From NCBI RefSeq assembly GCF_019599405.1, contig NZ_RKLQ01000001.1, forward strand, positions 1,178,001 through 1,242,000: 64,000 nucleotides of DNA, in the 5' to 3' direction. Positions 1-64,000 of the stretch are shown piece by piece. Within the stretch, counting starts at the first letter, position 1. Every line of letters starts with the position of its first letter. The position numbers and the translations under genes were made by a program. The notes beneath the pieces are model-generated. The model was not told the origin of the DNA and searched no databases. It was given only the letters and a program-made list of their open reading frames with translations. The stretch is from Haloarcula salinisoli (GTDB lineage Archaea; Halobacteriota; Halobacteria; Halobacteriales; Haloarculaceae).

Positions 1-1735
1 TGGCGCCAAAGCCGACGCCAAGCCAGTCCACGTCGTCGGCGAACTCCCGTCGTATCTCCGAGAGCAGCTTCGAGCCCAGCCCCCGCGAGCGGACGGCGCC
101 GTGGGTGGCGATGCGGAGGACGCGCTGGCCGACGGGGACCCCCGCCTCCCGGTCACGGAGCTGGGTCGTCAGCACGTCCGGAAGCATGTTGCCACGGATT
201 CGTCCGCCCTCGTACATCCGCTCGCGCGTCTCGCTGTCGAGAGCGCCCTCCCGGGCCAGCAGCGCCACGGCGACGACGTGACCGCCGTCAGAACTCCGTT
301 CTGACGAGGATCGCCTCGCGTCGCTCGGCTCACCGTCCTGTGTCAGCGCCCGCACGGTGAGATTCGGCGCGTCCAGCAACCGCGCGAGGTCGGTCGGCTC
401 CGTCCGGTAGTGGGCCAGCACGAGCAGCCCGAACGCTTCCCGGAGTAGCTGCTCGTCGGCCAGCAGCTCCGACGACGTGAGCTGCCGGTAAGTGGCGGTC
501 TCGGGGGTCGCGTCGCCGACGACTTGTGCGACTGGCGGCCGCGCGTCCAGCAGGAGCGCCCGGAACGCCCACACCTCCACGGGGTCGGCCTCGGCGTACC
601 GTATCGGTTCGGTCATCGAAACCTCGGTGACTACGTGCTCGGCGTCGTCGAGCCGGTCGCGAAAGCGAACCGAGAACCCCCGGCCAGCGCCCTCGTAGCC
701 GTGGACGGTCGTGGTGAAGGCCACCGACGGGGCCGAAAGCAGCGCTTCGAGCCGCCGGACCGGCAACGCGGCGGCCTCGTCGACGAGCACGACGTCCGGC
801 TCCTCGGGCAGGTCGACCGCCTGGGACGGCGGCTCGTATCGGATGTAACCCTCGTCGCCGCTTGCAGTTCTGACGGTCAATCGCTGGGGGGCGTCATCCT
901 GGTCGCCCTCGACCGACACCCCCAGCGTCTCTAGCAGCGCCGCGGCGCGATTGAACACTTCTCCGGCGCTGCGATACTGTGGGGCGGTCACCAGCACGTC
1001 AAGCCCTTCTCGGGCGAGGTTCGCGGCGGCCAGCCCCGCGGCGCTGGATTTCCCGCGACCACGGTCCGCTTCGACGACGACGGCGTGGCCGGGCTCGAGG
1101 AGCGCTTCGAGAGCGTGGACCGCGTCACGCTGGTCGGCACTCTGACAGGCCCCGTAGGTCGCCTCTGGGAAGGCGTGGTCGGCCGGTGGGTCGGCCGCTC
1201 GCCGGGGGCGACGCGGCGGCGGGTCGGTCAGCCCCGATTGCTCGACGGTGTCACCATCGCTGTCGACGGCGACGACGCCGATACCGCGGTGGGCTCGGAT
1301 AGTCTCGACCAGCCGACGCCGGAAGTGACCGGTCACCTGGTCTCGGTCGAAGGGCGGAACCGCGAGCGAGTCGTCGAACGCGTCCCGGCGCGCCGGCCAG
1401 TCGTCGAGGGGCGGCATCAACAGGAGGACCAGTCCGCCGCCGTCGACGGCGCCCACGGCGGTCCCGAGTGCGTTCGGTCGGCACGCCTCGTGGGCGTCCA
1501 CGACGACGGCCGACTGGGTCCGCCCCAGGAGTTCGGCGGCGCGTCGCTGGCCGTGGCGCTCGCAATCGAGGACCGGTTCGGGACCGAGGACAGTCGTCTC
1601 CTCGGCCGGAATGTCGGTCCCAGCTAGCGCCGTGGCCGCCCGCTCGCGGGTCAGTCGGGGGTCGCCGGCCAGCACGAGCACCCGCCGTTCGTCGGCTCGC
1701 TGGGCCTCGGCACGCAGCGCCCGCGCCAGTTCCAT
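1..1735 (-). CDS. tmcA: tRNA(Met) cytidine acetyltransferase TmcA, C-terminus cut by window edge
   Basis: TmcA-family enzyme that acetylates cytidine in tRNA using acetyl-CoA and ATP/GTP hydrolysis. The frame is open from an ATG at 1735 to the window edge (578 codons). Visible parts: an N-terminal DUF1726-like domain, a Walker A-like ADRGRGKSS near residue 225, a Walker B-like VVLVDEAAALP, the family signature GNMLPDVLTTQLRD, and a GNAT acetyl-CoA loop with VLRIATHGAVRSRGLGSKLL near residue 545. The start is the first in-frame ATG, giving MELARALR. The C-terminal tRNA-binding part lies outside the window. Identification is firm; only completeness is unknown. Confidence 0.93.
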   Translation of the reverse strand, partial: MELARALRAEAQRADERRVLVLAGDPRLTRERAATALAGTDIPAEETTVLGPEPVLDCERHGQRRAAELLGRTQSAVVVDAHEACRPNALGTAVGAVDGGGLVLLLMPPLDDWPARRDAFDDSLAVPPFDRDQVTGHFRRRLVETIRAHRGIGVVAVDSDGDTVEQSGLTDPPPRRPRRAADPPADHAFPEATYGACQSADQRDAVHALEALLEPGHAVVVEADRGRGKSSAAGLAAANLAREGLDVLVTAPQYRSAGEVFNRAAALLETLGVSVEGDQDDAPQRLTVRTASGDEGYIRYEPPSQAVDLPEEPDVVLVDEAAALPVRRLEALLSAPSVAFTTTVHGYEGAGRGFSVRFRDRLDDAEHVVTEVSMTEPIRYAEADPVEVWAFRALLLDARPPVAQVVGDATPETATYRQLTSSELLADEQLLREAFGLLVLAHYRTEPTDLARLLDAPNLTVRALTQDGEPSDARRSSSERSSDGGHVVAVALLAREGALDSETRERMYEGGRIRGNMLPDVLTTQLRDREAGVPVGQRVLRIATHGAVRSRGLGSKLLSEIRREFADDVDWLGVGFGA

Positions 1736-1919
1736 ACCGACTCTGCGAGACGGGCGGCCATGGAACTGACGGAACGCCCGTGGGGCCCACTGGTCGGCCA
1801 GTGTCCACGGTCTCGGTGGGTCCTGTGGAGCCCTCCCCACTCGCTCGGTTCACCTGCGATACCCAGGATTGATAGCTGGGACGCTAGGGTTTTACCCCCC
1901 GACAGCGTTGGTGATTCCA

Positions 1920-2360
1920 ATGCCACAGGTCGTGGTCCCGGTCCGCTATCCGCTGACGAAAGACTCCAGACGGACGCTGGCCGAGGCAATCAAAATCGCC
2001 GAGGAGGACGACGCCGACCTCACCGTACTTCACGTCAATCTCTACCAGAACAGCACCCGCGTCTCGCGGGCAGAGCTGAAACGAGCCGTCGAGGAGGCCT
2101 TTGGCCACGTCCCACGGAGCCGGTATATCGTCCGGTCGGGGATGCTCGTCGAGGAGACGATTCTCGACGAGGTCGCCGCGAACGACGCCGACGTCGTCGT
2201 CATCGGCTCGAAACAGGCCAGCCGCTGGCGGAAGATGGTTCGCCGGCTGGTCGACGACCCCGACATCGAACGCTTCCTGCGGGAGGAACTGGACTGTGAT
2301 ATCGTCACCGTCTCCTCGAACGGGGCGCCGCGTCACTCCCCGTCGGCGTCCGAGGACTGA
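1920..2360 (+). CDS. UspA-family universal stress protein
   Basis: A 146-residue single-domain UspA protein, expected to be a cytosolic dimer that may bind nucleotide; its cellular role is unknown. It starts MPQVVVPVRYP at an ATG. An upstream in-frame ATG exists at 1869, but starting there would add residues ahead of the beta-1 strand that begins Usp domains. The C-terminal DADVVVIGSKQ resembles the family DLVVMGSHG strand, but the ATP-loop glycines are only partly kept. Its 3' end overlaps the convergent mscS-like gene by 28 bases. Confidence 0.8.
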   Translation: MPQVVVPVRYPLTKDSRRTLAEAIKIAEEDDADLTVLHVNLYQNSTRVSRAELKRAVEEAFGHVPRSRYIVRSGMLVEETILDEVAANDADVVVIGSKQASRWRKMVRRLVDDPDIERFLREELDCDIVTVSSNGAPRHSPSASED

Positions 2361-3379
2361 GGCGCGGACGGCCCGGGCTCGCCCCCGTCCGTGGGGAACT
2401 CCATCTCCCGCCCACGCTGCTCGGCCATCGACAGTTCCATCGCCCCGCTGGTCTCGTCGAAGTGCAGGTGTGAGTGGGGGTACGCGAACTCCACGTCGGC
2501 GTCCTCGACGAGGTCCGCGAGGTTGGTCTGGACCTTCGAGCGGGCCGCCAGCAGCTTGTACGGTTCGGTCACCCAGTAGCGCAGCGTCAACAGGACGCCG
2601 TGGTCGCCGTACTCGTTGATGTAGCAGGTCGGCGCCGCGGGATATCGGGCCGCGCCGACACGGATGTCCGGCCCGCCGCCGATGACGTTGTCGACCTGGC
2701 GGGCCGCCCGCTCGACGAGCGTCCGGGCCTCGCCGATGTCGCTCTCGTAGGTGACCAGCACGTCCAGCGAGAGCCGCATTCGGGGGTCCTCGGCGGAGTA
2801 GTTGACGACGTCACGGTCCCGCATCGTCCCGTTCGGAATGACCAGGAAGGAGTTGTCGAGGGTGAAAATCTTCGTGTGCCGGAGCGTGATGTCCTCGACG
2901 AAGCCGCGCTGGTCCCGGTCGGCCAGCTCTATCATGTCGCCGATCTCGTAGGGCTGGTCGGCAAGCAGGAAGATGCCGGAGATGAAGCTCCCGACGATGG
3001 GGGCGACGACGACACCGACCACGGCGGAGAAGACGGCGACAGAGAGGCCGATGTCGCCGACTTTGAGCCCCCAGACGCCCATAATCGAGAGAATTGCGAA
3101 CAGGTAGATAGTGACCCGAATCCCCCGCAACGCCGTCCGGGTGAGGCTCGGTCGGCGAAAGAACTGAGCGATACGCCGACCGAACAGCTGGACGACGAGC
3201 CGCGAGACGGCCCAGGCCAACACGATGATGACGATGGTGCTGAAGACGTCCCCGACCCACGGCTCGACGGAAATCGGCAACCACGAGACGACCGTCTGGC
3301 TCAAGTCCGACGGCTGCCCGGCCCCGGCCGGTGTCACAGTCGGTGACGGTTGCAATAGCAAGACGCGACCGGGTTGCAT
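2333..3379 (-). CDS. MscS-family mechanosensitive channel
   Basis: A 348-residue small-conductance mechanosensitive channel homologue, expected to open under membrane tension and release solutes on osmotic down-shift. An N-terminal hydrophobic helix (about residues 43-66) and two more helices (about 88-145) precede a typical MscS beta-domain with QPYEIGDMIELADRDQRGFVEDITLRHT-type sequence and the SFLVIPNGTMRDRDVVNYS signature. The C-terminal alpha/beta vestibule follows, then an acidic disordered tail. It is divergent from the PAC2 gene at 3457, with a 77-base shared promoter region. Confidence 0.9.
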   Translation of the reverse strand: MQPGRVLLLQPSPTVTPAGAGQPSDLSQTVVSWLPISVEPWVGDVFSTIVIIVLAWAVSRLVVQLFGRRIAQFFRRPSLTRTALRGIRVTIYLFAILSIMGVWGLKVGDIGLSVAVFSAVVGVVVAPIVGSFISGIFLLADQPYEIGDMIELADRDQRGFVEDITLRHTKIFTLDNSFLVIPNGTMRDRDVVNYSAEDPRMRLSLDVLVTYESDIGEARTLVERAARQVDNVIGGGPDIRVGAARYPAAPTCYINEYGDHGVLLTLRYWVTEPYKLLAARSKVQTNLADLVEDADVEFAYPHSHLHFDETSGAMELSMAEQRGREMEFPTDGGEPGPSAPQSSDADGE

Positions 3380-3456
3380 GGAACACAGTGGTGGATACGG
3401 CGAGAAAAGCGTTCCCCCTCGAAAAAGGCAAACCGCGGGCTGTCGAAGAGGTGTCT

Positions 3457-4200
3457 ATGTCCACTCCCGACAGCTCGAGGCCGCAGTTCGCGGTGACAGA
3501 CGACGCCATCGACATCGACACGCTCGCCGTCGGGTTCACGGAGTACGGGCTGGCCGGCCTGACCGCCGTCGACTATCTCTCGGACCAGCTCGATATGCGG
3601 CAGGCGGGCCATCTCGAGGCCGCCGGCCCGCCACACATCACACCGTTCGAGGGCGGCGTTCCGCGCCATCACACGCGCCTGTACGTCGACGAGGAGCGCT
3701 CTCTCGGTGTCGTCGTCGGGGAACGCATGGTCCCTGTCGAGACGGCCCCAGCGGTCGCCGACGCTGTCTGGGCGCTCGCGGACCGACTCGCTCCTGAGAG
3801 CCTCAGTGTCCTCACCGGCGTCCCTATCGCCCACGGCCCGGACGACCACGTCCCGTTCTACATCGCGACCGAGGACTACCGCGAGCGCTATCTCGACGAC
3901 AGTGACATCCGACCGATGGGGACCGGCTTCCTCGAGGGCGTAACCGCAGAGCTCGTGGCCAGCGGTATCGACGACGACCTTGCAGTGGGTGTGTTGACCA
4001 CGCCGGCCCATCCCCAGGCCCCCGACGCAGCCGCCGCCATCCGATTGCTGGAGGCACTGGCGGAGACCCACGAAATCGACGTCGACACGGGCCCGCTGGA
4101 GGCGTTCGCCGCCACCGTCGAGGCCCAGTACACGGCGCTAGCCGAACGCATCGAATCGGCCGACGAGGCCGCGATGCCTGACGACCGGATGTATATGTGA
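3457..4200 (+). CDS. PAC2-family protein (archaeal proteasome assembly chaperone-like)
   Basis: A 247-residue PAC2-fold protein. The start at 3457 (MSTPDSSRPQF) removes an unconserved 42-residue extension that is also open. The sequence shows the PAC2 layout: a VGFTEYGLAGLTAVDYLSDQL strand-helix near the N-terminus, a central LSVLTGVPIAHG strand, the GTGFLEGVTAELVASG loop, and a C-terminal helical pair with an acidic end. PAC2 proteins are related to proteasome assembly factors, but the role of the archaeal members is not settled. It is monocistronic as far as can be seen. Confidence 0.78.
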   Translation: MSTPDSSRPQFAVTDDAIDIDTLAVGFTEYGLAGLTAVDYLSDQLDMRQAGHLEAAGPPHITPFEGGVPRHHTRLYVDEERSLGVVVGERMVPVETAPAVADAVWALADRLAPESLSVLTGVPIAHGPDDHVPFYIATEDYRERYLDDSDIRPMGTGFLEGVTAELVASGIDDDLAVGVLTTPAHPQAPDAAAAIRLLEALAETHEIDVDTGPLEAFAATVEAQYTALAERIESADEAAMPDDRMYM

Positions 4201-4334
4201 CCGTCCGTCCAGTGCGTCAGAGCCGCTCCGTCTGCTCCGTGTATACAGTTATCATACAAAATATACCGATTATTTCTGGAAGACGTAGCGGTTCTGCGTG
4301 AATAATCAAACAATTTGCCAACACATATTTCACT

Positions 4335-4349
4335 GTCCAGGCCCTGGAC
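4335..4349. promoter_or_regulatory. 15-bp perfect palindrome between TATA region and start codon
   Basis: GTCCAGG-C-CCTGGAC, 7-bp arms with one central base, ends eight bases before the ATG at 4357. An AT-rich ACACATATTT at 4321-4330 is a plausible TATA element, so the palindrome would lie at the transcription start. The position suits a repressor operator; no cognate regulator is evident. Confidence 0.5.
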
Positions 4350-4356
4350 TCCAACA

Positions 4357-4560
4357 ATGACCTCCACCAAGTCCGTCTCCGCGAACGCAACCGCGACCGC
4401 ACCGCCTCCCGAGAGCCGACAGAAGACGTCGCTGTTCTGTCCCTCCTGTGGCCACGAGAGCCCGGTCACCGGCGACTGGGAGCTAGAACAGACCGACGAG
4501 GGGCAGGCCTATCGGTGCCCCTGGTGTCACACGGTCATCAGTAGCCGCCCCGAGAACTAG
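4357..4560 (+). CDS. small zinc-ribbon protein
   Basis: A 67-residue protein with a disordered Ser/Thr/Ala-rich N-terminus (residues 1-22) and one four-cysteine ribbon: FCPSCGHESP and YRCPWCHTVISSRP. It probably binds one zinc ion. Similar short ribbons are common in Haloarchaea and mostly uncharacterised. The start at 4357 is preferred over an upstream in-frame ATG at 4315 because the TATA-like element would leave the longer form untranscribed. Its stop codon overlaps the stop of the convergent eIF-2B-like gene (CTAG shared). Confidence 0.72.
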   Translation: MTSTKSVSANATATAPPPESRQKTSLFCPSCGHESPVTGDWELEQTDEGQAYRCPWCHTVISSRPEN

Positions 4561-5411
4561 TCCAGGTCGTGCGTTTCTTCGTCCGTGACAATCGAGTCTA
4601 AGAGCGACAGCGGCGTCGCGTCGTAGGCCGGGTTCCCGATGGTGAACTCGTCGGCCGGTTCGCGATGGACCTCCGAGGGTGAGCGAATCTCGGTCTCGAA
4701 TGCGAAGGCGCCGTCGACGAACTTCGAGTCGGCGCCGATGACCGTCATCGGAACGTCTTCCTGGGCCGCCGCCGTCGCCAGCGGATAGGTACCGATGCGG
4801 TTGTACAGCGTCTCGTCGACGATGCAGTCCATCCCCACGACGACCCGGTCGGCCTCGGAGAGGTAGTACCCCGACGCCGCATCGACCAGCAGCGTCACTT
4901 CGACACCGTCCATGGTACCCAATTTGCGCGCCATCTTGCGGCCCAGATACCGCGGCCGGGACTCGGAGACGTACACCTCGAAGGTGGCGCCGTCGTCGAC
5001 GGCCGCCTCGATTGCCGCAAGCACCGTCGAGGAGAAGTCGTGCGTAAAGAGTACGTCCTCGTCGGCCAGCGCGTCGGCCCCGCGTTCGGCCGCGCGGTCC
5101 TGGGCCGCCTCGACGTCCCCGACTACACGGTCGATAGCCTCGACTGTCAGTCCCTTGGCCGTCGAGACGTCGTCGGGGTCGGCGTCGGCGACCGTGTCGA
5201 CGATTTCCTGCTGGGTGGTGTGCAACGAGGCGTGCGAGCGATTGGCCCGACGCAGCGCGCGGCTGTTGCGCTCCAGCGTGCGGACGTACTCCTCGACGGT
5301 TGGGAACTCCCGGTCGGTCAGCTCCCGCAGCGCCGTCGCTGCCTTGATCGCGACGACAGAGGAACTGTGGGTCTGCATCTCCTCTATCTCCGCGACTGTC
5401 TCGTCAATCAT
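4557..5411 (-). CDS. eIF-2B alpha/beta/delta-family protein (ribose-1,5-bisphosphate isomerase-like)
   Basis: A 284-residue protein of the eIF-2B alpha/beta/delta / M1Pi / R15P isomerase superfamily. The N-terminal half is helical (residues 1-110); the C-terminal half has the Rossmann-like part with VYVSESRPRYLGRKMARKLG, the VVVGMDCIVDETLYNRIGTYPLA signature and the TIGNPAYDATPL segment. Archaea have few true eIF-2B targets; one characterised branch isomerises ribose 1,5-bisphosphate in nucleotide salvage. Which activity this copy has cannot be told from sequence alone. The gene is monocistronic and faces the zinc-ribbon gene. Confidence 0.8.
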   Translation of the reverse strand: MIDETVAEIEEMQTHSSSVVAIKAATALRELTDREFPTVEEYVRTLERNSRALRRANRSHASLHTTQQEIVDTVADADPDDVSTAKGLTVEAIDRVVGDVEAAQDRAAERGADALADEDVLFTHDFSSTVLAAIEAAVDDGATFEVYVSESRPRYLGRKMARKLGTMDGVEVTLLVDAASGYYLSEADRVVVGMDCIVDETLYNRIGTYPLATAAAQEDVPMTVIGADSKFVDGAFAFETEIRSPSEVHREPADEFTIGNPAYDATPLSLLDSIVTDEETHDLD

Positions 5412-5596
5412 ACAACCGGGTGCGAGGCGGATGGATATGTGTTTTCCCCTCGCAGGCTAGGGGTAATCGCAGATGTTACTGCCGCCACTAGCGAGTGCGA
5501 GCAGAACAGCCAGAAAGTCCCGCCCTGGCAGTAGGTCAATCGGCTACGAGAAGGCGCGGCTGGCCGGAATAACGGACCGATGGCTGGCCCCGCGAC

Positions 5597-6706
5597 TCAG
5601 AACTTCGCCAGGTAGTCCTCGAGGAACCCCCGAACGTCGTCGAGCGAGGGCTGGTCGGCGGTGCGGACGAAGTGGCCGGCGACAGCGTTGCCGACGACGA
5701 CCGCTGCGGCGGCGTCGAGCCCCGTGATGGCGGCCAGCGCGAGCCCGGCGTTGAAGTGGTCGCCGGAGCTGGTGGTCATCTCGGGTTCCTCGACGGCTGG
5801 CACGGCGACGCTCCTGGTATCGTCGGCACTGACGACGACCGAACGGTCGATGCCGTGGCCGACGAACCAGGTCGGTTCCACCGCGTCGAAGACAGCCTCG
5901 GCCGCCGCCGAGAAGTCGCGGTCGGCGTCGCCGTCGTAGGCATCGGCCAGCACGTCCGTCTCGGCGCGGTTGGCCGAGACCACCACATCGGTGACATCGA
6001 CCAGTTCGCCGATGGCCTCCCGTCCCGAGCGCAGTCGGTCGGCGTCGAGTTTCCGGACGTCGCCGGGGTCGACCAGCACCGTCTCCGGGGGGTCGTCGAT
6101 GTCGGCCCAGCGGTCACGGAGCCCCGATAGCACGCTCGGGAGGCGTGGCGTTTCTGACCAGTAGCCCACACCCAGCAGCGCCGCGCCGTCGAGGCGGTCG
6201 ACGAGCCGGTCGTGGCCAAAGCGGTCGTCCAGCCCGCCCCAGTCCAGCGTCATCGTATCGCCGATTTCGGTCAGCATCAGCTTCCCGTCGTCGAACTCGA
6301 CGGCGTCGGTGACGCCGGGCTCGCCCAGCGTCACGAGGTCGTACTCGCCGAACTCCCGCTGGAACGTCTCCTGGACTGGGTCGCCGTACATCCCGACGAG
6401 CGTCGGCGAGAACGCCCAGGTGCCGAAGGCACGCGCCAGGTGGCAGGTGTGGCCGCCGGTGCGACGGCCGTCTTCGAGCCACTCGTAGGACAGCGAGCTG
6501 CCCGCCTCGACCGAGCGGTCCAGCCGGTCGCGAAAGTCAGCGAGCCGTGGCAGTCGCTCGTAGCTCGTCGGGTCGGTGCGGTCGGCGACGACTTCGCGGA
6601 CGCGGTCGAGGTAGCCGTCGAAGCCGAACACGACACGACGCGGGCCGATATCGTCGGGCAGTTGCCCGCGAGCGGTCTCGACGGCTCGCCGCGTCTCGGC
6701 GTCCAT
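5597..6706 (-). CDS. PfkB-family sugar kinase, coupled to class I aldolase
   Basis: A 369-residue ribokinase/PfkB-type kinase. The N-terminus reads RRVVFGFDGYLDRV, the substrate Gly motif is GRRTGGHTCHLARAFG, and the C-terminal catalytic region is SSGDHFNAGLALA, with the base Asp in SGD. The usual GAGD anion hole is changed to SSGD, as in several divergent haloarchaeal kinases. The aldolase stop and this ATG are directly adjacent (TAGATG), so the two are one transcript. The substrate is unproven. Because of the aldolase partner and the 1-phosphofructokinase at 18.8 kb, a hexose or ketohexose kinase role is a reasonable guess. Confidence 0.75.
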   Translation of the reverse strand: MDAETRRAVETARGQLPDDIGPRRVVFGFDGYLDRVREVVADRTDPTSYERLPRLADFRDRLDRSVEAGSSLSYEWLEDGRRTGGHTCHLARAFGTWAFSPTLVGMYGDPVQETFQREFGEYDLVTLGEPGVTDAVEFDDGKLMLTEIGDTMTLDWGGLDDRFGHDRLVDRLDGAALLGVGYWSETPRLPSVLSGLRDRWADIDDPPETVLVDPGDVRKLDADRLRSGREAIGELVDVTDVVVSANRAETDVLADAYDGDADRDFSAAAEAVFDAVEPTWFVGHGIDRSVVVSADDTRSVAVPAVEEPEMTTSSGDHFNAGLALAAITGLDAAAAVVVGNAVAGHFVRTADQPSLDDVRGFLEDYLAKF

Positions 6707-7489
6707 CTACAGGACGTCGTCCGCGCTGGCGCCCTCGAAGACGACCTCCTCGAGCATGTCGAGCATCTCGTAGGGGTTCTCTCGCTGCCAGACGTTGCGA
6801 CCGACGGCGAGACCGGCGACGCCGACGTCCATGCAATCTTCGACGAGTTCGAGGAACTCGCGGTCGGATGTCTTGGAGCCGCCCGAAAGCAACACGCGGT
6901 TGTCAGCGGCCGACTGCACGGCGTAGGCCATGTTCTCCTTGCTGCGGGGGTATTTCACCTTCGTGAAGTCCGAACCCAGTTCCAGGCCCAGACGCGCGGC
7001 GTAGGCGATAATCTCTTTGCTGCGGTGTTCCTTGACGGCCTGCCCGCGCGGGTAGGCCCACATGGCGATGGGGAGGTCGTGGTCGCGGGCGTTCTCCTGG
7101 ACTTCCCCGAAGGCCTCGAACATCTCCACTTCGTCGTTGACGCCGGGGTAGATAGTGTAGCCGATGGCGTCGACATCGAGCTCGGCGGCGTAGTCGACAG
7201 ACCAGTTGTGGGCGGAGTAGGGGTCGCCCATCCAGAGGTCGGAACCGCCGTTGAGCTTGGCGAGGAGATTCACGTCGTCCTTGTAGCTCGGGTAGTACGT
7301 CTCGGTCAGCCCCTTCCCCACTGCAAGCGCGGTGACGGCGTCGTGTGTCGCCATCTCGAAGACGTGGTTCGGGTCCAGCCGATCTTCCACCCCAGAGAAC
7401 TGCTTGGGACCGTGTTCCACTCCGTGGTCGTGTGCCAGCACAAGCGTCTTGTCGTTACGAACGAGCGGTGAGTCTCCAAGAGGTCGCAT
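6707..7489 (-). CDS. fba: class I fructose-bisphosphate aldolase (DeoC/LacD type)
   Basis: A 260-residue archaeal class I aldolase, a TIM barrel using a Schiff-base lysine. It would cleave fructose 1,6-bisphosphate to dihydroxyacetone phosphate and glyceraldehyde 3-phosphate. Visible signatures are VLAHDHGVEHGP at the first strand, AMWAYPRGQAVKEH, the Schiff-base region DFTKVKYPRSKENMAYAV, VLLSGGSKTSDREFL and GVAGLAVGRNVWQREN (phosphate loop). The family also includes ADH synthase of the archaeal shikimate route, so that role is an alternative, especially as aroA and aroC lie in this window. Cotranscription with a sugar kinase favours aldolase. Confidence 0.82.
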   Translation of the reverse strand: MRPLGDSPLVRNDKTLVLAHDHGVEHGPKQFSGVEDRLDPNHVFEMATHDAVTALAVGKGLTETYYPSYKDDVNLLAKLNGGSDLWMGDPYSAHNWSVDYAAELDVDAIGYTIYPGVNDEVEMFEAFGEVQENARDHDLPIAMWAYPRGQAVKEHRSKEIIAYAARLGLELGSDFTKVKYPRSKENMAYAVQSAADNRVLLSGGSKTSDREFLELVEDCMDVGVAGLAVGRNVWQRENPYEMLDMLEEVVFEGASADDVL

Positions 7490-7551
7490 GGGAATGAACT
7501 ACCCAGAAGGCACATTAACAGATTTCGGTTCTGTTTTTTTACTCGCGTTCG

Positions 7552-7567
7552 TGTTCGTTCTTGCCCG
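7552..7567. promoter_or_regulatory. candidate GlpR-type operator upstream of aldolase-kinase operon
   Basis: TGTTCGTTCTTGCCCG lies 63-78 bases before the aldolase start and matches 14 of 16 positions of TGTTCGTTTTTGCTCG at 20510-20525, which precedes glpR in the same orientation. It would overlap or flank the promoter. Assignment to GlpR is inference. Confidence 0.45.
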
Positions 7568-7606
7568 CCCACCGGGGTTATGTAGCTGCGGGCCGAACGT
7601 GGTGGT

Positions 7607-7756
7607 ATGCCGACAGTTGAACTCGACGAGAAGACGATTCGGCGGCTCGACGGCCTCCGTGAAGAAGATGAGTCCTACGACGAACTCGTCACCGAGCTCA
7701 TCAACATCTACGAGGCAGAGGAGCTGACGCTGTTCCACGGCGGCGACGAGTACTAG
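7607..7756 (+). CDS. 49-residue conserved haloarchaeal protein, antitoxin-like
   Basis: The ORF begins MPTVELDEKTIRRLDGLREE and ends with a helical acidic part (YDELVTELINIYEAEELTLF). The layout of a short beta strand followed by two helices is like ribbon-helix-helix or VapB-type antitoxins, and very similar short ORFs occur in many Haloarchaea (I recall DUF7557). There is no toxin gene beside it. It lies between the aldolase promoter and a convergent DUF5799 gene, and codon wobble positions are G/C-rich like its neighbours. Confidence 0.7.
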   Translation: MPTVELDEKTIRRLDGLREEDESYDELVTELINIYEAEELTLFHGGDEY

Positions 7757-7760
7757 CCCC

Positions 7761-8213
7761 TCAGCTGCTGGCCTGCTCGCAGACGCTCTCCCAGCGCCCG
7801 TTGGACTCCAGCTGTTGCTGTAGCTCGTCGGCGTAGGCCTGGGCGAGCTGTTTGGCTTCCTCGGTCCGGTCGTCGTCGCCGCCACCGCTGGCCAGCCCGA
7901 GCGCCGCTTTCACGCCCGACAGGAAGCCGCCGCTCCCGGAGCTGTCCCGGGAGTCGCTGCTGCCCGGCGCGCCGCCCATCGGGCCGCCCTGGCCGACCTT
8001 GTCGAGTTCCGGCATGATCGACGGGAGCTTCGACGTGTCAGCGACGAGTGTCGCCGTCTCGGGGTCCGCTGGCCCCTCGATGTCGAACTCGACGGCAGTC
8101 ATCACGAGGCCCCACTGCTGGTTAGAGAACGAGGAGGCCTCGACTCGGTCCGTGAACTGCCTGTCGACGGTCATCCGCTCGCCGGCGATACGGCCGGTCC
8201 AGTCGTCGCTCAT
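7761..8213 (-). CDS. DUF5799-like haloarchaeal protein
   Basis: A 150-residue protein starting MSDDWTGRIAGERMTVD. A compact N-terminal domain (residues 1-80: FSNQQWGLVMTAVEFDIEGP, LPSIMPELDKV) is followed by a Gly/Ser-rich linker and a C-terminal helical part (EEAKQLAQAYADELQQQL). The 8213 ATG is preferred to one at 8237 because the extra residues (RGRRYTG) look unrelated. The match to DUF5799 is from memory of the family; function is unknown. Confidence 0.65.
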   Translation of the reverse strand: MSDDWTGRIAGERMTVDRQFTDRVEASSFSNQQWGLVMTAVEFDIEGPADPETATLVADTSKLPSIMPELDKVGQGGPMGGAPGSSDSRDSSGSGGFLSGVKAALGLASGGGDDDRTEEAKQLAQAYADELQQQLESNGRWESVCEQASS

Positions 8214-8276
8214 ACCCGTGTATCGACGCCCGCGCAAAAGAGGGTTTCCGACAGCGGCCGGGGGCGCGCCGGGCTC

Positions 8277-8858
8277 TCAGCTCCTGACCTGCGTGACTGC
8301 CTCGATTCGAACCGGATACTCGGCCCGAAATTCGTGACTGTCGACCGTGAGTCGCACGGCTACGCGCCGGGGCGTCTCCGCCGCTACCTGTTCCGCTCCG
8401 ACGGTCGGGGTGATGACGACCGACCCGTTCCGGTCTTCTGTCGTCGTGAGGAAGACGATTATCTCCCAGGTCTCTCGGCCCCCGTCGACCTGTTGGTAAC
8501 CGACGGATACGCCGGGCCCTAGCTCCCTCGAGAGACGCTGTTTCAGACTCGCCTCGACACGTTCGGCACCGACTTCCGCCGCTCTCGGATAGGCCCACGT
8601 CTCGAAGTCCACGACACTGGACACAGCGGTCCGCTGTGTTCCCTCTCGTCGGTGACCCGCCGTGTACCGCACCGTGTCGTTCGCGTCGATGTATTCGACG
8701 CCTGGTTCGTCGTACGTCACGTTGACCTGCAACCTATTACGCTGTGGTGTCGGTGGACCGTCGGCCGTCCCCTGGCTCTGCTCGCCCGAGGTACAGCCTG
8801 CCGAACCAGCAGCGGCAGCTGCTATTGCGACGAGGAAGCGCCTACGTCGATATGCCAT
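8277..8858 (-). CDS. predicted Tat lipoprotein, unknown
   Basis: A 193-residue exported protein. The N-terminus MAYRRRRFLVAIAAAAAGSAGC is a twin-arginine signal with a lipobox ending at Cys22, so the mature protein should be lipid-anchored outside the cell. The rest contains no motif I recognise; it has two likely beta-rich parts separated at about residue 100 and no obvious catalytic residues. It stands alone, about 65 bases before the DUF5799 gene on the same strand. Confidence 0.65.
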   Translation of the reverse strand: MAYRRRRFLVAIAAAAAGSAGCTSGEQSQGTADGPPTPQRNRLQVNVTYDEPGVEYIDANDTVRYTAGHRREGTQRTAVSSVVDFETWAYPRAAEVGAERVEASLKQRLSRELGPGVSVGYQQVDGGRETWEIIVFLTTTEDRNGSVVITPTVGAEQVAAETPRRVAVRLTVDSHEFRAEYPVRIEAVTQVRS

Positions 8859-9054
8859 TCACGTATCATCACAGTGAGAACAGACGGACATTAAACTATC
8901 ACGCCCGCGGTGTGACACCAAAAAATACGTGACCGGTACCTCCGTCCACGGAGGACGCCTACCGGGTGCCTGAAGATACATCTGGATACGAAGGGTTTGC
9001 GATTGGGGAAGCGGTTCGACGCCGCAAGACCCGCGACTATCTGGTGGGGCCCAG

Positions 9055-9450
9055 TCAGACGCCCGACTCGATCTCTATCTCGGCGTGCAGCTCCTCTACC
9101 AGCGCGGAGTGGACGTGACAGATGTCCTCCGCGAGGTCGACGATATCCTGCTCCTCCTCGCCCAGTGACTCCTCGACGGTCAGGTCGAAGGCGATACTCT
9201 CGAGGTCGTCGTCCTCGTCGAGGTCAGCGGCGACTTCGATTTCGACCTGGCCGATGTCGTCGTAGTTGTACTTGCCCGCGGCGACGCGCAGTGCCGGGAT
9301 GTAACAGGAGGCGTAGTCGGCCGCCAGGATCTCGTTGGGCGAGGGGCCGTCCTCCGAGAGGGCGTCGGTGATGAGCTCCCACTCACCGTTGATGACGCTC
9401 TCGACTGTGTACCCGTCCTCGCACGTGCTGTTGACTTCGATATCTGCCAT
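9055..9450 (-). CDS. OsmC/Ohr-family protein
   Basis: A 131-residue OsmC-fold protein. The two peroxidatic cysteines are visible in ADYASCYIPALRVAA (Cys50) and AEDICHVHSALVEE (Cys112), so thiol-dependent reduction of organic hydroperoxides is possible. The start MADIEVNSTC at 9450 is chosen over 9525, because the extra 25 residues overlap the promoter region and are not OsmC-like. Archaeal OsmC members are often uncharacterised. It is divergent from the dehydrogenase gene at 9551. Confidence 0.8.
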   Translation of the reverse strand: MADIEVNSTCEDGYTVESVINGEWELITDALSEDGPSPNEILAADYASCYIPALRVAAGKYNYDDIGQVEIEVAADLDEDDDLESIAFDLTVEESLGEEEQDIVDLAEDICHVHSALVEELHAEIEIESGV

Positions 9451-9550
9451 AACATACGGGCGGTCGGTCCCCAGCGTATAAACTTGCCTGATACACGCTC
9501 GGGCCTCTGTTCGCCCGGGATTCAAGACCGTTCACGCAGAATGGAACCAC

Positions 9551-10441
9551 ATGACGACTGTCGGATTCATCGGCCTTGGCGCGATGGGTGCACCGATGGC
9601 GTGGAACATAGAGGACGCGGGCTTCGACCTCGTCGTCTACAACCGGACGACCGACCGCGAGCAGCCCTTTGCGGAGGCAGGCGTCTCCGTGGCCGACTCG
9701 CCGAAACACCTGACCGAGCGGGCCGACGTGGTCTGCTGTATCGTCAGCGACGGCGACGCGGTGGCCGAGGTGCTCGAACGCGACCTCGGCGTCCTGGAGG
9801 GACTCGACGAGGACACCGTCTTCGTCCAGATGAGCACCATCGGCTACGCGGAGACGATGGCCGCCGCGGACCTGGTGGCCGAGACCGGCGCAGCGTTCGT
9901 CGATGCCCCCGTGTCGGGGACGGTGGGGCCAGCCGAAGACGGGACGCTGGTCGGGCTGCCCGGCGGTGACGAGTCGGTCGTGGAGGCGGTTCGCCCGATT
10001 CTCGAAGCGATGTGCGAACCGGTGGTCCACTGCGGCGAGGTGGGCCAGGGGACGAACATGAAGCTGTTCATCAACCTCCTGCTGGGCGATGCGATGGCCG
10101 CTTTCGCCGAGGCGCTGGTCTTCGGGCGAGCCAACGGACTCGACGTCGAAGCAATGGGGACCGTCGTCGAAAACGGGGCGCTGGACTGCCCGCTGTTCGA
10201 TATCAAGGGCGGCACCATCGGCGAGGGCGACTTCGCGCCTCGGTTCCCCGTCGACTACCAGTTCAAGGACCTCTCGCTGGCACTCGACAGGGCCGGCGAG
10301 GTCGGCGCGCCGCTCTCACAGACGGCCGCCGCTCGCGAAGCGTTCAGCGCCGCCCGCGCCCGTGGCTACGGCGGCGAGGACATGGCGGCGGTCATCAAAC
10401 CGATGGAGGAGACGGCGGGCGTCGAGGCCCGCGAGGAGTAG
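9551..10441 (+). CDS. NAD(P)-dependent 3-hydroxyisobutyrate dehydrogenase-family protein
   Basis: A 296-residue beta-hydroxyacid dehydrogenase. It has the Rossmann GFIGLGAMGAPMAWNI at the N-terminus, the substrate loop AFVDAPVSGTVGPAEDGTL, and the catalytic-lysine segment GQGTNMKLFINLLLG. The C-terminal all-alpha domain follows. The family oxidises 3-hydroxyisobutyrate (valine breakdown) or reduces tartronate semialdehyde, glyoxylate or succinic semialdehyde; sequence alone does not decide. Its stop directly abuts the stop of the convergent metallo-hydrolase gene. Confidence 0.85.
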   Translation: MTTVGFIGLGAMGAPMAWNIEDAGFDLVVYNRTTDREQPFAEAGVSVADSPKHLTERADVVCCIVSDGDAVAEVLERDLGVLEGLDEDTVFVQMSTIGYAETMAAADLVAETGAAFVDAPVSGTVGPAEDGTLVGLPGGDESVVEAVRPILEAMCEPVVHCGEVGQGTNMKLFINLLLGDAMAAFAEALVFGRANGLDVEAMGTVVENGALDCPLFDIKGGTIGEGDFAPRFPVDYQFKDLSLALDRAGEVGAPLSQTAAAREAFSAARARGYGGEDMAAVIKPMEETAGVEAREE

Positions 10442-11152
10442 TTACAGTTCGAAGGTCTCGTCGCCGTCGAGGATGACGGGTTCGACGTCGCTGCCGGTCG
10501 CTGTGACTTCCCGGACGAAGTCGTCCGTGTCTATCTCGATGACTTCCATCGTATCGTAGTGCATCGGGAAGGCGTAGTCGACGTCCAGCCAGTCGGCGGC
10601 GATTGCGGCCTGCATCGGCCCCATCGTGAAGTGGTCGCCGGCAGGCAACGCCGCGGCGTCGGGTTCGAGGTACGGCCCGATGACCTCCCGCATCTCGGTC
10701 ATCAGCCCGGTGTCGCCGGCATGGTAGAACGTCGTCGATTCGGCGTCGCTGACCTGTGTCGGCTTCGTGTCGGAGATGACGTAGCCGGCTGGCATCCCGC
10801 CGGTGTCCTCGTAGTGGGTGTCCATCCCGTTGGTGTGGTCTGCCCGATGCATCGTGACGAAGGCGTCGTCGAGTTCGGTCGTGCCACCGATGTTCATTCC
10901 GACGGTGTCGCCGACGCCGTACTCGTCCTCGCAGTAGGCGACGACTTCGGGTGTGCTCACGACCGTCGCGTCGGGGAACTCGCCGACGTCGCCGATGTGG
11001 TCGGCGTGGCCATGTGTCAACAGGACGTAGTCCGGGTCCAGTTCCGCCGGGTCGATGTCCGTCTTGGGGTTGCCAAAGAACGGGTCGATGAGGAGGTCTG
11101 TGTCGTCGACGCTGACGTGCCAGGTAGAGTGGCCATGCCAGGTTAGGTCCAT
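10442..11152 (-). CDS. UPF0173-type metal-dependent hydrolase
   Basis: A 236-residue metallo-beta-lactamase-fold protein of the UPF0173 (YtkL) type. Metal ligands are visible: WHGHSTWHV at the start, [12 protein letters not shown] (HxHxDH), a later [13 protein letters not shown] Asp/His motif, and AFPMHYDT near the end. The start MDLTWHGHS at 11152 is the family's usual one; the ORF extends to 11182 without support. The in vivo substrate of this group is unknown. Confidence 0.86.
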
Positions 11153-11221
11153 GATTCGGCCCGTACTACTCGGCGCGGCCACTTAACCGCTATACCGACA
11201 GCGCCTTCGAGCGACGGTCGG

Positions 11222-11485
11222 TCAGTCGAACATCGTCAGCGTCGTCGGTTTGCCCTGCGCGTAGCGAATCCACCGGCGCATGTGGCGATTCAGCGCCCAG
11301 AACAGGGTCACGACCATCCCGACCAGTGCCGACAACATGACGACTGCGAGCACGAGCGGGTCCTCCGTCGGCAGTCCAAAGAGCGCGATTATCGTCGCCA
11401 CGAGCGCCATCTCCACCGCGGTTCGGATGCCTGGGAGGATAAACCCCGGCGACGGGAGCGAGTCGCCCGACGTTTCTTCGGCCAT
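11222..11485 (-). CDS. small membrane protein, two helices
   Basis: An 87-residue protein with an acidic N-terminus (MAEETSGDSLP), two predicted membrane segments (about residues 23-41 and 45-64) joined by a short loop, and a basic cytosolic stretch (RHMRRWIRYAQGK). I do not recognise the family. It is divergent from the htrA-like gene; both could share the 83-base spacer. Confidence 0.6.
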   Translation of the reverse strand: MAEETSGDSLPSPGFILPGIRTAVEMALVATIIALFGLPTEDPLVLAVVMLSALVGMVVTLFWALNRHMRRWIRYAQGKPTTLTMFD

Positions 11486-11568
11486 AGCAGACGTTTGTGA
11501 GCGGCGATATTAACGATTGTCGCCGGACAGGCCGTGGGTTTATTCGCCCGCTTACCTTACGTCGGAGC

Positions 11569-12675
11569 ATGGATTCAGATGGGCTGTCACGCCGGCGGCT
11601 GCTGGCCGCTGTCGGGGTCGGAGTGGCCGGGACAGCCGGCTGTCAGTCGCTGGTAACGAGTTCGGACCAGTCCAGCGAGGGGAGCCCGGAGCCGACCCCG
11701 ACGTCCGCCAGCGGGAGAGCGGCCAGCGGCGAGGACAGCGTCTACACTGACGTGTACGACGAGGTGGCCGACGGCGTCGTCTCGATTCAGGTGTACGACG
11801 GCGCCACTCGACCCTCCTCCGGCAGCGGCTTCCTCATCGATGGCGGTTACATCGTCACCAACGAGCACGTCGTCAGCGCCGGCGACACGGTCTACGTACG
11901 CTACGCTGGCACCGACTGGCGTGAAGTCACCGTCGCCGGAACGGACGTTTACAGCGACCTGGCAGTCATCGACGTCGACACGGCACCGGACACCACCGAC
12001 CCGCTCTCCTGGGTGAACAGCCGGCCGGCTATCGGGACCCGCGTCGTCGCCATCGGCAACCCCTTCGGCCTCTCGGGCTCCGTCTCCGAGGGTATCGTCA
12101 GCGGCGTCGACCGGACGCTCCGTGGGGCGAACAACTTCTCCATCGCCGCCGGCATCCAGACCGACGCGGCCGTCAACCCAGGCAACAGCGGTGGCCCGCT
12201 CGTCGACCTCGACGGGAACGTCGTCGGGGTCATCAACTCCGGCGGCGGCGACAACGTCGGCTTCGCTATCTCCGCGCAGCTGGCCCAGCGGGTCATCCCC
12301 GCGCTCATCGAAGACGGCTCGTACGCGCACCCGTACATGGGCGTCGGACTGTCGAACGTCTCCCCGATAATCGCCGAGGCCAACGACCTCGAACAGGCCT
12401 CGGGTATCTACATCAACTCCGTCCGGTCGGCCGGCCCCTCCGACGGCGTGCTCGAAGGGAGCACCGGTACGGCGAGGGTCAACGGGGTGGAGGTCGGCAC
12501 CGGCGGGGACGTGGTTCGCCGGCTCGACGACACACCGACCCCGACTCGGCAAGACCTGGCGGCGTATCTCGCTCTGGAGACCAGCCCCGGCGACACGCTG
12601 TCGGTCACGGTCCAGCGGGACGGGGACAGACAGACGGTCGAGATTACACTCGGAACGCGGCCCGCACCGCGGTAA
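11569..12675 (+). CDS. HtrA/DegP-like serine protease, Tat lipoprotein
   Basis: A 368-residue trypsin-like protease with a C-terminal PDZ-like part. The N-terminus has SRRRLLAAVGVGVAGTAGC, a twin-arginine signal with a lipobox at Cys25, so it is expected to be anchored on the outer face of the membrane. The catalytic triad is readable: His in YIVTNEHVVSAG, Asp in YSDLAVIDVD, Ser in NPGNSGGPLVDL. The PDZ region is abbreviated (residues about 265-365). A role in surface protein quality control is inferred from the family. Confidence 0.88.
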   Translation: MDSDGLSRRRLLAAVGVGVAGTAGCQSLVTSSDQSSEGSPEPTPTSASGRAASGEDSVYTDVYDEVADGVVSIQVYDGATRPSSGSGFLIDGGYIVTNEHVVSAGDTVYVRYAGTDWREVTVAGTDVYSDLAVIDVDTAPDTTDPLSWVNSRPAIGTRVVAIGNPFGLSGSVSEGIVSGVDRTLRGANNFSIAAGIQTDAAVNPGNSGGPLVDLDGNVVGVINSGGGDNVGFAISAQLAQRVIPALIEDGSYAHPYMGVGLSNVSPIIAEANDLEQASGIYINSVRSAGPSDGVLEGSTGTARVNGVEVGTGGDVVRRLDDTPTPTRQDLAAYLALETSPGDTLSVTVQRDGDRQTVEITLGTRPAPR

Positions 12676-12693
12676 CGCGACCGCGCTACCCGT

Positions 12694-13179
12694 TCAATTG
12701 AGCGCGAGAAACCGGTAGTTCAGCACTGCGGCGAAGGCCACCCAGAGCAGATACGGCACGACGAGCAGCCCCGCAGTCCGCTCGATTCGGCCAAAGGCCA
12801 CCGCGGTCGGCACGGCAAGCACCAGGAGTCCGCCGATGACGCCGAGGGCGAGCGCGAGGTTCTGTGCCCGAAAGAAGACCGGCGTCCAGGCGACGTTGAA
12901 CGCCATCTGGGCGACAAAGAGCCCCAGTGCGAGCCGTCGGCTGGGATGGTCCGCCCGCCAGACGAGATACAGCGCGACGCCAAGCAGCGTGAACAGCAGC
13001 GGCCAGACGACGCCGAACAGCCACGGCGGCGGGTAGATGACGGGCTTCGCGAGGGACTGGAACCACGCCGAGCCGGGACCGCCCAGTGCGGCGGGTGCGC
13101 TGCCGACGAGATTGACGAGAACGACGGCGGCGAGGACGCCGGGGATGTCGTCGCGGTCGAGTGACACGGCGGTCGTCAT
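12694..13179 (-). CDS. tspO: TspO/MBR-family membrane protein
   Basis: A 161-residue, five-helix TspO. Family motifs are visible: AKPVIYPPPWLFGVVWPLLFTLLG after helix 1, MAFNVAWTPVFF, and the end LLWVAFAAVLNYRFLALN. TspO proteins bind tetrapyrroles and other lipophilic ligands and act in stress or pigment control; the haloarchaeal function is not established. The ATG at 13179 is chosen; an extension to 13206 is possible. Confidence 0.86.
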   Translation of the reverse strand: MTTAVSLDRDDIPGVLAAVVLVNLVGSAPAALGGPGSAWFQSLAKPVIYPPPWLFGVVWPLLFTLLGVALYLVWRADHPSRRLALGLFVAQMAFNVAWTPVFFRAQNLALALGVIGGLLVLAVPTAVAFGRIERTAGLLVVPYLLWVAFAAVLNYRFLALN

Positions 13180-13230
13180 ACCTGTCAGTCCTCGGTCGGA
13201 CGACAAGAAACCTTCCGCTCGGTACGGCGC

Positions 13231-14175
13231 TTACTCCAGTGGCTCGGCGGCGTCGCGCTCGACGAGCGGGTCGGCGTTGTCGGCCGGCAGCGTCACCACG
13301 TCGTCCGCCGAGAGGTCGTAGGAGCGCTGGTCGACGCCGAATATCTCGCCAACATCGTCCGTGATGCGGACGGTCTTGCGGTCCACGTCGGTGTCGGCCC
13401 CAGTCGGCTCGTCGCGGTCGTCGACCCCACTGGCCTCGTGTCCGTCGTCGACCGCCGAGCGGGCTTCCGCGGCGGGTCGGTCGGCCGACTCCGCCGGCGT
13501 GTCAGTCGGTTCGCTGGGCGGGGTACCGGCCATGTCGGTCGGCTCCCCGTTCTGGGGCGACGCCGGTTCGGTCGGGTCGCTGCCGTCACTCGGCGTCGCG
13601 GAGCCGTCGCCGCCGCCCATGATGTCGGCGGCGTCGACTGCCGGTTCGGCATCCTCGGCCGGCGCGGGGTCGGCAGGCTCCGCCGGGCTCGGTTCACCGT
13701 CGTCGGACGCCGCCGCTTGCGGTGTGGCGTCAGTCGCCGGTGCCGAGTTCGTCTCCGTGTCGCCGTCGCCGACGGCGCCGGCCGGCGACTCGCCGGCGAT
13801 GACGTCGAGGACGTGCGTGCGGTTCCCCTCGATAGCCTCGACCATCGTCTCGAAGAGCTCCCGCTCTTCCTGTGTGAGCCCGCCGTCCTCGGTCGGCATA
13901 TCGGCGGCCGCCAGCGAGGCCATCTTGACGATTTTCCCGACCCGGCGTTCGTAGATGGCTTCGACGGTCTGTTCGGCCGTCTTGATGTCGTCCGTGAGAC
14001 GGTTGACCTCCGGCGCGTCGAAGGGGTCGTCGGCCCGGTCGGCGGCGCGGTCGCGCTCCTCGCGCAACTGGGCGACGAACTTGCCGGCCTCCTCGTAAAA
14101 GGTCGCGCGCAGCTGCTGGAGCTGGTCAGTCTGGCGCTCGCGAGATTGGACCGACTGGAGTTCGTCGAGTTTCAT
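13231..14175 (-). CDS. GINS subunit Gins51
   Basis: A 314-residue subunit of the archaeal GINS complex, which joins MCM helicase and GAN/RecJ nuclease at the replication fork. The N-terminal alpha domain (residues 1-130: MKLDELQSVQSRERQTDQ) and the small C-terminal beta domain (VRITDDVGEIFGVDQRSYDL) are at opposite ends, joined by a long Pro/Ala/Asp/Glu-rich disordered linker typical of Haloarchaea. It overlaps the upstream priS by 4 bases (ATGA), a pairing conserved in the group and strong support for the call. Confidence 0.88.
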   Translation of the reverse strand: MKLDELQSVQSRERQTDQLQQLRATFYEEAGKFVAQLREERDRAADRADDPFDAPEVNRLTDDIKTAEQTVEAIYERRVGKIVKMASLAAADMPTEDGGLTQEERELFETMVEAIEGNRTHVLDVIAGESPAGAVGDGDTETNSAPATDATPQAAASDDGEPSPAEPADPAPAEDAEPAVDAADIMGGGDGSATPSDGSDPTEPASPQNGEPTDMAGTPPSEPTDTPAESADRPAAEARSAVDDGHEASGVDDRDEPTGADTDVDRKTVRITDDVGEIFGVDQRSYDLSADDVVTLPADNADPLVERDAAEPLE

Positions 14176-15365
14176 TCCTGTGCCTTCCGTGCACGCCCGC
14201 GGGCCATGAGGAACACGCCCACGTGCTCTGGTACTGTCTGATTACCCGCCTCCACCGTAAAACTATCCCCACCGTGGTCCGCCGTGTCCAGCTCGACCAG
14301 TCCGCCCTCCGTCACTTCGACGGCTATCTCGTGGCCCCTGAACGTCTCCGGGATGGCGTCGGAGAGGGGGTCGAAGTCGGCCAGTTCGTCCCGGTCAAGA
14401 CGCTGGACCTCAAGCCCGCTGCCGCCGTGGAGCGACCCCGGCAGCCGGATGAGGCGGTTCGTGTCGGTCGTCACCGGCTCGTCTATCGGCGCGTTGTCCG
14501 CGGCGACGACCTCCTGGGCGAGCACCTGTGCTATCTGGTACACCGCCGAGTGGACGTCGATGTTACCGGCTTCGAGCCCCTCGTAGTTGGTTCGCGCGGC
14601 GTTGAGCGCGGCCGTGGCCTTCCCCTCGCCGATGCGGTCGTAGCGCTGGAGGGCCTCGATAGCGTCGGCCTCGTCCATCGCGAGCCACTCGTCGAACTGC
14701 GAGAGGATATGCCGATGGGCGCGTGCGCCCCAGCCGCCGTCCGTGGGCAGGGTGCGCTTCTCGGCCGGGCTCGACCGGCCTGCCGTCCCGGCGACCGTCT
14801 CGACCTCGACGAGTTCGTCGAACTCCAGCCCGATGCCCCGCACGTAGTCGACGATTTCCCGGCGGGCCTCGCGCTCCAGTCCGCGAATCCGTTCGTCCCG
14901 GACGTGGACGTGATATCCTCGGCCACCGGAGAAGACGACCGTCGTGTCCTCGAAGCCGAAATCGTCGTCCAGAAAGTCCAGTAGCCGCATGAGTGCGTCT
15001 TTGCACTTTGCCAGCATCTCCCCGTAGGTATCCTCGCCCAGCACCACCGACGGGAGGTGGTCGGCGTCGAGGTCGAAGACGAGGTCCGAGTTTCGCCACC
15101 CCTTGTCGCTCATCGTCGATGCGCTCGGGTCGTCGTACCGGCCCGCAGAGAAGTAGATGTGGCGTGGCTTCTTGCGCGCCAGGAAGTCCTCGACGTTGCC
15201 CAGATCCAGCAGCGACCGGTGGCGGACCATCGTCTCTCCGGGGCCCTCCGTCCACGGGATGAAGCCCCACTCGCGTTCGTTCGCGGCCGGCGGCGGCGTT
15301 ATCGACGACCGTCGGTAGTGGTCACCGAATCGACCGCGCAGGTACTCGCGGGTCCGCTCGTCCAT
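14172..15365 (-). CDS. priS: DNA primase small (catalytic) subunit PriS
   Basis: A 397-residue archaeal/eukaryotic-type primase catalytic subunit, which makes primers for DNA replication. The metal-binding DxD is in NSDLVFDLDADHLP (Asp98, Asp100), the SGGRGYHVHV nucleotide-binding segment is near residue 150, and the DTNRLIRLPGSLHGGSGL motif is in the C-terminal third. The length is normal. It is transcribed first, ahead of Gins51, with which it overlaps by 4 bases. The large subunit PriL is not in the window. Confidence 0.95.
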   Translation of the reverse strand: MDERTREYLRGRFGDHYRRSSITPPPAANEREWGFIPWTEGPGETMVRHRSLLDLGNVEDFLARKKPRHIYFSAGRYDDPSASTMSDKGWRNSDLVFDLDADHLPSVVLGEDTYGEMLAKCKDALMRLLDFLDDDFGFEDTTVVFSGGRGYHVHVRDERIRGLEREARREIVDYVRGIGLEFDELVEVETVAGTAGRSSPAEKRTLPTDGGWGARAHRHILSQFDEWLAMDEADAIEALQRYDRIGEGKATAALNAARTNYEGLEAGNIDVHSAVYQIAQVLAQEVVAADNAPIDEPVTTDTNRLIRLPGSLHGGSGLEVQRLDRDELADFDPLSDAIPETFRGHEIAVEVTEGGLVELDTADHGGDSFTVEAGNQTVPEHVGVFLMARGRARKAQE

Positions 15366-15479
15366 CGGACAGTGGTTGGACAGAGCGGGTCAAAAGGGTT
15401 CTCGTCTCGGCGCTAGCAACGGTTAGATATCCGGAAGATGGTACAGAAATTACCACTGTCACCGTGAATTCTCTTCCCG

Positions 15480-15505
15480 ACAGCCAGTCGCCCCTTTCTG
15501 GCTGT
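15480..15505. terminator. hairpin downstream of GNAT gene
   Basis: ACAGCCAG (15480-15487) pairs perfectly with CTGGCTGT (15498-15505) around a 10-base loop. It begins about 40 bases after the stop of the GNAT gene on the minus strand, so it could shape that 3' end. No long T-run follows, so a terminator role is only possible. Confidence 0.35.
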
Positions 15506-15544
15506 AAGAAGACCCGGCGGGACAGTCAAAAATCCCAACGACCC

Positions 15545-16024
15545 CTAGCCCCGCAACAACTTCGAGAGCTTCTCGGTGATGGAATCGTCGCCGAGTTTCA
15601 AGTAAAAGGCGTCCCCGCCGTCCTCGTAGTAGTTGTCGATGCGCCGTCTGACCTCGAAGCCGATGTGCTGGTAGAACTCCAGGGCCTCCTCGTTGGTCGA
15701 CCGGGCGTGACAGGTGACAGAGCCGTAGTCCTCGCTGACGCGGGCGATGAGGCGTTTGCCGAAGCCGTGGCCGCGGTAGTCGGCGTCGACGGCGAGAAAG
15801 AGAATGTAGCCATCTCGGCGGACCGCGGCGAAGCCGACGAGAGCGTCGGATGCGCGGTCGATGTAGAGATAGACCGTCGAGCGCCGATAGGCGCTGCGGA
15901 AGAAACCGCGTCGCTGACGGAGCACACCCTCGGAGCGGCGGATATCCTCCTTGAGCTGCCACGCTGGGTCGACGTACTCGTCGCTGCCCCGGTCGACGAC
16001 CGTTGTCTCGATGTTGACGCTCAC
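15545..16024 (-). CDS. GNAT-family N-acetyltransferase, GTG start
   Basis: A 159-residue acetyltransferase with motif A as FLAVDADYRGHGFGKRLIARV, and the later EEALEFYQHIGFEV strand-helix, so acetyl-CoA binding is expected. The start is taken at GTG 16024 (VSVNIETTVVDRG), where homology-like sequence begins; the open frame runs on to 16249 through the divergent promoter. RimI-like substrates (protein N-termini) are possible but not shown. It is divergent from the DUF502 gene. Confidence 0.78.
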   Translation of the reverse strand: MSVNIETTVVDRGSDEYVDPAWQLKEDIRRSEGVLRQRRGFFRSAYRRSTVYLYIDRASDALVGFAAVRRDGYILFLAVDADYRGHGFGKRLIARVSEDYGSVTCHARSTNEEALEFYQHIGFEVRRRIDNYYEDGGDAFYLKLGDDSITEKLSKLLRG

Positions 16025-16112
16025 TGGGGAAGAGGTACGACTGGCGCAACCATAATTCCACCGCCCAGGGTTCGCCGAGTCGTTTTTGTCACAGCCGACC
16101 AATGGAGAAATC

Positions 16113-17153
16113 ATGGCCGACTCGTCGCGGCGCGAGCGATTCGGGCCGACAGCGGTCAGAACCACCTTCCGACAGACGTTTCTCACCGGTGTCGCCCTGA
16201 CCATTCCGCTGTTTGTCACGCTACTTGTCGTCGGCTTCGTCGTGAACACGCTGTCGAACGTGCTCGACCCCGTGGTCGCGTTTGCCTTCCAGCTCAGCGG
16301 CTCGCAGCTCGCAACCGCTGAGACACCGACCTATCTCGCGAAACTGGTCGCGGCGGCCGTGTTGTTGCTCGGCATCTTCGCCGTCGGGCTTGTCGCGGAG
16401 CAATGGTCGGGGTCGGGCCGCATCGAGACGATGTTCGACGCAACGATGGAGCGTATCCCCGGTGTGGGCTCCATCTACACCAGTTTCGACGAAATGAGCA
16501 AGATGCTACTCGACAGTGACACCCAGTCGTTTCAGGAGGTTGTCCTCGTCGAACACCCGACGGCCGACTCCTACACGATAGCCTTCGTCACTGCGAGTAC
16601 GCCGCCCGAAATCGAGCGTGCGACCGGCAACGACGACATGGTGACACTGTTCATGCCGATGGCGCCGAATCCGGTGATGGGCGGCCACGTCGTCCACGTC
16701 CCGGTCAGCCGCGTCTGCGACGTGGACATGACCGTCGAGGAGGGGCTGCGCTCTATCGTCACCAGCGGCGTCGCCATCGGCGAGACGGGAGGCGAGGCGC
16801 CACTTAGCGATACCAGCGGCCCGGCGGGGCCAAGCTACCCGCCACAGTCGGGGTATCACGCCGGCGGCGACCACCGCGAGCCCACGCCCAGAACCAGTTC
16901 TGACGACCGTACGGCGGCCTACACCGACGATATCGACCCCGAACACGCCGGGACGCCGGACGCGGTCGCCAGAACCGACCACGAGGAGTCGGTCGGCAGC
17001 GGGGGCGACCACCGCGAGAAACCGGTACAAGCCGAGGGAACCATCGGCGACGACACTGACCGCCCGGCGGCGTTCGACCAGCAGGAGGGCACCCTCGGCT
17101 CCGAGACCGAGACGCCGTCGGATATCGAATCGGGTAAAGAGGAACAGAATTAG
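16113..17153 (+). CDS. DUF502-family membrane protein with acidic tail
   Basis: A 346-residue protein. The first 220 residues match the DUF502 family: two N-terminal membrane helices (about 20-45 and 76-100), then the ERIPGVGSIYTSFDEMSKML signature, EVVLVEHPTADSYTIAFVT, and TLFMPMAPNPVMGGHVVHVP. A long Gly/Asp/Thr-rich disordered extension (residues 230-346) is specific to this protein or group. The function of DUF502 is unknown. A doxX-like gene follows 25 bases later on the same strand and may be cotranscribed. Confidence 0.82.
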   Translation: MADSSRRERFGPTAVRTTFRQTFLTGVALTIPLFVTLLVVGFVVNTLSNVLDPVVAFAFQLSGSQLATAETPTYLAKLVAAAVLLLGIFAVGLVAEQWSGSGRIETMFDATMERIPGVGSIYTSFDEMSKMLLDSDTQSFQEVVLVEHPTADSYTIAFVTASTPPEIERATGNDDMVTLFMPMAPNPVMGGHVVHVPVSRVCDVDMTVEEGLRSIVTSGVAIGETGGEAPLSDTSGPAGPSYPPQSGYHAGGDHREPTPRTSSDDRTAAYTDDIDPEHAGTPDAVARTDHEESVGSGGDHREKPVQAEGTIGDDTDRPAAFDQQEGTLGSETETPSDIESGKEEQN

Positions 17154-17178
17154 GTTGCTGGCCCGCCTACGGCCTGTT

Positions 17179-18270
17179 ATGACGTCTCGTCCAGCTATTG
17201 CTGTTATACTCACTTTCCTGGCGTCACTCGTCAGCCGACCGGTCCGGGCACACGTCGATTACGTGACCGAGCCGGGTGCCGAGACGAGGGACGCTGTGGC
17301 GTTCACCACCGGGGTACTGTCTGACCCGTTCAACGCGGCGCTGTTCCTCGGGAGCGGACTGGTGACGGTCGTCGGTATCGCCGCGTACCTCTACGTGCGG
17401 CCGACCATCACAGATATCGTCGTTCTACGGGACAAACTCGCCAGCTACGGCGACCTCATCCCGTGGATGCTCCGCCTCGCCGTCGGGATGCCACTCATCG
17501 GGGCCGGGTTCCAGGGGTACCTGTTTGCCCCTACCGTGACGTTCAACGTCGGTGCGAACCCGTTACTGCGCATCCTCTTTATCGGGCTGGGCTTTTTCAC
17601 GCTGTTCGGGCTCGCGACCCGTATCGTGGCGTCGCTCGGTCTGGTGACCTACGCCTGGGCGCTGGCGACCGAGCCGAGCGTCTTTCTCGCTATCGAGTAC
17701 GTCCCGCTCTTTCTCGCGCTGTTCGTCCTCGGCGGCGGGCGGCCCAGTGCCGACGATATGCTGCTCGAGGTCGCGAGTACCGACGGAAGTATATACGGGC
17801 GTATCGACCCGATTCACCACCTGAAGGCCTACCTCGACGAGCGGACGCGTCCCCTGCGTGTGTACGTCCCAGTGATTCTCCGCGTCGGCATGGGTGCGGC
17901 CTTCATCTATCTGGGCCTCGTCCAGAAGCTCGCACAGCCCTCCAGTGTGCTGGCAGTCGTCGCGAAGTACAATCTCACGGCGGTCGTCCCCGTCGACCCG
18001 GGCCTGTGGGTCGTCGGCGCTGGCATCACCGAGATAGCGGTCGGTATCGCGCTCATCGCGGGCTTCTTTACCCGCGGCATGGCCGCCACCGCGTTTATCC
18101 TGTTTACGCTGACGCTGTTTGGCCTGCCCGACGACCCGGTACTGGCCCACGTCACGCTCTTCGGAATGGTCTCCGCCGTCTTCACGCTCGGCGCCGGGCC
18201 TCTGTCCTTCGACCACTGGTACGGTCGCCCCGCAGTCGCTGACGAGGAGAGCGTCGTTCCGGCGGACTGA
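17179..18270 (+). CDS. DoxX-like multi-pass membrane protein
   Basis: A 363-residue integral membrane protein with an N-terminal signal-like helix (MTSRPAIAVILTFLASLVSRPVRA) and about eight to nine membrane segments in two halves separated by a soluble stretch (about residues 190-235, DGSIYGRIDPIHHLKAYLDERT). The C-terminal half (ILRVGMGAAFIYLGLVQKLAQPS, ITEIAVGIALIAGFFTRG) fits DoxX/SURF4-like folds. The role is unknown; DoxX relatives occur with terminal oxidases or redox proteins. ATG 17179 is chosen over 17155. Confidence 0.7.
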   Translation: MTSRPAIAVILTFLASLVSRPVRAHVDYVTEPGAETRDAVAFTTGVLSDPFNAALFLGSGLVTVVGIAAYLYVRPTITDIVVLRDKLASYGDLIPWMLRLAVGMPLIGAGFQGYLFAPTVTFNVGANPLLRILFIGLGFFTLFGLATRIVASLGLVTYAWALATEPSVFLAIEYVPLFLALFVLGGGRPSADDMLLEVASTDGSIYGRIDPIHHLKAYLDERTRPLRVYVPVILRVGMGAAFIYLGLVQKLAQPSSVLAVVAKYNLTAVVPVDPGLWVVGAGITEIAVGIALIAGFFTRGMAATAFILFTLTLFGLPDDPVLAHVTLFGMVSAVFTLGAGPLSFDHWYGRPAVADEESVVPAD

Positions 18271-18295
18271 TACGGCTGCCTAACAGTTCGCCCGC

Positions 18296-18736
18296 TCAGG
18301 CGCCGTCCCACCGGTCGAGCTCTGTCCGGTTCCCGCTGCCGTTGTAGTAGATTGTGATGGTGTCACTGGAGCCGACGCGCTGCCCCCAGGCGCCCCCCTC
18401 ACCGAGCTGGACGATAGAGCCCTCCTCGACCATCTCCGTCCGATTCGTGTTCGCCAGCTGGGACCAGTTTGCCTTCGGTTCCCCCCGAGGCCCTTCGAAC
18501 TCCAGCCGGCCAGCCTGAATCGGGTCGCCGCGGCTGTGGGTGACGAGCAAGAGCCCGCTGTCCTGGGCGTAGTCGTAGGTGAAGTTCGCCTGGGGTACCC
18601 CGCCGCTGTTATCCTCAGTGACGACGAGCACGTTCATCCCGACCACTGCCGTCACGACGACAGTCATCCCGACGAGCAGTCCGATGCCGATTGACTCGGA
18701 CATCCCACGGTCACCGTCGAGGCTACGCGCTCCCAT
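18296..18736 (-). CDS. type IV pilin-like (archaeal pilin N-domain) protein
   Basis: A 146-residue protein. After a short basic leader (GARSLDGDRG) comes MSESIGIGLLVGMTVVVTAVVGMNVLVV, the hydrophobic N-helix of archaeal type IV pilin-like proteins, with likely prepilin-peptidase cleavage after the Gly. The rest is a small beta-rich ectodomain (FTYDYAQDSGLLLVTHSRGDPIQAG), the arrangement of DUF1628-type proteins. There is no pilus assembly ATPase or membrane protein nearby, so it probably relies on machinery elsewhere. Confidence 0.68.
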   Translation of the reverse strand: MGARSLDGDRGMSESIGIGLLVGMTVVVTAVVGMNVLVVTEDNSGGVPQANFTYDYAQDSGLLLVTHSRGDPIQAGRLEFEGPRGEPKANWSQLANTNRTEMVEEGSIVQLGEGGAWGQRVGSSDTITIYYNGSGNRTELDRWDGA

Positions 18737-18790
18737 CGATATCCACACAAGGGTAGATGAATATAAAGGCTGTTCGGCCGTGGGGGTCCC

Positions 18791-19705
18791 TCAGACCGAT
18801 AGCTCTCGAACGGAGACCGCCTCGCGGCGTGTGTCGAGATTGTCGAGCGCCGGCGGCGACGTGCCTGCTCGTTCGACCAGTCGGGTCGCGATGGCGACGC
18901 CGGTCTGCAACGCCGTCGCGTCGTCCGCGCCGTCGGCCCACGCGGCGAGTGCCCCGGCGAGCAACGCGTCGCCGGCCCCGACTGTATCCACCACGTCCAC
19001 GTCGATGGCGTCGGCGTGCAGCGCCGTCGACGCCGTCGCCAGCACGACGCCGTCGCCGCCCAGCGAGGCCAGCACGCGGTCGAACCCCGCCGCTCGGAAC
19101 TCTGCCGCGGCCCGCGCGCAGCCCTCGACGGTCGAGACGTCGGCGTCGGTCGCTCGGGCCAGCTCTTCGCGGTTGGGTTTACAGAGCGCGTACCGTTCGT
19201 CGAGTGCCCGGAGCGCGTCGCCGTCCATGTCGACGACGGTATCCCAGCCACCGGCCGACGCGAGGGCGTCGACAGCGTCGGTCGTCACACCGGGGGGGAG
19301 GCTCCCGCTGACGACCACGGTATCGGGGTCGCGCTCACGGACTGTCTCGACCACCGCCGTGACCGTCTCCGCGTCGACAGCCGGTCCGTCGTGGTTGAGC
19401 TTGTACTCTGACCCGTCGGCGACGGCGGTCGTGTTCAGCCGGGTCGGCCCGTCCGCCTCGACGAACGCAGTCGATACGCCATCGGCGGTCAACCGCTCGC
19501 GGATGAACTGGCCCGTGAACCCGCCGAGGACGCCCGTGGCCACGGCGTCGGTACCCAGCGCGGTCAGGAACTGCGCCACGTTGACGCCTTTCCCGGCGGC
19601 GTCGAAGCGAGATGATTCGGCGCGCATAACCCGGTCGGGAGCCATCGGCTCGTCGAACTGCAGCGTCTGGTCGACCGCCGGGTTGAACGTCACGGTCAGA
19701 TGCAT
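18791..19705 (-). CDS. pfkB: 1-phosphofructokinase (PfkB family)
   Basis: A 304-residue PfkB-family kinase phosphorylating fructose 1-phosphate to fructose 1,6-bisphosphate. It starts MHLTVTFNPAVDQTL, the LacC/FruK-type beginning. Also visible are AGKGVNVAQFLTALG (substrate Gly motif), VVSGSLPPGVTTDA and the catalytic VDTVGAGDALLAGALAAW with Asp at the GAGD anion hole. Its ATG overlaps the glpR stop by one base (TGATG), so it is the second gene of glpR-pfkB. This matches the arrangement known in Haloferax, where GlpR represses fructose genes. Confidence 0.9.
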   Translation of the reverse strand: MHLTVTFNPAVDQTLQFDEPMAPDRVMRAESSRFDAAGKGVNVAQFLTALGTDAVATGVLGGFTGQFIRERLTADGVSTAFVEADGPTRLNTTAVADGSEYKLNHDGPAVDAETVTAVVETVRERDPDTVVVSGSLPPGVTTDAVDALASAGGWDTVVDMDGDALRALDERYALCKPNREELARATDADVSTVEGCARAAAEFRAAGFDRVLASLGGDGVVLATASTALHADAIDVDVVDTVGAGDALLAGALAAWADGADDATALQTGVAIATRLVERAGTSPPALDNLDTRREAVSVRELSV

Positions 19706-20463
19706 CAGTCGCCCCCCGTGACGACGACGTCCGCCTCGGCGAAGGCGTCGGCGAGTTCGCCCGGGAGCGCCTCGTCGGTGACGAACAGGTCTATCTCGTC
19801 TGGGTCGGCGACGGTGACGAAGCTCCGCTCGCCGAACTTCGAGCTGTCGGCCACCAGCACCACGCGCCGGGCGTTTGCCACCATCGCTCGTTTGACTGCC
19901 GCCTCGTCCTCGTCGGGGGTCGACAGCCCCGTGTCGGCAGTCACCCCGTTGGCCCCCAGAAAGAGGATATCGAAGTTTCGCTGGTCGAGGAACGACTCGG
20001 CGGCGGGCCCCACGCAGGCGTGGCTGCGCGGGCGGACGGTCCCGCCAGTCAGCTTCACGTCGACGTCCCTGTCGGCCAGTTCCAGGCCCAGTTCGGGCAT
20101 GTTCGTCACGCCGACGTAGCCGCTGTCGGGTGCGACTCGTGCGACCTCCGTCGTGGTTGTCCCGGCGTCGAAACAGACCACGTGGCCGTCGCGTATCTCC
20201 TCGCTCGCGCGGGCCGCGATGGCCTGTTTTTCCTCCAGCCGGTCGACCTCGCGCTGGTCGTATGACCGCTCTCGCCCCGCCGACGAGACGGGCACGGCGC
20301 CGCCGTGGGACCGCTCGATTCGGCCCTCTGACTCCAGGTCCTGGAGGTCACGGCGTATAGTGGCTTTCGAGAACTCGAGTTCGTCGGCCAGCGTCGCGAC
20401 CGAACAGCCGTCCTGTTCGGTCACCAGCTGGACGATGGTGCGTTTGCGCTCGGCGGGGAGCAT
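19705..20463 (-). CDS. glpR: DeoR/GlpR-family transcriptional repressor
   Basis: A 252-residue DeoR-type regulator. The N-terminal winged helix is MLPAERKRTIVQLVTEQDG...TLADELEFSKATIRRDLQDL, with the DeoR helix at about 20-45. The C-terminal sugar-phosphate sensor domain has FDAGTTTTEVAR and the GANGVTADTGLSTPDEDEAAVKRAM signature. In Haloferax the orthologue represses fructose and glucose kinase genes; the same is expected here. A possible operator lies 47-67 bases upstream. Confidence 0.9.
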   Translation of the reverse strand: MLPAERKRTIVQLVTEQDGCSVATLADELEFSKATIRRDLQDLESEGRIERSHGGAVPVSSAGRERSYDQREVDRLEEKQAIAARASEEIRDGHVVCFDAGTTTTEVARVAPDSGYVGVTNMPELGLELADRDVDVKLTGGTVRPRSHACVGPAAESFLDQRNFDILFLGANGVTADTGLSTPDEDEAAVKRAMVANARRVVLVADSSKFGERSFVTVADPDEIDLFVTDEALPGELADAFAEADVVVTGGD

Positions 20464-20509
20464 CTGTCAGCTGTTGGCCCGCCCAAGACTTAGCAGTTCC
20501 GTCCGATTC

Positions 20510-20530
20510 TGTTCGTTTTTGCTCGAAACA
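20510..20530. promoter_or_regulatory. imperfect inverted repeat upstream of glpR, candidate operator
   Basis: TGTTCG (20510-20515) and CGAAACA (20524-20530) form an imperfect inverted repeat 47-67 bases before the glpR start. Its first 16 bases match 14/16 to a site upstream of the aldolase-kinase operon (7552-7567). Autoregulation by GlpR is inferred. Confidence 0.45.
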
Positions 20531-20552
20531 GGGCCGCGATGGTCAGACTCGA

Positions 20553-21536
20553 CTACAGTTCGTCGACGATAGCGGCCGTGACGTCTTCAGTGCCGGCCTC
20601 GCCGCCCAGGTCCGGCGTCTTCGGACCGGATTCCAGCACCGACTCGACGGCGGCCCGCACGCGGTCGCCTTCCTCGTCGTAGCCCAGGTGGTCGAGCAAC
20701 ATTGCGGCCGAGAGAACCATCGCCGAGGGGTTCGCGATACCCTCGCCGGCGATATCGGGCGCGGAGCCGTGGACCGGCTCGAACAGGGCGTTCTCCTCGC
20801 CGACGTTCGCCGACGGAAGCAGACCCAGTCCGCCGACCAGCCCGGCCGCCAGGTCCGAGAGCACGTCACCGGCGAGGTTCGGACAGATGATGACGTCGTA
20901 CTCCTCGGGCGTCATGACCAGATGCATCGCCAGCGCGTCCATCAGCGCGGTGTCGTAGTCGGCACCGCGGCTGTCACCGACGGCGCTCGCGGCATCGAGG
21001 AACAGTCCGTCCGTCTCGCGCATGACGTTGGCCTTGTGCGCGATGGTCACGTCGTCGTAGTCGTTCTGTTTCGCGTAGTCGAAGCCGAACTCGGCGATTT
21101 TCTCCGAGGCGTCCTCGGTGATGACGCGGGTCAGCGTCCGAACCCCGTCGGTTATCTCGCTCTCGATGCCCGCGTAGACGCCCTCCGTATTCTCGCGGAT
21201 GAAGACGATGTCCGTGTCGGGCTGGACGGCGTCCAGGCCCGGATAGGAGCGGGCGGGCCGGACGTTGGCGAAGGAGCCGACGACCTCTCGTAGCGGGAGG
21301 ATGACGTCGGCGGCCGTCTCGCCGGCCGCGCCAAAGAGCGTCGCGTCGGCGTCGGCGGCGATATCGCGGGTCTCCTGTGGCAGCGCCTCGCCGGTCTCGG
21401 CTTTGACGGCATCGCCTGCGTCGGCCTCGACGAAGTCGAAGTCGACTGTCTCTATGGCTTCCAGTACGTCGACGGCCGCGGGCGTGACCTCCTGCCCGAT
21501 ACCGTCACCGGGGATGACCGCAATCTCGTGTGTCAT
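20553..21536 (-). CDS. leuB: 3-isopropylmalate dehydrogenase LeuB
   Basis: A 327-residue isocitrate/isopropylmalate dehydrogenase: [24 protein letters not shown] start, [14 protein letters not shown] (substrate loop), [42 protein letters not shown] and [21 protein letters not shown] (cofactor region). It performs the third leucine-specific step. The gene is normally next to leuC-leuD; here about 2.7 kb with two unrelated genes and two repeat arrays separate it from leuD. It may therefore depend on its own promoter or on read-through. Confidence 0.95.
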
Positions 21537-21627
21537 GTCCCCGGAGATGCGGGCGTCCGGTGAAAATGGTTCGGTTCGGCGCCGCTACCGCTAGCGCCAG
21601 ACCGGTACGCGACGGTCTATCCTTCTT

Positions 21628-21765
21628 AGCTACGGTCCGGCCTCACGCGAGCGCCAGGCCGGCAAGCTACGGTCCGGCCTTACGCGAGCGCCAGGCCGGC
21701 AAGCTACGGTCCGGCCTCACGCGAGCGCCAGGCCGGCAAGCTACGGTCCGGCCTCACGCGAGCGC
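21628..21765. repeat. 37-bp tandem repeat, 3.7 copies
   Basis: Copies start at 21628, 21665, 21702 and 21739 (exact 37-base period; the last is truncated). Each begins AGCTACGGTCCGGCCTCACG and ends GCGAGCGCCAGGCCGGCA, with one substitution in copy 2. Within each unit CCGGCCT and AGGCCGG can pair, so every copy can form a hairpin. The last copy contains the stop codon of the PQQ-like lipoprotein gene (21754-21756). There are no spacers, so it is not CRISPR. Confidence 0.95.
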
Positions 21766-22992
21766 GACGACCTTGCGCTCGAGAGTCGCGTAGACGCGGT
21801 CACCGACTGGCGCGATGCCGAGGACACCGGGATCGCCGTCGGTTCCGAAGCGTTTCGACCATCGCTCGTCACCGGTCTCCCGGTCGAGGGCGACAGCTGT
21901 GTCTCCCGATGCCACGTAGACCGAGCGCCCGCCGACACGAGGTTGGCCGGTAACGGAGTCGCCAACCGTGTAGGGCTCGTCCCAGGCCGCGGACCCGTCG
22001 TCCCGCTGGAACGCTCTGACTCCCTCAGTGGTCGCGACGTATACCGCCTCGCTGCCGACCGCAGGTGAACCGACTACTGGGTCGGTGAGGATGTCGGAGG
22101 TCCACTCGGCAGAGCCATCGCTCTCCGCCAGCGCGACGATGACGGCGCCGTTGCGGTCCGGTTTGACGCAGTAGACGGTTCCGTCGGTGGCGACGGGAAC
22201 CGTGCTGCTGTCGAAGTCGGACTGCGTCCAGCGGAAGCCGCCGTCGGACGTGCTCCGTGCGACCAGTTGATTCTCGTCGTACTCCCGCTCCCGGTAGTGA
22301 TAGAGCGTCGACCCGCCGACCGACGGTCGGAACTGCGGCTCGCCCCAGGATTTCTCGAACCGCTTGTTCCCGTCGTGGTCGTAGGCGACGATGACGTCTT
22401 CCTCGTCCTCGGTCAGGAGATAGACGCTGTCTCCGGTCACTATCGGACTCGACATCGGCCTCCCCGGGAGGTCCGTCGACCAGGGGCTGGATCCCTCCGC
22501 GATCGCGACGAGCGAGTCCGACGTGGGAAAGTACACCGTTCCGTCCCGGAGCGCCGGTGTCGGCAGTGGGGACTGTGAACCGCCCCAGCCATAGGCCCAC
22601 TGCTGGTCACCGCTCAGTGAGACTGCCCGTATCTGGGACCCGTCGAGATACACCAGCATGTCGCCATCGACGAGTGGCGTGGTCAGGATGTCCTCGACGG
22701 ACGGCTGATCGTACACTGTTTCGAGCGACGGACTGTCTGTCGGTCCCGCCGCTTCGGGGTTCGCACTGGTGTGGCCCGCGTCGCCATCGAGCGACCGCCA
22801 CGTCCCTGGCGTCTCCATGCCACCGTCTCCGCCGTTTTCGCCGTCGTCAGTTCCGGTCGGTGTCGAGCCGTCAGTTGCCGTCGCCTCGTCGGCCGGTGAC
22901 GAGTCGCCGCTCGAGTCACCCTCGCTACAGCCAGCAAGGCCCACGACGCCGACTCCCCCAACCGTTCGCAACAGGTTCCGTCTCGTTCGCAT
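21754..22992 (-). CDS. PQQ-like beta-propeller Tat lipoprotein
   Basis: A 412-residue exported protein: MRTRRNLLRTVGGVGVVGLAGC is a Tat signal with lipobox Cys22, followed by a Ser/Thr/Gly/Asp linker (to about residue 70). The body is a PQQ-repeat propeller with recurring blades (GTVYFPTSDSLVAIA, AVYVATTEGVRAFQRDDGSAAWDEP, SVYVASGDTAVALDRETGDERWSKRF). It may be a BamB-like scaffold or bind a cofactor; no catalytic Asp/Cys pair of PQQ dehydrogenases is evident. The start at 22992 is fixed by the signal peptide. It interrupts the leuD-leuB neighbourhood. Confidence 0.82.
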   Translation of the reverse strand: MRTRRNLLRTVGGVGVVGLAGCSEGDSSGDSSPADEATATDGSTPTGTDDGENGGDGGMETPGTWRSLDGDAGHTSANPEAAGPTDSPSLETVYDQPSVEDILTTPLVDGDMLVYLDGSQIRAVSLSGDQQWAYGWGGSQSPLPTPALRDGTVYFPTSDSLVAIAEGSSPWSTDLPGRPMSSPIVTGDSVYLLTEDEEDVIVAYDHDGNKRFEKSWGEPQFRPSVGGSTLYHYREREYDENQLVARSTSDGGFRWTQSDFDSSTVPVATDGTVYCVKPDRNGAVIVALAESDGSAEWTSDILTDPVVGSPAVGSEAVYVATTEGVRAFQRDDGSAAWDEPYTVGDSVTGQPRVGGRSVYVASGDTAVALDRETGDERWSKRFGTDGDPGVLGIAPVGDRVYATLERKVVALA

Positions 22993-23160
22993 AGCTGAGG
23001 TCAATGAGCCCCGGTATGAAATACCTTGTACCCGAAAATGATGTCTGAAATATATTTCTGGTGCGGTCTCGACAGTAGCGACGCGGCCGCTGTCGACGAA
23101 CACCCCCTCTGTGAGTGTCGCTGCCCACCACCATGCGGTCTGGAGAGCCCGCTATAGTCG

Positions 23161-23805
23161 CTACCCCTCTCTGGCCAGAGCGACGCCGATATCGTGCTCG
23201 ACGAGGAGAACCACCGCTAGCGCCGCCAGGCCGACCGCCGAAGAATCGACGCCCGCCAGCCCCAGCGCCGCGAGCAGACCGCTGAACTGCTGGCCCTCGA
23301 AGACGAGCAGGAGCCACACCGTCGCCCCGACCGCCTCGACGACGCTGAACCCGGCAGTCCCGAGGTCCATGACCGTTTCGAAGGGTGCGACGCCGCGCAA
23401 GACGTTGTCCTCGACGGTGTGCTGGGGCATCAGCAACACCGCCAGTAGCGCCCCCGCGACGAGGATACCGTCGACCCCGCCCAGTCGCTGGGCGACGCCG
23501 AGCCACAGCACCCACAGCAGCGCCTCGGAACCGCTCACGGCGAAGGTCTGCTTGCCGGGGAGCGCCGAGACCGAGACGCCGTTGATAGTCGCGTCCGTGA
23601 GGACGTGTTCGAGGACCAGCCCGAGGGTGAGAACGCCCAGCCCGACGGCGGAGGCGGCGGAGATGAGCGGTGCGTCCGCGACGAGGGTCAGCCAGAGCCC
23701 CAGCGCGAGCGTCTGGACCAGTGTGAACCCGACCATCAGGAGCGTCTGCCCTGTCACACGAAACCCCGCGAGCGCCGAGCGCTCGCCGGAATCGATTGTG
23801 GCCAT
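23161..23805 (-). CDS. multi-pass membrane protein, unknown
   Basis: A 214-residue hydrophobic protein with about six membrane helices, for example TLVQTLALGLWLTLVAD, VGLGVLTLGLVLEHVL, ILVAGALLAVLLM and VGLAALAVVLLVEHDIGVAL. Two helix ends carry L(V/L)EH motifs (residues about 62-66 and 200-205), suggesting an internal repeat. I do not recognise the family. It sits with the PQQ-like lipoprotein in the segment between leuD and leuB. Confidence 0.6.
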   Translation of the reverse strand: MATIDSGERSALAGFRVTGQTLLMVGFTLVQTLALGLWLTLVADAPLISAASAVGLGVLTLGLVLEHVLTDATINGVSVSALPGKQTFAVSGSEALLWVLWLGVAQRLGGVDGILVAGALLAVLLMPQHTVEDNVLRGVAPFETVMDLGTAGFSVVEAVGATVWLLLVFEGQQFSGLLAALGLAGVDSSAVGLAALAVVLLVEHDIGVALAREG

Positions 23806-23950
23806 ACCGACCCTCCCGAGTCGGGTCTGATAGTAAGCATCCGCTTATCCGATGATAACCCGATACTGACGGCCTCCAGACCACCGGCGCCGTCCGCAAG
23901 CTACGTGGCCTGATACAGTGGCTTGACGGCCAGAAAGCGCGAGCGAGCGG
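23806..23950. other. intergenic, no gene seen
   Basis: From the start of the membrane-protein gene to the degenerate repeat array, the bases hold an AT-richer stretch near 23830-23865 that may be its promoter, and nothing else I can support. Confidence 0.5.
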
Positions 23951-24254
23951 GTATCGGTTATCGTCTGCTTTGCGAAGCAGCCGGCTACGGCTCGGTCACG
24001 AAAAGACCTCGCGGCTAATCGTCGGCCTCCGCGAAACGGATGCTTACGCTGCGGACACGCGAAGCGGTCCGCTTGCGCTCACGGCTACGCCGTTCGCGCA
24101 GTTCGAGGTCGCGTGGCGACCTCGCGGCTAATCATCCGCTTCTGCGAGGCACCTGACTAGCCTCGAACACGCAAAGCGGTTCTCGGTCCTACTCAGCTGC
24201 CTCTGCGAACCAGACGCTTACTGCTCGGCGATAAAACGCCTCGTAGCTAATCGT
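23951..24254. repeat. degenerate ~58-bp tandem array running into the leuD stop codon
   Basis: Related units start near 23956, 24013, 24126, 24186 and 24245, a spacing of 57-60 bases or twice that, with a weaker unit near 24070. The best-conserved core is GGCTAATCGTCNGCNTC; the last unit is the 3' end of leuD including its stop. Strong hairpins lie inside: CTGCTT-TGCG-AAGCAG (23965-23980) and CGAGGTCGC-GTG-GCGACCTCG (24104-24124). The array looks like old duplications of a gene end that have drifted. Confidence 0.75.
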
Positions 24255-24891
24255 CTGCTTCGACGTCCGACCGCGTCTGGTCCAGATACGGGAGGTTCGA
24301 GGCCGTCTCCTCGATGGCGTTCCGGTTGGCCTTCATCAGGGCCGTCGTGTCCCAGATGCCCTCGACGAGGGCCTTTCGCTGGGCGTCGTCGACGGAGACA
24401 CTGATTTCCTTGCCGCCAAAGCGGACCGTCTCGGCGGCGACGTCGACCTCGATATCGCCGTCGGGGTGGTCGTCGACCCACTGCTGGAGTTCGTTGATGG
24501 TCTCGTGGTCGGCCGTCAGCGTCGGAATGCCGAGCGCGAGGCAGTTGCCTGCGAAAATCTCGGCGAAGCCCTCGCCGATGATGGCGTCGATACCCCAGCG
24601 CATCAGCGCCTGCGGGGCGTGCTCGCGGGAGGAGCCACAGCCGAAGTTGTTGTTGACGACCATGACGTTGGCGTCCTGGAACCGCGCCTCGTTGAGGGGG
24701 TGGTCTTTCTCGTTGTCGTCGTCGTCGAAGCGCAGGTCGAAGAAGGCGAACTCGCCCAGCCCGTCGAAGGTGACGACCTTCATGAACCGCGCCGGGATTA
24801 TCTGGTCGGTGTCGATGTCGTTCCCGCGGATGGGGACACCGGTGCCCTCGACGTAGTCGACCTCCGGAATCTCTTCGGTCGCGTCAGTCAC
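24247..24891 (-). CDS. leuD: 3-isopropylmalate dehydratase small subunit LeuD
   Basis: A 214-residue Leu[38 protein letters not shown] (swivel-domain substrate loop) and the [11 protein letters not shown] strand. With LeuC it isomerises 2-isopropylmalate to 3-isopropylmalate. The start is the GTG at 24891 ([16 protein letters not shown]), overlapping the leuC stop by 4 bases (GTGA). A longer open frame to 25104 lies inside leuC and is not coding. The C-terminal end lies inside a degenerate repeat. Confidence 0.93.
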
Positions 24892-26309
24892 GCCAAGGTC
24901 ACCTCCTTGATGTCGCGCACGTCGGAGACTTTCCCGTTGATGGCGGCGGCGGCGACCATCCGCGGGTTCATCAGGACGGTGCGGCCGTCCTTGCTCCCCT
25001 GGCGACCGACGAAGTTCCGGTTCGAGGAGCTGGCACAGGCCTCGTCGCCTTCCAGTTGGTCCTCGTTCATCCCCAGACACATCGAACAGCCGGCATTGCG
25101 CCACTCGAAGCCGGCTTCCTCGAAGATGTCTTTGAGACCCTCTTCCTCGGCAGCGCGCTGGACGCGCTGGCTGCCGGGGACGACGAAGGCACGCACGGAA
25201 TCGTCGACCTGGCGGCCCTTCACGATGCGAGCGGCACGGCGCAGGTCGGGCAGGCGGGCGTTGGTACAGGAACCCAGGAAGGCGACGTCGATGTCGTACC
25301 CTTCCATGGACTGGCCGGGCTCGACGCGCATGTGCTTCTGTGCGCGCCGGGCCGTGTCCACCTTGTCGTCAGCCAGGTCCTCGGGTGCCGGAATCGGGTC
25401 GTCGATGCCGATACCCTGGCCGGGGGTGGTCCCCCAGGTGACGACCGGGTCCAGCTCGCTGGCGTCGATTTCGACGACGTCGTCGTACTCGGCGTCCGCG
25501 TCGCTGCGGATGGACTCCCAGTAGGGCTTGAGCTGCTCGAACTTCTCGGGGTGTTCCTGGAAGTAGTCCGTCTGTTCGAGCCACTCGTAGGTGGTCTCGT
25601 CGGGGTTGACATAGCCCGCGCGAGCGCCGCCCTCGATGGACATATTACAGATGGACATCCGCCCTTCCATGTCGAGGTTCTCGATGGTCTCGCCGGCGTA
25701 CTCGTAGACGTAGCCGACGCCGCCCTCGGTGCCCAGACGGCGGATAATCTCGAGGATGATGTCCTTCGCTTCGACGCCCTCGTCGAGTTCGCCGGTGACC
25801 TCGATTTTGCGGACCTTCTGTTTCTCCATCGCGATGGTCTGGGTGGCCAGCACGTCGCGAATCTGGCTGGTCCCGATACCGAACGCGAGCGCGCCGAAGG
25901 CGCCGTGGGTGGAAGTGTGGCTGTCGCCACAGACGATGGTCTTGCCGGGCTGGGTGATGCCCTGCTCCGGCCCGATGACGTGGACGATACCCTGGTCGCC
26001 CGTCGTGGGGTCGGAGAACTGGATGCCCGCGTCGCGGACGTTCTCTTCCAGTTCGGCCATCATCCGCTCGGCCGCGTCGTCGGAGTAGGGCCGGTCCTGG
26101 TTCGCCGTCGGGACGATGTGGTCGACCGTCGCGTGAGTCAGGTCAGGGCGGGCGACCTCCAGGCCGCGCTCCTGAAGCATCCCGAACGCCTGCGGACTGG
26201 TGACCTCGTGGATGAGGTGGAGCCCGACGAACAGCTGGTCCTGCCCGTTGGGCAGGGTCGTTACCTTGTGCTGGTCCCATACCTTGTCGTACAGCGTGTT
26301 TTCACTCAT
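24888..26309 (-). CDS. leuC: 3-isopropylmalate dehydratase large subunit LeuC
   Basis: A 473-residue aconitase-family subunit binding a [4Fe-4S] cluster. Cluster cysteines are in [17 protein letters not shown] and in [14 protein letters not shown]; the active-site loop [24 protein letters not shown] is also clear. It starts [16 protein letters not shown], overlapping the small upstream ORF by 4 bases (ATGA), and overlaps leuD by 4 bases. It is part of ilvB-ilvN-ilvC-orf-leuC-leuD. Confidence 0.96.
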
Positions 26310-26572
26310 ACGGTCTCATCACGTCCTTCAGTGCCACGCTCGTAGGCGCGGTCGACGCCGTCGGCCGCCGACTCGTGGTCGACGTCCGCCATCGTCTGGG
26401 TCGTCTCGTCGGCCTCTTTGCCTCCGTCGGAGCGCGGCTCCGACGAGGCTCGCCGTCCGTCGGACGGCTCACCCCCGTCGGCGGCCACTGCCGACCCGCG
26501 TGTGAAGGCACTGCCGAACGCGCTGTCCGTGTGTGGATGCGTGTGGTCCACGTCTTTCATCTGCTCTGTCAT
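26306..26572 (-). CDS. 88-residue hydrophilic protein between ilvC and leuC
   Basis: A very hydrophilic, probably disordered small protein: [20 protein letters not shown] at the start, a low-complexity Arg/Ser/Asp/Glu middle, and [20 protein letters not shown] near the end. The motif M(K/A)DVDH occurs twice (residues about 5-9 and 60-64), suggesting a tiny duplicated element, possibly metal-binding through its His and Asp. It follows ilvC by 1 base and overlaps leuC by 4, so it is translated with them. I do not recognise it. Confidence 0.65.
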
Positions 26573-26573
26573 G

Positions 26574-27599
26574 TTAATCGTCCGCTGGGGCTTCCGTCTC
26601 TTCCTGCTGTTCCCCCCAGGAGAACAGCTCGCGCAGGCCGGCGCCGACCTGTTCGATTTCGTGTTCCTGTTCGGCTTCCCGGTACTGCTTGTAGCTCGGT
26701 CGGCCGGCCTGGTTCTCGAGAATCCACTCGCGGGTGAACTCGCCGTTCTGAATCTCTTCGAGAATCTTCTCCATCCCCTCGCGGTTGATGACCTCCTCAC
26801 CGCGGGTGAGCCCGCCGTACTCGGCGGTGTCCGAGACCGAGTTCCACATCTCCATGTGGCCGCCCTCGTACATCAGGTCGACGATGAGCTTGAGCTCGTT
26901 CAGACACTCGAAGTATGCCATCTCCGGGGAGTAGCCCGCGTCGACGAGCGTCTCGAAGCCGACCTTCACCATCTCGGTGACGCCGCCACAGAGGACGGCC
27001 TGTTCGCCGAAGAGGTCCGTCTCGACCTCTTCCTTGAACGTCGTCTCGATGACGCCCGCTCGCGTGCAGCCGATGGCCTTCGCGTAGGAGAGCGCACCCT
27101 CCTTCGCGTCGCCGGTGGCGTCCTGGTAGACGGCGATGAGTCCGGGGGTCCCTTCGCCGCGGTCGTAGGTCCGCCGGACGAGGTGGCCGGGGGATTTGGG
27201 CGCGACCATGGTCACGTCGACGCCCTCCTGGGGCTCTATCTGGCCGTAGTGGATGTTCAGCCCGTGGGCGAACTGCAGCGTGTCGCCCGGTTCCAGGCCG
27301 TCCTGGATAGCCTCGTACACTGCCGGCTGGACGGTGTCGGGGACCAGCATGACGACGCGGTCGGCCTCGGCGGCCGCAACGTCGGGCGTCTTCACGGTGA
27401 GGCCCGAGGCCTTCGCGTCCTCGCGCGAGGACGACCCCTTGCGGAGGCCGACGACGACGTCGACACCGGAGTCGTGGAGGTTCAGCGCGTGGGCGTGGCC
27501 CTGCGAGCCGTATCCGAGTACGGCTACTGTCTCGTCAGTTACGTGCGATACGTCGGCGTCGTCGTCGTAGTAGACCTCTGTCGTGAGTTCGTCAGTCAT
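26574..27599 (-). CDS. ilvC: ketol-acid reductoisomerase IlvC
   Basis: A 341-residue class I KARI. The N-terminal Rossmann motif is [32 protein letters not shown], and the knotted C-terminal domain carries the Mg2+ ligands in [15 protein letters not shown]-like [18 protein letters not shown] and in [15 protein letters not shown]. It rearranges and reduces acetohydroxyacids in valine and isoleucine synthesis. Its ATG overlaps the end of ilvN by 8 bases. The C-terminus has a short acidic extension ([12 protein letters not shown]). Confidence 0.96.
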
Positions 27600-28191
27600 G
27601 TTTCTCCAGTGTCTTGGGGCCTCGTTCCAGCGCGGCGGCCCCCGTCCGCACGACCTCCTGCACGTCGAACTGTTTGAACGCCTCGACGGCAGCGTCGATT
27701 TTCTGCTTGCTGCCCGTGATCTCGACCGTCACCGAATCCGTGGACGCGTCGACGGCCTGCCCGTCGTACATCTCCGCCACGGCGTTGACGTCGTCCGGTT
27801 TCTCCCCACCGACCTTGATCAAGGCGAGCTCCCGGCGGACCGCTGTCGGGTCCAGTTCCGTCACCTCGATGACGGGGACCAGTTTGCGGAGCTGCTTTTT
27901 GGCCTGGTCGATGCCGGGCTCGGGCTCCTCGATGAGGATGGTCATCCGGGCCGTATCGTCATCGACCGTCGGGCCGACGGTGAGACTTTCGATGTTGAAC
28001 TGCCGGCGCGAGAAGAGCGCCGAGACCTCCGATAGCACGCCGGGCTTGTGTTTGACCAGCGCCGACAGGACCGCCTGTCGGGGTTCGTGGGTCACTTCCG
28101 CCTCGGGGTCGATTCGGATTCCTTGCTTGTTCCGTCGACCCTTCGGGTGCATCCGGTCGTGTGGCGAGGGGCCGGGCATTCCACCAGTCAT
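27592..28191 (-). CDS. ilvN: acetolactate synthase small (regulatory) subunit IlvN
   Basis: A 199-residue regulatory subunit with an ACT domain at residues about 38-110 ([34 protein letters not shown]), which normally binds valine for feedback control, and the C-terminal dimerisation domain ([22 protein letters not shown]). The N-terminal 35 residues ([21 protein letters not shown]) are a basic extension seen in Haloarchaea. Its start overlaps the ilvB stop by one base. Confidence 0.94.
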
Positions 28192-29957
28192 TAGAGTTCC
28201 TCCAGGTGGTCTTCCTGCAGCGCGAACCGCCCGTTGTCACCGCCGCTTGGCACCATCGGGAAGACGTTCTCCCCGGGGTCGATGTGGGCGTCGATGACGC
28301 TCGGGCCGTCGTACTCGCGTGCCGCTTCGATGGTCTCTTCGACGTCTTCCTGTGCCTCCAGTCGGAACCCGCGAGCGCCGAAGGCCTCGGCGAGCTTGTC
28401 GAACTGCGGAATCCACGGGTACTCCGAGGCCATCCGGCGGCCCTCGTAGAAGCCGTCCTGCCACTGGCGGACCATCCCGACCGCCTCGTTGTTCAGGACG
28501 ACGTAGGTGATGTCCAGCTGTTCGCGAACGGCGACCGACAGGCCCTGGACCGTCATCAGGAACGAGCCGTCGCCGTCGAAACAGACGACCTCCTGGTCCG
28601 GGGCGGCCAGCTTCGCGCCGATGGCCGCGGGGACGCCGTAGCCCATCGTCCCCAGGCCGTGTGAGGAGACCCAGGTGCGGGGCTCGGTGTACTCCCAGAA
28701 CTGGGAGGCCCACATCTGGTGTTGCCCGACGCCGGTACAGACGATGGTGTCATCGGGCGTCATATCGGAGAACTTTTCGACGACGTACTGCGGTTTCAGC
28801 GGCTCGTCGTCGGGCGTGTCGTAGGTCATCGGGTACTCGTCTTTCCAGGTCTGGCACTGTTCGCGCCACTCGTCCACGTCGGGGACCCGTGGCATGGCGT
28901 CGAAGAGCTGGCGCAGGACTTTCCGGGCGTCACCGATGAGCGGGTAGTCCGCGTAGATGTTCTTGGAAATCTCGGCGGGGTCGATGTCGACGTGGATGAC
29001 CTCGGCGTCGGGAGCGAAGGAATCGACGCCGCCGGTCAGGCGGTCGTCAAAGCGCGTGCCGATGGCCAGCAGGCAGTCCGTGTTCGAGATGGCCATGTTG
29101 GCGTAGCCGGTCCCGTGCATCCCGGCCCACTCCAGGGAGAGTTCGTGGTCCTCCGGGAACGACCCGATGCCGGGCATCGTCGTGATGACCGGAATCTCGT
29201 ACTCCATGGCGAACTCACGGAGCGCCGAGGAGGCGTCGGCCTTGATGACGCCGCCACCGGAGAGGATGACCGGCCGGTCCGCGGCCGCCAGTGCTTCGGC
29301 TGCTTCCTGCACGGCCGCGTCGTCGGCCTCTTCCTGGACCTCGTAGGTGTCCGGGGTCGTCGGCTCGCTGGGTTCGACGTCGGTCTCGCCCTGCGTGATA
29401 TCCTTGGGCAGGTCGACCAGCGTCGGGCCCTGTCGCCCGGCGTCGGCCAGCGCGAAGGCCTCGCCGACGTTGTCGCCGACTGTGTCCGAATCGGCCGCGA
29501 AGTAGGACTCCTTGGTGACCGGCTGGGTGATACCCACCGTGTCGGTCTCCTGGAAGGCGTCGTTGCCGACGAACTCCGTGGGGACCTGGCCGGTCAGAGC
29601 GATCATCGGGTCCGAGTCCATGTTGGCGTCGGCGATACCGGTGACGAGGTTCGTCGCGCCGGGGCCGGATGTCGCGAAACAGACTCCGGGTTTGCCGGTG
29701 ACGATGCCGTAGGCGTCCGCGGCGTGGGACGCCCCCTGCTCGTGGGCCATCGTCACGTGGTTGAGGTCGGAGTCGTACAGCGCGTCGTAGACGGGCATGA
29801 TGGCCCCGCCCTGGACGCCGAAGATGTACTCCGCACCGGCGTTCTCCAGGGCCCGGACGACGGACTGGGCGCCGGTAGTGACGGGCGCCTGCTCGCTCTC
29901 GTCGCTCTCCTCCTCGCTCGCCTCCTCGTCGGCCGGGACTTTGGCGTGTTCGCTCAT
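28191..29957 (-). CDS. ilvB: acetolactate synthase large (catalytic) subunit IlvB
   Basis: A 588-residue ThDP enzyme making acetolactate and acetohydroxybutyrate. The catalytic Glu lies in MAHEQGASHAADAYG, the FAD-site region is YANMAISNTDCLLAIGTRFDDR, and the ThDP/Mg motif is CFDGDGSFLMTVQGLSVAVREQLDITYVVLNN. A Glu/Ser-rich extension precedes residue 27. The ATG at 29957 is preceded by GGAGG six bases upstream, an unusually clear Shine-Dalgarno sequence for a haloarchaeon, and it overlaps a 19-codon upstream ORF (ATGA). Confidence 0.96.
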   Translation of the reverse strand: MSEHAKVPADEEASEEESDESEQAPVTTGAQSVVRALENAGAEYIFGVQGGAIMPVYDALYDSDLNHVTMAHEQGASHAADAYGIVTGKPGVCFATSGPGATNLVTGIADANMDSDPMIALTGQVPTEFVGNDAFQETDTVGITQPVTKESYFAADSDTVGDNVGEAFALADAGRQGPTLVDLPKDITQGETDVEPSEPTTPDTYEVQEEADDAAVQEAAEALAAADRPVILSGGGVIKADASSALREFAMEYEIPVITTMPGIGSFPEDHELSLEWAGMHGTGYANMAISNTDCLLAIGTRFDDRLTGGVDSFAPDAEVIHVDIDPAEISKNIYADYPLIGDARKVLRQLFDAMPRVPDVDEWREQCQTWKDEYPMTYDTPDDEPLKPQYVVEKFSDMTPDDTIVCTGVGQHQMWASQFWEYTEPRTWVSSHGLGTMGYGVPAAIGAKLAAPDQEVVCFDGDGSFLMTVQGLSVAVREQLDITYVVLNNEAVGMVRQWQDGFYEGRRMASEYPWIPQFDKLAEAFGARGFRLEAQEDVEETIEAAREYDGPSVIDAHIDPGENVFPMVPSGGDNGRFALQEDHLEEL

Positions 29958-30013
29958 AATCGTCCTCCGGTGGTGTGCTGTCGATACGGTCGTCGTGTGG
30001 TTGCTGTGTGCAT
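29954..30013 (-). CDS. 19-codon upstream ORF coupled to ilvB
   Basis: ATG at 30013 to TGA at 29954, product MHTATTRRPYRQHTTGGRL, basic and Thr-rich. Its stop overlaps the ilvB start (TTATGA), and the ilvB Shine-Dalgarno GGAGG is inside it. The product contains no unusual run of branched-chain residues. It may couple translation of ilvB to ribosomes arriving from upstream, or it may be chance. Confidence 0.4.
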   Translation of the reverse strand: MHTATTRRPYRQHTTGGRL

Positions 30014-30066
30014 AGCTGGGGTCTCTGGTGGGTGGTGGATGGTCGATACGGACTGGGCCGGGAGTG

Positions 30067-30099
30067 GGTAGTACGGGGCTAGAAGGCCCCTACAATACC
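30067..30099 (-). promoter_or_regulatory. hairpin overlapping the end of the ilvB leader peptide ORF
   Basis: On the minus-strand transcript GGUA-UU-GUA-GGGGC pairs with GCCCC-G-UAC-UACC around a six-base loop CUUCUA, 12 base pairs with a two-base and a one-base bulge. The 5' arm is codons 23-27 of the leader ORF and the UAG stop sits at the loop/3' arm. A ribosome reaching the stop would open it; one stalled at the Leu codons would not. Confidence 0.6.
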
Positions 30100-30165
30100 T
30101 ACGCCGTGAAGAAGAAGCGCACCACTGGCAGTCGGGCGACCCGAAGCACCAGCGTGCGCTGTCAT
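30079..30165 (-). CDS. putative branched-chain amino acid leader peptide of the ilvB operon
   Basis: A 28-codon ORF starting ATG at 30165, only about 4 bases after the transcription start predicted from the TATA box, so probably leaderless. The product begins MTAHAGASGRPTASG and ends ALLLHGVGIVGAF. Three consecutive Leu codons (CTT, CTT, CTT; 30117-30109), then Val GTA, Ile ATT and Val GTA follow. These A/T-ending codons are rare in the neighbouring genes, which prefer CTC/CTG, GTC and ATC. The stop lies in a stable hairpin. The pattern is that of attenuation leader peptides of bacterial ilv/leu operons. Confidence 0.65.
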   Translation of the reverse strand: MTAHAGASGRPTASGALLLHGVGIVGAF

Positions 30166-30190
30166 CGTATCGTGAGACTGTCGGCGATGG

Positions 30191-30200
30191 GTAATAAACG
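30191..30200 (-). promoter_or_regulatory. TATA box of the ilvB operon
   Basis: CGTTTATTAC on the minus strand is centred about 26-27 bases before the predicted start near 30169 and 31 bases before the leader-peptide ATG. It implies a 5' leader of about 210 bases before ilvB, long for a haloarchaeal mRNA. Confidence 0.6.
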
Positions 30201-30290
30201 TTCTGTGATAGACCGCAACGAACCCGGGTCACAGGGTGGACTGAGCGCTGCTGTCGGCAGGCCGCAGCGACCGAGACCGAGGTCATCGGC

Positions 30291-31502
30291 CTACGCCCGG
30301 ACCTCCTCGCTCTCCTCGTCGACGCCGACCTCCTGGGCGAACCGTTCGAGTTCGCTCATGGTGACCTGCTGTTTCTCCGCGCCGAACTCCTTGACGCGGC
30401 GGGTCACCTCGCGGACTTCGGCGTCCGTCGGGGCGTAGCCCGCATCGACCAGCCGCTCGCGCACCGAGTGAGCGCCGGTGTGTTTGCCCAGCACGAGCTC
30501 GCGCTCGGCACCGACCATCTCGGGGGTCATGACTCCGGGCTCGAACGTGTCGGAGTTCTCGATGACGCCCGCGGCGTGGATACCGCTCTCGTGGGAGAAG
30601 GCGTTGCGCCCGACGATGGGCTTGTTCGCCGGCACCGGAATGTCCGACTTCTCCTCGATTAAACGGGACAGCTCCGTGATACGGGTCGTATCGATGCCCG
30701 TGTTCACGTCGTAGAGCGATTCCAGCGCCATCACGACCTCTTCGTAGGCCGCGTTGCCAGCTCGCTCGCCGATGCCGTTGACCGACACCTGCGACTGGCT
30801 CGCGCCCGCCTCGAACCCGGAGATGGCGTTCGCAGAGGCGAAGCCGAAGTCGTCGTGGGTGTGGACGTCGATACGCGCGTCCGTGTGCGCGTCGACGATC
30901 TCGATGAGGTCGTAGAACCGTCGCGGCGTCGCGACCCCACAGGTGTCGGGGATGTTTATCCAGTCGGCTCCCGCGTCTGACGTCGCTTCGATGACTTCGA
31001 TGAGGAAGTCCTCGGAGGTTCGGGTGGCGTCCATCGGCGAGAACATGCACTCGGCACCCGCCTCGACGATGCGCTCGACGGACTCGACGGCCGAGTCCAG
31101 CGCCTCCTGACGGGTCGCGTGCATGGAGTCTTGTAACTGTACGTCGGACGTCGAGACGAAGGTGTGGACCATGTCCACACCCGAATCCAGAGCTGCCTCG
31201 ATGTCCTTCTCGACCACACGCGCCAGCCCGCAGGTCGTTACGTGGGTGGACTCGGCGATGTCGCGGACGGCCTCGAACTCCGCGTCGGAGTTGACGGGGA
31301 ACCCGGCCTCGATGACGTGGGTACCCATCTCGTCGAGTATCGCCGCTATCTCGCGTTTGTCCTCGTAGTTGAACGACGTGCGTGGCGACTGCTCACCGTC
31401 GCGCAGTGTGGTGTCGAATATGCGTGCGTCTGTTATCTCAGACGTGGAATCCAGTGTGCCCTGGAAGAACTCGATCCGCCGGGGATCCCGACGTGCCCTC
31501 AT
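30291..31502 (-). CDS. leuA: 2-isopropylmalate synthase / citramalate synthase-family enzyme LeuA
   Basis: A 403-residue DRE-TIM metallolyase. ARIFDTTLRDGEQSPRTSF carries the catalytic Arg-Asp, HTHDDFGFASANAISGFEAGASQSQVSVNGIGERAGNAA-type sequence carries the metal His pair, and GRNAFSHESGIHAAG follows. The C-terminal LeuA allosteric domain (about 130 residues) is missing, so this is a short form and may make citramalate, or be insensitive to leucine. The start at 31502 gives MRARRDPRRIEFFQG. A GTG at 31532 lies upstream of the predicted transcription start. It is a separate transcript from ilvB. Confidence 0.85.
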   Translation of the reverse strand: MRARRDPRRIEFFQGTLDSTSEITDARIFDTTLRDGEQSPRTSFNYEDKREIAAILDEMGTHVIEAGFPVNSDAEFEAVRDIAESTHVTTCGLARVVEKDIEAALDSGVDMVHTFVSTSDVQLQDSMHATRQEALDSAVESVERIVEAGAECMFSPMDATRTSEDFLIEVIEATSDAGADWINIPDTCGVATPRRFYDLIEIVDAHTDARIDVHTHDDFGFASANAISGFEAGASQSQVSVNGIGERAGNAAYEEVVMALESLYDVNTGIDTTRITELSRLIEEKSDIPVPANKPIVGRNAFSHESGIHAAGVIENSDTFEPGVMTPEMVGAERELVLGKHTGAHSVRERLVDAGYAPTDAEVREVTRRVKEFGAEKQQVTMSELERFAQEVGVDEESEEVRA

Positions 31503-31512
31503 TGTTGGACAT
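31438..31512 (-). CDS. 24-codon out-of-frame ORF overlapping the leuA start
   Basis: ATG at 31512, ten bases before the leuA ATG in another frame, product MSNNEGTSGSPADRVLPGHT followed by GFHV, stop at 31438. The TATA box CTATAAG at 31541-31547 predicts a start near 31517, so this ATG would be the first on a nearly leaderless mRNA. If used it would compete with leuA translation. It could also be chance. Confidence 0.3.
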   Translation of the reverse strand: MSNNEGTSGSPADRVLPGHTGFHV

Positions 31513-31693
31513 AAGCAGATGGTAGTGGTCACTTCCGATACTTATAGTTGTCCATCGGGAGGGGCCCAGCGTCGCCTCGATGTGTCGGTACTGTTCTGAG
31601 AACGGCGTTCGGGCGAGTGGGAGGTCTGTCGTTCCACTGCCCCTGTCGTTGCAGGCAGCAGGTATTATTCCAGGCGCCCCATTGGTTGTCGTG

Positions 31694-31936
31694 ATGACAG
31701 TTACGTTCACCGACGACGACGAGGGCAAGTCAGTAGTCGATGCGGGCGAGACGACGCTCGGCCACGTGACCGAGGTTGGAAGCGAGACGGTATCCGTCGA
31801 ACCCGACCCCGAACTCGACGAGTCGCTCCTCTCGGACCTCGGATGGGAGGGTGCCGCTGGCGAAGAGTACACAGTTCACGAGGACGCCGTCGACACGAAG
31901 ACCGAGGGGACGATCTATCTACAGGGGAAACTCTAG
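31694..31936 (+). CDS. PRC-barrel-like small protein
   Basis: An 80-residue acidic protein: MTVTFTDDDEGKSVVDAGETTLGHVTEVGSETVSVEPDP has the beta-barrel beginning of PRC-barrel proteins (a VVDA-x-G-x3-G pattern), and it ends EGTIYLQGKL. Haloarchaea encode many such proteins; FtsZ-assembly factors such as CdpB are among them, but this one is not assignable. The ATG at 31694 is chosen because upstream sequence in frame lacks the family character. Confidence 0.6.
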   Translation: MTVTFTDDDEGKSVVDAGETTLGHVTEVGSETVSVEPDPELDESLLSDLGWEGAAGEEYTVHEDAVDTKTEGTIYLQGKL

Positions 31937-32013
31937 GTCGCGACAGTTCCACGCACGACAGGCGTCAGACGCGGGGAGCAGATTTTTGCTCCTCGCACGC
32001 ATGCCACTCCACC

Positions 32014-32319
32014 ATGAGTGATTTCGAGGGGCTGGACCTGCAAGCCGTCGAGGACCAGATGGCGGCCGACGAGGAGACCGGCGGGAGCCACAGCGTCGTC
32101 CTGGGCGTACTCGACGGGACGACCGACGACGCGGAGTGGGTCGACGCCATCGAGGACGACCAGGTGCTCGTGTTGAACGTCGACGGCGACCTGAACGAAC
32201 TCGCGTCGGGCTTTGCCCGACCGGTGAAAGACGCCGGCGGCGACCTGATGCACTTCCGGGGCTTTCTCGTCGTGACGCCGGCGGGCGTGCGAATCGACAA
32301 GAGCCGCCTCGACACCTGA
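32014..32319 (+). CDS. DUF5779-like haloarchaeal protein
   Basis: A 101-residue acidic protein, MSDFEGLDLQAVEDQMAADE start, then HSVVLGVLDGTTDDAEWVDAI, VLVLNVDGDLNELASGFARPVKDAGGDLMHFRGFLVVTP. A small alpha/beta fold is likely. The match to DUF5779 is from memory. It is followed 6 bases later by the convergent VOC gene. Confidence 0.65.
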   Translation: MSDFEGLDLQAVEDQMAADEETGGSHSVVLGVLDGTTDDAEWVDAIEDDQVLVLNVDGDLNELASGFARPVKDAGGDLMHFRGFLVVTPAGVRIDKSRLDT

Positions 32320-32324
32320 CTACC

Positions 32325-33008
32325 TCACGCGACCAGCGTCACGTAGTGCCCGTCGGGGTCCCGGATTCGCACGCCTTCTTCGACCGACGTGACCGACAGC
32401 GCGTCGTCGGCTACCTCGCGAGCGACGGCCCCGGGGTCGTCGGCGCCGACGCCGAAGTCGACGTGGACGCCGCCGCGGGCGTCGGCGATGCCCAGCCGGG
32501 GCGACCACAGTTCGAGGTCGAACTCGCCGGTGGTGAGGCGGACACGGCCCTCCTCGCGGCCATCGTCGACGATTTCGAAACCGAGCCGTTCGTAGAAGTC
32601 GACGGCCGCGTCCAGCTGTTCGACTTCCAGTACCAGCTCGAAGAGGCCGGTGACGCCGTCGCCATCGACGTCACTCTCACCGAGCTCCACGCAGTTGCCC
32701 TCGGGGTCGTAGAAGTACAGCGACCGAGCGTCGCCGAAGCTGTGCTCGACGAGGTCGAACCGCTCGTCGAGTCGGTCGTACCAGTCGTCGTACTCGCGTT
32801 CCGGGACGGTCAGCGCGTAGTGGGTGTGGAGGCCACCACGCGGGACGGAGCCGGGCGCGCGGAGGCGGAGTTCGGTGTCACCGGCCGCGAGGACCGTCTC
32901 TCGCTCGGCTTCATCGACCACGTCGAGTTCGAGGAAGGCGTCGTAGAAGACTGTCATGCGGTCGATATCTTTCGCCTCCAGTGTGAACCACTCGGGAGTG
33001 CTGCGCAT
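32325..33008 (-). CDS. two-domain glyoxalase/VOC-family protein
   Basis: A 227-residue protein with two betaalphabetabetabeta modules: residues 1-115 (MRSTPEWFTLEAKDIDRMTVFYDAFL through SLYFYDPEGNCVEL) and 122-227 (LFELVLEVEQLDAAVDFYERLGFEIV through VRIRDPDGHYVTLVA). The Glu in GNCVEL and the His in GGVHVDF are likely metal ligands. VOC proteins include glyoxalase I, dioxygenases and resistance proteins; the substrate is unknown. Confidence 0.84.
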   Translation of the reverse strand: MRSTPEWFTLEAKDIDRMTVFYDAFLELDVVDEAERETVLAAGDTELRLRAPGSVPRGGLHTHYALTVPEREYDDWYDRLDERFDLVEHSFGDARSLYFYDPEGNCVELGESDVDGDGVTGLFELVLEVEQLDAAVDFYERLGFEIVDDGREEGRVRLTTGEFDLELWSPRLGIADARGGVHVDFGVGADDPGAVAREVADDALSVTSVEEGVRIRDPDGHYVTLVA

Positions 33009-33172
33009 AGCTGCGCTTGGTCGGGGAGGGTGAAAATTATGTGTCCCGTGGGGCCCTATTCCAGCGAGCTCGTCTCTGAGGCCCGAAATATATTTGGTAG
33101 TTCAACAAGCAGTATTAACTCTGTTAGGGCACTGGTTTTTATGTAAATATATATATAGTAATTATTGCTGTG

Positions 33173-35347
33173 ATGAAAAACACACGACGCGAAACACTGA
33201 CCGCGATCGGCACCGCTTCACTCTGGACGACACTCGGTTCCGGGGTGGTACTGGGTTCGACGACCGGTTTCACCGGGACGGGGTCACCGATTCAGAAAGC
33301 CATCTACGACGTGACCCAGTCACGTGAGGGGCCATATCTGGTCGCTGCGAACGGGGACGTGCTCGCACGCCGGGCGGCCACAGCGGCCGACGACACCGAC
33401 TACGAACAGGTGCTCGACGCGGGACTGCGCGCGGGGGACAAGACGTTCTACGGGACCGACTCGACGGACGACGGTCGGAACGTCTGGCTCGCCGGCGAGA
33501 GCGGTCGCGTGGGCTACTACGACGCGGTCGACGAGCAGTTCACGGACTACTCGAACCCAAACGGGCTCTCGCCAACCTGGCGTGACGTTGCTGTCGCGGG
33601 CGTGGCTGGGCGCGACAAGGTGTATCTGTTCGGCGACGGTGGCGAGGTCCTCGTGGGAGAGCGCGACGGGCCGGGGATGGAGTGGGAGTCCGCCGCCGTG
33701 TTCAACGGTGGGAACACGATATACGGGGGGTCTCTCGTGGACGAGACCACCGGCTACTGCTGTGACTCGACCGGGACGGTGTACGAGACGGTCGACGGCG
33801 GGTCGACGTGGACGAACATCGGCATCAGACGGACCAACAAGCCGATGTACGACATCGATGCCGTGGCCACTGACACCGTCACCGCTGTCGGAGGTGGCGG
33901 CCGGATATTCGAGTACGACGGCACGGAGTGGAGCAAGTACAAGCCAGGGTCCAGCGACGTTCGCGGGGTCGACCGCACGACCGACGACCAGGTCGCCGTC
34001 GGCGTCGGCGGCCGCCTCTACACTCGGAGCTCGGATGGCTGGAGTGTCACGAATTTCGACAGTTCGAAGACGCTCCGCGGGGTCGCACTCGATACGACCG
34101 GTAGCTACCCCGACGCGGTCGGCGGCAACGGCGGGCAGATATTCGAACGTGGAACCTACACCGCCTACCCTGACGACCTCCGCCTCGAGTCCGCCGACAA
34201 GCCGTCGATCGGCTACGAGTTCGACGTCTCGGGTCCCACGACCGGGACCGACCGGAACGAACTCGACGACGACGTGACCCAGACGACGACCGGCTACACG
34301 GTCGAGGGGTCAGTGGGCGACGGTGATAGGGTCGACCGCTACCGATACGGCGGGGACGTGAGCGGCTTCTCGGTGACGTCCGGTCCCGCGAGTAAACTGA
34401 CGACAGTTCGGAGTGGCACCGAGGTCTCGGTCGAACGGCTGACCGACCGGACGTGGACCGAGGTCGCGACGCCCGTCGACGTGACTCTCTACGAGATAGT
34501 CGAGACGACCGGCGCGTTCTACGCCGCCGGAGAGAGCGGTCGCATCATCAAAACTGACTCGAACGGTGACTGGGTCGTCGTCACGAAGACCGGCGTCAAG
34601 GGCGGGGGGAACACCCTCTACGGCGCGGGGGTCACCGACGACCGGGCCGCGGTGTGGGTCGCCGGTGGGAGCGGCGTCATCGGCCGCATCGACCCGTCCA
34701 CCGACGAAATCACGGACTACTCGGACACGGAGACCTACACCACGACGTGGACGGATGTCGCCACGGCCGGCACCACAGAGTCAGAGACAGTCTATCTCGT
34801 CAACGGCTCCGGCGAGGTAGTTACTGGCGACTACGACGGCACGACGCTGACCCTCGGTGACGCGGTCAAACCGGGCAACGGGTCGAGCATCCGCGGTGTC
34901 ACCTGCATCGACGCGGACCTCGCGTACGTCTGTGACGACAACTCGACGGTGTACGAGACCCGCGACGGCGGCGCGACCTGGACAGACATCGGCATCAGCT
35001 GGGCCGGGGTGACGCTGTACGACGTGGCCGCCGTCGGCCGAGACGACATCACGGTTGTCGGCGGCAGCGGCCGGCTCTTCCGATACAACGGAGCGGTCTG
35101 GACGCTGACGAAGCTCGGCGGCAACAGCCGCATCGGCGTCGACCGGTCGGCCGACCGCGGCGTCGCCGTCGGCGGGAGCGCGGAGGTGTTCGAGCGGGAA
35201 ATCGAGGGGTGGACTGAGACCTACGAGGACGCCTCGGACGTCACCCTGAACAGTGGTATCGTCGTCCGTGACGACTCGACGGCCTCGAAGTACGCAGTCG
35301 GTGGCAACGGGGTCGCCCTTCGACAGACCATCGACGACCCGCTCTAG
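33173..35347 (+). CDS. large secreted beta-propeller protein with internal duplication
   Basis: A 724-residue exported protein. The N-terminus NTRRETLTAIGTASLWTTLGSGVVLG is Tat-like without a lipobox. Two homologous halves are evident, about residues 80-335 and 450-715. Each has N(V)WLAGESG/VWVAGGSG, TDYS..., WT/RDVA, VYLFGDGGEV/VYLVNGSGEV, TVYETVDGGSTWTNIGI / TVYETRDGGATWTDIGI, and TAVGGGGRIF / TVVGGSGRLF. These are YCF48/BNR-type propeller blades. A linker with a beta-sandwich-like VEGSVGDGDRVDRYRYGGDV lies between them. An AT-rich promoter (33137-33160) precedes it. The function is unknown. Confidence 0.75.
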   Translation: MKNTRRETLTAIGTASLWTTLGSGVVLGSTTGFTGTGSPIQKAIYDVTQSREGPYLVAANGDVLARRAATAADDTDYEQVLDAGLRAGDKTFYGTDSTDDGRNVWLAGESGRVGYYDAVDEQFTDYSNPNGLSPTWRDVAVAGVAGRDKVYLFGDGGEVLVGERDGPGMEWESAAVFNGGNTIYGGSLVDETTGYCCDSTGTVYETVDGGSTWTNIGIRRTNKPMYDIDAVATDTVTAVGGGGRIFEYDGTEWSKYKPGSSDVRGVDRTTDDQVAVGVGGRLYTRSSDGWSVTNFDSSKTLRGVALDTTGSYPDAVGGNGGQIFERGTYTAYPDDLRLESADKPSIGYEFDVSGPTTGTDRNELDDDVTQTTTGYTVEGSVGDGDRVDRYRYGGDVSGFSVTSGPASKLTTVRSGTEVSVERLTDRTWTEVATPVDVTLYEIVETTGAFYAAGESGRIIKTDSNGDWVVVTKTGVKGGGNTLYGAGVTDDRAAVWVAGGSGVIGRIDPSTDEITDYSDTETYTTTWTDVATAGTTESETVYLVNGSGEVVTGDYDGTTLTLGDAVKPGNGSSIRGVTCIDADLAYVCDDNSTVYETRDGGATWTDIGISWAGVTLYDVAAVGRDDITVVGGSGRLFRYNGAVWTLTKLGGNSRIGVDRSADRGVAVGGSAEVFEREIEGWTETYEDASDVTLNSGIVVRDDSTASKYAVGGNGVALRQTIDDPL

Positions 35348-35425
35348 AGATTCCGGGGACTGCGTAGCCCCCGAAATAGTGGCAACCAGTAGATATTTAT
35401 CCACCCCACAACAGCCTCCGGTAAC

Positions 35426-35536
35426 GTGGATATCGGCCTCGCCGTCGCGATACTCGTCTTCATCGGTGCCTGCTACACGGTGTTCAGGTGGTTCCTGAAG
35501 GGCGGGGGTGGGCTCAACAGCGAGTGGTCTCGCTGA
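35426..35536 (+). CDS. 36-residue predicted membrane microprotein
   Basis: A GTG-initiated ORF encoding one hydrophobic helix (IGLAVAILVFIGACYTVFRWF) and a basic/Gly-rich tail (KGGGGLNSEWSR). A TATA-like AGATATTTAT about 30 bases upstream would give a near-leaderless message. There are no homologues I can name; it is short enough to be chance, but the wobble bases and promoter fit a gene. Confidence 0.45.
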   Translation: MDIGLAVAILVFIGACYTVFRWFLKGGGGLNSEWSR

Positions 35537-35588
35537 CCCACACCGGTTAGTTCCAGCATTTATCCACACCGAGGTCCAACTCTCGGCC

Positions 35589-36269
35589 ATGCCAATGAAA
35601 GGAGACGGCGTGGCGACGGACTGGACGGAGACGAACCGCTGGGAGCGGGGTGCCAGCTGGCTGGCCTATCCCGACGAGACGATGCAGCGGGCGAGCCACG
35701 TGCTCGGGACCGACGCCGGCGCTATCGTCGTCGACCCCGTCGACGCCGAGGGTATCGACGAGCTCTTCGCGGACTTTGGCGACGTCGCTGGCGTCATCGT
35801 CCTCCTGAACCGCCACAAACGGGACTCGGCGGCCATCGCGAAGCGCCACGACGTGCCCGTCTACGTCCCCGAGGCCCTGGCCGGCGTCGAGGACGACATC
35901 GACGCGCCCACCGAGCGGGTCCACCGGCAGATTCCGGACACCGACTACGGCGTCCACGAGCTGACGAGCAACGCCGTCTGGCAGGAGGCAGCGCTGTACG
36001 GCGACGAGGACGATACATTGGTGGTCCCGGAGGCCGTCGGGACGGCCGATTACTTCCTGGCCGGTAGCGAACGGCTCGGCGTCCACCCCATGCTGCGGCT
36101 GACGCCGCCGACGAAACTGAACCGCCTGACCCCCGAACGGCTACTCGTCGGTCACGGACACGGTATCATGGACGACGCAAGCGGTGCGCTCGCGGACGCA
36201 GTCCGGGGGTCTCGCGGCCGAACGCCGGGGCTGTACGTCAAGAATCTGAAGTCGTTCGTGCTGGGGTAG
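35589..36269 (+). CDS. metallo-beta-lactamase-fold-like haloarchaeal protein
   Basis: A 226-residue protein. The order of segments resembles an MBL fold without the full metal set: SHVLGTDAGAIVVDPVDAEGIDELFADFGDVAGVIVLLNRHKRDSAAIAKRHDVPVYVPE-type sequence, then TVVPEAVGTADYF-like VVPEAVGTADYFLAGSERLG, and LLVGHGHGIMDDASGAL. The HxHxDH motif is replaced by NRHKRDS, so it may be catalytically altered. It starts at MPMKGDG (35589); MKGDG at 35595 is equally possible. Confidence 0.65.
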   Translation: MPMKGDGVATDWTETNRWERGASWLAYPDETMQRASHVLGTDAGAIVVDPVDAEGIDELFADFGDVAGVIVLLNRHKRDSAAIAKRHDVPVYVPEALAGVEDDIDAPTERVHRQIPDTDYGVHELTSNAVWQEAALYGDEDDTLVVPEAVGTADYFLAGSERLGVHPMLRLTPPTKLNRLTPERLLVGHGHGIMDDASGALADAVRGSRGRTPGLYVKNLKSFVLG

Positions 36270-36339
36270 GCGGCCACGGGCTTTTGCTGCTCGGGCCAGG
36301 CGGCGACGGGATTATACGACCACCGCCCGAAATTCGGGT

Positions 36340-36750
36340 GTGGTGTACGTTACACGCGGTCTCGTCGAAACGTTGCTGCGGATGGCCAGGGAGGCTGAGC
36401 CGGACGACGTGACTATCTCGCTGGCCATCACCGAAGCCGGAGAGCTGCCCGAGGCCGACCTCGACCCCGAGACACCGGTGTTTACGGACTTCTATCTCCC
36501 GTCGGCTGGCAGTTCTGTCAACGCAGTCTTCGGGATGGACCTGGGGACTCCGGCCGGGCAGACCCATGGCCGCTTTGTCTCCCATCCCGACGGCTACATG
36601 GGCGTCAGCAAGCTCGATGACCTCCACGAGGTCATCTTCGTCGCCATCCCGCCGTGGGACACCGAGAGCTTCGGCGCGTTCGACCGGTCGGGACGGACCG
36701 TCGAGGTCGATATTCTGGATATCGAACCGCCCGAGGAATCGCTGGCCTAG
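36340..36750 (+). CDS. conserved haloarchaeal protein, weak JAB/MPN resemblance
   Basis: A 136-residue protein starting at GTG (36340 or 36343), MVYVTRGLVETLLRMAREAEPDDV. The middle reads FTDFYLPSAGSSVNAVFGMDL then GRFVSHPDGYMGVSKLDDLHEVIFVAIPPWD. SHPDG followed by a Ser and Asp is reminiscent of a JAMM motif, but the HxH pair is absent, so metal binding is doubtful. I cannot assign a function. Confidence 0.6.
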   Translation: MVYVTRGLVETLLRMAREAEPDDVTISLAITEAGELPEADLDPETPVFTDFYLPSAGSSVNAVFGMDLGTPAGQTHGRFVSHPDGYMGVSKLDDLHEVIFVAIPPWDTESFGAFDRSGRTVEVDILDIEPPEESLA

Positions 36751-36758
36751 CGGGTGCG

Positions 36759-36968
36759 CTACTCCAGGTAGCCCAGGTCCCGCAGCTGGTCAGTGATATC
36801 CTGGAACTGTGCCTCCGTCAGTTCCCCTTCGCGCTGGTGTTCGACCACGATACTGCGAAGCAGGAAACGGACGAGGTCCGACGTACTGGAGAAGCTGGTC
36901 CCCTCGATAGTCTCCTCGACGCGTTCGGCGAGGTCTTTCGGTATCGAGACCGTGGTGTAATCGGCCAT
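36759..36968 (-). CDS. ribbon-helix-helix (CopG/Arc) regulator
   Basis: A 69-residue protein: DYTTVSIPKDLAERVEETIEGTSFSSTSDLVRFLLRSIVVEHQ is a textbook RHH, with one beta strand (TTVSIP), helix A, and helix B after a Ser-Thr turn. A C-terminal acidic helix follows (LTEAQFQDITDQLRDLGYL). These act as dimers on short palindromes and often repress themselves. A TGTCAC-N7-GTGACA palindrome lies upstream (37003-37021). No toxin gene is beside it. Confidence 0.85.
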   Translation of the reverse strand: MADYTTVSIPKDLAERVEETIEGTSFSSTSDLVRFLLRSIVVEHQREGELTEAQFQDITDQLRDLGYLE

Positions 36969-37002
36969 ATCTGAGCCATGCCACGGGGGCGGAAAACGAT
37001 TG

Positions 37003-37021
37003 TGTCACGATGCCAGTGACA
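37003..37021. promoter_or_regulatory. TGTCAC-N7-GTGACA palindrome upstream of the RHH gene
   Basis: Perfect six-base arms, centre about 44 bases before the RHH start on the minus strand. A reasonable operator for the RHH protein; unproven. Confidence 0.4.
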
Positions 37022-37028
37022 GCACTGC

Positions 37029-37181
37029 TCAGCGAGGCTCGTCTGCCTCGGTGTCGAAGTGGCCGGCGGTCGCCGTACTGGTCGGTGAGAACATCAGCGG
37101 CGCGCCGTCCGTGGAACGGGTGCCAAACTCGGGGGTCGGATACGATTCGTCGTCGGTCGGGGTCGTGATTGTGGTTGTCAT
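37029..37181 (-). CDS. 50-residue Thr/Asp-rich small protein
   Basis: MTTTITTPTDDESYPTPEFG start, acidic, Thr/Pro-rich, DEPR end, no hydrophobic helix; probably disordered. G/C-rich wobble positions fit coding. It overlaps a 27-codon upstream ORF by four bases (ATGA) and shares its promoter (AACTTTTATT, about 37290-37300). Unknown function. Confidence 0.45.
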   Translation of the reverse strand: MTTTITTPTDDESYPTPEFGTRSTDGAPLMFSPTSTATAGHFDTEADEPR

Positions 37182-37261
37182 CCGGGGGGTCGTGTCGGGT
37201 CGCAGCGGTGGTCGGTAGTGGAATCCTCGCGTCCTGGCGTGTGAAGCATGCGTACAAGCAT
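37178..37261 (-). CDS. 27-codon leaderless-type upstream ORF
   Basis: ATG at 37261, product beginning MLVRMLHTPGRED, stop overlapping the next ORF start (GGATGA). A TATA-like element centred near 37291 predicts transcription starting 2-4 bases before this ATG. CATGC-N6-GCATG (37247-37262) covers the start and could be an operator. It may serve as a coupling leader. Confidence 0.35.
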   Translation of the reverse strand: MLVRMLHTPGREDSTTDHRCDPTRPPG

Positions 37262-37344
37262 GAGGTACCACCTGCTTTCTCCCCATATGTAATAAAAGTT
37301 CATGATTTATCCCTCGAACTGACCTGGCACCTACCGAGAGACAC

Positions 37345-38517
37345 TCACACGACCAGGCGCTGTTCGTACTCGGTGAAGTTCTCGTAGCCGTCCTCGGTGA
37401 CCACGGCGATGTCCTCGATGCGGATGCCACCGATGTCGGGGTCGTACAGGCCCGGCTCGATGGTGACGACGTGGCCGGGTTCGAGTTCATCGCCCGAGGG
37501 CGAAAGCCGGGGGAGCTCGTGGATGTCCAGGCCGACACCGTGGCCGGTGGAGTGAATGAAGCCCGTCTCGGCGCGGTCGTCGCTGCGCAGCGTCGGCAGT
37601 CCAGCCGCCTCGTAAACGTCACAGACGGCGTCGTGGACGTCCGCTCCCGTGGCGCCGGGTTCCAGTGCGTCGAAGGCGGCCGTCTTGGCCCGCTCGGTCA
37701 GGTCGTACCACTCTCGTACCGTGTCGCTGGGCTCGCCCTTGCAGAACGTCCGGGTCATGTCGGCGTGGTACTTCGTCGTCTTGTCGCGGGGGAAGATATC
37801 GAGGATGATCGGCTCCCCGGCGGTCAGCGGCCCGCTACCGCGGTCGTGGGGGTCGGCAGCGTCGGCCCCGCAGGCGACGATAGTCTCGTCGAGCGAGCAG
37901 CCGTGGCGCAGCAGCGTCACCTCTATCTCTTCCTTGACGCGCTCGCTGGTCAGTACCTCGCCGTCGTACTGCAGCGTGCCGTCGTCGGCTACCCTCGCTG
38001 CACTAAGCAGGTCTTCAGCCGCCTGCATCGACGCCTCGTTGGCTTTCTGTGCCGCCCGGACGTGCTCGATTTCCTCGTCGGTCTTGGTCGCGCGAATCTC
38101 GGTGATGGTCCCGTCGGTGTCGGGCGTCACGTCGACGCCCCGGGCCCGGAGGCCGTCGGCGGTCCGCAGCGGGAACCGCGGCGGGACCGCCACACTGTCG
38201 ACGCCGTAGGACTCGAGGAATCGGGCGAGTACGTGCGAGACCGCCGCCTCCGAGCCGTGCTCCTCGACCAGTTCGGCGTGGTCGAAATCGACGTAGCGTT
38301 CGACCGTTGTGGCACGCGACTCTCGTTTGGCCCGCCCGAACTCCAGGCTCCGGGGAAAGAGCAGGTGCGTCTCCCCGTCGTACAGCGTGACGAAGGGGTC
38401 CGGGGCGTCGAACCCGGAGAGGTAGTACTGGTCTGAATCCGTCGAGTCCGCGTCGATGAGGTAGCCGTCCGTGTCGGTCGATTCGAGAAAGTCGTCGAGT
38501 CTGGCGAAGTCTGGCAT
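37345..38517 (-). CDS. M24-family Xaa-Pro aminopeptidase/dipeptidase
   Basis: A 390-residue M24 metallopeptidase: a creatinase-like N-terminal domain (residues 1-150) and a pita-bread catalytic domain. Metal ligands are readable: Asp in [21 protein letters not shown], His in [18 protein letters not shown], Glu in [28 protein letters not shown] (two Glu). It cleaves bonds before proline in peptides; prolidase or aminopeptidase P cannot be told apart here. The start [13 protein letters not shown] at 38517 is the natural one; a longer frame to 38661 is unlikely. Confidence 0.88.
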
Positions 38518-38859
38518 ACCAGCCAGTCGGGGCGGGGACGGCAAAGGGCTACCGCCGTCTGCTGACTCGTTCATATCCTGTGGCCGAGGACACAATCCGG
38601 CAACTGGCGGGTAATTCACTGCCACCTGCAGGAGACGAACGCTGTTTGGCATCCAACTCACGGGCGCTCTGTGGGACCCAAGGAGAGGTCACGTATGCAG
38701 TCCACTCGAACGTCGACGACTACACGCATACCATCGAGGCCCGGACGGTGATGCAAACTGGCGACGAAACGGAACTGGGAGCGAGCAAAGCAACCACGAT
38801 ACGAAGCGAGGCGATGTAGCGGCCGGAACAGTTATTTTCCCGCCTCAGGAGTCTGTGCC
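38518..38859. other. intergenic region, no convincing gene
   Basis: A 342-base gap between the divergent peptidase and lipoprotein genes. A GTG-started plus-strand ORF (38580-38819) exists, but its composition (MAEDTIRQLAGNSLPPAGDE) shows no family or promoter support. AGTTATTTT near 38828 and AGGAG eight bases before the next ATG look like the promoter and ribosome site of the lipoprotein gene. Confidence 0.5.
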
Positions 38860-39282
38860 ATGATACAGAGCCGGCGGACGTTTCTCGGTATCGTGAGTGG
38901 AGTCGTGGCCCTGCTACCTGGTTGTAATGGAACGGGGAGGGAGACGACCGAGGGTGAAGCGGGGTCGACTGAGACGGCGGCCACCGCGACGCCGCCCGAG
39001 AGCGAGTCGACCGCAACGATACAGTACGACGGGGGACCGGTGACGCTTGACGAGTACGGGGAGGCCAGTGTCGAGCTCACCTACGAAACCTCGGGCGGAA
39101 CCGTCGCGGACGCGGACTTCTCGATCATCGCCCAGCCTTCGGGGTCGGGTGCGGGCATCCTCGAGTACGACGACTACGCCGAGGTCCAGTTCGACACGCG
39201 CGGCACGTACACGGTCCAGTTGACCGTGACCTTCGCCGACGGGACGCGGGCGAGAGACACTGTGGATATCTCGGTCGAGTGA
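38860..39282 (+). CDS. predicted Tat lipoprotein with PKD/Ig-like domain
   Basis: A 140-residue protein: MIQSRRTFLGIVSGVVALLPGC is a Tat signal with lipobox Cys22, then a Thr/Ala/Glu linker, then a single beta-sandwich (ATIQYDGGPVTLDEYGEASVELTYETSGGTV, YAEVQFDTRGTYTVQLTVTFADGTRARDTVDI) of PKD/Ig-like type. It probably sits on the cell surface. Partner unknown. Confidence 0.66.
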   Translation: MIQSRRTFLGIVSGVVALLPGCNGTGRETTEGEAGSTETAATATPPESESTATIQYDGGPVTLDEYGEASVELTYETSGGTVADADFSIIAQPSGSGAGILEYDDYAEVQFDTRGTYTVQLTVTFADGTRARDTVDISVE

Positions 39283-39384
39283 GTCAGGAGAGCGGCCCGA
39301 ACCACACCGTTACCACGAGGTGTCGTAACGGCTGTGACAGCGCGGAGACGGGAGTATATCACTCTGGCGACCCTTCCCCCAACT

Positions 39385-40398
39385 GTGACCGACGACGCAA
39401 TCGGTGCCGAGGGCGTGGAGCTCACCTACGCCGACGGGACCCAGGCCGTGCGGGGTATCGACCTGACGGTCCCGCGTGGGGAGTTCTTCGGCTTTCTCGG
39501 GCCCAACGGCGCAGGCAAGACCACGACCATCAAGACACTCGTGACCCTCCTTCGGCCGACGGCTGGCTCCATCACGGTCAACGGGTTCGACGCGCTGCGG
39601 GAGGGGCGGGCGGTCCGCGAGACGGTGGGATACATGGCTCAAGAGACGAGTATCGACCCCGAACTCACCGCTCGCGAGAACCTCCGCTTTGCCTGTGATT
39701 CCTACGGCGTGGCCCGAAGCGAGCGGGCCGAGCGCATCGACGAACTGCTGGACCTCGTGGGCCTCGCCGACGTGGCCGACAAGCGGGCAGACGACTTCTC
39801 GGGCGGGATGAAGAAACGCCTCGACGCCGCGACGGCGCTAGTTCACCGGCCGCCGCTCGTGTTCCTCGACGAGCCCACGACCGGACTCGACCCGAAGGCC
39901 CGCAACCGCCTCTGGGAGTACTTCCGACGTATCAACGAGCGCGGGACGACCATCTTCCTGACCACCCAGTATCTGGAGGAGGCCGACGCCCTCTGTGAGC
40001 GGCTGGCCGTCATCCTCGACGGCGAAATCGTCTCCGAGGGCTCGCCGGCGGAACTCAAACGCGAGGTCGGCGGGGAGATTCTGGAAGTGGACGTCGACGG
40101 CGGAGAAAGCGACAGGCAAGCGGCCGCCGACATCGCTCGCTCGGTCGACCTCTTCGAGGCCGACGCGACCGTCGACGTGACCACGGAGGGCATCACCGTG
40201 ACCTCCGAGCGGGCCCGCTCGCGGGGGACCGACCTGCTGGTCGCGCTGCGGGACGCCGACATCGCCGTGACGGGGTTCAACGTCCGGGCACCGACGCTCG
40301 ATGACGTGTTCCTCGCCATTACTGGCGAACACGTCGAGACCGAGAAGGGCTCCGAGCCGGTAGATTCCCTCGCTGCCGACGGGGGGACTGGCCCGTGA
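39385..40398 (+). CDS. DrrA-type ABC transporter ATP-binding protein
   Basis: A 337-residue ABC-2 exporter ATPase: Walker A FLGPNGAGKTTTIKTL, Q-loop YMAQETS, signature DDFSGGMKKRLDAATAL, Walker B PPLVFLDEPTTGLDPKARN, switch His replaced in IFLTTQYLEEADALCER (Gln in place of His, as in many DrrA proteins). The C-terminal DrrA extension follows (TLDDVFLAITG). GTG 39385 is chosen because a TATA-like GTATAT near 39352 predicts a start just before it. It overlaps the permease gene by 4 bases (GTGA). Confidence 0.9.
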   Translation: MTDDAIGAEGVELTYADGTQAVRGIDLTVPRGEFFGFLGPNGAGKTTTIKTLVTLLRPTAGSITVNGFDALREGRAVRETVGYMAQETSIDPELTARENLRFACDSYGVARSERAERIDELLDLVGLADVADKRADDFSGGMKKRLDAATALVHRPPLVFLDEPTTGLDPKARNRLWEYFRRINERGTTIFLTTQYLEEADALCERLAVILDGEIVSEGSPAELKREVGGEILEVDVDGGESDRQAAADIARSVDLFEADATVDVTTEGITVTSERARSRGTDLLVALRDADIAVTGFNVRAPTLDDVFLAITGEHVETEKGSEPVDSLAADGGTGP

Positions 40399-41276
40399 GC
40401 TCCGAGCGTCCGACGGCGGACGAGGAGCCAGCCGAAATTACCCGCTCGGGCAACTCCTTCCGGGGCGACGTCTGGGTCAACTTCGTCCGCTGGAACATCA
40501 AGGCGGTCCGGAACCCGTTCGTCCTCGTCGTCTCGCTCGTCCAGCCCATCATCTTCCTCGTCCTCTTTACGCAGGTGTTCGGCCAGGTCGCCACGGGCGC
40601 GGTGAATCAGGGGGCCGCGGAGATCAGCTACGAGACCTATCTGGTGCCCGCTATCTGTATGCAGGTGGCCCTGGCGGCAGCGGCGACCTCCGGCGTTGGA
40701 CTGGTCAACGACATCGAGAACGGGATGTTCGAGAAGGTGCTGGTCAGCCCGATGAACCGGACCGCCGTGTTCCTGGGCAAGACCGCCGCCGAGGTCGTCC
40801 GCATCGCGGCCCAGATACTCATCATCATCGGGCTGGGCGTCCTGCTGGGGGCGGAGGTCGCGACGGGTGCCGTCGGCGCGCTGGGCATCGTCGGGGTGGG
40901 TATCCTCTTTTCGTTCTGGTTCAGCGCGCTCTCGAACACCATCGCCGTCATCACGAAAGACCAGGAGTCGACCATCATCGGCGCGAACCTGCTCCAGTTC
41001 CCGCTGTTGTTCGTCTCGACGGCCTTCCTCCCGCTGGCGGTCCTCCCGGGATGGATTCAGACCGTCGCGCGGTTCAACCCCGTGACATACGGCGTCGACG
41101 CTGCGCGAGCTATCATGCTCGGTCGTGATGTGATGACAGTCGTCGAGATAACGGCGTTCGGTGGCATCTACGACACGCTCGTCCCGGCGGTCGCGGTTCT
41201 GCTCGCGCTGGCGGTCGCCTTTGGCAGCGTCGCCGTCCACATGCTCCAGCGAGCGTCCAGCGCGAACGTCCAGTAG
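40395..41276 (+). CDS. ABC-2-type permease (DrrB family)
   Basis: A 293-residue permease with six membrane helices. It has the ABC-2 signature FVSTAFLPLAVLPGWIQTVARFNPVTYGVDAARAIML near the C-terminus, and EIENGMFEKVLVSPMNR-like VNDIENGMFEKVLVSPMNRTAVFLGK in the cytosolic coupling loop. It pairs with the upstream ATPase. The substrate is unknown; relatives export lipids, drugs or polysaccharide. Confidence 0.9.
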   Translation: MSSERPTADEEPAEITRSGNSFRGDVWVNFVRWNIKAVRNPFVLVVSLVQPIIFLVLFTQVFGQVATGAVNQGAAEISYETYLVPAICMQVALAAAATSGVGLVNDIENGMFEKVLVSPMNRTAVFLGKTAAEVVRIAAQILIIIGLGVLLGAEVATGAVGALGIVGVGILFSFWFSALSNTIAVITKDQESTIIGANLLQFPLLFVSTAFLPLAVLPGWIQTVARFNPVTYGVDAARAIMLGRDVMTVVEITAFGGIYDTLVPAVAVLLALAVAFGSVAVHMLQRASSANVQ

Positions 41277-41353
41277 GTCTGTGGAGACCCCCCTCCACCG
41301 CCTCAGTATCATCAAGGCTACTGGTTTATACCCTCAGCGACCCTCTAGAAGGT

Positions 41354-41782
41354 ATGGCAACAATCTCTTCACGCTATCCCATCGCCACAGGCGCCGGAGA
41401 CCTCACGCGCCGTACGACCGGCGGCGTCCTCGTCGGCGTCGTCGCGGCGCTCGTCGTCTCCGCCATCGTTACCACACTCGGCCTCGACCTCGGCGTAAGC
41501 GGCGCCCAGAGCCCGTTCGGCGCAGTTCCCATCGTCATGTCGACCGTCGTCTCCGGCGCCGGCGCCGCCGTCGCCTACGCTGTCCTGGTCCGCGTCACCG
41601 ACCGACCGGTCCGGAAATTCACGGTGTTGTCGGCCGGCGTCTTCGTCGTGATGCTCATCCCCGTCGTCGCTATCGCGCCGTCGCTGGGCCTCACCGCGGT
41701 CGGACAGGGCGTCCTCGTCCTGTTACACGTCGCCGTCGCCGTCCCGCTGGTCGCGTTCGTCGCTGGCGCGGTTCGTCTGTAA
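41354..41782 (+). CDS. DUF6069-like four-helix membrane protein
   Basis: A 142-residue protein with four membrane helices (TGGVLVGVVAALVVSAIVTTL, VIVMSTVVSGAGAAVAYAVLVRV-like, VLSAGVFVVMLIPVVAIAP, GVLVLLHVAVAVPLVAFVAGAV). The pattern fits DUF6069. Its location after the exporter operon may be incidental; a TATA-like GTTTATACC lies about 25-35 bases upstream. Function unknown. Confidence 0.65.
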   Translation: MATISSRYPIATGAGDLTRRTTGGVLVGVVAALVVSAIVTTLGLDLGVSGAQSPFGAVPIVMSTVVSGAGAAVAYAVLVRVTDRPVRKFTVLSAGVFVVMLIPVVAIAPSLGLTAVGQGVLVLLHVAVAVPLVAFVAGAVRL

Positions 41783-41848
41783 CTCCGATTTTCCGTGCAG
41801 AGTTCCGAGAGCGGTAGCCTCTTGTCGCCCGCCTGCAATCGCCCGAGC

Positions 41849-43135
41849 ATGGATATCACCATCGGCACGTCGACGGTCGCAGGGGAGGCACAGGCCCCAC
41901 CGTCGAAGAGCTACACCCACCGGGCCCTCCTCGCGGCGGGCTACGCCGACGGCGCGACAGTCAAAGCGCCGCTCGTGAGCGCCGACACGAAGGCGACGAT
42001 GCGGGCCGTCACGGCCTACGGCGGCAGCGTCGACCGGAGCGACGAGCAGGCCATCGAAGTCGACGGCTTCGACGGCCGTCCCGAGACGCCCGACACCGTC
42101 ATCGACTGCGCAAACAGCGGCACGACGATGCGACTCGTCACCGCCACAGCGGCGCTCCAGGACCGGCTGACGGTGCTGACGGGCGACGATTCGCTGCGCT
42201 CGCGGCCACAGGGCCCACTGCTCGACGCCGTCGGCCAGCTCGAGGGCCGTGCCGAGAGCACGCGTGAGAACGGTCAGGCCCCACTCGTCGTCGGGGGCGC
42301 CGTTGACGGCGGGTCGGTGGCTATCCCCGGAGACGTCTCCTCGCAGTACATCACCGCCCTGCTGATGGCCGGGGCCGTCACCGACGAGGGCATCGATATC
42401 GAGCTGACGACCGAGCTCAAGTCCTCGCCGTACGTCGACATCACGCTCGAAGTGCTCGCAGACTACGGGGTCACGGCCGAGCGGACGACGGACGGCTTCA
42501 CCGTCGCCGGCGGTCAGTCCTACGACCCAGCGGGCGGCGAGTACCACGTCCCGGGCGACTTCTCATCTATCAGCTACCTCCTCGCCATGGGTGCACTGGC
42601 CGCTCCGGAGGGGATGACCGTCACGTCGGCGGTTCCGAGCGCGCAGGGCGACACCGCCATCGTCGATATTCTCGACCGGATGGGCGCGACACTGTCCTGG
42701 GACCGCGAGAGCGGCGAAATCACGGTCGAGCGAAGCGAGCTTTCGGGAATCGAGGTCGGTGTCGAGGACACGCCGGACCTCCTGCCCACCATCGCGACGC
42801 TTGGCGCGGCCGCCGACGGTGTCACCCGCATCACCGACGCCGAACACGTCCGCTACAAGGAGACCGACCGCGTCAGCGCGATGGCCGAGGAACTGACCAA
42901 GATGGGCGCCAGAGTCGAGGAGAAACGGGACGAACTCGTCGTCTACGGCGAGGACTCCGAACTACGCGGCACAACGGTCGACGGCAAGGCAGACCACCGC
43001 ATCATCATGTCACTTGCCGTCGCCGGCCTCGTGGCCGACGGCGAGACCACCGTCACCGGCGCCGAACACGTCGACGTCTCCTTCCCGAACTTCTTCGACC
43101 TGCTCGAATCTCTCGGGGCCGCAGTCGAGCGGTAG
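41849..43135 (+). CDS. aroA: 3-phosphoshikimate 1-carboxyvinyltransferase (EPSP synthase) AroA
   Basis: A 428-residue EPSP synthase condensing shikimate 3-phosphate with phosphoenolpyruvate. Signatures: [20 protein letters not shown] near the start, [51 protein letters not shown], and the C-terminal [33 protein letters not shown]. The start [15 protein letters not shown] at 41849 is standard. It is separated from aroC by a regulator-like gene on the other strand. Confidence 0.95.
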
Positions 43136-43206
43136 GGGCGTCCTGTCGCCCCGTCTCTCGGCGAGGACCCGGATTGGGTGGCGCGGTCCAGCGGTAGTCC
43201 GCTGGT

Positions 43207-43686
43207 TCAGAGCTGGGTGCGGAGGTCCTCGCCGCCCACCTGTTCTATCTCTTCGGGGGAGTAGACCCGGTCCAGAGAGATTTCGATACCGTCGCGTCGA
43301 CAGTAGGTGTGGAATCTGGCCAGGCCGCCGTAGTCGTCGAACCGGAGGAGCAACTCCCAGATATCGTCGCCGCCCGCCGCGAGAATCGTCGCCCCGGTCT
43401 CCGAGAGCCCGTAGACGAGGCTCTCGCCGTCGTCGGCCCACTCGATGCGGTACATCCCCTGATTGTTGACCACGTCCAGAGCAATCAGCCGCGCGACGTG
43501 CGGGCTCGTTCGGACCTGCCGCTCGAACTCGGGCAGGTCCCGGTCGCTCACCCAGATGTAGGGCATCACCTGTCCGGAGGCCGGAACCGCTCGCTCCAGC
43601 TCTATGTCCGCCACGGAACCCCGTGCGAGAACCCTCCCCAGGAGAAACTCGCTGGCTGCGACCGTGATTTCGGTGACGACTGACAT
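43207..43686 (-). CDS. bacterio-opsin activator-like regulator, lacking the HTH domain
   Basis: A 159-residue protein beginning MSVVTEITVAASEFLLGRVL, the N-terminal domain of the Bat-like family (ELERAVPASGQVMPYIWVSDRDL, ALDVVNNQGMYRIEWADDGES, LARFHTYCRRDGIEISLDRVYSP). In relatives this is followed by an HTH_10 domain; here the protein ends at DLRTQL, and only 71 bases remain before the end of aroA. It therefore cannot bind DNA through that domain. It may be a truncated remnant or a protein-binding modulator. Divergent from aroC, sharing a promoter region. Confidence 0.72.
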   Translation of the reverse strand: MSVVTEITVAASEFLLGRVLARGSVADIELERAVPASGQVMPYIWVSDRDLPEFERQVRTSPHVARLIALDVVNNQGMYRIEWADDGESLVYGLSETGATILAAGGDDIWELLLRFDDYGGLARFHTYCRRDGIEISLDRVYSPEEIEQVGGEDLRTQL

Positions 43687-43697
43687 TCTATGTCAGT
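43679..43697. promoter_or_regulatory. 8-bp-armed palindrome covering the start codon of the Bat-like gene
   Basis: ACTGACAT-TCT-ATGTCAGT, perfect eight-base arms. The reverse-strand ATG (43684-43686) lies inside. The shared palindromic ACATATGT TATA region (about 43709-43716) predicts transcription starting at 43688 on the minus strand, so the palindrome sits exactly at the start site, typical of a repressor operator. Confidence 0.55.
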
Positions 43698-43744
43698 ACT
43701 CCACCGGCACATATGTATTTTTTCCAACACTCTGGCCCCAGGTG

Positions 43745-43798
43745 ATGGCCCCATACATCTACAAGGTTCAAATGTCCCCGCCCCCCAGACGTTCGTAA
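43745..43798 (+). CDS. 17-codon upstream ORF coupled to aroC
   Basis: ATG at 43745, product MAPYIYKVQMSPPPRRS, stop TAA overlapping the aroC ATG (TAATG). It has two Tyr codons near the start and a Pro-Pro-Pro run near the end, a known ribosome-slowing sequence. A TATA-like ACATATGTATT centred near 43714 predicts transcription from about 43741, so this ORF would be nearly leaderless. It could couple aroC translation to tyrosine supply or simply provide re-initiation. Confidence 0.45.
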   Translation: MAPYIYKVQMSPPPRRS

Positions 43799-45000
43799 TG
43801 AACGGCAACGAGTTCGGCCGGCTCTTCCGGCTGACGACCTACGGTGAGTCTCACGGCGAAGCGATGGGCTGTACGGTCTCGGGCGTCCCAGCGGGCGTCG
43901 AACTCTCCGAAGCGGAGATACAGAAGGACTTAGACCGGCGCAAACCCGGCCAGTCGATGATTACGACCTCCCGGGGCGAACCGGACAAGGTGAAGCTCAA
44001 CTCCGGGATTCAGGACGGCTACACCACGGGGACGCCCATCGGAATGGTCATCCAGAACAAGGACGCCCGCTCGGGCAAGTACGAGCCGTTCATCACGGCT
44101 CCGCGACCCTCACACGGCGACTTCACGTACTCCGCGAAGTTCGGAACACGGAACTGGGGCGGTGGCGGCCGCTCGTCGGCCCGCGAGACAGTCAACTGGG
44201 TCGCCGCCGGCGGCGTCGCCAAGCAGGTCCTCGAGCAGTCGGATTTCGACGTCCAGATCAAGGCCCACGTCTGCCAGATCGGCGACGTGGTCGCCGACGA
44301 CGTGACCTTCGAGGAGATGCTCGAACACAGCGAGGAAAACGAGGTCCGCTGTGCCGACCCCGAGGCCGCCGAGGAGATGCGCGACCTCGCAGATAAACAC
44401 CAGAAGGAGGGCGACTCGATCGGCGGCGCTATCTACTTCGAATGTCAGGGCGTCCCTCGCGGGCTGGGTGCGCCCCGTTTCGACTCGATTCCCTCGCGGC
44501 TCGGCCAGGCGATGTACTCTATCCCCGCCGTGACGGACCTCGCACTCGGCGTCGGTCGGGACGCCCGCACGATGCGGGGCTCGGAGTACACCGAAGACTG
44601 GGAGTTCTCGGAGGACGGCGACCCGGTCCCCGTCGGTAACGACCACGGCGGCCTCCAGGGTGGTATCACGACCGGCGACCCCATCTACGGCGAAGTGACC
44701 TGGCACGCGCCCGTCTCCTTCCCGAAGACCCAGAAGACAGTCGACTGGGAAACCGGCGAGGAGAAGGAGATTACGGTCACCGGTCGTCACGACCCCGTGC
44801 TCCCGCCGCGTGCCGTCCCGGTCGTCGAAGCGATGCTGTACTGCACCGTGCTTGACTTCATGCTGCTGGGCGGACGCATCAATCCGGACCGGCTCGACGG
44901 TCGGCCCGGGGAATACGACACGGACTACCACCCCTCCAGCCCGCAGAACGACCCGGAGGACGCCGACACCCACGCGAAAACTATCGACAAGGACCAATAA
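43798..45000 (+). CDS. aroC: chorismate synthase AroC
   Basis: A 400-residue chorismate synthase (last shikimate step, FMN-dependent). Motifs: RLTTYGESHGEAMGCTVSGVP at the start, DRRKPGQSMITTSRGEPDKVK, FGTRNWGGGGRSSARETVNWVAAGGVAKQ, DARTMRGSEYTEDW, GNDHGGLQGGITTG and TGRHDPVLPPRAVPVVEAML. The start at 43798 (MNGNEFGRLFRL) matches the family. It overlaps the next gene by one base (TAATG). Confidence 0.96.
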   Translation: MNGNEFGRLFRLTTYGESHGEAMGCTVSGVPAGVELSEAEIQKDLDRRKPGQSMITTSRGEPDKVKLNSGIQDGYTTGTPIGMVIQNKDARSGKYEPFITAPRPSHGDFTYSAKFGTRNWGGGGRSSARETVNWVAAGGVAKQVLEQSDFDVQIKAHVCQIGDVVADDVTFEEMLEHSEENEVRCADPEAAEEMRDLADKHQKEGDSIGGAIYFECQGVPRGLGAPRFDSIPSRLGQAMYSIPAVTDLALGVGRDARTMRGSEYTEDWEFSEDGDPVPVGNDHGGLQGGITTGDPIYGEVTWHAPVSFPKTQKTVDWETGEEKEITVTGRHDPVLPPRAVPVVEAMLYCTVLDFMLLGGRINPDRLDGRPGEYDTDYHPSSPQNDPEDADTHAKTIDKDQ

Positions 45001-45626
45001 TGGACGCCAATCAGGAGTCGATGTCGAACCCCTTCGGCATGGACGAACAGTGCCAGAACTGCCCGGAGCTGTGTGACACTCGCGAGAACGTCGTCCACGG
45101 CTACGGTGACGTGGGTGCGGAGTTCATCGTGCTGGGCGACTCGCCCGCGGCGGGAACCGACGAGTCGGGCATTCCCTTTACCGACGAGCAGGAACGGGAA
45201 CTGCTCGACATCCTCGACGCCGTCGACATGGTCGAGGACCCCGACGCCGAGGAACCGGAACTCAAGAACACCTTCCTGACCTACGTCACTCGCTGTCGCC
45301 ACCCCGAGCGCGACGCCACCGACGAGGAGGTGGTCAACTGCGAGCCGTATCTCAACAGCGAGATACGGATGATAAACCCGGAAATCCTCCTCCCCGTCGG
45401 GCAGCGCCCCCTCGAAGAACTGGCCTTCGAGTACACGACGCTGAGCGAGGACGAACTCGACATCGATGAGCGCCACGCGACGACCATCCGCGGGCGTGGA
45501 TTCGAGATTCTCCCGATGATTCCGCCGGCCGACCAGACCGACGAAGAACGAACTGCCTTCCTCGACCACTTCAGCGACGTGCTGGGTCAGGACTACCGCC
45601 AGACGAAAGGTCGGCGGGGTCGGTAA
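45000..45626 (+). CDS. uracil-DNA glycosylase superfamily protein, divergent
   Basis: A 208-residue protein arranged like family 4 (Fe-S) uracil-DNA glycosylases: CQNCPELCDTRENVVHGYGDVGAEFIVLGDSPAAGTDESGIPFT, then KNTFLTYVTRCRHPERDATDEEVVNCEPYL, with the Cys set for a [4Fe-4S] cluster at residues about 18, 21, 98 and 113, and MINPEILLPVGQRPLEE. The usual GEAPG motif is GDSPA and the C-terminal HPS-type motif is not clear, so activity may be altered. It is translated with aroC (TAATG). Confidence 0.75.
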   Translation: MDANQESMSNPFGMDEQCQNCPELCDTRENVVHGYGDVGAEFIVLGDSPAAGTDESGIPFTDEQERELLDILDAVDMVEDPDAEEPELKNTFLTYVTRCRHPERDATDEEVVNCEPYLNSEIRMINPEILLPVGQRPLEELAFEYTTLSEDELDIDERHATTIRGRGFEILPMIPPADQTDEERTAFLDHFSDVLGQDYRQTKGRRGR

Positions 45627-45674
45627 GACCGACGGCAGCGGTCAGTCCGTCGGGTCCGCCGAGGACTGACGAGA

Positions 45675-46187
45675 TTACTCAGTGACGTTCTCCGGCGCGA
45701 CGAGTTCGCCGTACTCTTTTGCGGTCCGGAGCCGCTGCTGAGCGTCTTCGCGGTACCGCCTCTCGCGGTCCGTATCCCCCTGTTCGCTGGCGTAGGTCGC
45801 CCCACCGAGCCACTCGACGGCCTGCCAGATGCAGGTCGCCTTCTTGCGCGCCCGCTCGCAGGCCTCGCGGACCGACTCGCTGTCGGCACCTGACACCGCC
45901 GAAGTGAAGTGGTCGACGCTGTCTTCGAACTCGCTGGCGGCATCGTTGAAGCCACCGCGGGCGAGGGGCAAATCTCCCGACTCGAACCGTTCCATTGCCT
46001 CGGTGGTTCGCCGGCGGCCCTCGACGTATTTGACGTGTCCGACGTGATATTCCCGCCCGGCGACGGAGTCACCGTGGGGTGACGCCACCTGTTTGCACTC
46101 CGAACACAGCACTGTCGGTTGCCCCTCCCCAGAGACACGATACTGGGCCCCACAGCCGTCACAGTGATATATTTCCGTCTTTTCCAT
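45675..46187 (-). CDS. zinc-ribbon protein with helical C-terminus
   Basis: A 170-residue protein: an N-terminal ribbon IYHCDGCGAQYRVSGEGQPTVLCSECKQVASP (Cys9, Cys12, Cys28, Cys31), then a helical region residues 55-165 (YVEGRRRTTEAMERFESGDLPLARGGFNDAASEFEDSVDHFTSAV), TPR-like in composition. No known family comes to mind. Confidence 0.62.
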   Translation of the reverse strand: MEKTEIYHCDGCGAQYRVSGEGQPTVLCSECKQVASPHGDSVAGREYHVGHVKYVEGRRRTTEAMERFESGDLPLARGGFNDAASEFEDSVDHFTSAVSGADSESVREACERARKKATCIWQAVEWLGGATYASEQGDTDRERRYREDAQQRLRTAKEYGELVAPENVTE

Positions 46188-46286
46188 TGCCCACCACCGG
46201 TTAGTTACAGGTTATACCACATACAATATGCAAATAGATTTTATCATTCAGCGCCATGATTGGACCGCGGCGCCACAGACCGACCG

Positions 46287-46712
46287 TCACCGCGGGCTCC
46301 ACTTGTCACGGACCCCCTCCATCGCCGTCGCCTCCTCCCGGAGCGACGGGAGCGCCCAGACGATGTCGGTCAGTGTCACGATGCCGACCAAATCCAGGCC
46401 GTCGAGCACCGGGACCTTTTTGACGCCCTCGTCGGCCATCAGCCGAGCGACGGTGGTTACTGCCTTCGATGGGGTGGTCGTCACGACAGCCCCGTGGCCC
46501 ACGTCGCGGATGTCGATATCACCGAGTGGGCTGCCGGTGTCCCGCGCGGCCCGGAGGACGGCCGATTCGGTGAGGATACCGACCGGGTCCCCATCCTCGA
46601 CGACGATGACAGAACCAACGCCCGCATCGAGCAGTCTATCGGCAGCGTCGGCCAGGGTCGCGCCGACTGCGACCGTGACCACGTCGGTCGACATGAGTTC
46701 GCGGACCTGCAT
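46287..46712 (-). CDS. tandem CBS-domain protein
   Basis: A 141-residue protein of two CBS motifs: VRELMSTDVVTVAVGATLADAADRLLDAGVGSVIVVEDGDPVGILTESAVLR-type sequence and the second AVVTTTPSKAVTTVARLMADEGVKKVPVLDGLDLVGIVTLTDIVW. CBS pairs bind adenosyl nucleotides; stand-alone forms probably regulate an unknown partner. A related CBS protein with a zinc ribbon is at 52.5 kb. Confidence 0.85.
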   Translation of the reverse strand: MQVRELMSTDVVTVAVGATLADAADRLLDAGVGSVIVVEDGDPVGILTESAVLRAARDTGSPLGDIDIRDVGHGAVVTTTPSKAVTTVARLMADEGVKKVPVLDGLDLVGIVTLTDIVWALPSLREEATAMEGVRDKWSPR

Positions 46713-46792
46713 ACCGGAACGTTGCTACGTAGTAACATAGTTCGTCCGGCGAGTCCGGAACCGACTAACCGTCGTCGCCCCGACAGGGAGGT

Positions 46793-47521
46793 ATGACCAC
46801 GGTTGCTGTACTGGCGGACCCGCCGGTCGAGGGGGCCGTCGTGCCTGAGCTGGCCGGCGGACCGCTCGACGAATCGGAGGCGACAGCGCTGTACACGGCG
46901 ATGCTCACCGACGTCTGTCGCGCCGTCGAGGCCAGCGGCGCCGAGTTACTGGTGAACTATCGGCCCGACGAACAGGTCCCCGACGACGTAGACCCCGAAC
47001 GCGCGGTTCGCGAGCCGCTCGATGCGGCGCTCGACGCACCCGACGAGGCTCGCTACGAGGTCCAGGTCGGTTCGACGCACGCGGCCCGCGTCGGCAACAC
47101 CGTCACGCACCTGCTCGAACGTGAGGGGGTCAAGACCGCCGCTGCGGTCACGCCGACCGCCGGCCTCCTGACTCGCCAGCTTATCGACAGCGCCGCGATG
47201 AAGCTGCGTTCCTCCGGTGTGGTGCTTGGCCCATCGACCGACGGTCGCGTCTACTACGCCGGGTTCGCGGAGCCAGTGGATTTCGAAGATGCGTACGCGA
47301 CCCCGACTGTTCAGACGCTCACCGACCGGGCGATGGACGCCGACCTCGGGGTCGACTTCCTGCCGACGACACCGGTCGTGGAGACCCAGGCGGACCTCCA
47401 GACCGTCGTTCCGCTACTCCGTGCCCGCCACCGAGCGGAGCGGGTGGTGCCACCCCGGACGACGACGCTCATCAACGAGTTCGGGCTCCGCGTGACCGCC
47501 GACGGTCTGGTCCGCGAGTAA
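46793..47521 (+). CDS. DUF5821-like nucleotidyltransferase-fold protein
   Basis: A 242-residue protein; MTTVAVLADPPVEGAVVPEL start, ELLVNYRPDEQVPDDVDPERAV, NTVTHLLEREGVKTAAAVTPTAGLLTRQLIDSAAMKLRSSGVVLGPSTDGRVYYAGFAEPVDF. The order of strands and the GPSTDGRVYYAGF segment look like the GT-A/nucleotidyltransferase fold of DUF2064/CofC-type proteins, with changed metal residues. The DUF5821 name is from memory. Function unknown. Confidence 0.6.
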   Translation: MTTVAVLADPPVEGAVVPELAGGPLDESEATALYTAMLTDVCRAVEASGAELLVNYRPDEQVPDDVDPERAVREPLDAALDAPDEARYEVQVGSTHAARVGNTVTHLLEREGVKTAAAVTPTAGLLTRQLIDSAAMKLRSSGVVLGPSTDGRVYYAGFAEPVDFEDAYATPTVQTLTDRAMDADLGVDFLPTTPVVETQADLQTVVPLLRARHRAERVVPPRTTTLINEFGLRVTADGLVRE

Positions 47522-47561
47522 CCGACAGGCCTTAGGGCAAACCCCCGTTAGAACTCCCTGC

Positions 47562-47645
47562 GGTGGGGTGGCAGAGCGGCCTATTGCGCCTGCCTTGAAA
47601 GCAGGTATCCTCACGGATTCCTGGGTTCAAATCCCAGCCCCACCG
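47562..47645 (+). tRNA. tRNA-Ser (anticodon TGA)
   Basis: Folds as a class II tRNA. The acceptor GGTGGGG (47562-47568) pairs with CCCCACC (47638-47644), the discriminator is G, the anticodon stem CCTGC/GCAGG has loop CTTGAAA (anticodon TGA at 47596-47598), there is a long variable arm TATCCTCACGGATTC, and the T-arm CTGGG-TTCAAAT-CCCAG. Anticodon, long variable arm and G73 all indicate serine. No intron. Confidence 0.95.
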
Positions 47646-47687
47646 CTTCTCTGGGAACGACAGTGAGCGGAATGTGAACCCGAGGAA
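47646..47687 (+). repeat. post-tRNA module with inverted T-arm-like sequence
   Basis: CTTCTCTGGGAACGACAGTG leads into AGCGGAATGTGAACCCGAGG, whose GGAATGTGAACCC-GAGGAA resembles the reverse complement of the tRNA-Ser T-arm region (GGGATTTGAACCCAGGAA). A similar module follows tRNA-Thr at 55.2 kb. Confidence 0.5.
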
Positions 47688-47742
47688 CTGCCTAATCCCC
47701 CAAAAATGTCAACCAAACTGGCTGTTTTCGTCTATCGTGAGG

Positions 47743-47752
47743 TTTTATATTA
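47743..47752 (+). promoter_or_regulatory. TATA box of the first CARDB-like paralogue
   Basis: TTTTATATTA centred about 29 bases before the ATG at 47776, implying a leaderless mRNA. Confidence 0.55.
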
Positions 47753-47775
47753 CTGGTCTGGTTCACCTCAAGCAG

Positions 47776-49173
47776 ATGCAGTCAACAGATTGGTCTCCAA
47801 AGCAGTGCGGGCATCGGGTCCTCGCCCTCGGTCTGGTCGTCCTCATCGTCGGGTCGATGTTTGCCTCCGTGGCGGCTGCCCAGTCGGCCATCGGCTTCCG
47901 GAAAGCCGAGGTTTCCGCGACCACCGTCACCGTGGGCGAGAACGTCACAGTGAGCGCCGAGGCGGTAAACGTCGGCGACTCCGGTGGCGGATACACATTC
48001 GAATTCGAGCGTGACCGCGTCAGGTTCGAGAGAATACGCGCGACGATTCCGGCGAACGATGACCGTCGGGTCTCGACGAACATCAGCTTCGACGAGCCGG
48101 GGACATACAGAATCAGTGTCAACGGCAACCGGGCGGGGTCCGTCACGGTGCAGCCGGCCCGTGCTCGGGTCACCTCGACCAACGAGAGCCAGCGTCGCAT
48201 CGACGCCAGGGCCAACGGGGTCTCGGCGACCGAGCCGACTGCGTTCGATATCCCACCGTCGAATCGCACGTTCGCCCTCCAGAACTGGTCGACGACGACG
48301 GGACAAACTGCGTTCCAGCAGTATCTCACTGAGTACACCAACCGCTCCGAGGTGCCGGGGACGTTGCCCTCGCCCGAGCACTCGACACTACTCGGTGTCA
48401 TCGACGTCGAAAGCGACGACGGCTTCGAGGAATCGACCATGCGAATCGGCGTCAACGACTCCGTGCTGGCGAACTCGACGCTAGAGCGCGACGAGGTGAC
48501 AGTGTACCAGCGCAACGACACGGTCTGGGAGCCGCTGTCGACGAGCGTCGCCGCCCAGCAGGAAAACCGGACCGTCTACGAAGCGACGGCGACACGCGGG
48601 ACGACGTACGCCGTCGGCCGTTTGACCGCGGACATCGCCATCGAGAACACGTCGTACGGGACGACGGCGAGCGCCGACGGCCCGCGGCTGTATATCGAGG
48701 CGCGGTTGCGTAACGCCGCGCCGATAGCCGGCACCTACACCGGTGTCATGCGGGTAAACGGCGAGTCCGTCAACCGGACGACGGTGGCGGTACCGGCGAG
48801 TGGCGACGCGGACCTCTCGGTGACACACGTGGTCACCGAGGCCGGGAGCTACAACCTCAAGCTCAACAGGACCTCGGTCGGTTCGGTCTTCATCTCCGAG
48901 AGTCAGGCAGCGGCAACGCAGCGGACCGAATCGACACCGGGGAGCGAGGCTCCGACTGGCACCGCCGCCACGACCGCGACGCCGGCCGGTGACAGCGGTG
49001 ACGACGGCGATTCGGTCGAGAACCCACTCCCGTCGACTGTCTTCGGCATCAACACGCTGTACGTCATCGGCGGACTCGCCATCGCGTTGGCAGCGTTCGT
49101 CGCCATCTTGCTCCTGTTGCGCCGGGGCGGCGACGGTGGTGGTGGGAAACCGGAAACGTTCGACCCGTTCTGA
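47776..49173 (+). CDS. secreted membrane-anchored Ig/PGF-pre-PGF-like protein, paralogue 1
   Basis: A 465-residue surface protein. It has a signal peptide (VLALGLVVLIVGSMFASVAAAQ, residues about 15-36), an N-terminal CARDB-like Ig domain (VGENVTVSAEAVNVGDSGGGYTFEFERD), a middle domain with DEVTVYQRNDTVWEPLSTSV and ATATRGTTYAVGRL that resembles PGF-pre-PGF domains, a second Ig-like domain (VMRVNGESVNRTTVAVPASGDADLSVTHVVTEAGSYNLKLN), a Thr/Gly linker, and one C-terminal membrane helix (LYVIGGLAIALAAFVAILLLL) with a Gly/Arg tail. ATG 47776 fits the TATA box. Confidence 0.75.
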   Translation: MQSTDWSPKQCGHRVLALGLVVLIVGSMFASVAAAQSAIGFRKAEVSATTVTVGENVTVSAEAVNVGDSGGGYTFEFERDRVRFERIRATIPANDDRRVSTNISFDEPGTYRISVNGNRAGSVTVQPARARVTSTNESQRRIDARANGVSATEPTAFDIPPSNRTFALQNWSTTTGQTAFQQYLTEYTNRSEVPGTLPSPEHSTLLGVIDVESDDGFEESTMRIGVNDSVLANSTLERDEVTVYQRNDTVWEPLSTSVAAQQENRTVYEATATRGTTYAVGRLTADIAIENTSYGTTASADGPRLYIEARLRNAAPIAGTYTGVMRVNGESVNRTTVAVPASGDADLSVTHVVTEAGSYNLKLNRTSVGSVFISESQAAATQRTESTPGSEAPTGTAATTATPAGDSGDDGDSVENPLPSTVFGINTLYVIGGLAIALAAFVAILLLLRRGGDGGGGKPETFDPF

Positions 49174-49250
49174 GTGCGAGGCCACAGCCGGCGTCTGCTG
49201 GCTGTCCTGACTCGAGATACCCCAGGCCCTCTGCTTTCCTATCCTAAGTA

Positions 49251-49260
49251 CTTTATATCC
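49251..49260 (+). promoter_or_regulatory. TATA box of the second CARDB-like paralogue
   Basis: CTTTATATCC centred about 27 bases before the ATG at 49282, implying a leaderless mRNA, as for its paralogue. Confidence 0.55.
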
Positions 49261-49281
49261 TCTGCATATCGGTGTAAATAG

Positions 49282-50646
49282 ATGATCTCAGGCACTGGGT
49301 TGCCGGATGGGTGGGGGTATCGGGTAGGAGCAATCTGTATCGCCGTCGTCGTCTGTTCAGCGCTGGCGCCAGCTGTGACAGCCAACCCGGGGATGAGCTT
49401 TCGGGGGACGACAGTCTCCGAGACCACGGTCGCGGTCGGCGAGAACGTCACCGTGACGTCGACGGTCAAGAACGCCGGTAGCTCCGGCGGCGGGTACACG
49501 TTCGAATTCGAACGCGATGGCGTTGATTTCGCGGAGCCGCGAGTTTCAGTACCTTCACAGGAAACGAGGACTGTCTCCCGGAACGTGTCGTTCGGGGAAC
49601 CTGGGACCTACGAGGTCACGGTGAACGACGAACTGGCTGCTGTGGTGACCGTACAGACTGCGAGAGCCCGCATCGTCGCGGAAAACGAGACCCGACGCCG
49701 AATCGACGTCCGAGCGAACGGGACCTCTCAGTCCGAGTCCGCCACCGTGGACCTGCCACAGACGAGCGCTGCCTTCGGTCTGGAGCGGTGGTCGACACGG
49801 ACCGGACAGTCGGCCTTCCGACAGGAACTGACGGTGTACAGCAATCGGTCTGTGGTGCCGGAGACGCTACCGAGTTCGACTGATTCGACGCTCCTTGGGG
49901 TTCTCACGGTGAACAGTACAGCCACCGTCGAGCAATCGACGGTCCAGTTCAGGGTCGAACGGTCCGCGCTGGCGAACTCGTCGCTCTCCCGCGACGAGGT
50001 GGTGATGTACCAGCCGAACGGGACGACATGGGATAGACTCGAAACAGCTGTGGTAGCGGAGCGGTCTGACGCTGTCGTCTACGAGTCGACGGCAACGCGC
50101 GGGTCGACCTACGTGGTCGGAACAATCGACCCCAACGTCGATGTCGCGAGCACCACGCTCCGGTCGGCGGTGACCGAAAACGGGCGCTTACTCACCTTCG
50201 AGGCCGTTCTCAACAACACTGCGCCGGTCGCCACCGAGCACAACAGTACCCTGTTGGTCAACGGTGAGCAGGTCAACGAGACGCGGGTCTCGATTCCTGG
50301 GGCGGGGGAATCGTCCGTGTCACTCTCGTATCGGGTCACGGAGCCAGGCATCTACAGGTTGGTTCTCGACGAGTCTGACCCCGTTCGGATATCCCTCGGC
50401 CAGTCCGAGCTGGGGACCGTAGAATCGGGAGCAGTAACGGAGACGACCACGGAGACCCAGGAGCCGACGGTCGATGGGAGCGACGAAAACGCCTCGGAGC
50501 AGGCTCTCTTGTCGTCGACGGTGTTCGGGCTCGAGGTGCAGTATCTGCTGGGCGGTATCGGAGTCGCCTTGCTGTTGTTTTTGGGTATCTTGCTCATCCT
50601 GAGCGGGACCGATGTCGGTAGCTCCGACGACATCGACCAGTTCTAG
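49282..50646 (+). CDS. secreted membrane-anchored Ig/PGF-pre-PGF-like protein, paralogue 2
   Basis: A 454-residue tandem copy of the preceding gene with the same order: signal (VGAICIAVVVCSALAPAVTA), CARDB-like domain (VGENVTVTSTVKNAGSSGGGYTFEFERDG), middle domain (DEVVMYQPNGTTWDRLETAV, ATRGSTYVVGTI), second Ig domain (LLVNGEQVNETRVSIPGAGESSVSLSYRVTEPGIYRLVLD), linker, C-terminal helix (YLLGGIGVALLLFLGILLIL) and an acidic tail. Many N-glycosylation sequons. It has its own promoter 109 bases after the first. Function unknown; a surface assembly is possible. Confidence 0.75.
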   Translation: MISGTGLPDGWGYRVGAICIAVVVCSALAPAVTANPGMSFRGTTVSETTVAVGENVTVTSTVKNAGSSGGGYTFEFERDGVDFAEPRVSVPSQETRTVSRNVSFGEPGTYEVTVNDELAAVVTVQTARARIVAENETRRRIDVRANGTSQSESATVDLPQTSAAFGLERWSTRTGQSAFRQELTVYSNRSVVPETLPSSTDSTLLGVLTVNSTATVEQSTVQFRVERSALANSSLSRDEVVMYQPNGTTWDRLETAVVAERSDAVVYESTATRGSTYVVGTIDPNVDVASTTLRSAVTENGRLLTFEAVLNNTAPVATEHNSTLLVNGEQVNETRVSIPGAGESSVSLSYRVTEPGIYRLVLDESDPVRISLGQSELGTVESGAVTETTTETQEPTVDGSDENASEQALLSSTVFGLEVQYLLGGIGVALLLFLGILLILSGTDVGSSDDIDQF

Positions 50647-50691
50647 CCGCGGAGAGCAACCCTTTTTGTGTCGGTGACCCGAGGTCCGGGC

Positions 50692-50991
50692 ATGGAGTGG
50701 CCACACGACCCCGATGGTGAAGAGGGAAGCGAGGGCCGGCGCAAGTACGGACACGCCATCCTCGCGAAGAAAATCGACGAAGACGAAGACTTCCCGCTTT
50801 CGGGTGAGGAGTACGTCTCGGCCTACGGCGACCACCCCGTCCGAATCGACTACGAGACCGTCGTCAGCGTGGCGGATATCTTCGAGCACGTCGAGGAGAC
50901 CGAGTTCGCGGACTTCCCGGAGTTCCACCAGGCGCTCGGTGAAGCACTCCGCGAAGCGGACCTGTGGCCTTACCGGCTGCAACACGCCTGA
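50692..50991 (+). CDS. DUF5785-like haloarchaeal protein
   Basis: A 99-residue protein: MEWPHDPDGEEGSEGRRKYGHAILAKKIDEDEDFPLSGEEYV, then PVRIDYETVVSVADIFEHVEETEFADFPEFHQALGEALRE and WPYRL. An alpha/beta small domain, strongly conserved in style across Haloarchaea. The DUF5785 assignment is from memory; function unknown. Confidence 0.68.
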   Translation: MEWPHDPDGEEGSEGRRKYGHAILAKKIDEDEDFPLSGEEYVSAYGDHPVRIDYETVVSVADIFEHVEETEFADFPEFHQALGEALREADLWPYRLQHA

Positions 50992-51062
50992 CGACGTCGT
51001 CCCGGCGGAGTGTGGTGTGTGCCCACGACACATACTTGTGGGGTGCCAGCGTAGGTGTCCGT

Positions 51063-51392
51063 ATGGCGACACAGAACGCCGAGAGCGACATCGGTGGCGA
51101 CCTGCCGCCAGCGGTGGTCGAGGACCTGCTGTCCGACGACACCAGGCGCCGAGCGCTCGCGATTCTCGAGGCCAGAGACGAACCGGTCGTGGTGGAGGAC
51201 CTGGCAGCGGCAGTCGTCGCCGCACAGGAGGGGGACCCGGTGTCGACAGTGCCGGCATCGGAGCGTGAGGCGATGGCGGAGGAACTGTTCACCGACCATC
51301 TCCCGAAGCTGATGGCGACGGACGTCGTGGACTACGATTCGATGCTCGGCGCGGTCGAACTCCGAACTGACGACAGCGCCAGACAGGGGTGA
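51063..51392 (+). CDS. DUF7344-type winged-helix domain protein
   Basis: A 109-residue protein: VVEDLLSDDTRRRALAILEARDEPVVVEDLAAAVVAAQEGD and REAMAEELFTDHLPKLMATDVVDYD, followed by a short strand, form a winged helix with the typical haloarchaeal H/DHLPKL helix. These small wHTH proteins are probable regulators; the target is unknown. Confidence 0.74.
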   Translation: MATQNAESDIGGDLPPAVVEDLLSDDTRRRALAILEARDEPVVVEDLAAAVVAAQEGDPVSTVPASEREAMAEELFTDHLPKLMATDVVDYDSMLGAVELRTDDSARQG

Positions 51393-51443
51393 TACCGGCC
51401 CGGTTTCGATACATCAATACCGGTCGGGTCCAAAGCCCCGGTA

Positions 51444-52202
51444 GTGACGAACACGCAGGTAACGCACATCCAGATCGATAACTACGGCCCGTGGACAGTG
51501 ACGCCCGAGCCGCGCCGCGAAGTCGACCTCCAGACGTTGCAGTCCCGACTGTACGCTGACCTCGCACAGCTGTTCGGGAACCGCGACGGCTACATCTTCT
51601 TCTCGCGGTTCGACAACATGATCGCTGTCACCAACGGGCTCGACGAGGCAGACCACGCCCTCATCCAGGAGTCCGTCGGCAACCGATACCCGGTGACGAT
51701 GAGTCTCTCGGTCGCCACGGGAACGACCCCCGTCTCGGCGCTGGGGACTGCCACAGAGCAACTCCAGGAAGCCGGCAGCGCACAGGACGACGGTCGTCGG
51801 GAGGTGTTGCGTGGCCAGACCATCGACGACGAGTTCCGGACCGACGCCGACGTCCAGCTGGCCCATTTCGACGTCGACGACGCGACCGAGAAATACACCG
51901 ACCAGCTCAACGAGTTCGACACGTTCATTCAGATCGAACAGGGGTACGCCGCGCTGATGAAGTATATGCGCGAGGCCCACGACTCACTCTCCTTCTTCGT
52001 CGGCGGGGACAACGTCATCGCGGTGTGTCCCGACCTCGACGAGGCGGACTACCGTGATGCCTGTGATCACGTCCGCGACGCCGTCGACGTCGAGCTGAAG
52101 GTCGGTGTCGGCCGCGGACGCGCGCCCGCCGACGCCGGCATGGACGCGAAACACGCCTTAGAGGAGTGCCGGGCAGATGGGGCGACAGTTCGGTTCGAAT
52201 AG
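51444..52202 (+). CDS. GTP cyclohydrolase III (IIa)
   Basis: A 252-residue archaeal GTP cyclohydrolase III, converting GTP to the formylamino-pyrimidine nucleotide that starts riboflavin and F420 precursor synthesis in Archaea. The two ferredoxin-like halves are visible: THIQIDNYGPWTVTPEPRREVDLQTLQSRLYADLAQLF, GYIFFSRFDNMIAVTNG, then SFFVGGDNVIAVCPDLDE and VGVGRGRAPADAGMDAKHALEECR. GTG start at 51444. Its stop codon is directly joined to a hairpin repeat array. Confidence 0.9.
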   Translation: MTNTQVTHIQIDNYGPWTVTPEPRREVDLQTLQSRLYADLAQLFGNRDGYIFFSRFDNMIAVTNGLDEADHALIQESVGNRYPVTMSLSVATGTTPVSALGTATEQLQEAGSAQDDGRREVLRGQTIDDEFRTDADVQLAHFDVDDATEKYTDQLNEFDTFIQIEQGYAALMKYMREAHDSLSFFVGGDNVIAVCPDLDEADYRDACDHVRDAVDVELKVGVGRGRAPADAGMDAKHALEECRADGATVRFE

Positions 52203-52430
52203 CGAGGTTTCGAACGGAGTGAGAAACCTCGAAGCGAACCGGCGAACGCAGTGAGCCGGAGAGCAGTAACGAGGAACCGACCGAAGGGAGGTTCCTCGGA
52301 GCAAGCGATCGGGGAGGAACGACCAGTGCGCAATAGCGAGGTCTGACCGAAGAGAAGCCCACCAGGCGAGCCGGCAACCATCGGGAGCCCTAGAGCAGTA
52401 GCGAGGTCGGAGCAGCGAGAAACCGAGAGA
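52203..52430. repeat. array of ~64-bp hairpin repeats beginning at a stop codon
   Basis: Unit starts lie near 52201, 52264, 52332 and 52394 (62-68 bases). Each has the lead AG(T/C)A(G)TARCGAGG, then a stem, an 11-base loop, then the stem complement. Perfect hairpins: CGAGGTTTC/GAAACCTCG (52203-52231), CGAGGAACC/GGTTCCTCG (52270-52298), and CCGGC/GCCGG (52239-52259). Loops are GAACGGAGTGA, GACCGAAGGGA, GAACGCAGTGA, then GACCGAAGAGA (52345-52355) and GAGCAGCGAGA (52410-52420) in decayed units. Confidence 0.85.
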
Positions 52431-52513
52431 AGAAATGCCGTTGGTATTCGGTACCATACAGCATAACACTGGCGGAGGTAGCTTTTAGACGACTTCGTGC
52501 CATATGTTCACGT
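52431..52513. other. promoter region of the CBS-zinc-ribbon gene
   Basis: An AT-richer stretch containing GGTACCATACAGCATAACAC and GGTAGCTTTTAGACGAC, probably TATA/BRE elements, before the ATG at 52514. No gene. Confidence 0.35.
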
Positions 52514-53083
52514 ATGAACGACCCGGTCTCTGTCCGGGAGGTGATGAACCGCGAGTACGTAGGTGCGAGCGCGTCGGACGGGCTCGTCGAGACGACAGAA
52601 CTGCTGGTCCGCGAGGGTGAACCGACAGCGCTAGTTCTGGAGGGCAACGACCCGGTCGGAGTCGTGAGTCGGGCGGATATCCTTGGCCATCTCGTCTCGG
52701 AGGGGAGCCCGGAGGATGCCATCGTCGACGACGTGATGACCGATTCGTACCCGTCCATCGGCCCGGAGGCCCGGCTCCCGGAAGCGCGTGACCGGATGGC
52801 CACCTACGCGACCCAGTGGCTGGTCGTCGTCGAGGACGGCGAACCGCTGGGAACGCTGACCGGCCACGACATCCTCTCGTCGGTTCGCCTGGAGAGCGAA
52901 CGGACCCAGACAGTCGAGGAGGAGGCCCCCATGGCGACCTCCGAGCAGGCGACCGCAGACGGGACCACGGCCGCGGAAGACTCCTTCGAAGAACAGGGCA
53001 TCTGTTCGGCCTGTGGGACGCTCACTCGCTCGCTGGCGTCGCTGAACGGCCAGTTGCTCTGTGCCGACTGTCGGGACGTGTAA
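52514..53083 (+). CDS. CBS-domain pair with C-terminal zinc ribbon
   Basis: A 189-residue protein: CBS 1 (VREVMNREYVGASASDGLVETTELLVREGEPTALVLEGNDPVGVVSRADIL), CBS 2 (IVDDVMTDSYPSIGPEARLPEARDRMATYATQWLVVVEDGEPLGTLTGHDIL), a Glu/Thr linker and a ribbon (GICSACGTLTRSLASLNGQLLCADC; four Cys). Nucleotide sensing with a nucleic-acid or protein-binding ribbon is inferred. It ends 2 bases before the convergent FG-GAP gene. Confidence 0.82.
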   Translation: MNDPVSVREVMNREYVGASASDGLVETTELLVREGEPTALVLEGNDPVGVVSRADILGHLVSEGSPEDAIVDDVMTDSYPSIGPEARLPEARDRMATYATQWLVVVEDGEPLGTLTGHDILSSVRLESERTQTVEEEAPMATSEQATADGTTAAEDSFEEQGICSACGTLTRSLASLNGQLLCADCRDV

Positions 53084-53085
53084 CG

Positions 53086-54414
53086 CTACTCGTAGACGTA
53101 CACCGCTCCCGACCCCTCACGGTCGGGGTCGCCTTCAGCCGGAGCACCGACGACTACCCGACCCCCGCTGTCCGACACGCCGACGTCGTACCCGAACGCG
53201 CTGAGGTGCCCCTTGTCGCCCATGAACCTCGTCTCCTGTGCCCAGGAGTCGTCCGACTTGGCGAAGACGTAGGCGCTGTATCCGATGTTGGTCACACCGA
53301 TGAGAGCAACGCTCCCGTCCCTCGAGAGGGACAGCGTGTTTCCGAAGTAGATCTCTCCGGGGTCGCCCTTCGGCTTGAGTCTGTCCTCCCGGGTCCACTC
53401 ACCGTCGGACTGGGAGAACACGTATACCGCGTTGCCGATTTCCTCGGAGTAATCCTCCGGTTCGGGAGCGCCGACCATGGCCGTCGACCCGTCGGCCGAG
53501 AGCTCGACCGCGGGGGCGAACGTGTCCTCCGAGTACTCGTCGTCGGCGGTGAACTTGGCTTGCTGTGTCCAGTCGCCGCCCGACCGCTCGAACATGTAGG
53601 CCGCGCCATCTTTCTCGCTGTCGATGCCCCCGTAGCCTGGGGCCCCGAGGACCGCAGTCGACGCGTCGGCCGACAGCGCGACGGTCTTGCCGAACATATC
53701 GAGGGTTCCGGTGTCTTCGCCGACGAGGGTCCACGCCTGCGTCCACTCGCCGTCGGAGCGAGAGAACACGTACGCGGCCCCTGACGTGCTCCCGGTGGTC
53801 CCGGTGGAGTCTGCGCGTGGCGTGCCGACGAGGGCCGTCGAACCGTCGCCCGACAGCGACACCGAGATGCCGACCTCGAGGAACTCGTCGGGTCTGTCGG
53901 TCGTTAGCTCCGCCTGCTGGCTCCACTCGCCGTCCGAGCGCGAGAAGACGTACGCGGCGCCGACCTCGTGGTCATTGGAACGGTCTTCGGGGGCGCCGAC
54001 GAGGACTGTCGACCCGTCCCCGTCGACTGCGACCGACTCGCCGAACACCTCCCCCAGCCCGCTCTCGTCGGGCTCGATCTGGGCCGTCTCAGTCCACTCC
54101 CCGTCGGTGAGCGAGATGACATGCACCGACTCATCCGAGCTGCTGGCGGCGACGAGGGTCGACCCGTCGCCCGACAGTTCGACGGCGCTCCCGAAGGAGT
54201 CCGTCGTCTCCTCGCCGCCGGCGCGTAGCTTGGCTGTCTGTTCGCTCGGTGGCTCCTGACTGGCCATTGAGTCCCCCGCCGGTGTCGGCGTCCCGGTCAT
54301 CGTCGGCGTCCCGGTCTGCTCGCCAGCGTCGTTCGGCCCGCCCGAACACCCCGCCACCGCTCCGGCTGTCGCGGTACCCAGCGCCACGAGTAGCCGCCGT
54401 CGTCGGTTGTCCAT
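53086..54414 (-). CDS. FG-GAP-like beta-propeller Tat lipoprotein
   Basis: A 442-residue exported protein: MDNRRRRLLVALGTATAGAVAGC is a Tat signal with lipobox Cys23. After a Gly/Thr-rich linker come seven or so repeats of the form FG.AV.LSGDGSTALVGAP...GAAYVFSRSDGEWTQ, an integrin alpha-like/FG-GAP propeller. Each blade is about 50-55 residues. TATA-like CTTATATTATAT lies near 54438-54450. Surface binding role inferred; no adhesion partner visible. Confidence 0.82.
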   Translation of the reverse strand: MDNRRRRLLVALGTATAGAVAGCSGGPNDAGEQTGTPTMTGTPTPAGDSMASQEPPSEQTAKLRAGGEETTDSFGSAVELSGDGSTLVAASSSDESVHVISLTDGEWTETAQIEPDESGLGEVFGESVAVDGDGSTVLVGAPEDRSNDHEVGAAYVFSRSDGEWSQQAELTTDRPDEFLEVGISVSLSGDGSTALVGTPRADSTGTTGSTSGAAYVFSRSDGEWTQAWTLVGEDTGTLDMFGKTVALSADASTAVLGAPGYGGIDSEKDGAAYMFERSGGDWTQQAKFTADDEYSEDTFAPAVELSADGSTAMVGAPEPEDYSEEIGNAVYVFSQSDGEWTREDRLKPKGDPGEIYFGNTLSLSRDGSVALIGVTNIGYSAYVFAKSDDSWAQETRFMGDKGHLSAFGYDVGVSDSGGRVVVGAPAEGDPDREGSGAVYVYE

Positions 54415-54604
54415 GCGTTTTGCTTACTCTCTTCAGATATATAATATAAGCTTCGGGCGTCCGTACTGTTCCAAAAGCTCGTGTCGCCGAGACCCAATAG
54501 CTGAACAGGAGCCTGCGTCTGTGAGCCGGGGACGCGACCGTCGCGCACGGGCTGGCCGCCGTAGGGGCCCAACAGTTTTGCGCCCGTGGAACCCCATATG
54601 AGGC

Positions 54605-55072
54605 GTGGAGCTATCGACCCCGTCGACCGCGCTTGCCGACCGACTCACCGATATGTGGGTCGATCTGGCACGGGACCAGCGGTCGTACGGGTCACACCTT
54701 CTGGGCCCGGAGAACCGGGCCGTCATCCGCGAGACAGTCGTCCAGCGCATCGTCGCGGAGGACCTCCTGGTGGCCCGTCGCGAAGAGAGCGTCGTCGGCT
54801 TCGTCATGTTCACCGTAGAGCACGGTCGGTACGAACAGGACGTCACGCCGGGACTCGTCGAGAACCTCTACGTGGCGCCGGCTGCTCGTCGGGAGGGTAT
54901 CGGAAGCGCGCTGCTCCGGGCCGCCGAGGACCGACTGGTCGCCGACGGCGCGACGACAGTCCAGCTGGAGGCGATGGCCGACAACGAGGCCGCCCGCCAG
55001 TTCTACGCCGCCCACGGCTACACCCCCCATCGGTTGACACTCGAAAAGTCGACGGAAAACGACACCGCTTAA
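54605..55072 (+). CDS. GNAT-family N-acetyltransferase
   Basis: A 155-residue acetyltransferase starting at GTG 54605. Motif A is LVENLYVAPAARREGIGSALLRAAEDRLVADGA and motif B NEAARQFYAAHGYTPHRLTLEK. It has the RimI/PhnO-type order. Substrate unknown. It ends 28 bases before tRNA-Thr on the same strand. Confidence 0.85.
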   Translation: MELSTPSTALADRLTDMWVDLARDQRSYGSHLLGPENRAVIRETVVQRIVAEDLLVARREESVVGFVMFTVEHGRYEQDVTPGLVENLYVAPAARREGIGSALLRAAEDRLVADGATTVQLEAMADNEAARQFYAAHGYTPHRLTLEKSTENDTA

Positions 55073-55100
55073 AACGTCCCCCGACAACGATTGGGTACGC

Positions 55101-55174
55101 GCCAGGGGAGCTTGGGTGGTCCAAGCACTCGACTTGTAATCGAGAGTTCGTGGGTTCAAATCCCACCCCTGGCT
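55101..55174 (+). tRNA. tRNA-Thr (anticodon TGT)
   Basis: GCCAGGG (55101-55107) pairs with CCCTGGC (55167-55173), discriminator T. The anticodon arm CTCGA-CTTGTAA-TCGAG carries TGT, and the T-arm is GTGGG-TTCAAAT-CCCAC. No intron and no encoded CCA. Confidence 0.95.
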
Positions 55175-55227
55175 CTTCTGTGTGCGAACGGACGTGAGCA
55201 GCGAAAGCTGCGAAGTGGGATTTGAAC
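55175..55227 (+). repeat. post-tRNA module with inverted T-arm copy
   Basis: After the tRNA, TTCTGTGTGCGAACGGACGT and GAGCAGCGAAAGCTGCGAA are followed by GTGGGATTTGAAC (55215-55227), the exact reverse complement of GTTCAAATCCCAC (55154-55166) in the T-arm. The GAACG-GTGAGC core matches the module after tRNA-Ser. Confidence 0.6.
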
Positions 55228-55237
55228 GAGAGAAGAC

Positions 55238-55277
55238 GCAGCTCCCGAGCGGTGCGAGGCGCGACAAGAGGAGCTGC
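55238..55277. terminator. hairpin between convergent tRNA-Thr and lipoprotein gene
   Basis: GCAGCTCC (55238-55245) pairs with GGAGCTGC (55270-55277) around a 24-base loop. The minus-strand lipoprotein stop (55279-55277) overlaps its edge. A shared 3'-end element is likely. Confidence 0.4.
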
Positions 55278-55690
55278 TACGAGATGCTACCGCTGATCAC
55301 GTCGAAGATGTATTCTTCTTCGGAAATCTCGTCGTTTCGGAAGGCGCGGGCACTGTCTGCGTCGACCTCCAGCGACCCAGAGCGGCTCCCATCAGCTTCG
55401 AGCGGGATGATATCTAACCGTCGGTGGTCCTCGTTTTCCTCCTGGGTCGGGACAGTATCCGAGTAAATACGCAAAATCTCGCCGAGCTCATTGATCCGCT
55501 CTTGTCCCTCTCCGCGGGGGACATACTCAAGGACCCACCGACGTTCTTCGTTGGCGACGTTCTCTATGTCCACGTTGTTGTCTTTCAGCCCGTTCTCGAA
55601 ATTGTTGAACTGCTCGCTGCCACCCAGGCAGCCTGCAATCACTGTCGCTGTGGCGACCGAGACGCCTGTCAGATACTCTCGTCGGTCCAT
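55277..55690 (-). CDS. predicted Tat lipoprotein, unknown
   Basis: A 137-residue protein with MDRREYLTGVSVATATVIAGC as Tat signal and lipobox at Cys21. The mature part is acidic, with VDIENVANEERRWVLEYVPRGEGQERINELGEILRIY and EISEEEYIFDVISGS, a small alpha/beta fold. No known family. Confidence 0.65.
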   Translation of the reverse strand: MDRREYLTGVSVATATVIAGCLGGSEQFNNFENGLKDNNVDIENVANEERRWVLEYVPRGEGQERINELGEILRIYSDTVPTQEENEDHRRLDIIPLEADGSRSGSLEVDADSARAFRNDEISEEEYIFDVISGSIS

Positions 55691-55770
55691 GGTGTCCTCT
55701 GATTAGTGCGCTATAATAACCATTCGGCCAGCGACTGACTATCTGCTCGTCGGCTCAGTAGGTCCCTCTC

Positions 55771-55944
55771 TCAGTACTCCAGGTCGCGAGCGGTGAGCGT
55801 GTACAGCGCGGCCGAGACGCCGACGAAGAGCGCGACGGCCACGCCCAGTCCCCGGAGCCATAGCGGGGCGGGATAGGCCAGCACGACGACACCCACGAGC
55901 ATAGCGAGGCCGACACAGAGCGGCATCACAGAATCGGCGGTCAT
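55771..55944 (-). CDS. 57-residue two-helix membrane protein
   Basis: ATG at 55944, product beginning MTADSVMPLCVGLAMLVGVV and ending LYTLTARDLEY. Two membrane helices (about 7-24 and 31-49), with a short loop YPAPLWLRG. Its ATG overlaps the upstream gene's stop by four bases (ATGA), and codon wobble is G/C-rich. It therefore looks like a real, translationally coupled gene. Function unknown. Confidence 0.65.
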   Translation of the reverse strand: MTADSVMPLCVGLAMLVGVVVLAYPAPLWLRGLGVAVALFVGVSAALYTLTARDLEY

Positions 55945-56360
55945 CGCTGTGACTCCGTCTGGAACGGCGTTACCGACCTGGTCTGGCCGAAAATACCGAA
56001 GCGGGCGCCACGGTCCACGCTGTCGCCGGCGCGCATCCCCCAGCCGTGGGCCTCGACGATGCGCTTGACGATAGCGAGGGCCGATTCGATGTTCGCCGAC
56101 AGGACGCGTGCGACCTGGCGTTCGTCCTGGGAGACGGCGTCGGCGTCTTCGGAGGCGATACTCAGGACGCCTCGTTCGCCCTGGGGCAGGAGTAACTCGC
56201 TGTCGTACAGCCAGAGCCCGTCAAAAGGCACGTCGAACACGTCGGGCACCGCACTGACGGCCACGTCACAGGTTTCCACTTCCGCCTCGGCGTGCATGAG
56301 CCGTCGCCTGACCAGGTAGAGCGCGTCGAGTGCCGACGTTACGCGGTCCCCACCATCCAT
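55941..56360 (-). pseudogene. collapsed GAF histidine kinase (two internal deletions)
   Basis: The 139-residue frame is made of pieces of a haloarchaeal GAF/HisKA/HATPase protein. A GAF start (FDVPFDGLWLYD) is joined to a GAF end (SELLLPQGERGVLSIASEDA...RQVARVLSANIESAL), which is joined to the HATPase nucleotide-site stretch ALAIVKRIVEAHGWGMRAGDSVDRGARFGIFG. The phospho-accepting His domain and most of the ATPase are missing, so kinase activity is impossible. The frame is intact and the next gene is coupled, so it may still be translated. The start at 56360 is chosen; a TTG at 56402 is less likely. Confidence 0.62.
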
Positions 56361-56402
56361 CACAGCGTACTGTTCGCCACCGATTACAAAAAATGTGGAC
56401 AA

Positions 56403-56837
56403 TCAGGGGTCCGGCAGCGGAACAGTGAGGACCGGCACGTCCGACAGTCGGACGACTTTCTCGGTCACACTACCGATGAGATAGTGGTCCAGTCCCGTTC
56501 GACCGTGGGTGCCCATCACCACGAGGTCGATATCCTCCGCCGTCACGTAGTCGAGAATCGCCTGGTGAGGGTCGCCGCGGGCGACGACGCCCTCGATAGT
56601 GCCGACGTCGGCCCCCCTGGCCTGTGATTGCACACCCTCTATCGCCTGACGACCCTGTTCTTCGAGCTCCGCGAAGACGATTTCGGGTGTCGTCTCGCGG
56701 GCCCCACCGATTCGCGCGTCGACCACGTAGAGGACATGCAACGCGGCGTCGTAGCGATTGGCGTGGTCGATGGCGTGTTCGACCGCGGCCCGTGTTCCCT
56801 CACTGCCGTCCGTCGGGAGCAGCACTGCATCATACAT
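56403..56837 (-). CDS. UspA-family universal stress protein
   Basis: A 144-residue classic UspA: MYDAVLLPTDGSEGTRAAVEHAIDHANRYDAALHVLYVVD at the start and DLVVMGTHGRTGLDHYLIGSVTEKVVRLSDVPVLTV at the end, with the ATP-binding GxHG-x9-GSV pattern intact. It binds ATP and may be a stress-responsive dimer. It is followed by the kinase remnant on the same strand. Confidence 0.93.
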   Translation of the reverse strand: MYDAVLLPTDGSEGTRAAVEHAIDHANRYDAALHVLYVVDARIGGARETTPEIVFAELEEQGRQAIEGVQSQARGADVGTIEGVVARGDPHQAILDYVTAEDIDLVVMGTHGRTGLDHYLIGSVTEKVVRLSDVPVLTVPLPDP

Positions 56838-56913
56838 ATTGGGAAACTAACATGTGCTCGCACAAACCAGTTGCGTCCACCACCGCTAAGAACACGCGGT
56901 GTGAGGAGCCTCC

Positions 56914-57240
56914 ATGGAGTTCGACCTGCTCTCCGAGTTCGACGCGGTACCCGACGTCGGTGCCGTCGACAGCGGCGAACTGGCAGTGACCGACGACGTG
57001 CTGGTGAAGGCGTTCGCACTCGGGCCCGAGGCCAGTATCGAACCGCACGAACACACTGATGCCACGAACGTCTTTCACGTGCTCCGGGGGACCGTGCGGG
57101 TAGAGCGCGACGACGAGACGGCGACCGTCTCGGCGCCTGGCGTCGTGCTCAACGAGCGGGGCCAGCTCCACGGCGCCCACAACGACACCGACGAGGTAGC
57201 CGTGCTGACGGCGAGTCTCTGCCCGCTGCCGGGCCAGTAA
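56914..57240 (+). CDS. cupin-domain protein
   Basis: A 108-residue single cupin: FALGPEASIEPHEHTDATNVFHVLRGTVRVERDDETATVSAPGVVLNERGQLHGAHNDTDEVAVLTASLCP. Metal ligands are His-x-His plus a later His; the usual Glu of motif 1 is replaced (N in TNVFHVL). Function unknown. Its stop abuts the P-ATPase stop. Confidence 0.85.
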   Translation: MEFDLLSEFDAVPDVGAVDSGELAVTDDVLVKAFALGPEASIEPHEHTDATNVFHVLRGTVRVERDDETATVSAPGVVLNERGQLHGAHNDTDEVAVLTASLCPLPGQ

Positions 57241-59781
57241 TCACTCCGACTCGGCGTCGAGAGGGTCCGCACGAACGCTGGAGAGTCGCATCGCGTTCCC
57301 GGTGACGGCCGTCGTCATCCCGGCGTCGCCCGCAAGCACCGCCAGCCAGATCGGGACGTAGCCGAAGGGGACGGCGACGGCCAGAGCTGCTTTCACGCCC
57401 AGGCTCGCCCAGACGTTCTGGCGGATGACGCCGTTGGCCCGCCCGGAGAGGTCATAGAGGTACGGGAGCTTCGAGAGGTCGTCCGAGAGCAGAGCGACGT
57501 CTGCCGTCTCCAGCGCGGTGTCGGTGCCGGCCGCGCCCATCGCAACGCCGACTGTCGCCGTCGCCAGTGCCGGCGCGTCGTTGATGCCGTCCCCGACCAT
57601 GGCGACCCCGCCGTCGGTCTCGCCGTCGAGGGCTTCGACGTGGGCCACCTTCTCGTCGGGCAGCAGTTCCGCCGCGTAGTCGTCGACGCCGACCTGATCG
57701 GCGATGGCGGCGGCGGTGCGCTCGTTGTCGCCGGTGAGCATCACTGTCTTCTCGATACCCAATTCTCTGAGTCGTTCGACCGCCGCGCGAGCCTCGGGGC
57801 GAACCCCGTCGGCTACGGCGATGACTCCCTCCAGTTCGTCCTCGGTCCCGACCAGGACGACCGTCTTTCCCTCGGACTGTAGCTCCGGGACTGTCTCGTC
57901 GAGCAGGTCCAGGCAGTTGTTGCGCTCACAGAGCTGCTGGGCGGTCTTCGTGACCAGCCCCCCGTCGGTCGTCGCGTGGACGTGCGAGAGATCGAAATCG
58001 AGTTCCTCGAAGAGCCCCGGCTTACCGGCGAAATGCGGGATTCCGCCCAGTTCCGCCCGGACGCCTTTGCCGGTGATGCTCTCGAAGTCGTCGATATCGC
58101 GCTCACCGCCCTCGCCGGCCTCGGCGACGATGGCCTCGCCGATGGGGTGTTCGCTCCGGGCCTCCAGCCCGCGGGCACAGCGCAGGACGTCGTCCTCGCT
58201 GTTCCCGTTCAGCGCGATGACGTCGGTGACGGTGAGTTCGCCCTTCGTGAGCGTCCCGGTCTTGTCGAAGGCGACCACGTCGACCTCGCCCATCGCTTCG
58301 AGGTGGTTGCCACCCTTGATGAGCACGCCGTTCTTCGCGGCGCTCGTGATGCCCGAGACGACCGAGACGGGCGTCGAGATGACGAAGGCACAGGGACAGG
58401 CAAGCACCAGTAGCGTCAGCCCGTAGACGACCGCCGTCGAGAGGGTCGTCCCGAGGACGACCGGGCTGGCGAGGGTCACGAGGACGGCGAAAGCGACGAC
58501 GACGGGCGTGTAGTACGCCGAGAACCGCTCGACGAACTGCTCGCGCTCGGTCTTGTTCGACTGGGCGTCCTCGACCATCTCGACGATGCGCGAGAGCGTG
58601 TTGTCGCCCGAGACCGAGGTAACCTGGAGTTCGAGGTACCCCTCCTCGTTGATTGTCCCCGCGTACACCTCGTCGCCGACGGTCTTGTCGACGGGGACGC
58701 TTTCGCCGGTGATGGGCGCCTGATTGACGGCGCTCTCGCCGTCGATGACGTCGCCGTCCAGCGGAATCTTCTCACCGGGCCTGACGACGACGCGCTCGCC
58801 CACGTCGACGGTATCGACCGGGACCGTCAGTTCCTGGTCATCGCGCCGGACCGTCGCTTCCTCGGGCGAGAGGTCCATCAGCTCTTCCAGTGAATCCCGG
58901 GCGCGGTCCATCGAATACCGCTCCAGCAGCTCGGCGATACTAAACAGGACCGCGAGCGTCGCGGCCTCGAAGTACAGCGCTTCGCCGAAGGCCAGACTGG
59001 CCGTCAACGCCCCGAGGATGGCGATGGACATCAACAGGTCGATGTCGAGGTTCAGGTTGCGCGCCGAGTAGTAGCCGTTACGCAGGATAGCCTGTCCGCC
59101 GACGGCGACGGCGACGAGGAAGAGCAGGTCCGCGACGTGCAGGGCACTGCCAAGCACCGTCCCGACCTGTGCGTTCGCACCGGGGAGCACGAACTCCAGG
59201 ACCAGCCCGATAGCCAGCACGACCCCGCTGGCCCACGTCTTGAGCGCCCGCGGGCTGGTCCAGAGTTCTTCGTCGGTCCCCGCGTCGGTGGTGCCAGTGG
59301 TGTCTTCGACGTCGTAGCCCGCGCGCTCTATCGCGGCGACGATTTCGTCGTCCGTCGGTTCGGCACCGCTCCGTGTCAGGACGACCGTTCCGGTCGTGGG
59401 CTGGGTCTCGAAACTCTCGAGACCCTCGACGGTCGACAGCGCGGATTCGACCTTGCCCGCACAGGACGCACAGTCCATGTCGGGCACGGAGAGCCGGAGC
59501 GTCTCCGTCGGCTCCGCAACGGCGTAGCCGGCCGACCGAATTCGCTCGGCTATCGCCGCCGGGTCGGTCGCGTCCTCGTCGTAGGTCACGGTCAGGGTGC
59601 CGGTCGTCACCTGCGGGTCGATTGCCTCGACCCCCTCGAGCGTCTCGACGCTCGACTCGACCTTGCCAGCACAGGAGGGACAGTCCATCTCGGGGACGTC
59701 GAACTGGCTGACCCCGCTGTCACCTCGGTCCGTCGTCTCGCCCCCTGTTTCCGGCCCGCCGTCGGGTTCGTCGGTCGTCAT
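57241..59781 (-). CDS. P1B-type heavy-metal ATPase, Zn/Cd-like, two HMA domains
   Basis: An 846-residue transporter. HMA domains at residues about 27-90 (MDCPSCAGKV, Cys34/Cys37) and 97-160 (MDCASCAGKV, Cys104/Cys107), eight membrane helices, the TGES actuator motif (ITGESVPVDK), the membrane CPC in LACPCAFVISTPVSVVSG, DKTGTLTKGE, the SEHPIGEA locus, and GDGINDAPALATA. CPC followed by FVISTP, and the last-helix pair Lys/Asp (VKAALAV, LAGDAGM), are marks of P1B-2 Zn/Cd/Pb pumps rather than CopA. It should export divalent metal at the cost of ATP. No adjacent regulator. Confidence 0.9.
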   Translation of the reverse strand: MTTDEPDGGPETGGETTDRGDSGVSQFDVPEMDCPSCAGKVESSVETLEGVEAIDPQVTTGTLTVTYDEDATDPAAIAERIRSAGYAVAEPTETLRLSVPDMDCASCAGKVESALSTVEGLESFETQPTTGTVVLTRSGAEPTDDEIVAAIERAGYDVEDTTGTTDAGTDEELWTSPRALKTWASGVVLAIGLVLEFVLPGANAQVGTVLGSALHVADLLFLVAVAVGGQAILRNGYYSARNLNLDIDLLMSIAILGALTASLAFGEALYFEAATLAVLFSIAELLERYSMDRARDSLEELMDLSPEEATVRRDDQELTVPVDTVDVGERVVVRPGEKIPLDGDVIDGESAVNQAPITGESVPVDKTVGDEVYAGTINEEGYLELQVTSVSGDNTLSRIVEMVEDAQSNKTEREQFVERFSAYYTPVVVAFAVLVTLASPVVLGTTLSTAVVYGLTLLVLACPCAFVISTPVSVVSGITSAAKNGVLIKGGNHLEAMGEVDVVAFDKTGTLTKGELTVTDVIALNGNSEDDVLRCARGLEARSEHPIGEAIVAEAGEGGERDIDDFESITGKGVRAELGGIPHFAGKPGLFEELDFDLSHVHATTDGGLVTKTAQQLCERNNCLDLLDETVPELQSEGKTVVLVGTEDELEGVIAVADGVRPEARAAVERLRELGIEKTVMLTGDNERTAAAIADQVGVDDYAAELLPDEKVAHVEALDGETDGGVAMVGDGINDAPALATATVGVAMGAAGTDTALETADVALLSDDLSKLPYLYDLSGRANGVIRQNVWASLGVKAALAVAVPFGYVPIWLAVLAGDAGMTTAVTGNAMRLSSVRADPLDAESE

Positions 59782-59960
59782 TACTCGAGACTAGCTCGTG
59801 CGCATTTATTAATTCAGCTGTTATCAGAGCGGGTTTAGATGCCGATTGTTAATAATACACCGACCCCAAATTATGAAAAACGGCGGGTCCACAGGGAAAC
59901 TCGGTGCTGTGGCCGGAGAAACACCAAAGCGGCAAAGTAGCGTGGCCCCTGAGCGGGGCT

Positions 59961-60527
59961 ATGCGACGCCGCAGGTTTTTGCGAACGGTGGGTCCGGTGG
60001 CTGCCGGGGCAGTGGCCGGTTGTGTGGGTGAATCGGAAGAAACTCCCGGATTATTCAAGGTATCGAGTCCAGAACTGGACCCGGGCGGGTCTCTGCCGGA
60101 ACGGTTCACCTGCTACGGCGCCGGGGAGTCGCCTCCGTTCAAAATCGAGCGCGTCCCGGACCCTACCGAGACCCTCGCCATCGTCGCGGAGTACGACAGC
60201 GGGGGCATCACCGACCCCATCTTCTGGACGCTCTGGAACGTCCCCCCGGACACGGAGCGGATTCCAGCGGGACTCCCACGCTCGTCGACGGTCCAGTCAC
60301 TGGGCGGGGCCGCGCAGGGTCGACCAGAGGGTGGCGAGGTCGGGTACGAACCACCGTGTCCCCAGCCCGACCAGCCCTACACGAATCGGTTCCAGGTCTA
60401 TGCCCTCGGCGAGACTCTCGACGTGGCGGGCGGCACCGACCACGACACTGCGTCGGAGGCCATCGGGGACGCGGTGCTCGCGAGCCGACGGTTCACGGTC
60501 GACTTCGAGCGGACGGCCGCGCCCTGA
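59961..60527 (+). CDS. YbhB/YbcL (PEBP/Raf kinase inhibitor-like) Tat lipoprotein
   Basis: A 188-residue PEBP-family protein. The Tat signal RRRRFLRTVGPVAAGAVAGC is followed by FKVSSPELDPGGSLPERFTCYGAGESPPFKI, DPIFWTLWNVPPDTERIPAG and GEVGYEPPCPQPDQPYTNRFQVYAL, the YbhB/YbcL signatures including the ligand-pocket DPxxxW-like region. Its anion pocket may bind phosphoryl ligands. Surface-anchored by lipobox Cys21. Confidence 0.82.
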   Translation: MRRRRFLRTVGPVAAGAVAGCVGESEETPGLFKVSSPELDPGGSLPERFTCYGAGESPPFKIERVPDPTETLAIVAEYDSGGITDPIFWTLWNVPPDTERIPAGLPRSSTVQSLGGAAQGRPEGGEVGYEPPCPQPDQPYTNRFQVYALGETLDVAGGTDHDTASEAIGDAVLASRRFTVDFERTAAP

Positions 60528-60642
60528 CCCGCCGTCGCTTCATCGCCAGACGAGCCCGGGGTGGGGTGAACCACTGCCGGTACTCCTCCTGCTCGACGTT
60601 CTCCGAACGCGGGAAAAATAAATTTAATCGGGGTTTAGCAGA

Positions 60643-60650
60643 ATTTATAA
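60643..60650 (+). promoter_or_regulatory. TATA box of the second pilin-like gene
   Basis: ATTTATAA centred about 30 bases before the ATG at 60677. Confidence 0.5.
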
Positions 60651-60676
60651 GAGAAGAGATACATACGTGTTAGTGA

Positions 60677-61174
60677 ATGTGGGGGAAGCTGTTCGACGGT
60701 GACGGCGAGGTATCGCAGGTGGTTGGGGCCACCCTGCTGATCGCCATCTCGATACTGTTGGCGGTCACCACCGCAGCCTTCGTCATCGGTCTGGGGGACC
60801 GGACAGGTACCTCTCCACCGGAGGTGGAGTTTACCTACGAGTACTCACAGGTTGGGAACGGAAACCTGACAATTGTCCACGAAAGCGGGGAGACGCTGGA
60901 CCCGAGTACCGTCGAGGTCAGAGCCGACATACAGTTCCGACCGGCACCGGGCAACGACAGCGGGACACTGCGAAGCTCCGGAGTCGAGTCGTACGCCCTC
61001 GACAGCATTGCCACCGGGAGTGAGTGGGTCGGAACCGCTTTGGAACAGGGCTCGGAGTTCACGGTCGTCGGCAACGACTCTACGCTCAACAGCGGGACCA
61101 TCCGCATCGTCTGGGTCGGCCCCGCCGACGGTGACACCACCGTCCTCGGGGAGTGGCAGGGACCAGGAGCGTAA
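60677..61174 (+). CDS. type IV pilin-like (archaeal pilin N-domain) protein
   Basis: A 165-residue protein: leader MWGKLFDGDGEVSQVVG followed by ATLLIAISILLAVTTAAFVIGL, the archaeal pilin-like N-helix, and a beta-rich ectodomain (VEFTYEYSQVGNGNLTIVHESGETLDPSTVEVRADIQF). The ectodomain shares its FTY(D/E)Y...L.(V/I).H start with the pilin-like protein at 18.3 kb. No assembly genes nearby. Confidence 0.7.
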   Translation: MWGKLFDGDGEVSQVVGATLLIAISILLAVTTAAFVIGLGDRTGTSPPEVEFTYEYSQVGNGNLTIVHESGETLDPSTVEVRADIQFRPAPGNDSGTLRSSGVESYALDSIATGSEWVGTALEQGSEFTVVGNDSTLNSGTIRIVWVGPADGDTTVLGEWQGPGA

Positions 61175-61183
61175 CAGCCCTCG

Positions 61184-62215
61184 CTACTCGTCGTCGAGCC
61201 ACCACCGCAGTGTCAACGCCACGGAGTCGTCGAGCCCGAACACACCGCTCTCGCGTTCCACGATGGCGGCCTGTGGCGCATCGAGCGTAACCGAGTGACC
61301 GTCCACGGTGACGGTTACCTCGTCGGCTTCATCGATCGACTCGGACAACGTGTCCAGGTCCGCGAGGACCACTTGCGGGCTGGTATCGCTCGGGGTAGCG
61401 TGCTGGTCGACTCCATCGATGACCGGCGCGATGTCGACGTCCGCCGACCGGTTCGAGAGGACCGCGTTGACCACCGCTCCCAGCAGGACGACGAGGCCGA
61501 TGATGTACAGCCAGGTGAGCAGGAGGAGGATACTGGCGACGAGATTCGCGCCGGCCGCCGTCCCGCCCCTGAACTCGGTGAACAGCACCTGCGCGACGGT
61601 CAGCCCGACCGCGGCAAACACCGTCCCCGGGACGACCTCAAGAAGCGTCACGTCCGTGTCCGGGAACACGTAGTACATCGGGTAGAACACCACGAACAGC
61701 CCTACCGTCGTCGCCAGCGCACGGAGGACGGTCCCCAGCGGCCCCGCGAGGGACAGCGAGACGGCATTGCCCACCGCGCTCACTCCCACCAGTGCGAGCG
61801 CAACCGTGACGAGCATCAGAGAGCCATCCGCCAGCTGGTCGGCAAAGGTGTTGTGCTCGCTGGTCTCGTAGATGTCCGAAAACGCCGTGTCCAGGCCGCG
61901 GAAGATACGCAGCGCCCCCCAGACGAGGAACACCAGCCCGAGAAGCGAGACCGAGGCGTCCGCGTCCGAGAGCCCCTGCTGGATGAGCACGCTCGCCTGT
62001 TCGGTCAACACCGATTCGAGGATGCCGACGACCGAGTCACGGATCGCGGCGTTCTCAGTCCGCTGGAGGACCGTCAGCACCAGCAACAGGAGCGGCAGTA
62101 TAGAGAGGAAGGCGTGATAGGCAATCGACCCCGCCATGAACGTTATCTTCTCGACTCTCGCCTCGTGGACGACGGCGCGGCCCACCTCCTCGATCCGACT
62201 GACTCTATCGTTCAT
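61184..62215 (-). CDS. YihY/BrkB-family membrane protein
   Basis: A 343-residue protein with six membrane helices: FMAGSIAYHAFLSILPLLLLVLTVL, VFLVWGALRIFRGLDTAFSDIYETS (family signature), TLLEVVPGTVFAAVGLTVAQVLFTEF and LLLLTWLYIIGLVVLLGAVVNAVL. The C-terminal 95 residues are a cytosolic acidic extension with two beta-rich parts. The family's role is unclear (transport or cell-surface). The start at 62215 is chosen within a much longer open frame running to 63031. Confidence 0.86.
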   Translation of the reverse strand: MNDRVSRIEEVGRAVVHEARVEKITFMAGSIAYHAFLSILPLLLLVLTVLQRTENAAIRDSVVGILESVLTEQASVLIQQGLSDADASVSLLGLVFLVWGALRIFRGLDTAFSDIYETSEHNTFADQLADGSLMLVTVALALVGVSAVGNAVSLSLAGPLGTVLRALATTVGLFVVFYPMYYVFPDTDVTLLEVVPGTVFAAVGLTVAQVLFTEFRGGTAAGANLVASILLLLTWLYIIGLVVLLGAVVNAVLSNRSADVDIAPVIDGVDQHATPSDTSPQVVLADLDTLSESIDEADEVTVTVDGHSVTLDAPQAAIVERESGVFGLDDSVALTLRWWLDDE

Positions 62216-62302
62216 ACTCCGGGTTGCAGAGCCCCTCGCAAATAGCCAGCGTTCGCACAGAGCCGACGTGGGCTTATCATCCTCCAGCCCGTACACGTGG
62301 GT

Positions 62303-62710
62303 ATGAGTGAACAGGCCGATAGCCTGCCGGAGACCGACGACGAATGGCGCGAGATACTCACCGACGAGGAGTACCGAATCCTCCGCGAAGCCGGAACCGA
62401 ACCCCGCTTCAGTAGCGACCTCATGGAGGTCAAAGACGACGGCGTCTTCACCTGTGCGGGCTGTGGGGCAGAGCTGTTCGACAGCGAGGAGAAGTTCGAC
62501 TCCGGAACTGGGTGGCCCAGCTTCTGGGACGTCTACGATGAAGGCACCGTCGAGACGCGTGTCGACAACAGCCACGGAATGCGCCGGACGGAGGTCGTCT
62601 GTGCGAACTGCGAGGGCCACCTGGGCCACGTCTTCGACGACGGCCCCGAGCCGACCGGCAAGCGCTACTGCATCAACGGGGCGGCGCTTGAGTTCGAGAG
62701 CGAAGACTAG
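62303..62710 (+). CDS. msrB: peptide-methionine (R)-S-oxide reductase MsrB
   Basis: A 135-residue MsrB repairing methionine-R-sulfoxide. Zinc cysteines are CAGCGAELFD and VCANCEGHLGHVF; the substrate-site GTGWPSFWDVYDEG and the catalytic Cys in GKRYCINGAALEF are present. It overlaps the convergent glutaredoxin-like gene by 4 bases. Confidence 0.95.
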   Translation: MSEQADSLPETDDEWREILTDEEYRILREAGTEPRFSSDLMEVKDDGVFTCAGCGAELFDSEEKFDSGTGWPSFWDVYDEGTVETRVDNSHGMRRTEVVCANCEGHLGHVFDDGPEPTGKRYCINGAALEFESED

Positions 62711-62946
62711 GCGTAGGACCGCTCGACGAACTCCAGGATGCGGTCGGACTCGGCCATCGTGACGCCGCGCTCCTCGTCGACCAGGACCGGGACCGCCCGC
62801 TGGCCCGAGACCCGCTTGACCTCGTCGCGCTTCGAGTGGAGCGCCTCGACCCAGACGCTGTCGTAGTCGACGCCCAGTTCGTCCAGCCGGTCGGCCACTT
62901 TCTCGCAGTACGGACAGCCCTCGAGCTGGTAGAGTGTGTGACTCAT
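62707..62946 (-). CDS. glutaredoxin/GST-N-like small redox protein
   Basis: A 79-residue thioredoxin-fold protein: MSHTLYQLEGCPYCEKVADRLDELGVDYDSVWVEA, CPYC active site, cis-Pro in RAVPVLVDEERGVTMAESDRILEFVERSY. A monomeric disulfide or glutathione-like thiol reductase (Haloarchaea use gamma-glutamylcysteine). It is paired tail-to-tail with msrB, consistent with a redox repair theme. Confidence 0.9.
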   Translation of the reverse strand: MSHTLYQLEGCPYCEKVADRLDELGVDYDSVWVEALHSKRDEVKRVSGQRAVPVLVDEERGVTMAESDRILEFVERSYA

Positions 62947-63205
62947 AGCGGGTCGTACGGTCCCCGGCCTGAAAATGAGTTCGCCATCTTGTCTCAGCGA
63001 GAGAATCCCGTCGTCGTCGGCCTGCGGCCAATCACCTTTAGCGGCTTCGACGCCACATGTTCACGGCGGGTGTGAATCGCGTAAACTTCGGTTAGAATTC
63101 GCCGTGTTACTGCTAGTCTTGAGTCTCAAACGGACCGACCGGGTTCTACTTTCACTGTGGGTGGCTAATTTTTAAGGTCCCACCGCAAGTGTAATAAAAT
63201 GGTTG
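62947..63205. other. intergenic region including the left side of an IS element
   Basis: Between the glutaredoxin and tnpB starts. An AT-rich TGGCTAATTTTTAAGG (63163-63178) may be the tnpB promoter. The exact left end of the insertion sequence is not identifiable without the right end. Confidence 0.4.
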
Positions 63206-64000
63206 ATGAAGCGCACCAACACTTTCGCCGTGCGACCGCTCTCTGAAGACGGAGAGCATGTGCTACGGGAGTTGTTGGACGCTTCTGCCGCTCTCTGGAA
63301 TGAGGTCAATTACCAGCGCCTCATGCGGTACAACGACGAAGACGGCTTTGAGGACGAGGACGTGTGGGATGCCGATACAGGCCGACTCGAAGGCAAGTAC
63401 AAAGGCGTTCTCGGTGCGTCTACTACTCAAACCGTAAGACGAGCAAACAGCGAAGCGTGGCGCGGATTCTTCAAAACCAAGAAAAAGTATCACGACGACT
63501 CGGAAACGTCAGTCACGGAACACCCAGAACCGCCGGGATTCCGTGGCAACGAGGATGATGGGCGTGTCCTCAAAGGCGTCATCCGCAAGGACGCATACTC
63601 TGTTGAGTGGGGCGGCCGCTCCCGACTTGAGATTGTCGTTGGGGAAGCCCTCCGAGACAAACACAACAGTCGAAAAAGCCGTCTCCGGCTGGAAATCGTC
63701 GGCAACCCAAACTGGCCCGACTACGACGAACAGAGCCGGCTAGAACTGTGGTACGACGAGACTGATAGCACCTTCCGAGCTTCGCAACCCGTGACTGTTT
63801 CAGATGATGTACGGGATACTCCACTGGCCGATGAAACGGCCGCTCTGGACATTGGTGCAAACAATCTCGTCGCCTGTACCACTACGACCGGCGAGCAATA
63901 TCTCTACGAAGGCCGCGAGCTGTTCAACCGATTCCGTGAGGCAACGCGAGAGATTGGTCGGTTACAGTCCATACTCGAAGACGGTAGATACAGTAGCGAG
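63206..64000 (+). mobile_element. tnpB: IS1341-type TnpB (RNA-guided nuclease family), C-terminus cut by window edge
   Basis: 265 codons of a transposase-associated TnpB starting [21 protein letters not shown] wedge-like N-terminal region and the first RuvC motif [21 protein letters not shown] (Asp215) are present; the second and third RuvC motifs and the zinc ribbon lie beyond the window. TnpB proteins cut DNA guided by a reRNA from the element's right end, which is outside. No tnpA is seen upstream, so the element resembles a stand-alone IS1341. Lower G+C than neighbours. Confidence 0.88.

Follow-up and report, generated by a model that had tools for sequence, protein, structure and literature searches.

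A conserved small gene that places Ile and Val codons at a hairpin upstream of ilvB suggests that leader-peptide control also works in Archaea

Organization of the ilvB leader

The window analyzed here is a stretch of 64,000 nucleotides from Haloarcula salinisoli (contig NZ_RKLQ01000001.1, positions 1,178,001–1,242,000), and all of the features described for it lie on the minus strand. The leader region is located between leuA, which ends at 30291, and ilvB, which starts at 29957. The operon that follows encodes the large and small subunits of acetolactate synthase (ilvB, 28191–29957, NCBIfam TIGR00118, 712.9 bits; ilvN, 27592–28191, TIGR00119), ketol-acid reductoisomerase (ilvC, 26574–27599, TIGR00465) and the large and small subunits of 3-isopropylmalate dehydratase (leuC, 24888–26309, TIGR00170; leuD, 24247–24900, TIGR00171). 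The interval between ilvC and leuC (26309–26578) contains a frame of ~90 codons that is rich in His, Asp and Glu and has no NCBIfam match. On the other side of the leader, a short ORF (MSNNEGTSGSPADRVLPGHTGFHV and a stop codon, at about 31511–31440) overlaps the start of leuA and is located 3′ of a TATA-like element at about 31546.

The leader begins with a TATA-box-like element, TTTATTA (30192–30198), which would serve as its promoter and for which the predicted transcription start is at about 30165–30169. An ATG (30165–30163) is found 27 nt downstream of this element and opens a leaderless-type upstream ORF of 28 codons (uORF1, 30079–30165; MTAHAGASGRPTASGALLLHGVGIVGAF followed by TAG at 30081–30079). 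The putative sensor codons ATT-GTA (Ile-Val, 30091–30096) are directly 5′ of the stem of a GGGGC-loop-GCCCC hairpin (30075–30090), and the uORF1 stop codon is in its loop. The core arms of the hairpin (30090–30086 and 30079–30075) are extended to 12 base pairs by GTA/TAC and GGTA/TACC pairings that include bulges. The initial annotation of this region had described the TATA box, the 28-codon ORF with its three CTT, two GTA and one ATT codons, and a 12-pair hairpin holding the stop codon in its loop, and direct inspection of the sequence agrees with each of these points. A spacer follows (30014–30074), nearly free of G in its first 15 nt and containing the motif CGYAYCG at 30050–30044. The spacer leads to a second upstream ORF that the initial annotation did not include: uORF2 (29954–30013; 19 codons, MHTATTRRPYRQHTTGGRL and a stop) ends in an ATGA overlap with the ilvB start and carries a Shine-Dalgarno sequence, GGAGG, inside its 3′ end.

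Conservation of uORF1 among haloarchaea

We collected ilvB upstream regions from about 120 haloarchaeal genomes. Of the 119 regions examined, 117 share the same design, representing 53 genera of haloarchaea, and the two regions that lack the element belong to members of two deep families. The exact pattern ATTGTAGGGGCN{2,7}GCCCC is present in 159 of 293 Halobacteriales genomes, at practically one copy per genome, whereas the reversed control pattern yields a single match in total across the 293 genomes. Among 231 sampled genomes from the same phylum but outside the order, the exact pattern occurs in two. Matches listed from beyond the haloarchaea include scattered unrelated bacteria, at a level expected by chance for 257 billion bases. 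Genomes without the exact string retain the same hairpin with altered pairs (GTACGGGCC..GGCCCG, GTAGGGCC..GGCCCTAC or GGGCCG..CGGCCC) or encode IVGV with GGGGT. Judged by these sequence comparisons, the leader element at ilvB is more than a product of chance. We also note a second, paralogous ilvB in one genome with a leader of its own, in which Phe-Val (TTC GTA) replaces Ile-Val; its hairpin is the same, again with a stop codon in the loop.

The anatomy of uORF1 is preserved in several respects. An AT-rich 8-mer precedes the uORF1 ATG at a nearly constant distance, with position −33 in 80 of 117 loci and positions within −30 to −36 in 116 of 117. An in-frame ATG combined with a TATA element at leaderless distance is found in 112 of the 117 loci, compared with 0 and 2 for the other two reading frames. 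Lengths range from 19 to 42 codons, mostly 25–29, and differ by whole codons. The stop codon may be TAG, TAA or TGA; its first nucleotide is in the loop in 109 of 117 cases and, in the remaining 8, at most 6 nt 3′ of the hairpin.

Conservation is strongest at the end of the frame. All 117 loci have GTA as the codon preceding the stem, even where no TAC is available for pairing, and the codon before it encodes Ile in 113 (ATT in 91, ATC in 22). Counting one genome per genus, Leu, Ile or Val is encoded at 119 of 265 positions (45%) between codons −6 and −2, as opposed to 104 of 898 (12%) elsewhere in uORF1 (Fisher p = 1e-29), and this enrichment is confined to the last codons before the Ile-Val pair. 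Near the hairpin, T accounts for 48% of second codon positions versus 11% of first positions, as expected of a coding signal. The initial annotation had also regarded the CTT, ATT and GTA codons as rare, and the ilvB genes of relatives bear this out: of 40 Ile codons close to the hairpin, 28 are ATT, versus 7% in those genes; of 44 Leu codons, 10 are CTT, versus 3%; and GTA makes up <1% of the Val codons of those genes.

The remainder of the peptide is less constrained. The run of three Leu codons, read in the initial annotation as part of the sensor, is replaced in relatives by TAILGVR, SALAPIR, AVATLI and similar sequences. An alignment across relatives, which that annotation had suggested as a check, thus retains the hairpin and the Ile-Val pair and loses the Leu run. 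We have rejected Leu sensing through this run as a general principle because it is not conserved; by comparison among genera, the conserved sensor is Ile-Val(GTA), and the Leu run is lineage-specific. Within-genus comparison of the amino-terminal part of uORF1 reveals no third-position excess of change, and the codon-level case for translation is therefore based on the frame, the stop codon and the placement of Leu, Ile and Val. A role for uORF1 as a small functional protein was rejected because the amino-terminal part varies freely and has no such excess. The stem codons are invariant as nucleotides (GTA GGG), a fixity that an RNA signal would fit as well and that counts against the leader-peptide reading.

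The hairpin, the coupling uORF and a second leader at pheS

The four outer pairs of the stem are formed in 105 of 105 distinct hairpins, with loops of 3–7 nt, and full-leader folds give a median hairpin pair probability of 0.99. Three lineages have one pair inverted on both sides; since most pairs are invariant, this covariation is real but thin. Variable loop length together with inverted pairs argues for an RNA structure over a DNA site. Consensus folding (RNAalifold, using 28 leaders from the genus and 24 from a second family) did not reveal a conserved structure in which the hairpin arms pair otherwise, and no candidate antiterminator besides the hairpin emerged from these alignments. Consensus folding likewise gave no conserved pairing of the hairpin with the start of uORF2 or of ilvB. 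Sequestration of the ilvB start by the spacer, which appears in the fold of the window sequence, was discarded because it is absent from the consensus of the genus alignment.

A terminator scan of the leader returned zero U-tract terminators; the sequence following the hairpin is a G-poor C/T tract, and an intrinsic terminator with a T tail was rejected on this basis. The attenuator-like reading of the initial annotation is not supported in these details, neither a U-tract terminator nor an alternative antiterminator of the bacterial type having been found. The Rfam models for ilvB, leu, his and trp leaders and for the T-box do not match the leader at E-values up to 5, and the one Rfam match in that range is a chance match to an lncRNA. 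Across genera, the first 15 nt of the spacer contain 3–7% G compared with 34% upstream. At ~27 nt beyond the hairpin, 41 of 53 genera carry the motif CGYAYCG, where shuffling predicts 4. Separately, GYAYCG recurs inside uORF2 in 22 of 50 genera versus 7 by codon shuffling.

uORF2 is present in 111 of 117 loci and overlaps ilvB through ATGA in 99 of these 111. Its codons largely avoid the products of the pathway: Leu, Ile and Val constitute 19 of 1012 residues (1.9%), compared with 9.3% when uORF2 is read in its alternative frames and 17.8% for ilvB. The uORF2–ilvB pair has the stop/start overlap (ATGA) that characterizes genes coupled by termination-reinitiation. For other ATGA gene pairs, coupled translation has been demonstrated experimentally in Haloferax volcanii, where Shine-Dalgarno motifs function in reinitiation and not in 5′ leaders (PMC6728339). 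A promoter belonging to ilvB itself was considered and rejected, since a full AT 6-mer precedes ilvB in 0 of 53 genera versus 32 of 53 for uORF1. Because uORF2 is nearly free of Leu, Ile and Val and overlaps the ilvB start, its sequence suggests that translation of ilvB is probably coupled to that of an ORF requiring no branched-chain amino acid.

Conserved leaders are not found everywhere by this type of search, as shown by the negative controls hisG, trpC and trpS, none of which is preceded by one. A second leader was found at pheS (Phe-tRNA ligase), where a conserved leaderless-type uORF of about 26 codons lies upstream in 24 of 30 loci scanned. The encoded peptide mostly ends with GFGFFFA and one more residue (MASESHAASVAVQPAVRPGFGFFFAV and a stop in the genome from which the window was taken), the Phe codons swap between species (TTC 75, TTT 16) and pheS mostly starts 100–180 nt past the uORF stop codon. 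In H. volcanii, pheS is preceded by a 26-residue uORF whose transcription start has been mapped (PMC4983044, Table 2), and on the strength of its length and location we take it to be the same leader.

A model for the ilvB leader and its relation to known systems

The arrangement described above suggests the following sequence of events. Transcription would start on the uORF1 ATG or no more than a few bases from it, as indicated by the spacing of the TATA-like element, so that a ribosome would load on a leaderless message. uORF1 would then act as a gauge, the elements of which, identified by comparison, are the Leu/Ile/Val-rich last codons and the fixed Ile-Val(GTA) pair before a G+C hairpin. 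When charged Ile and Val tRNAs are plentiful, the ribosome would pass, terminate in the loop and leave, allowing the hairpin to close, and expression of ilvB and the genes that follow would be kept low. Under a shortage of Ile or Val, the ribosome would wait on the Ile-Val codons and cover the 5′ arm, no hairpin would form and the operon would be expressed. With a bacterial-type footprint, which is assumed here and may not be that of haloarchaea, a ribosome having its A site at codons 22–25 (GTA, GGT, ATT and GTA) covers the 5′ arm, and the hairpin would accordingly stay open whenever Ile or Val runs short. With the same footprint, a ribosome at the three CTT codons does not reach the hairpin, which argues against the Leu run as a sensor. 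The leader-peptide interpretation of the initial annotation is thus retained for the leaderless-type ORF and its branched-chain codons before a conserved hairpin, which extend throughout the order, and abandoned for the lineage-specific Leu run. Finally, uORF2, whose anatomy is evident in the alignments, would bring ribosomes to ilvB by stop-start coupling even during starvation.

The output is the least certain step of the model. RNA polymerase may undergo early 3′-end formation in the G-free stretch of pyrimidines that follows the hairpin, perhaps with the aid of aCPSF1/FttA, a Rho analogue without homology to Rho whose terminating activity is proposed to be excluded by a coupled ribosome (PMC11616081). 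In H. volcanii, 59% termination was obtained with nothing more than an RNA hairpin; the same study describes T stretches as the prevailing type of haloarchaeal terminator, which counts against the model (PMC7237163). We assign a probability of about 0.6 to leader-peptide control of this kind, in which Ile/Val shortage opens the hairpin and the output is more likely early 3′-end formation. Output aside, we regard a leader-peptide sensor as such as highly probable.

As the main alternative, the same sensor could have a translational output, with the hairpin and ribosome position setting translation of uORF2, and thereby of ilvB, while transcription is not stopped. Conservation of uORF2 and its ATGA overlap nearly as well as the hairpin fits this arrangement, as do the absence of a U-tract terminator from the terminator scan and the established termination-reinitiation of H. 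volcanii with its active Shine-Dalgarno motifs (PMC6728339). The distances involved are less favorable, however: the hairpin is about 60–70 nt 5′ of the uORF2 start and 117 nt 5′ of ilvB, and no conserved pairing of either start with it was found. In addition, reinitiation is reported to require an overlap or very short distances (PMC10666635), which argues against transfer of ribosomes from uORF1 to uORF2. We consider a purely translational output unlikely, and in our judgement termination is somewhat ahead of translation.

Two further explanations were considered. Nascent-peptide arrest, in which the IVGA end would stall the terminating ribosome at the loop stop codon in response to free branched-chain amino acids, much as TnaC responds to tryptophan, would account for the IVGA or IVGV peptide end with a stop within 0–2 codons in nearly all loci. 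It is nevertheless improbable, given that (i) the nucleotides are fixed (GTA and GGG only) and not the residues alone, (ii) eight of 117 uORF1s continue some codons past the hairpin loop and (iii) the remaining peptide is free to vary and arrest does not need the upstream Leu/Ile/Val enrichment. Recognition of GTAGGGGC-loop-GCCCC by an RNA- or DNA-binding protein, with the ORF incidental, would explain the very high conservation of the GTAGGGGC nucleotides and the additional CGYAYCG element in the spacer and is nonetheless very improbable, as the frame is kept, three types of stop codon are placed in the loop, length changes by whole codons and Leu/Ile/Val enrichment is restricted to the ORF end.

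Leader-peptide control by tRNA charging remains our preferred reading, and with the pheS leader in mind we lean toward the broader proposal that haloarchaea have a class of ribosome-sensing leader uORFs (ending in IVGA at ilvB and GFGFFFA at pheS) that control amino-acid and aminoacyl-tRNA synthetase genes. Such a class, combining leaderless translation, a stop-in-loop hairpin and, at ilvB, a starvation-proof coupling uORF, would be the first described in Archaea. The literature searched, beyond the reach of which lie many subscription papers, describes no amino-acid leader peptide from an archaeon. A survey of long 5′ leaders in H. volcanii lists 16 uORFs with mapped starts and assigns them no regulatory role; its table is restricted to 5′ leaders of 150–250 nt, and ilvB is missing from it (PMC4983044, Table 2).

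The closest parallels are bacterial. E. coli pheST has the leader pheM, which encodes a Phe-rich peptide before pheS. The haloarchaeal GFGFFFA uORF is also Phe-rich and precedes pheS, and we claim no sequence relation between the two. TnaC-type arrest peptides operate with Rho, and there is a likeness in that a ribosome stalled near the uORF1 stop codon could shield the G-poor, C/T-rich tract from a termination factor; the conserved unit in haloarchaea is, however, codons plus a hairpin rather than a long peptide.

Attenuation by leader peptides, a textbook mechanism of bacteria, depends on ribosomes that closely follow RNA polymerase. If the model is correct, such control requires neither Rho nor U-tract terminators and can operate on leaderless messages, and the leader offers a natural, genetically tractable test of archaeal ribosome–RNA polymerase coupling in Haloferax or Haloarcula. 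As in an attenuator, a leader ORF with codons for the operon end products lies between promoter and operon. In its design the leader resembles a bacterial attenuator, but it is not classified as one, since the terminator scan found no U-tract. With the bacterial ilv/leu attenuators (ilvGMEDA, and Corynebacterium ilvBNC with its ilvB-II motif; PMC10272879) it shares a short ORF with rare branched-chain codons before an ilv operon and a hairpin that follows or overlaps the end of that ORF. It differs from them in its archaeal host, in a leaderless ORF and in a single short hairpin whose loop encloses the stop codon, with neither a U-tract terminator nor an alternative antiterminator found. The haloarchaeal leader also has a fixed Ile-Val pair in place of long codon runs and an additional uORF, nearly free of Leu, Ile and Val, that is probably coupled to ilvB.
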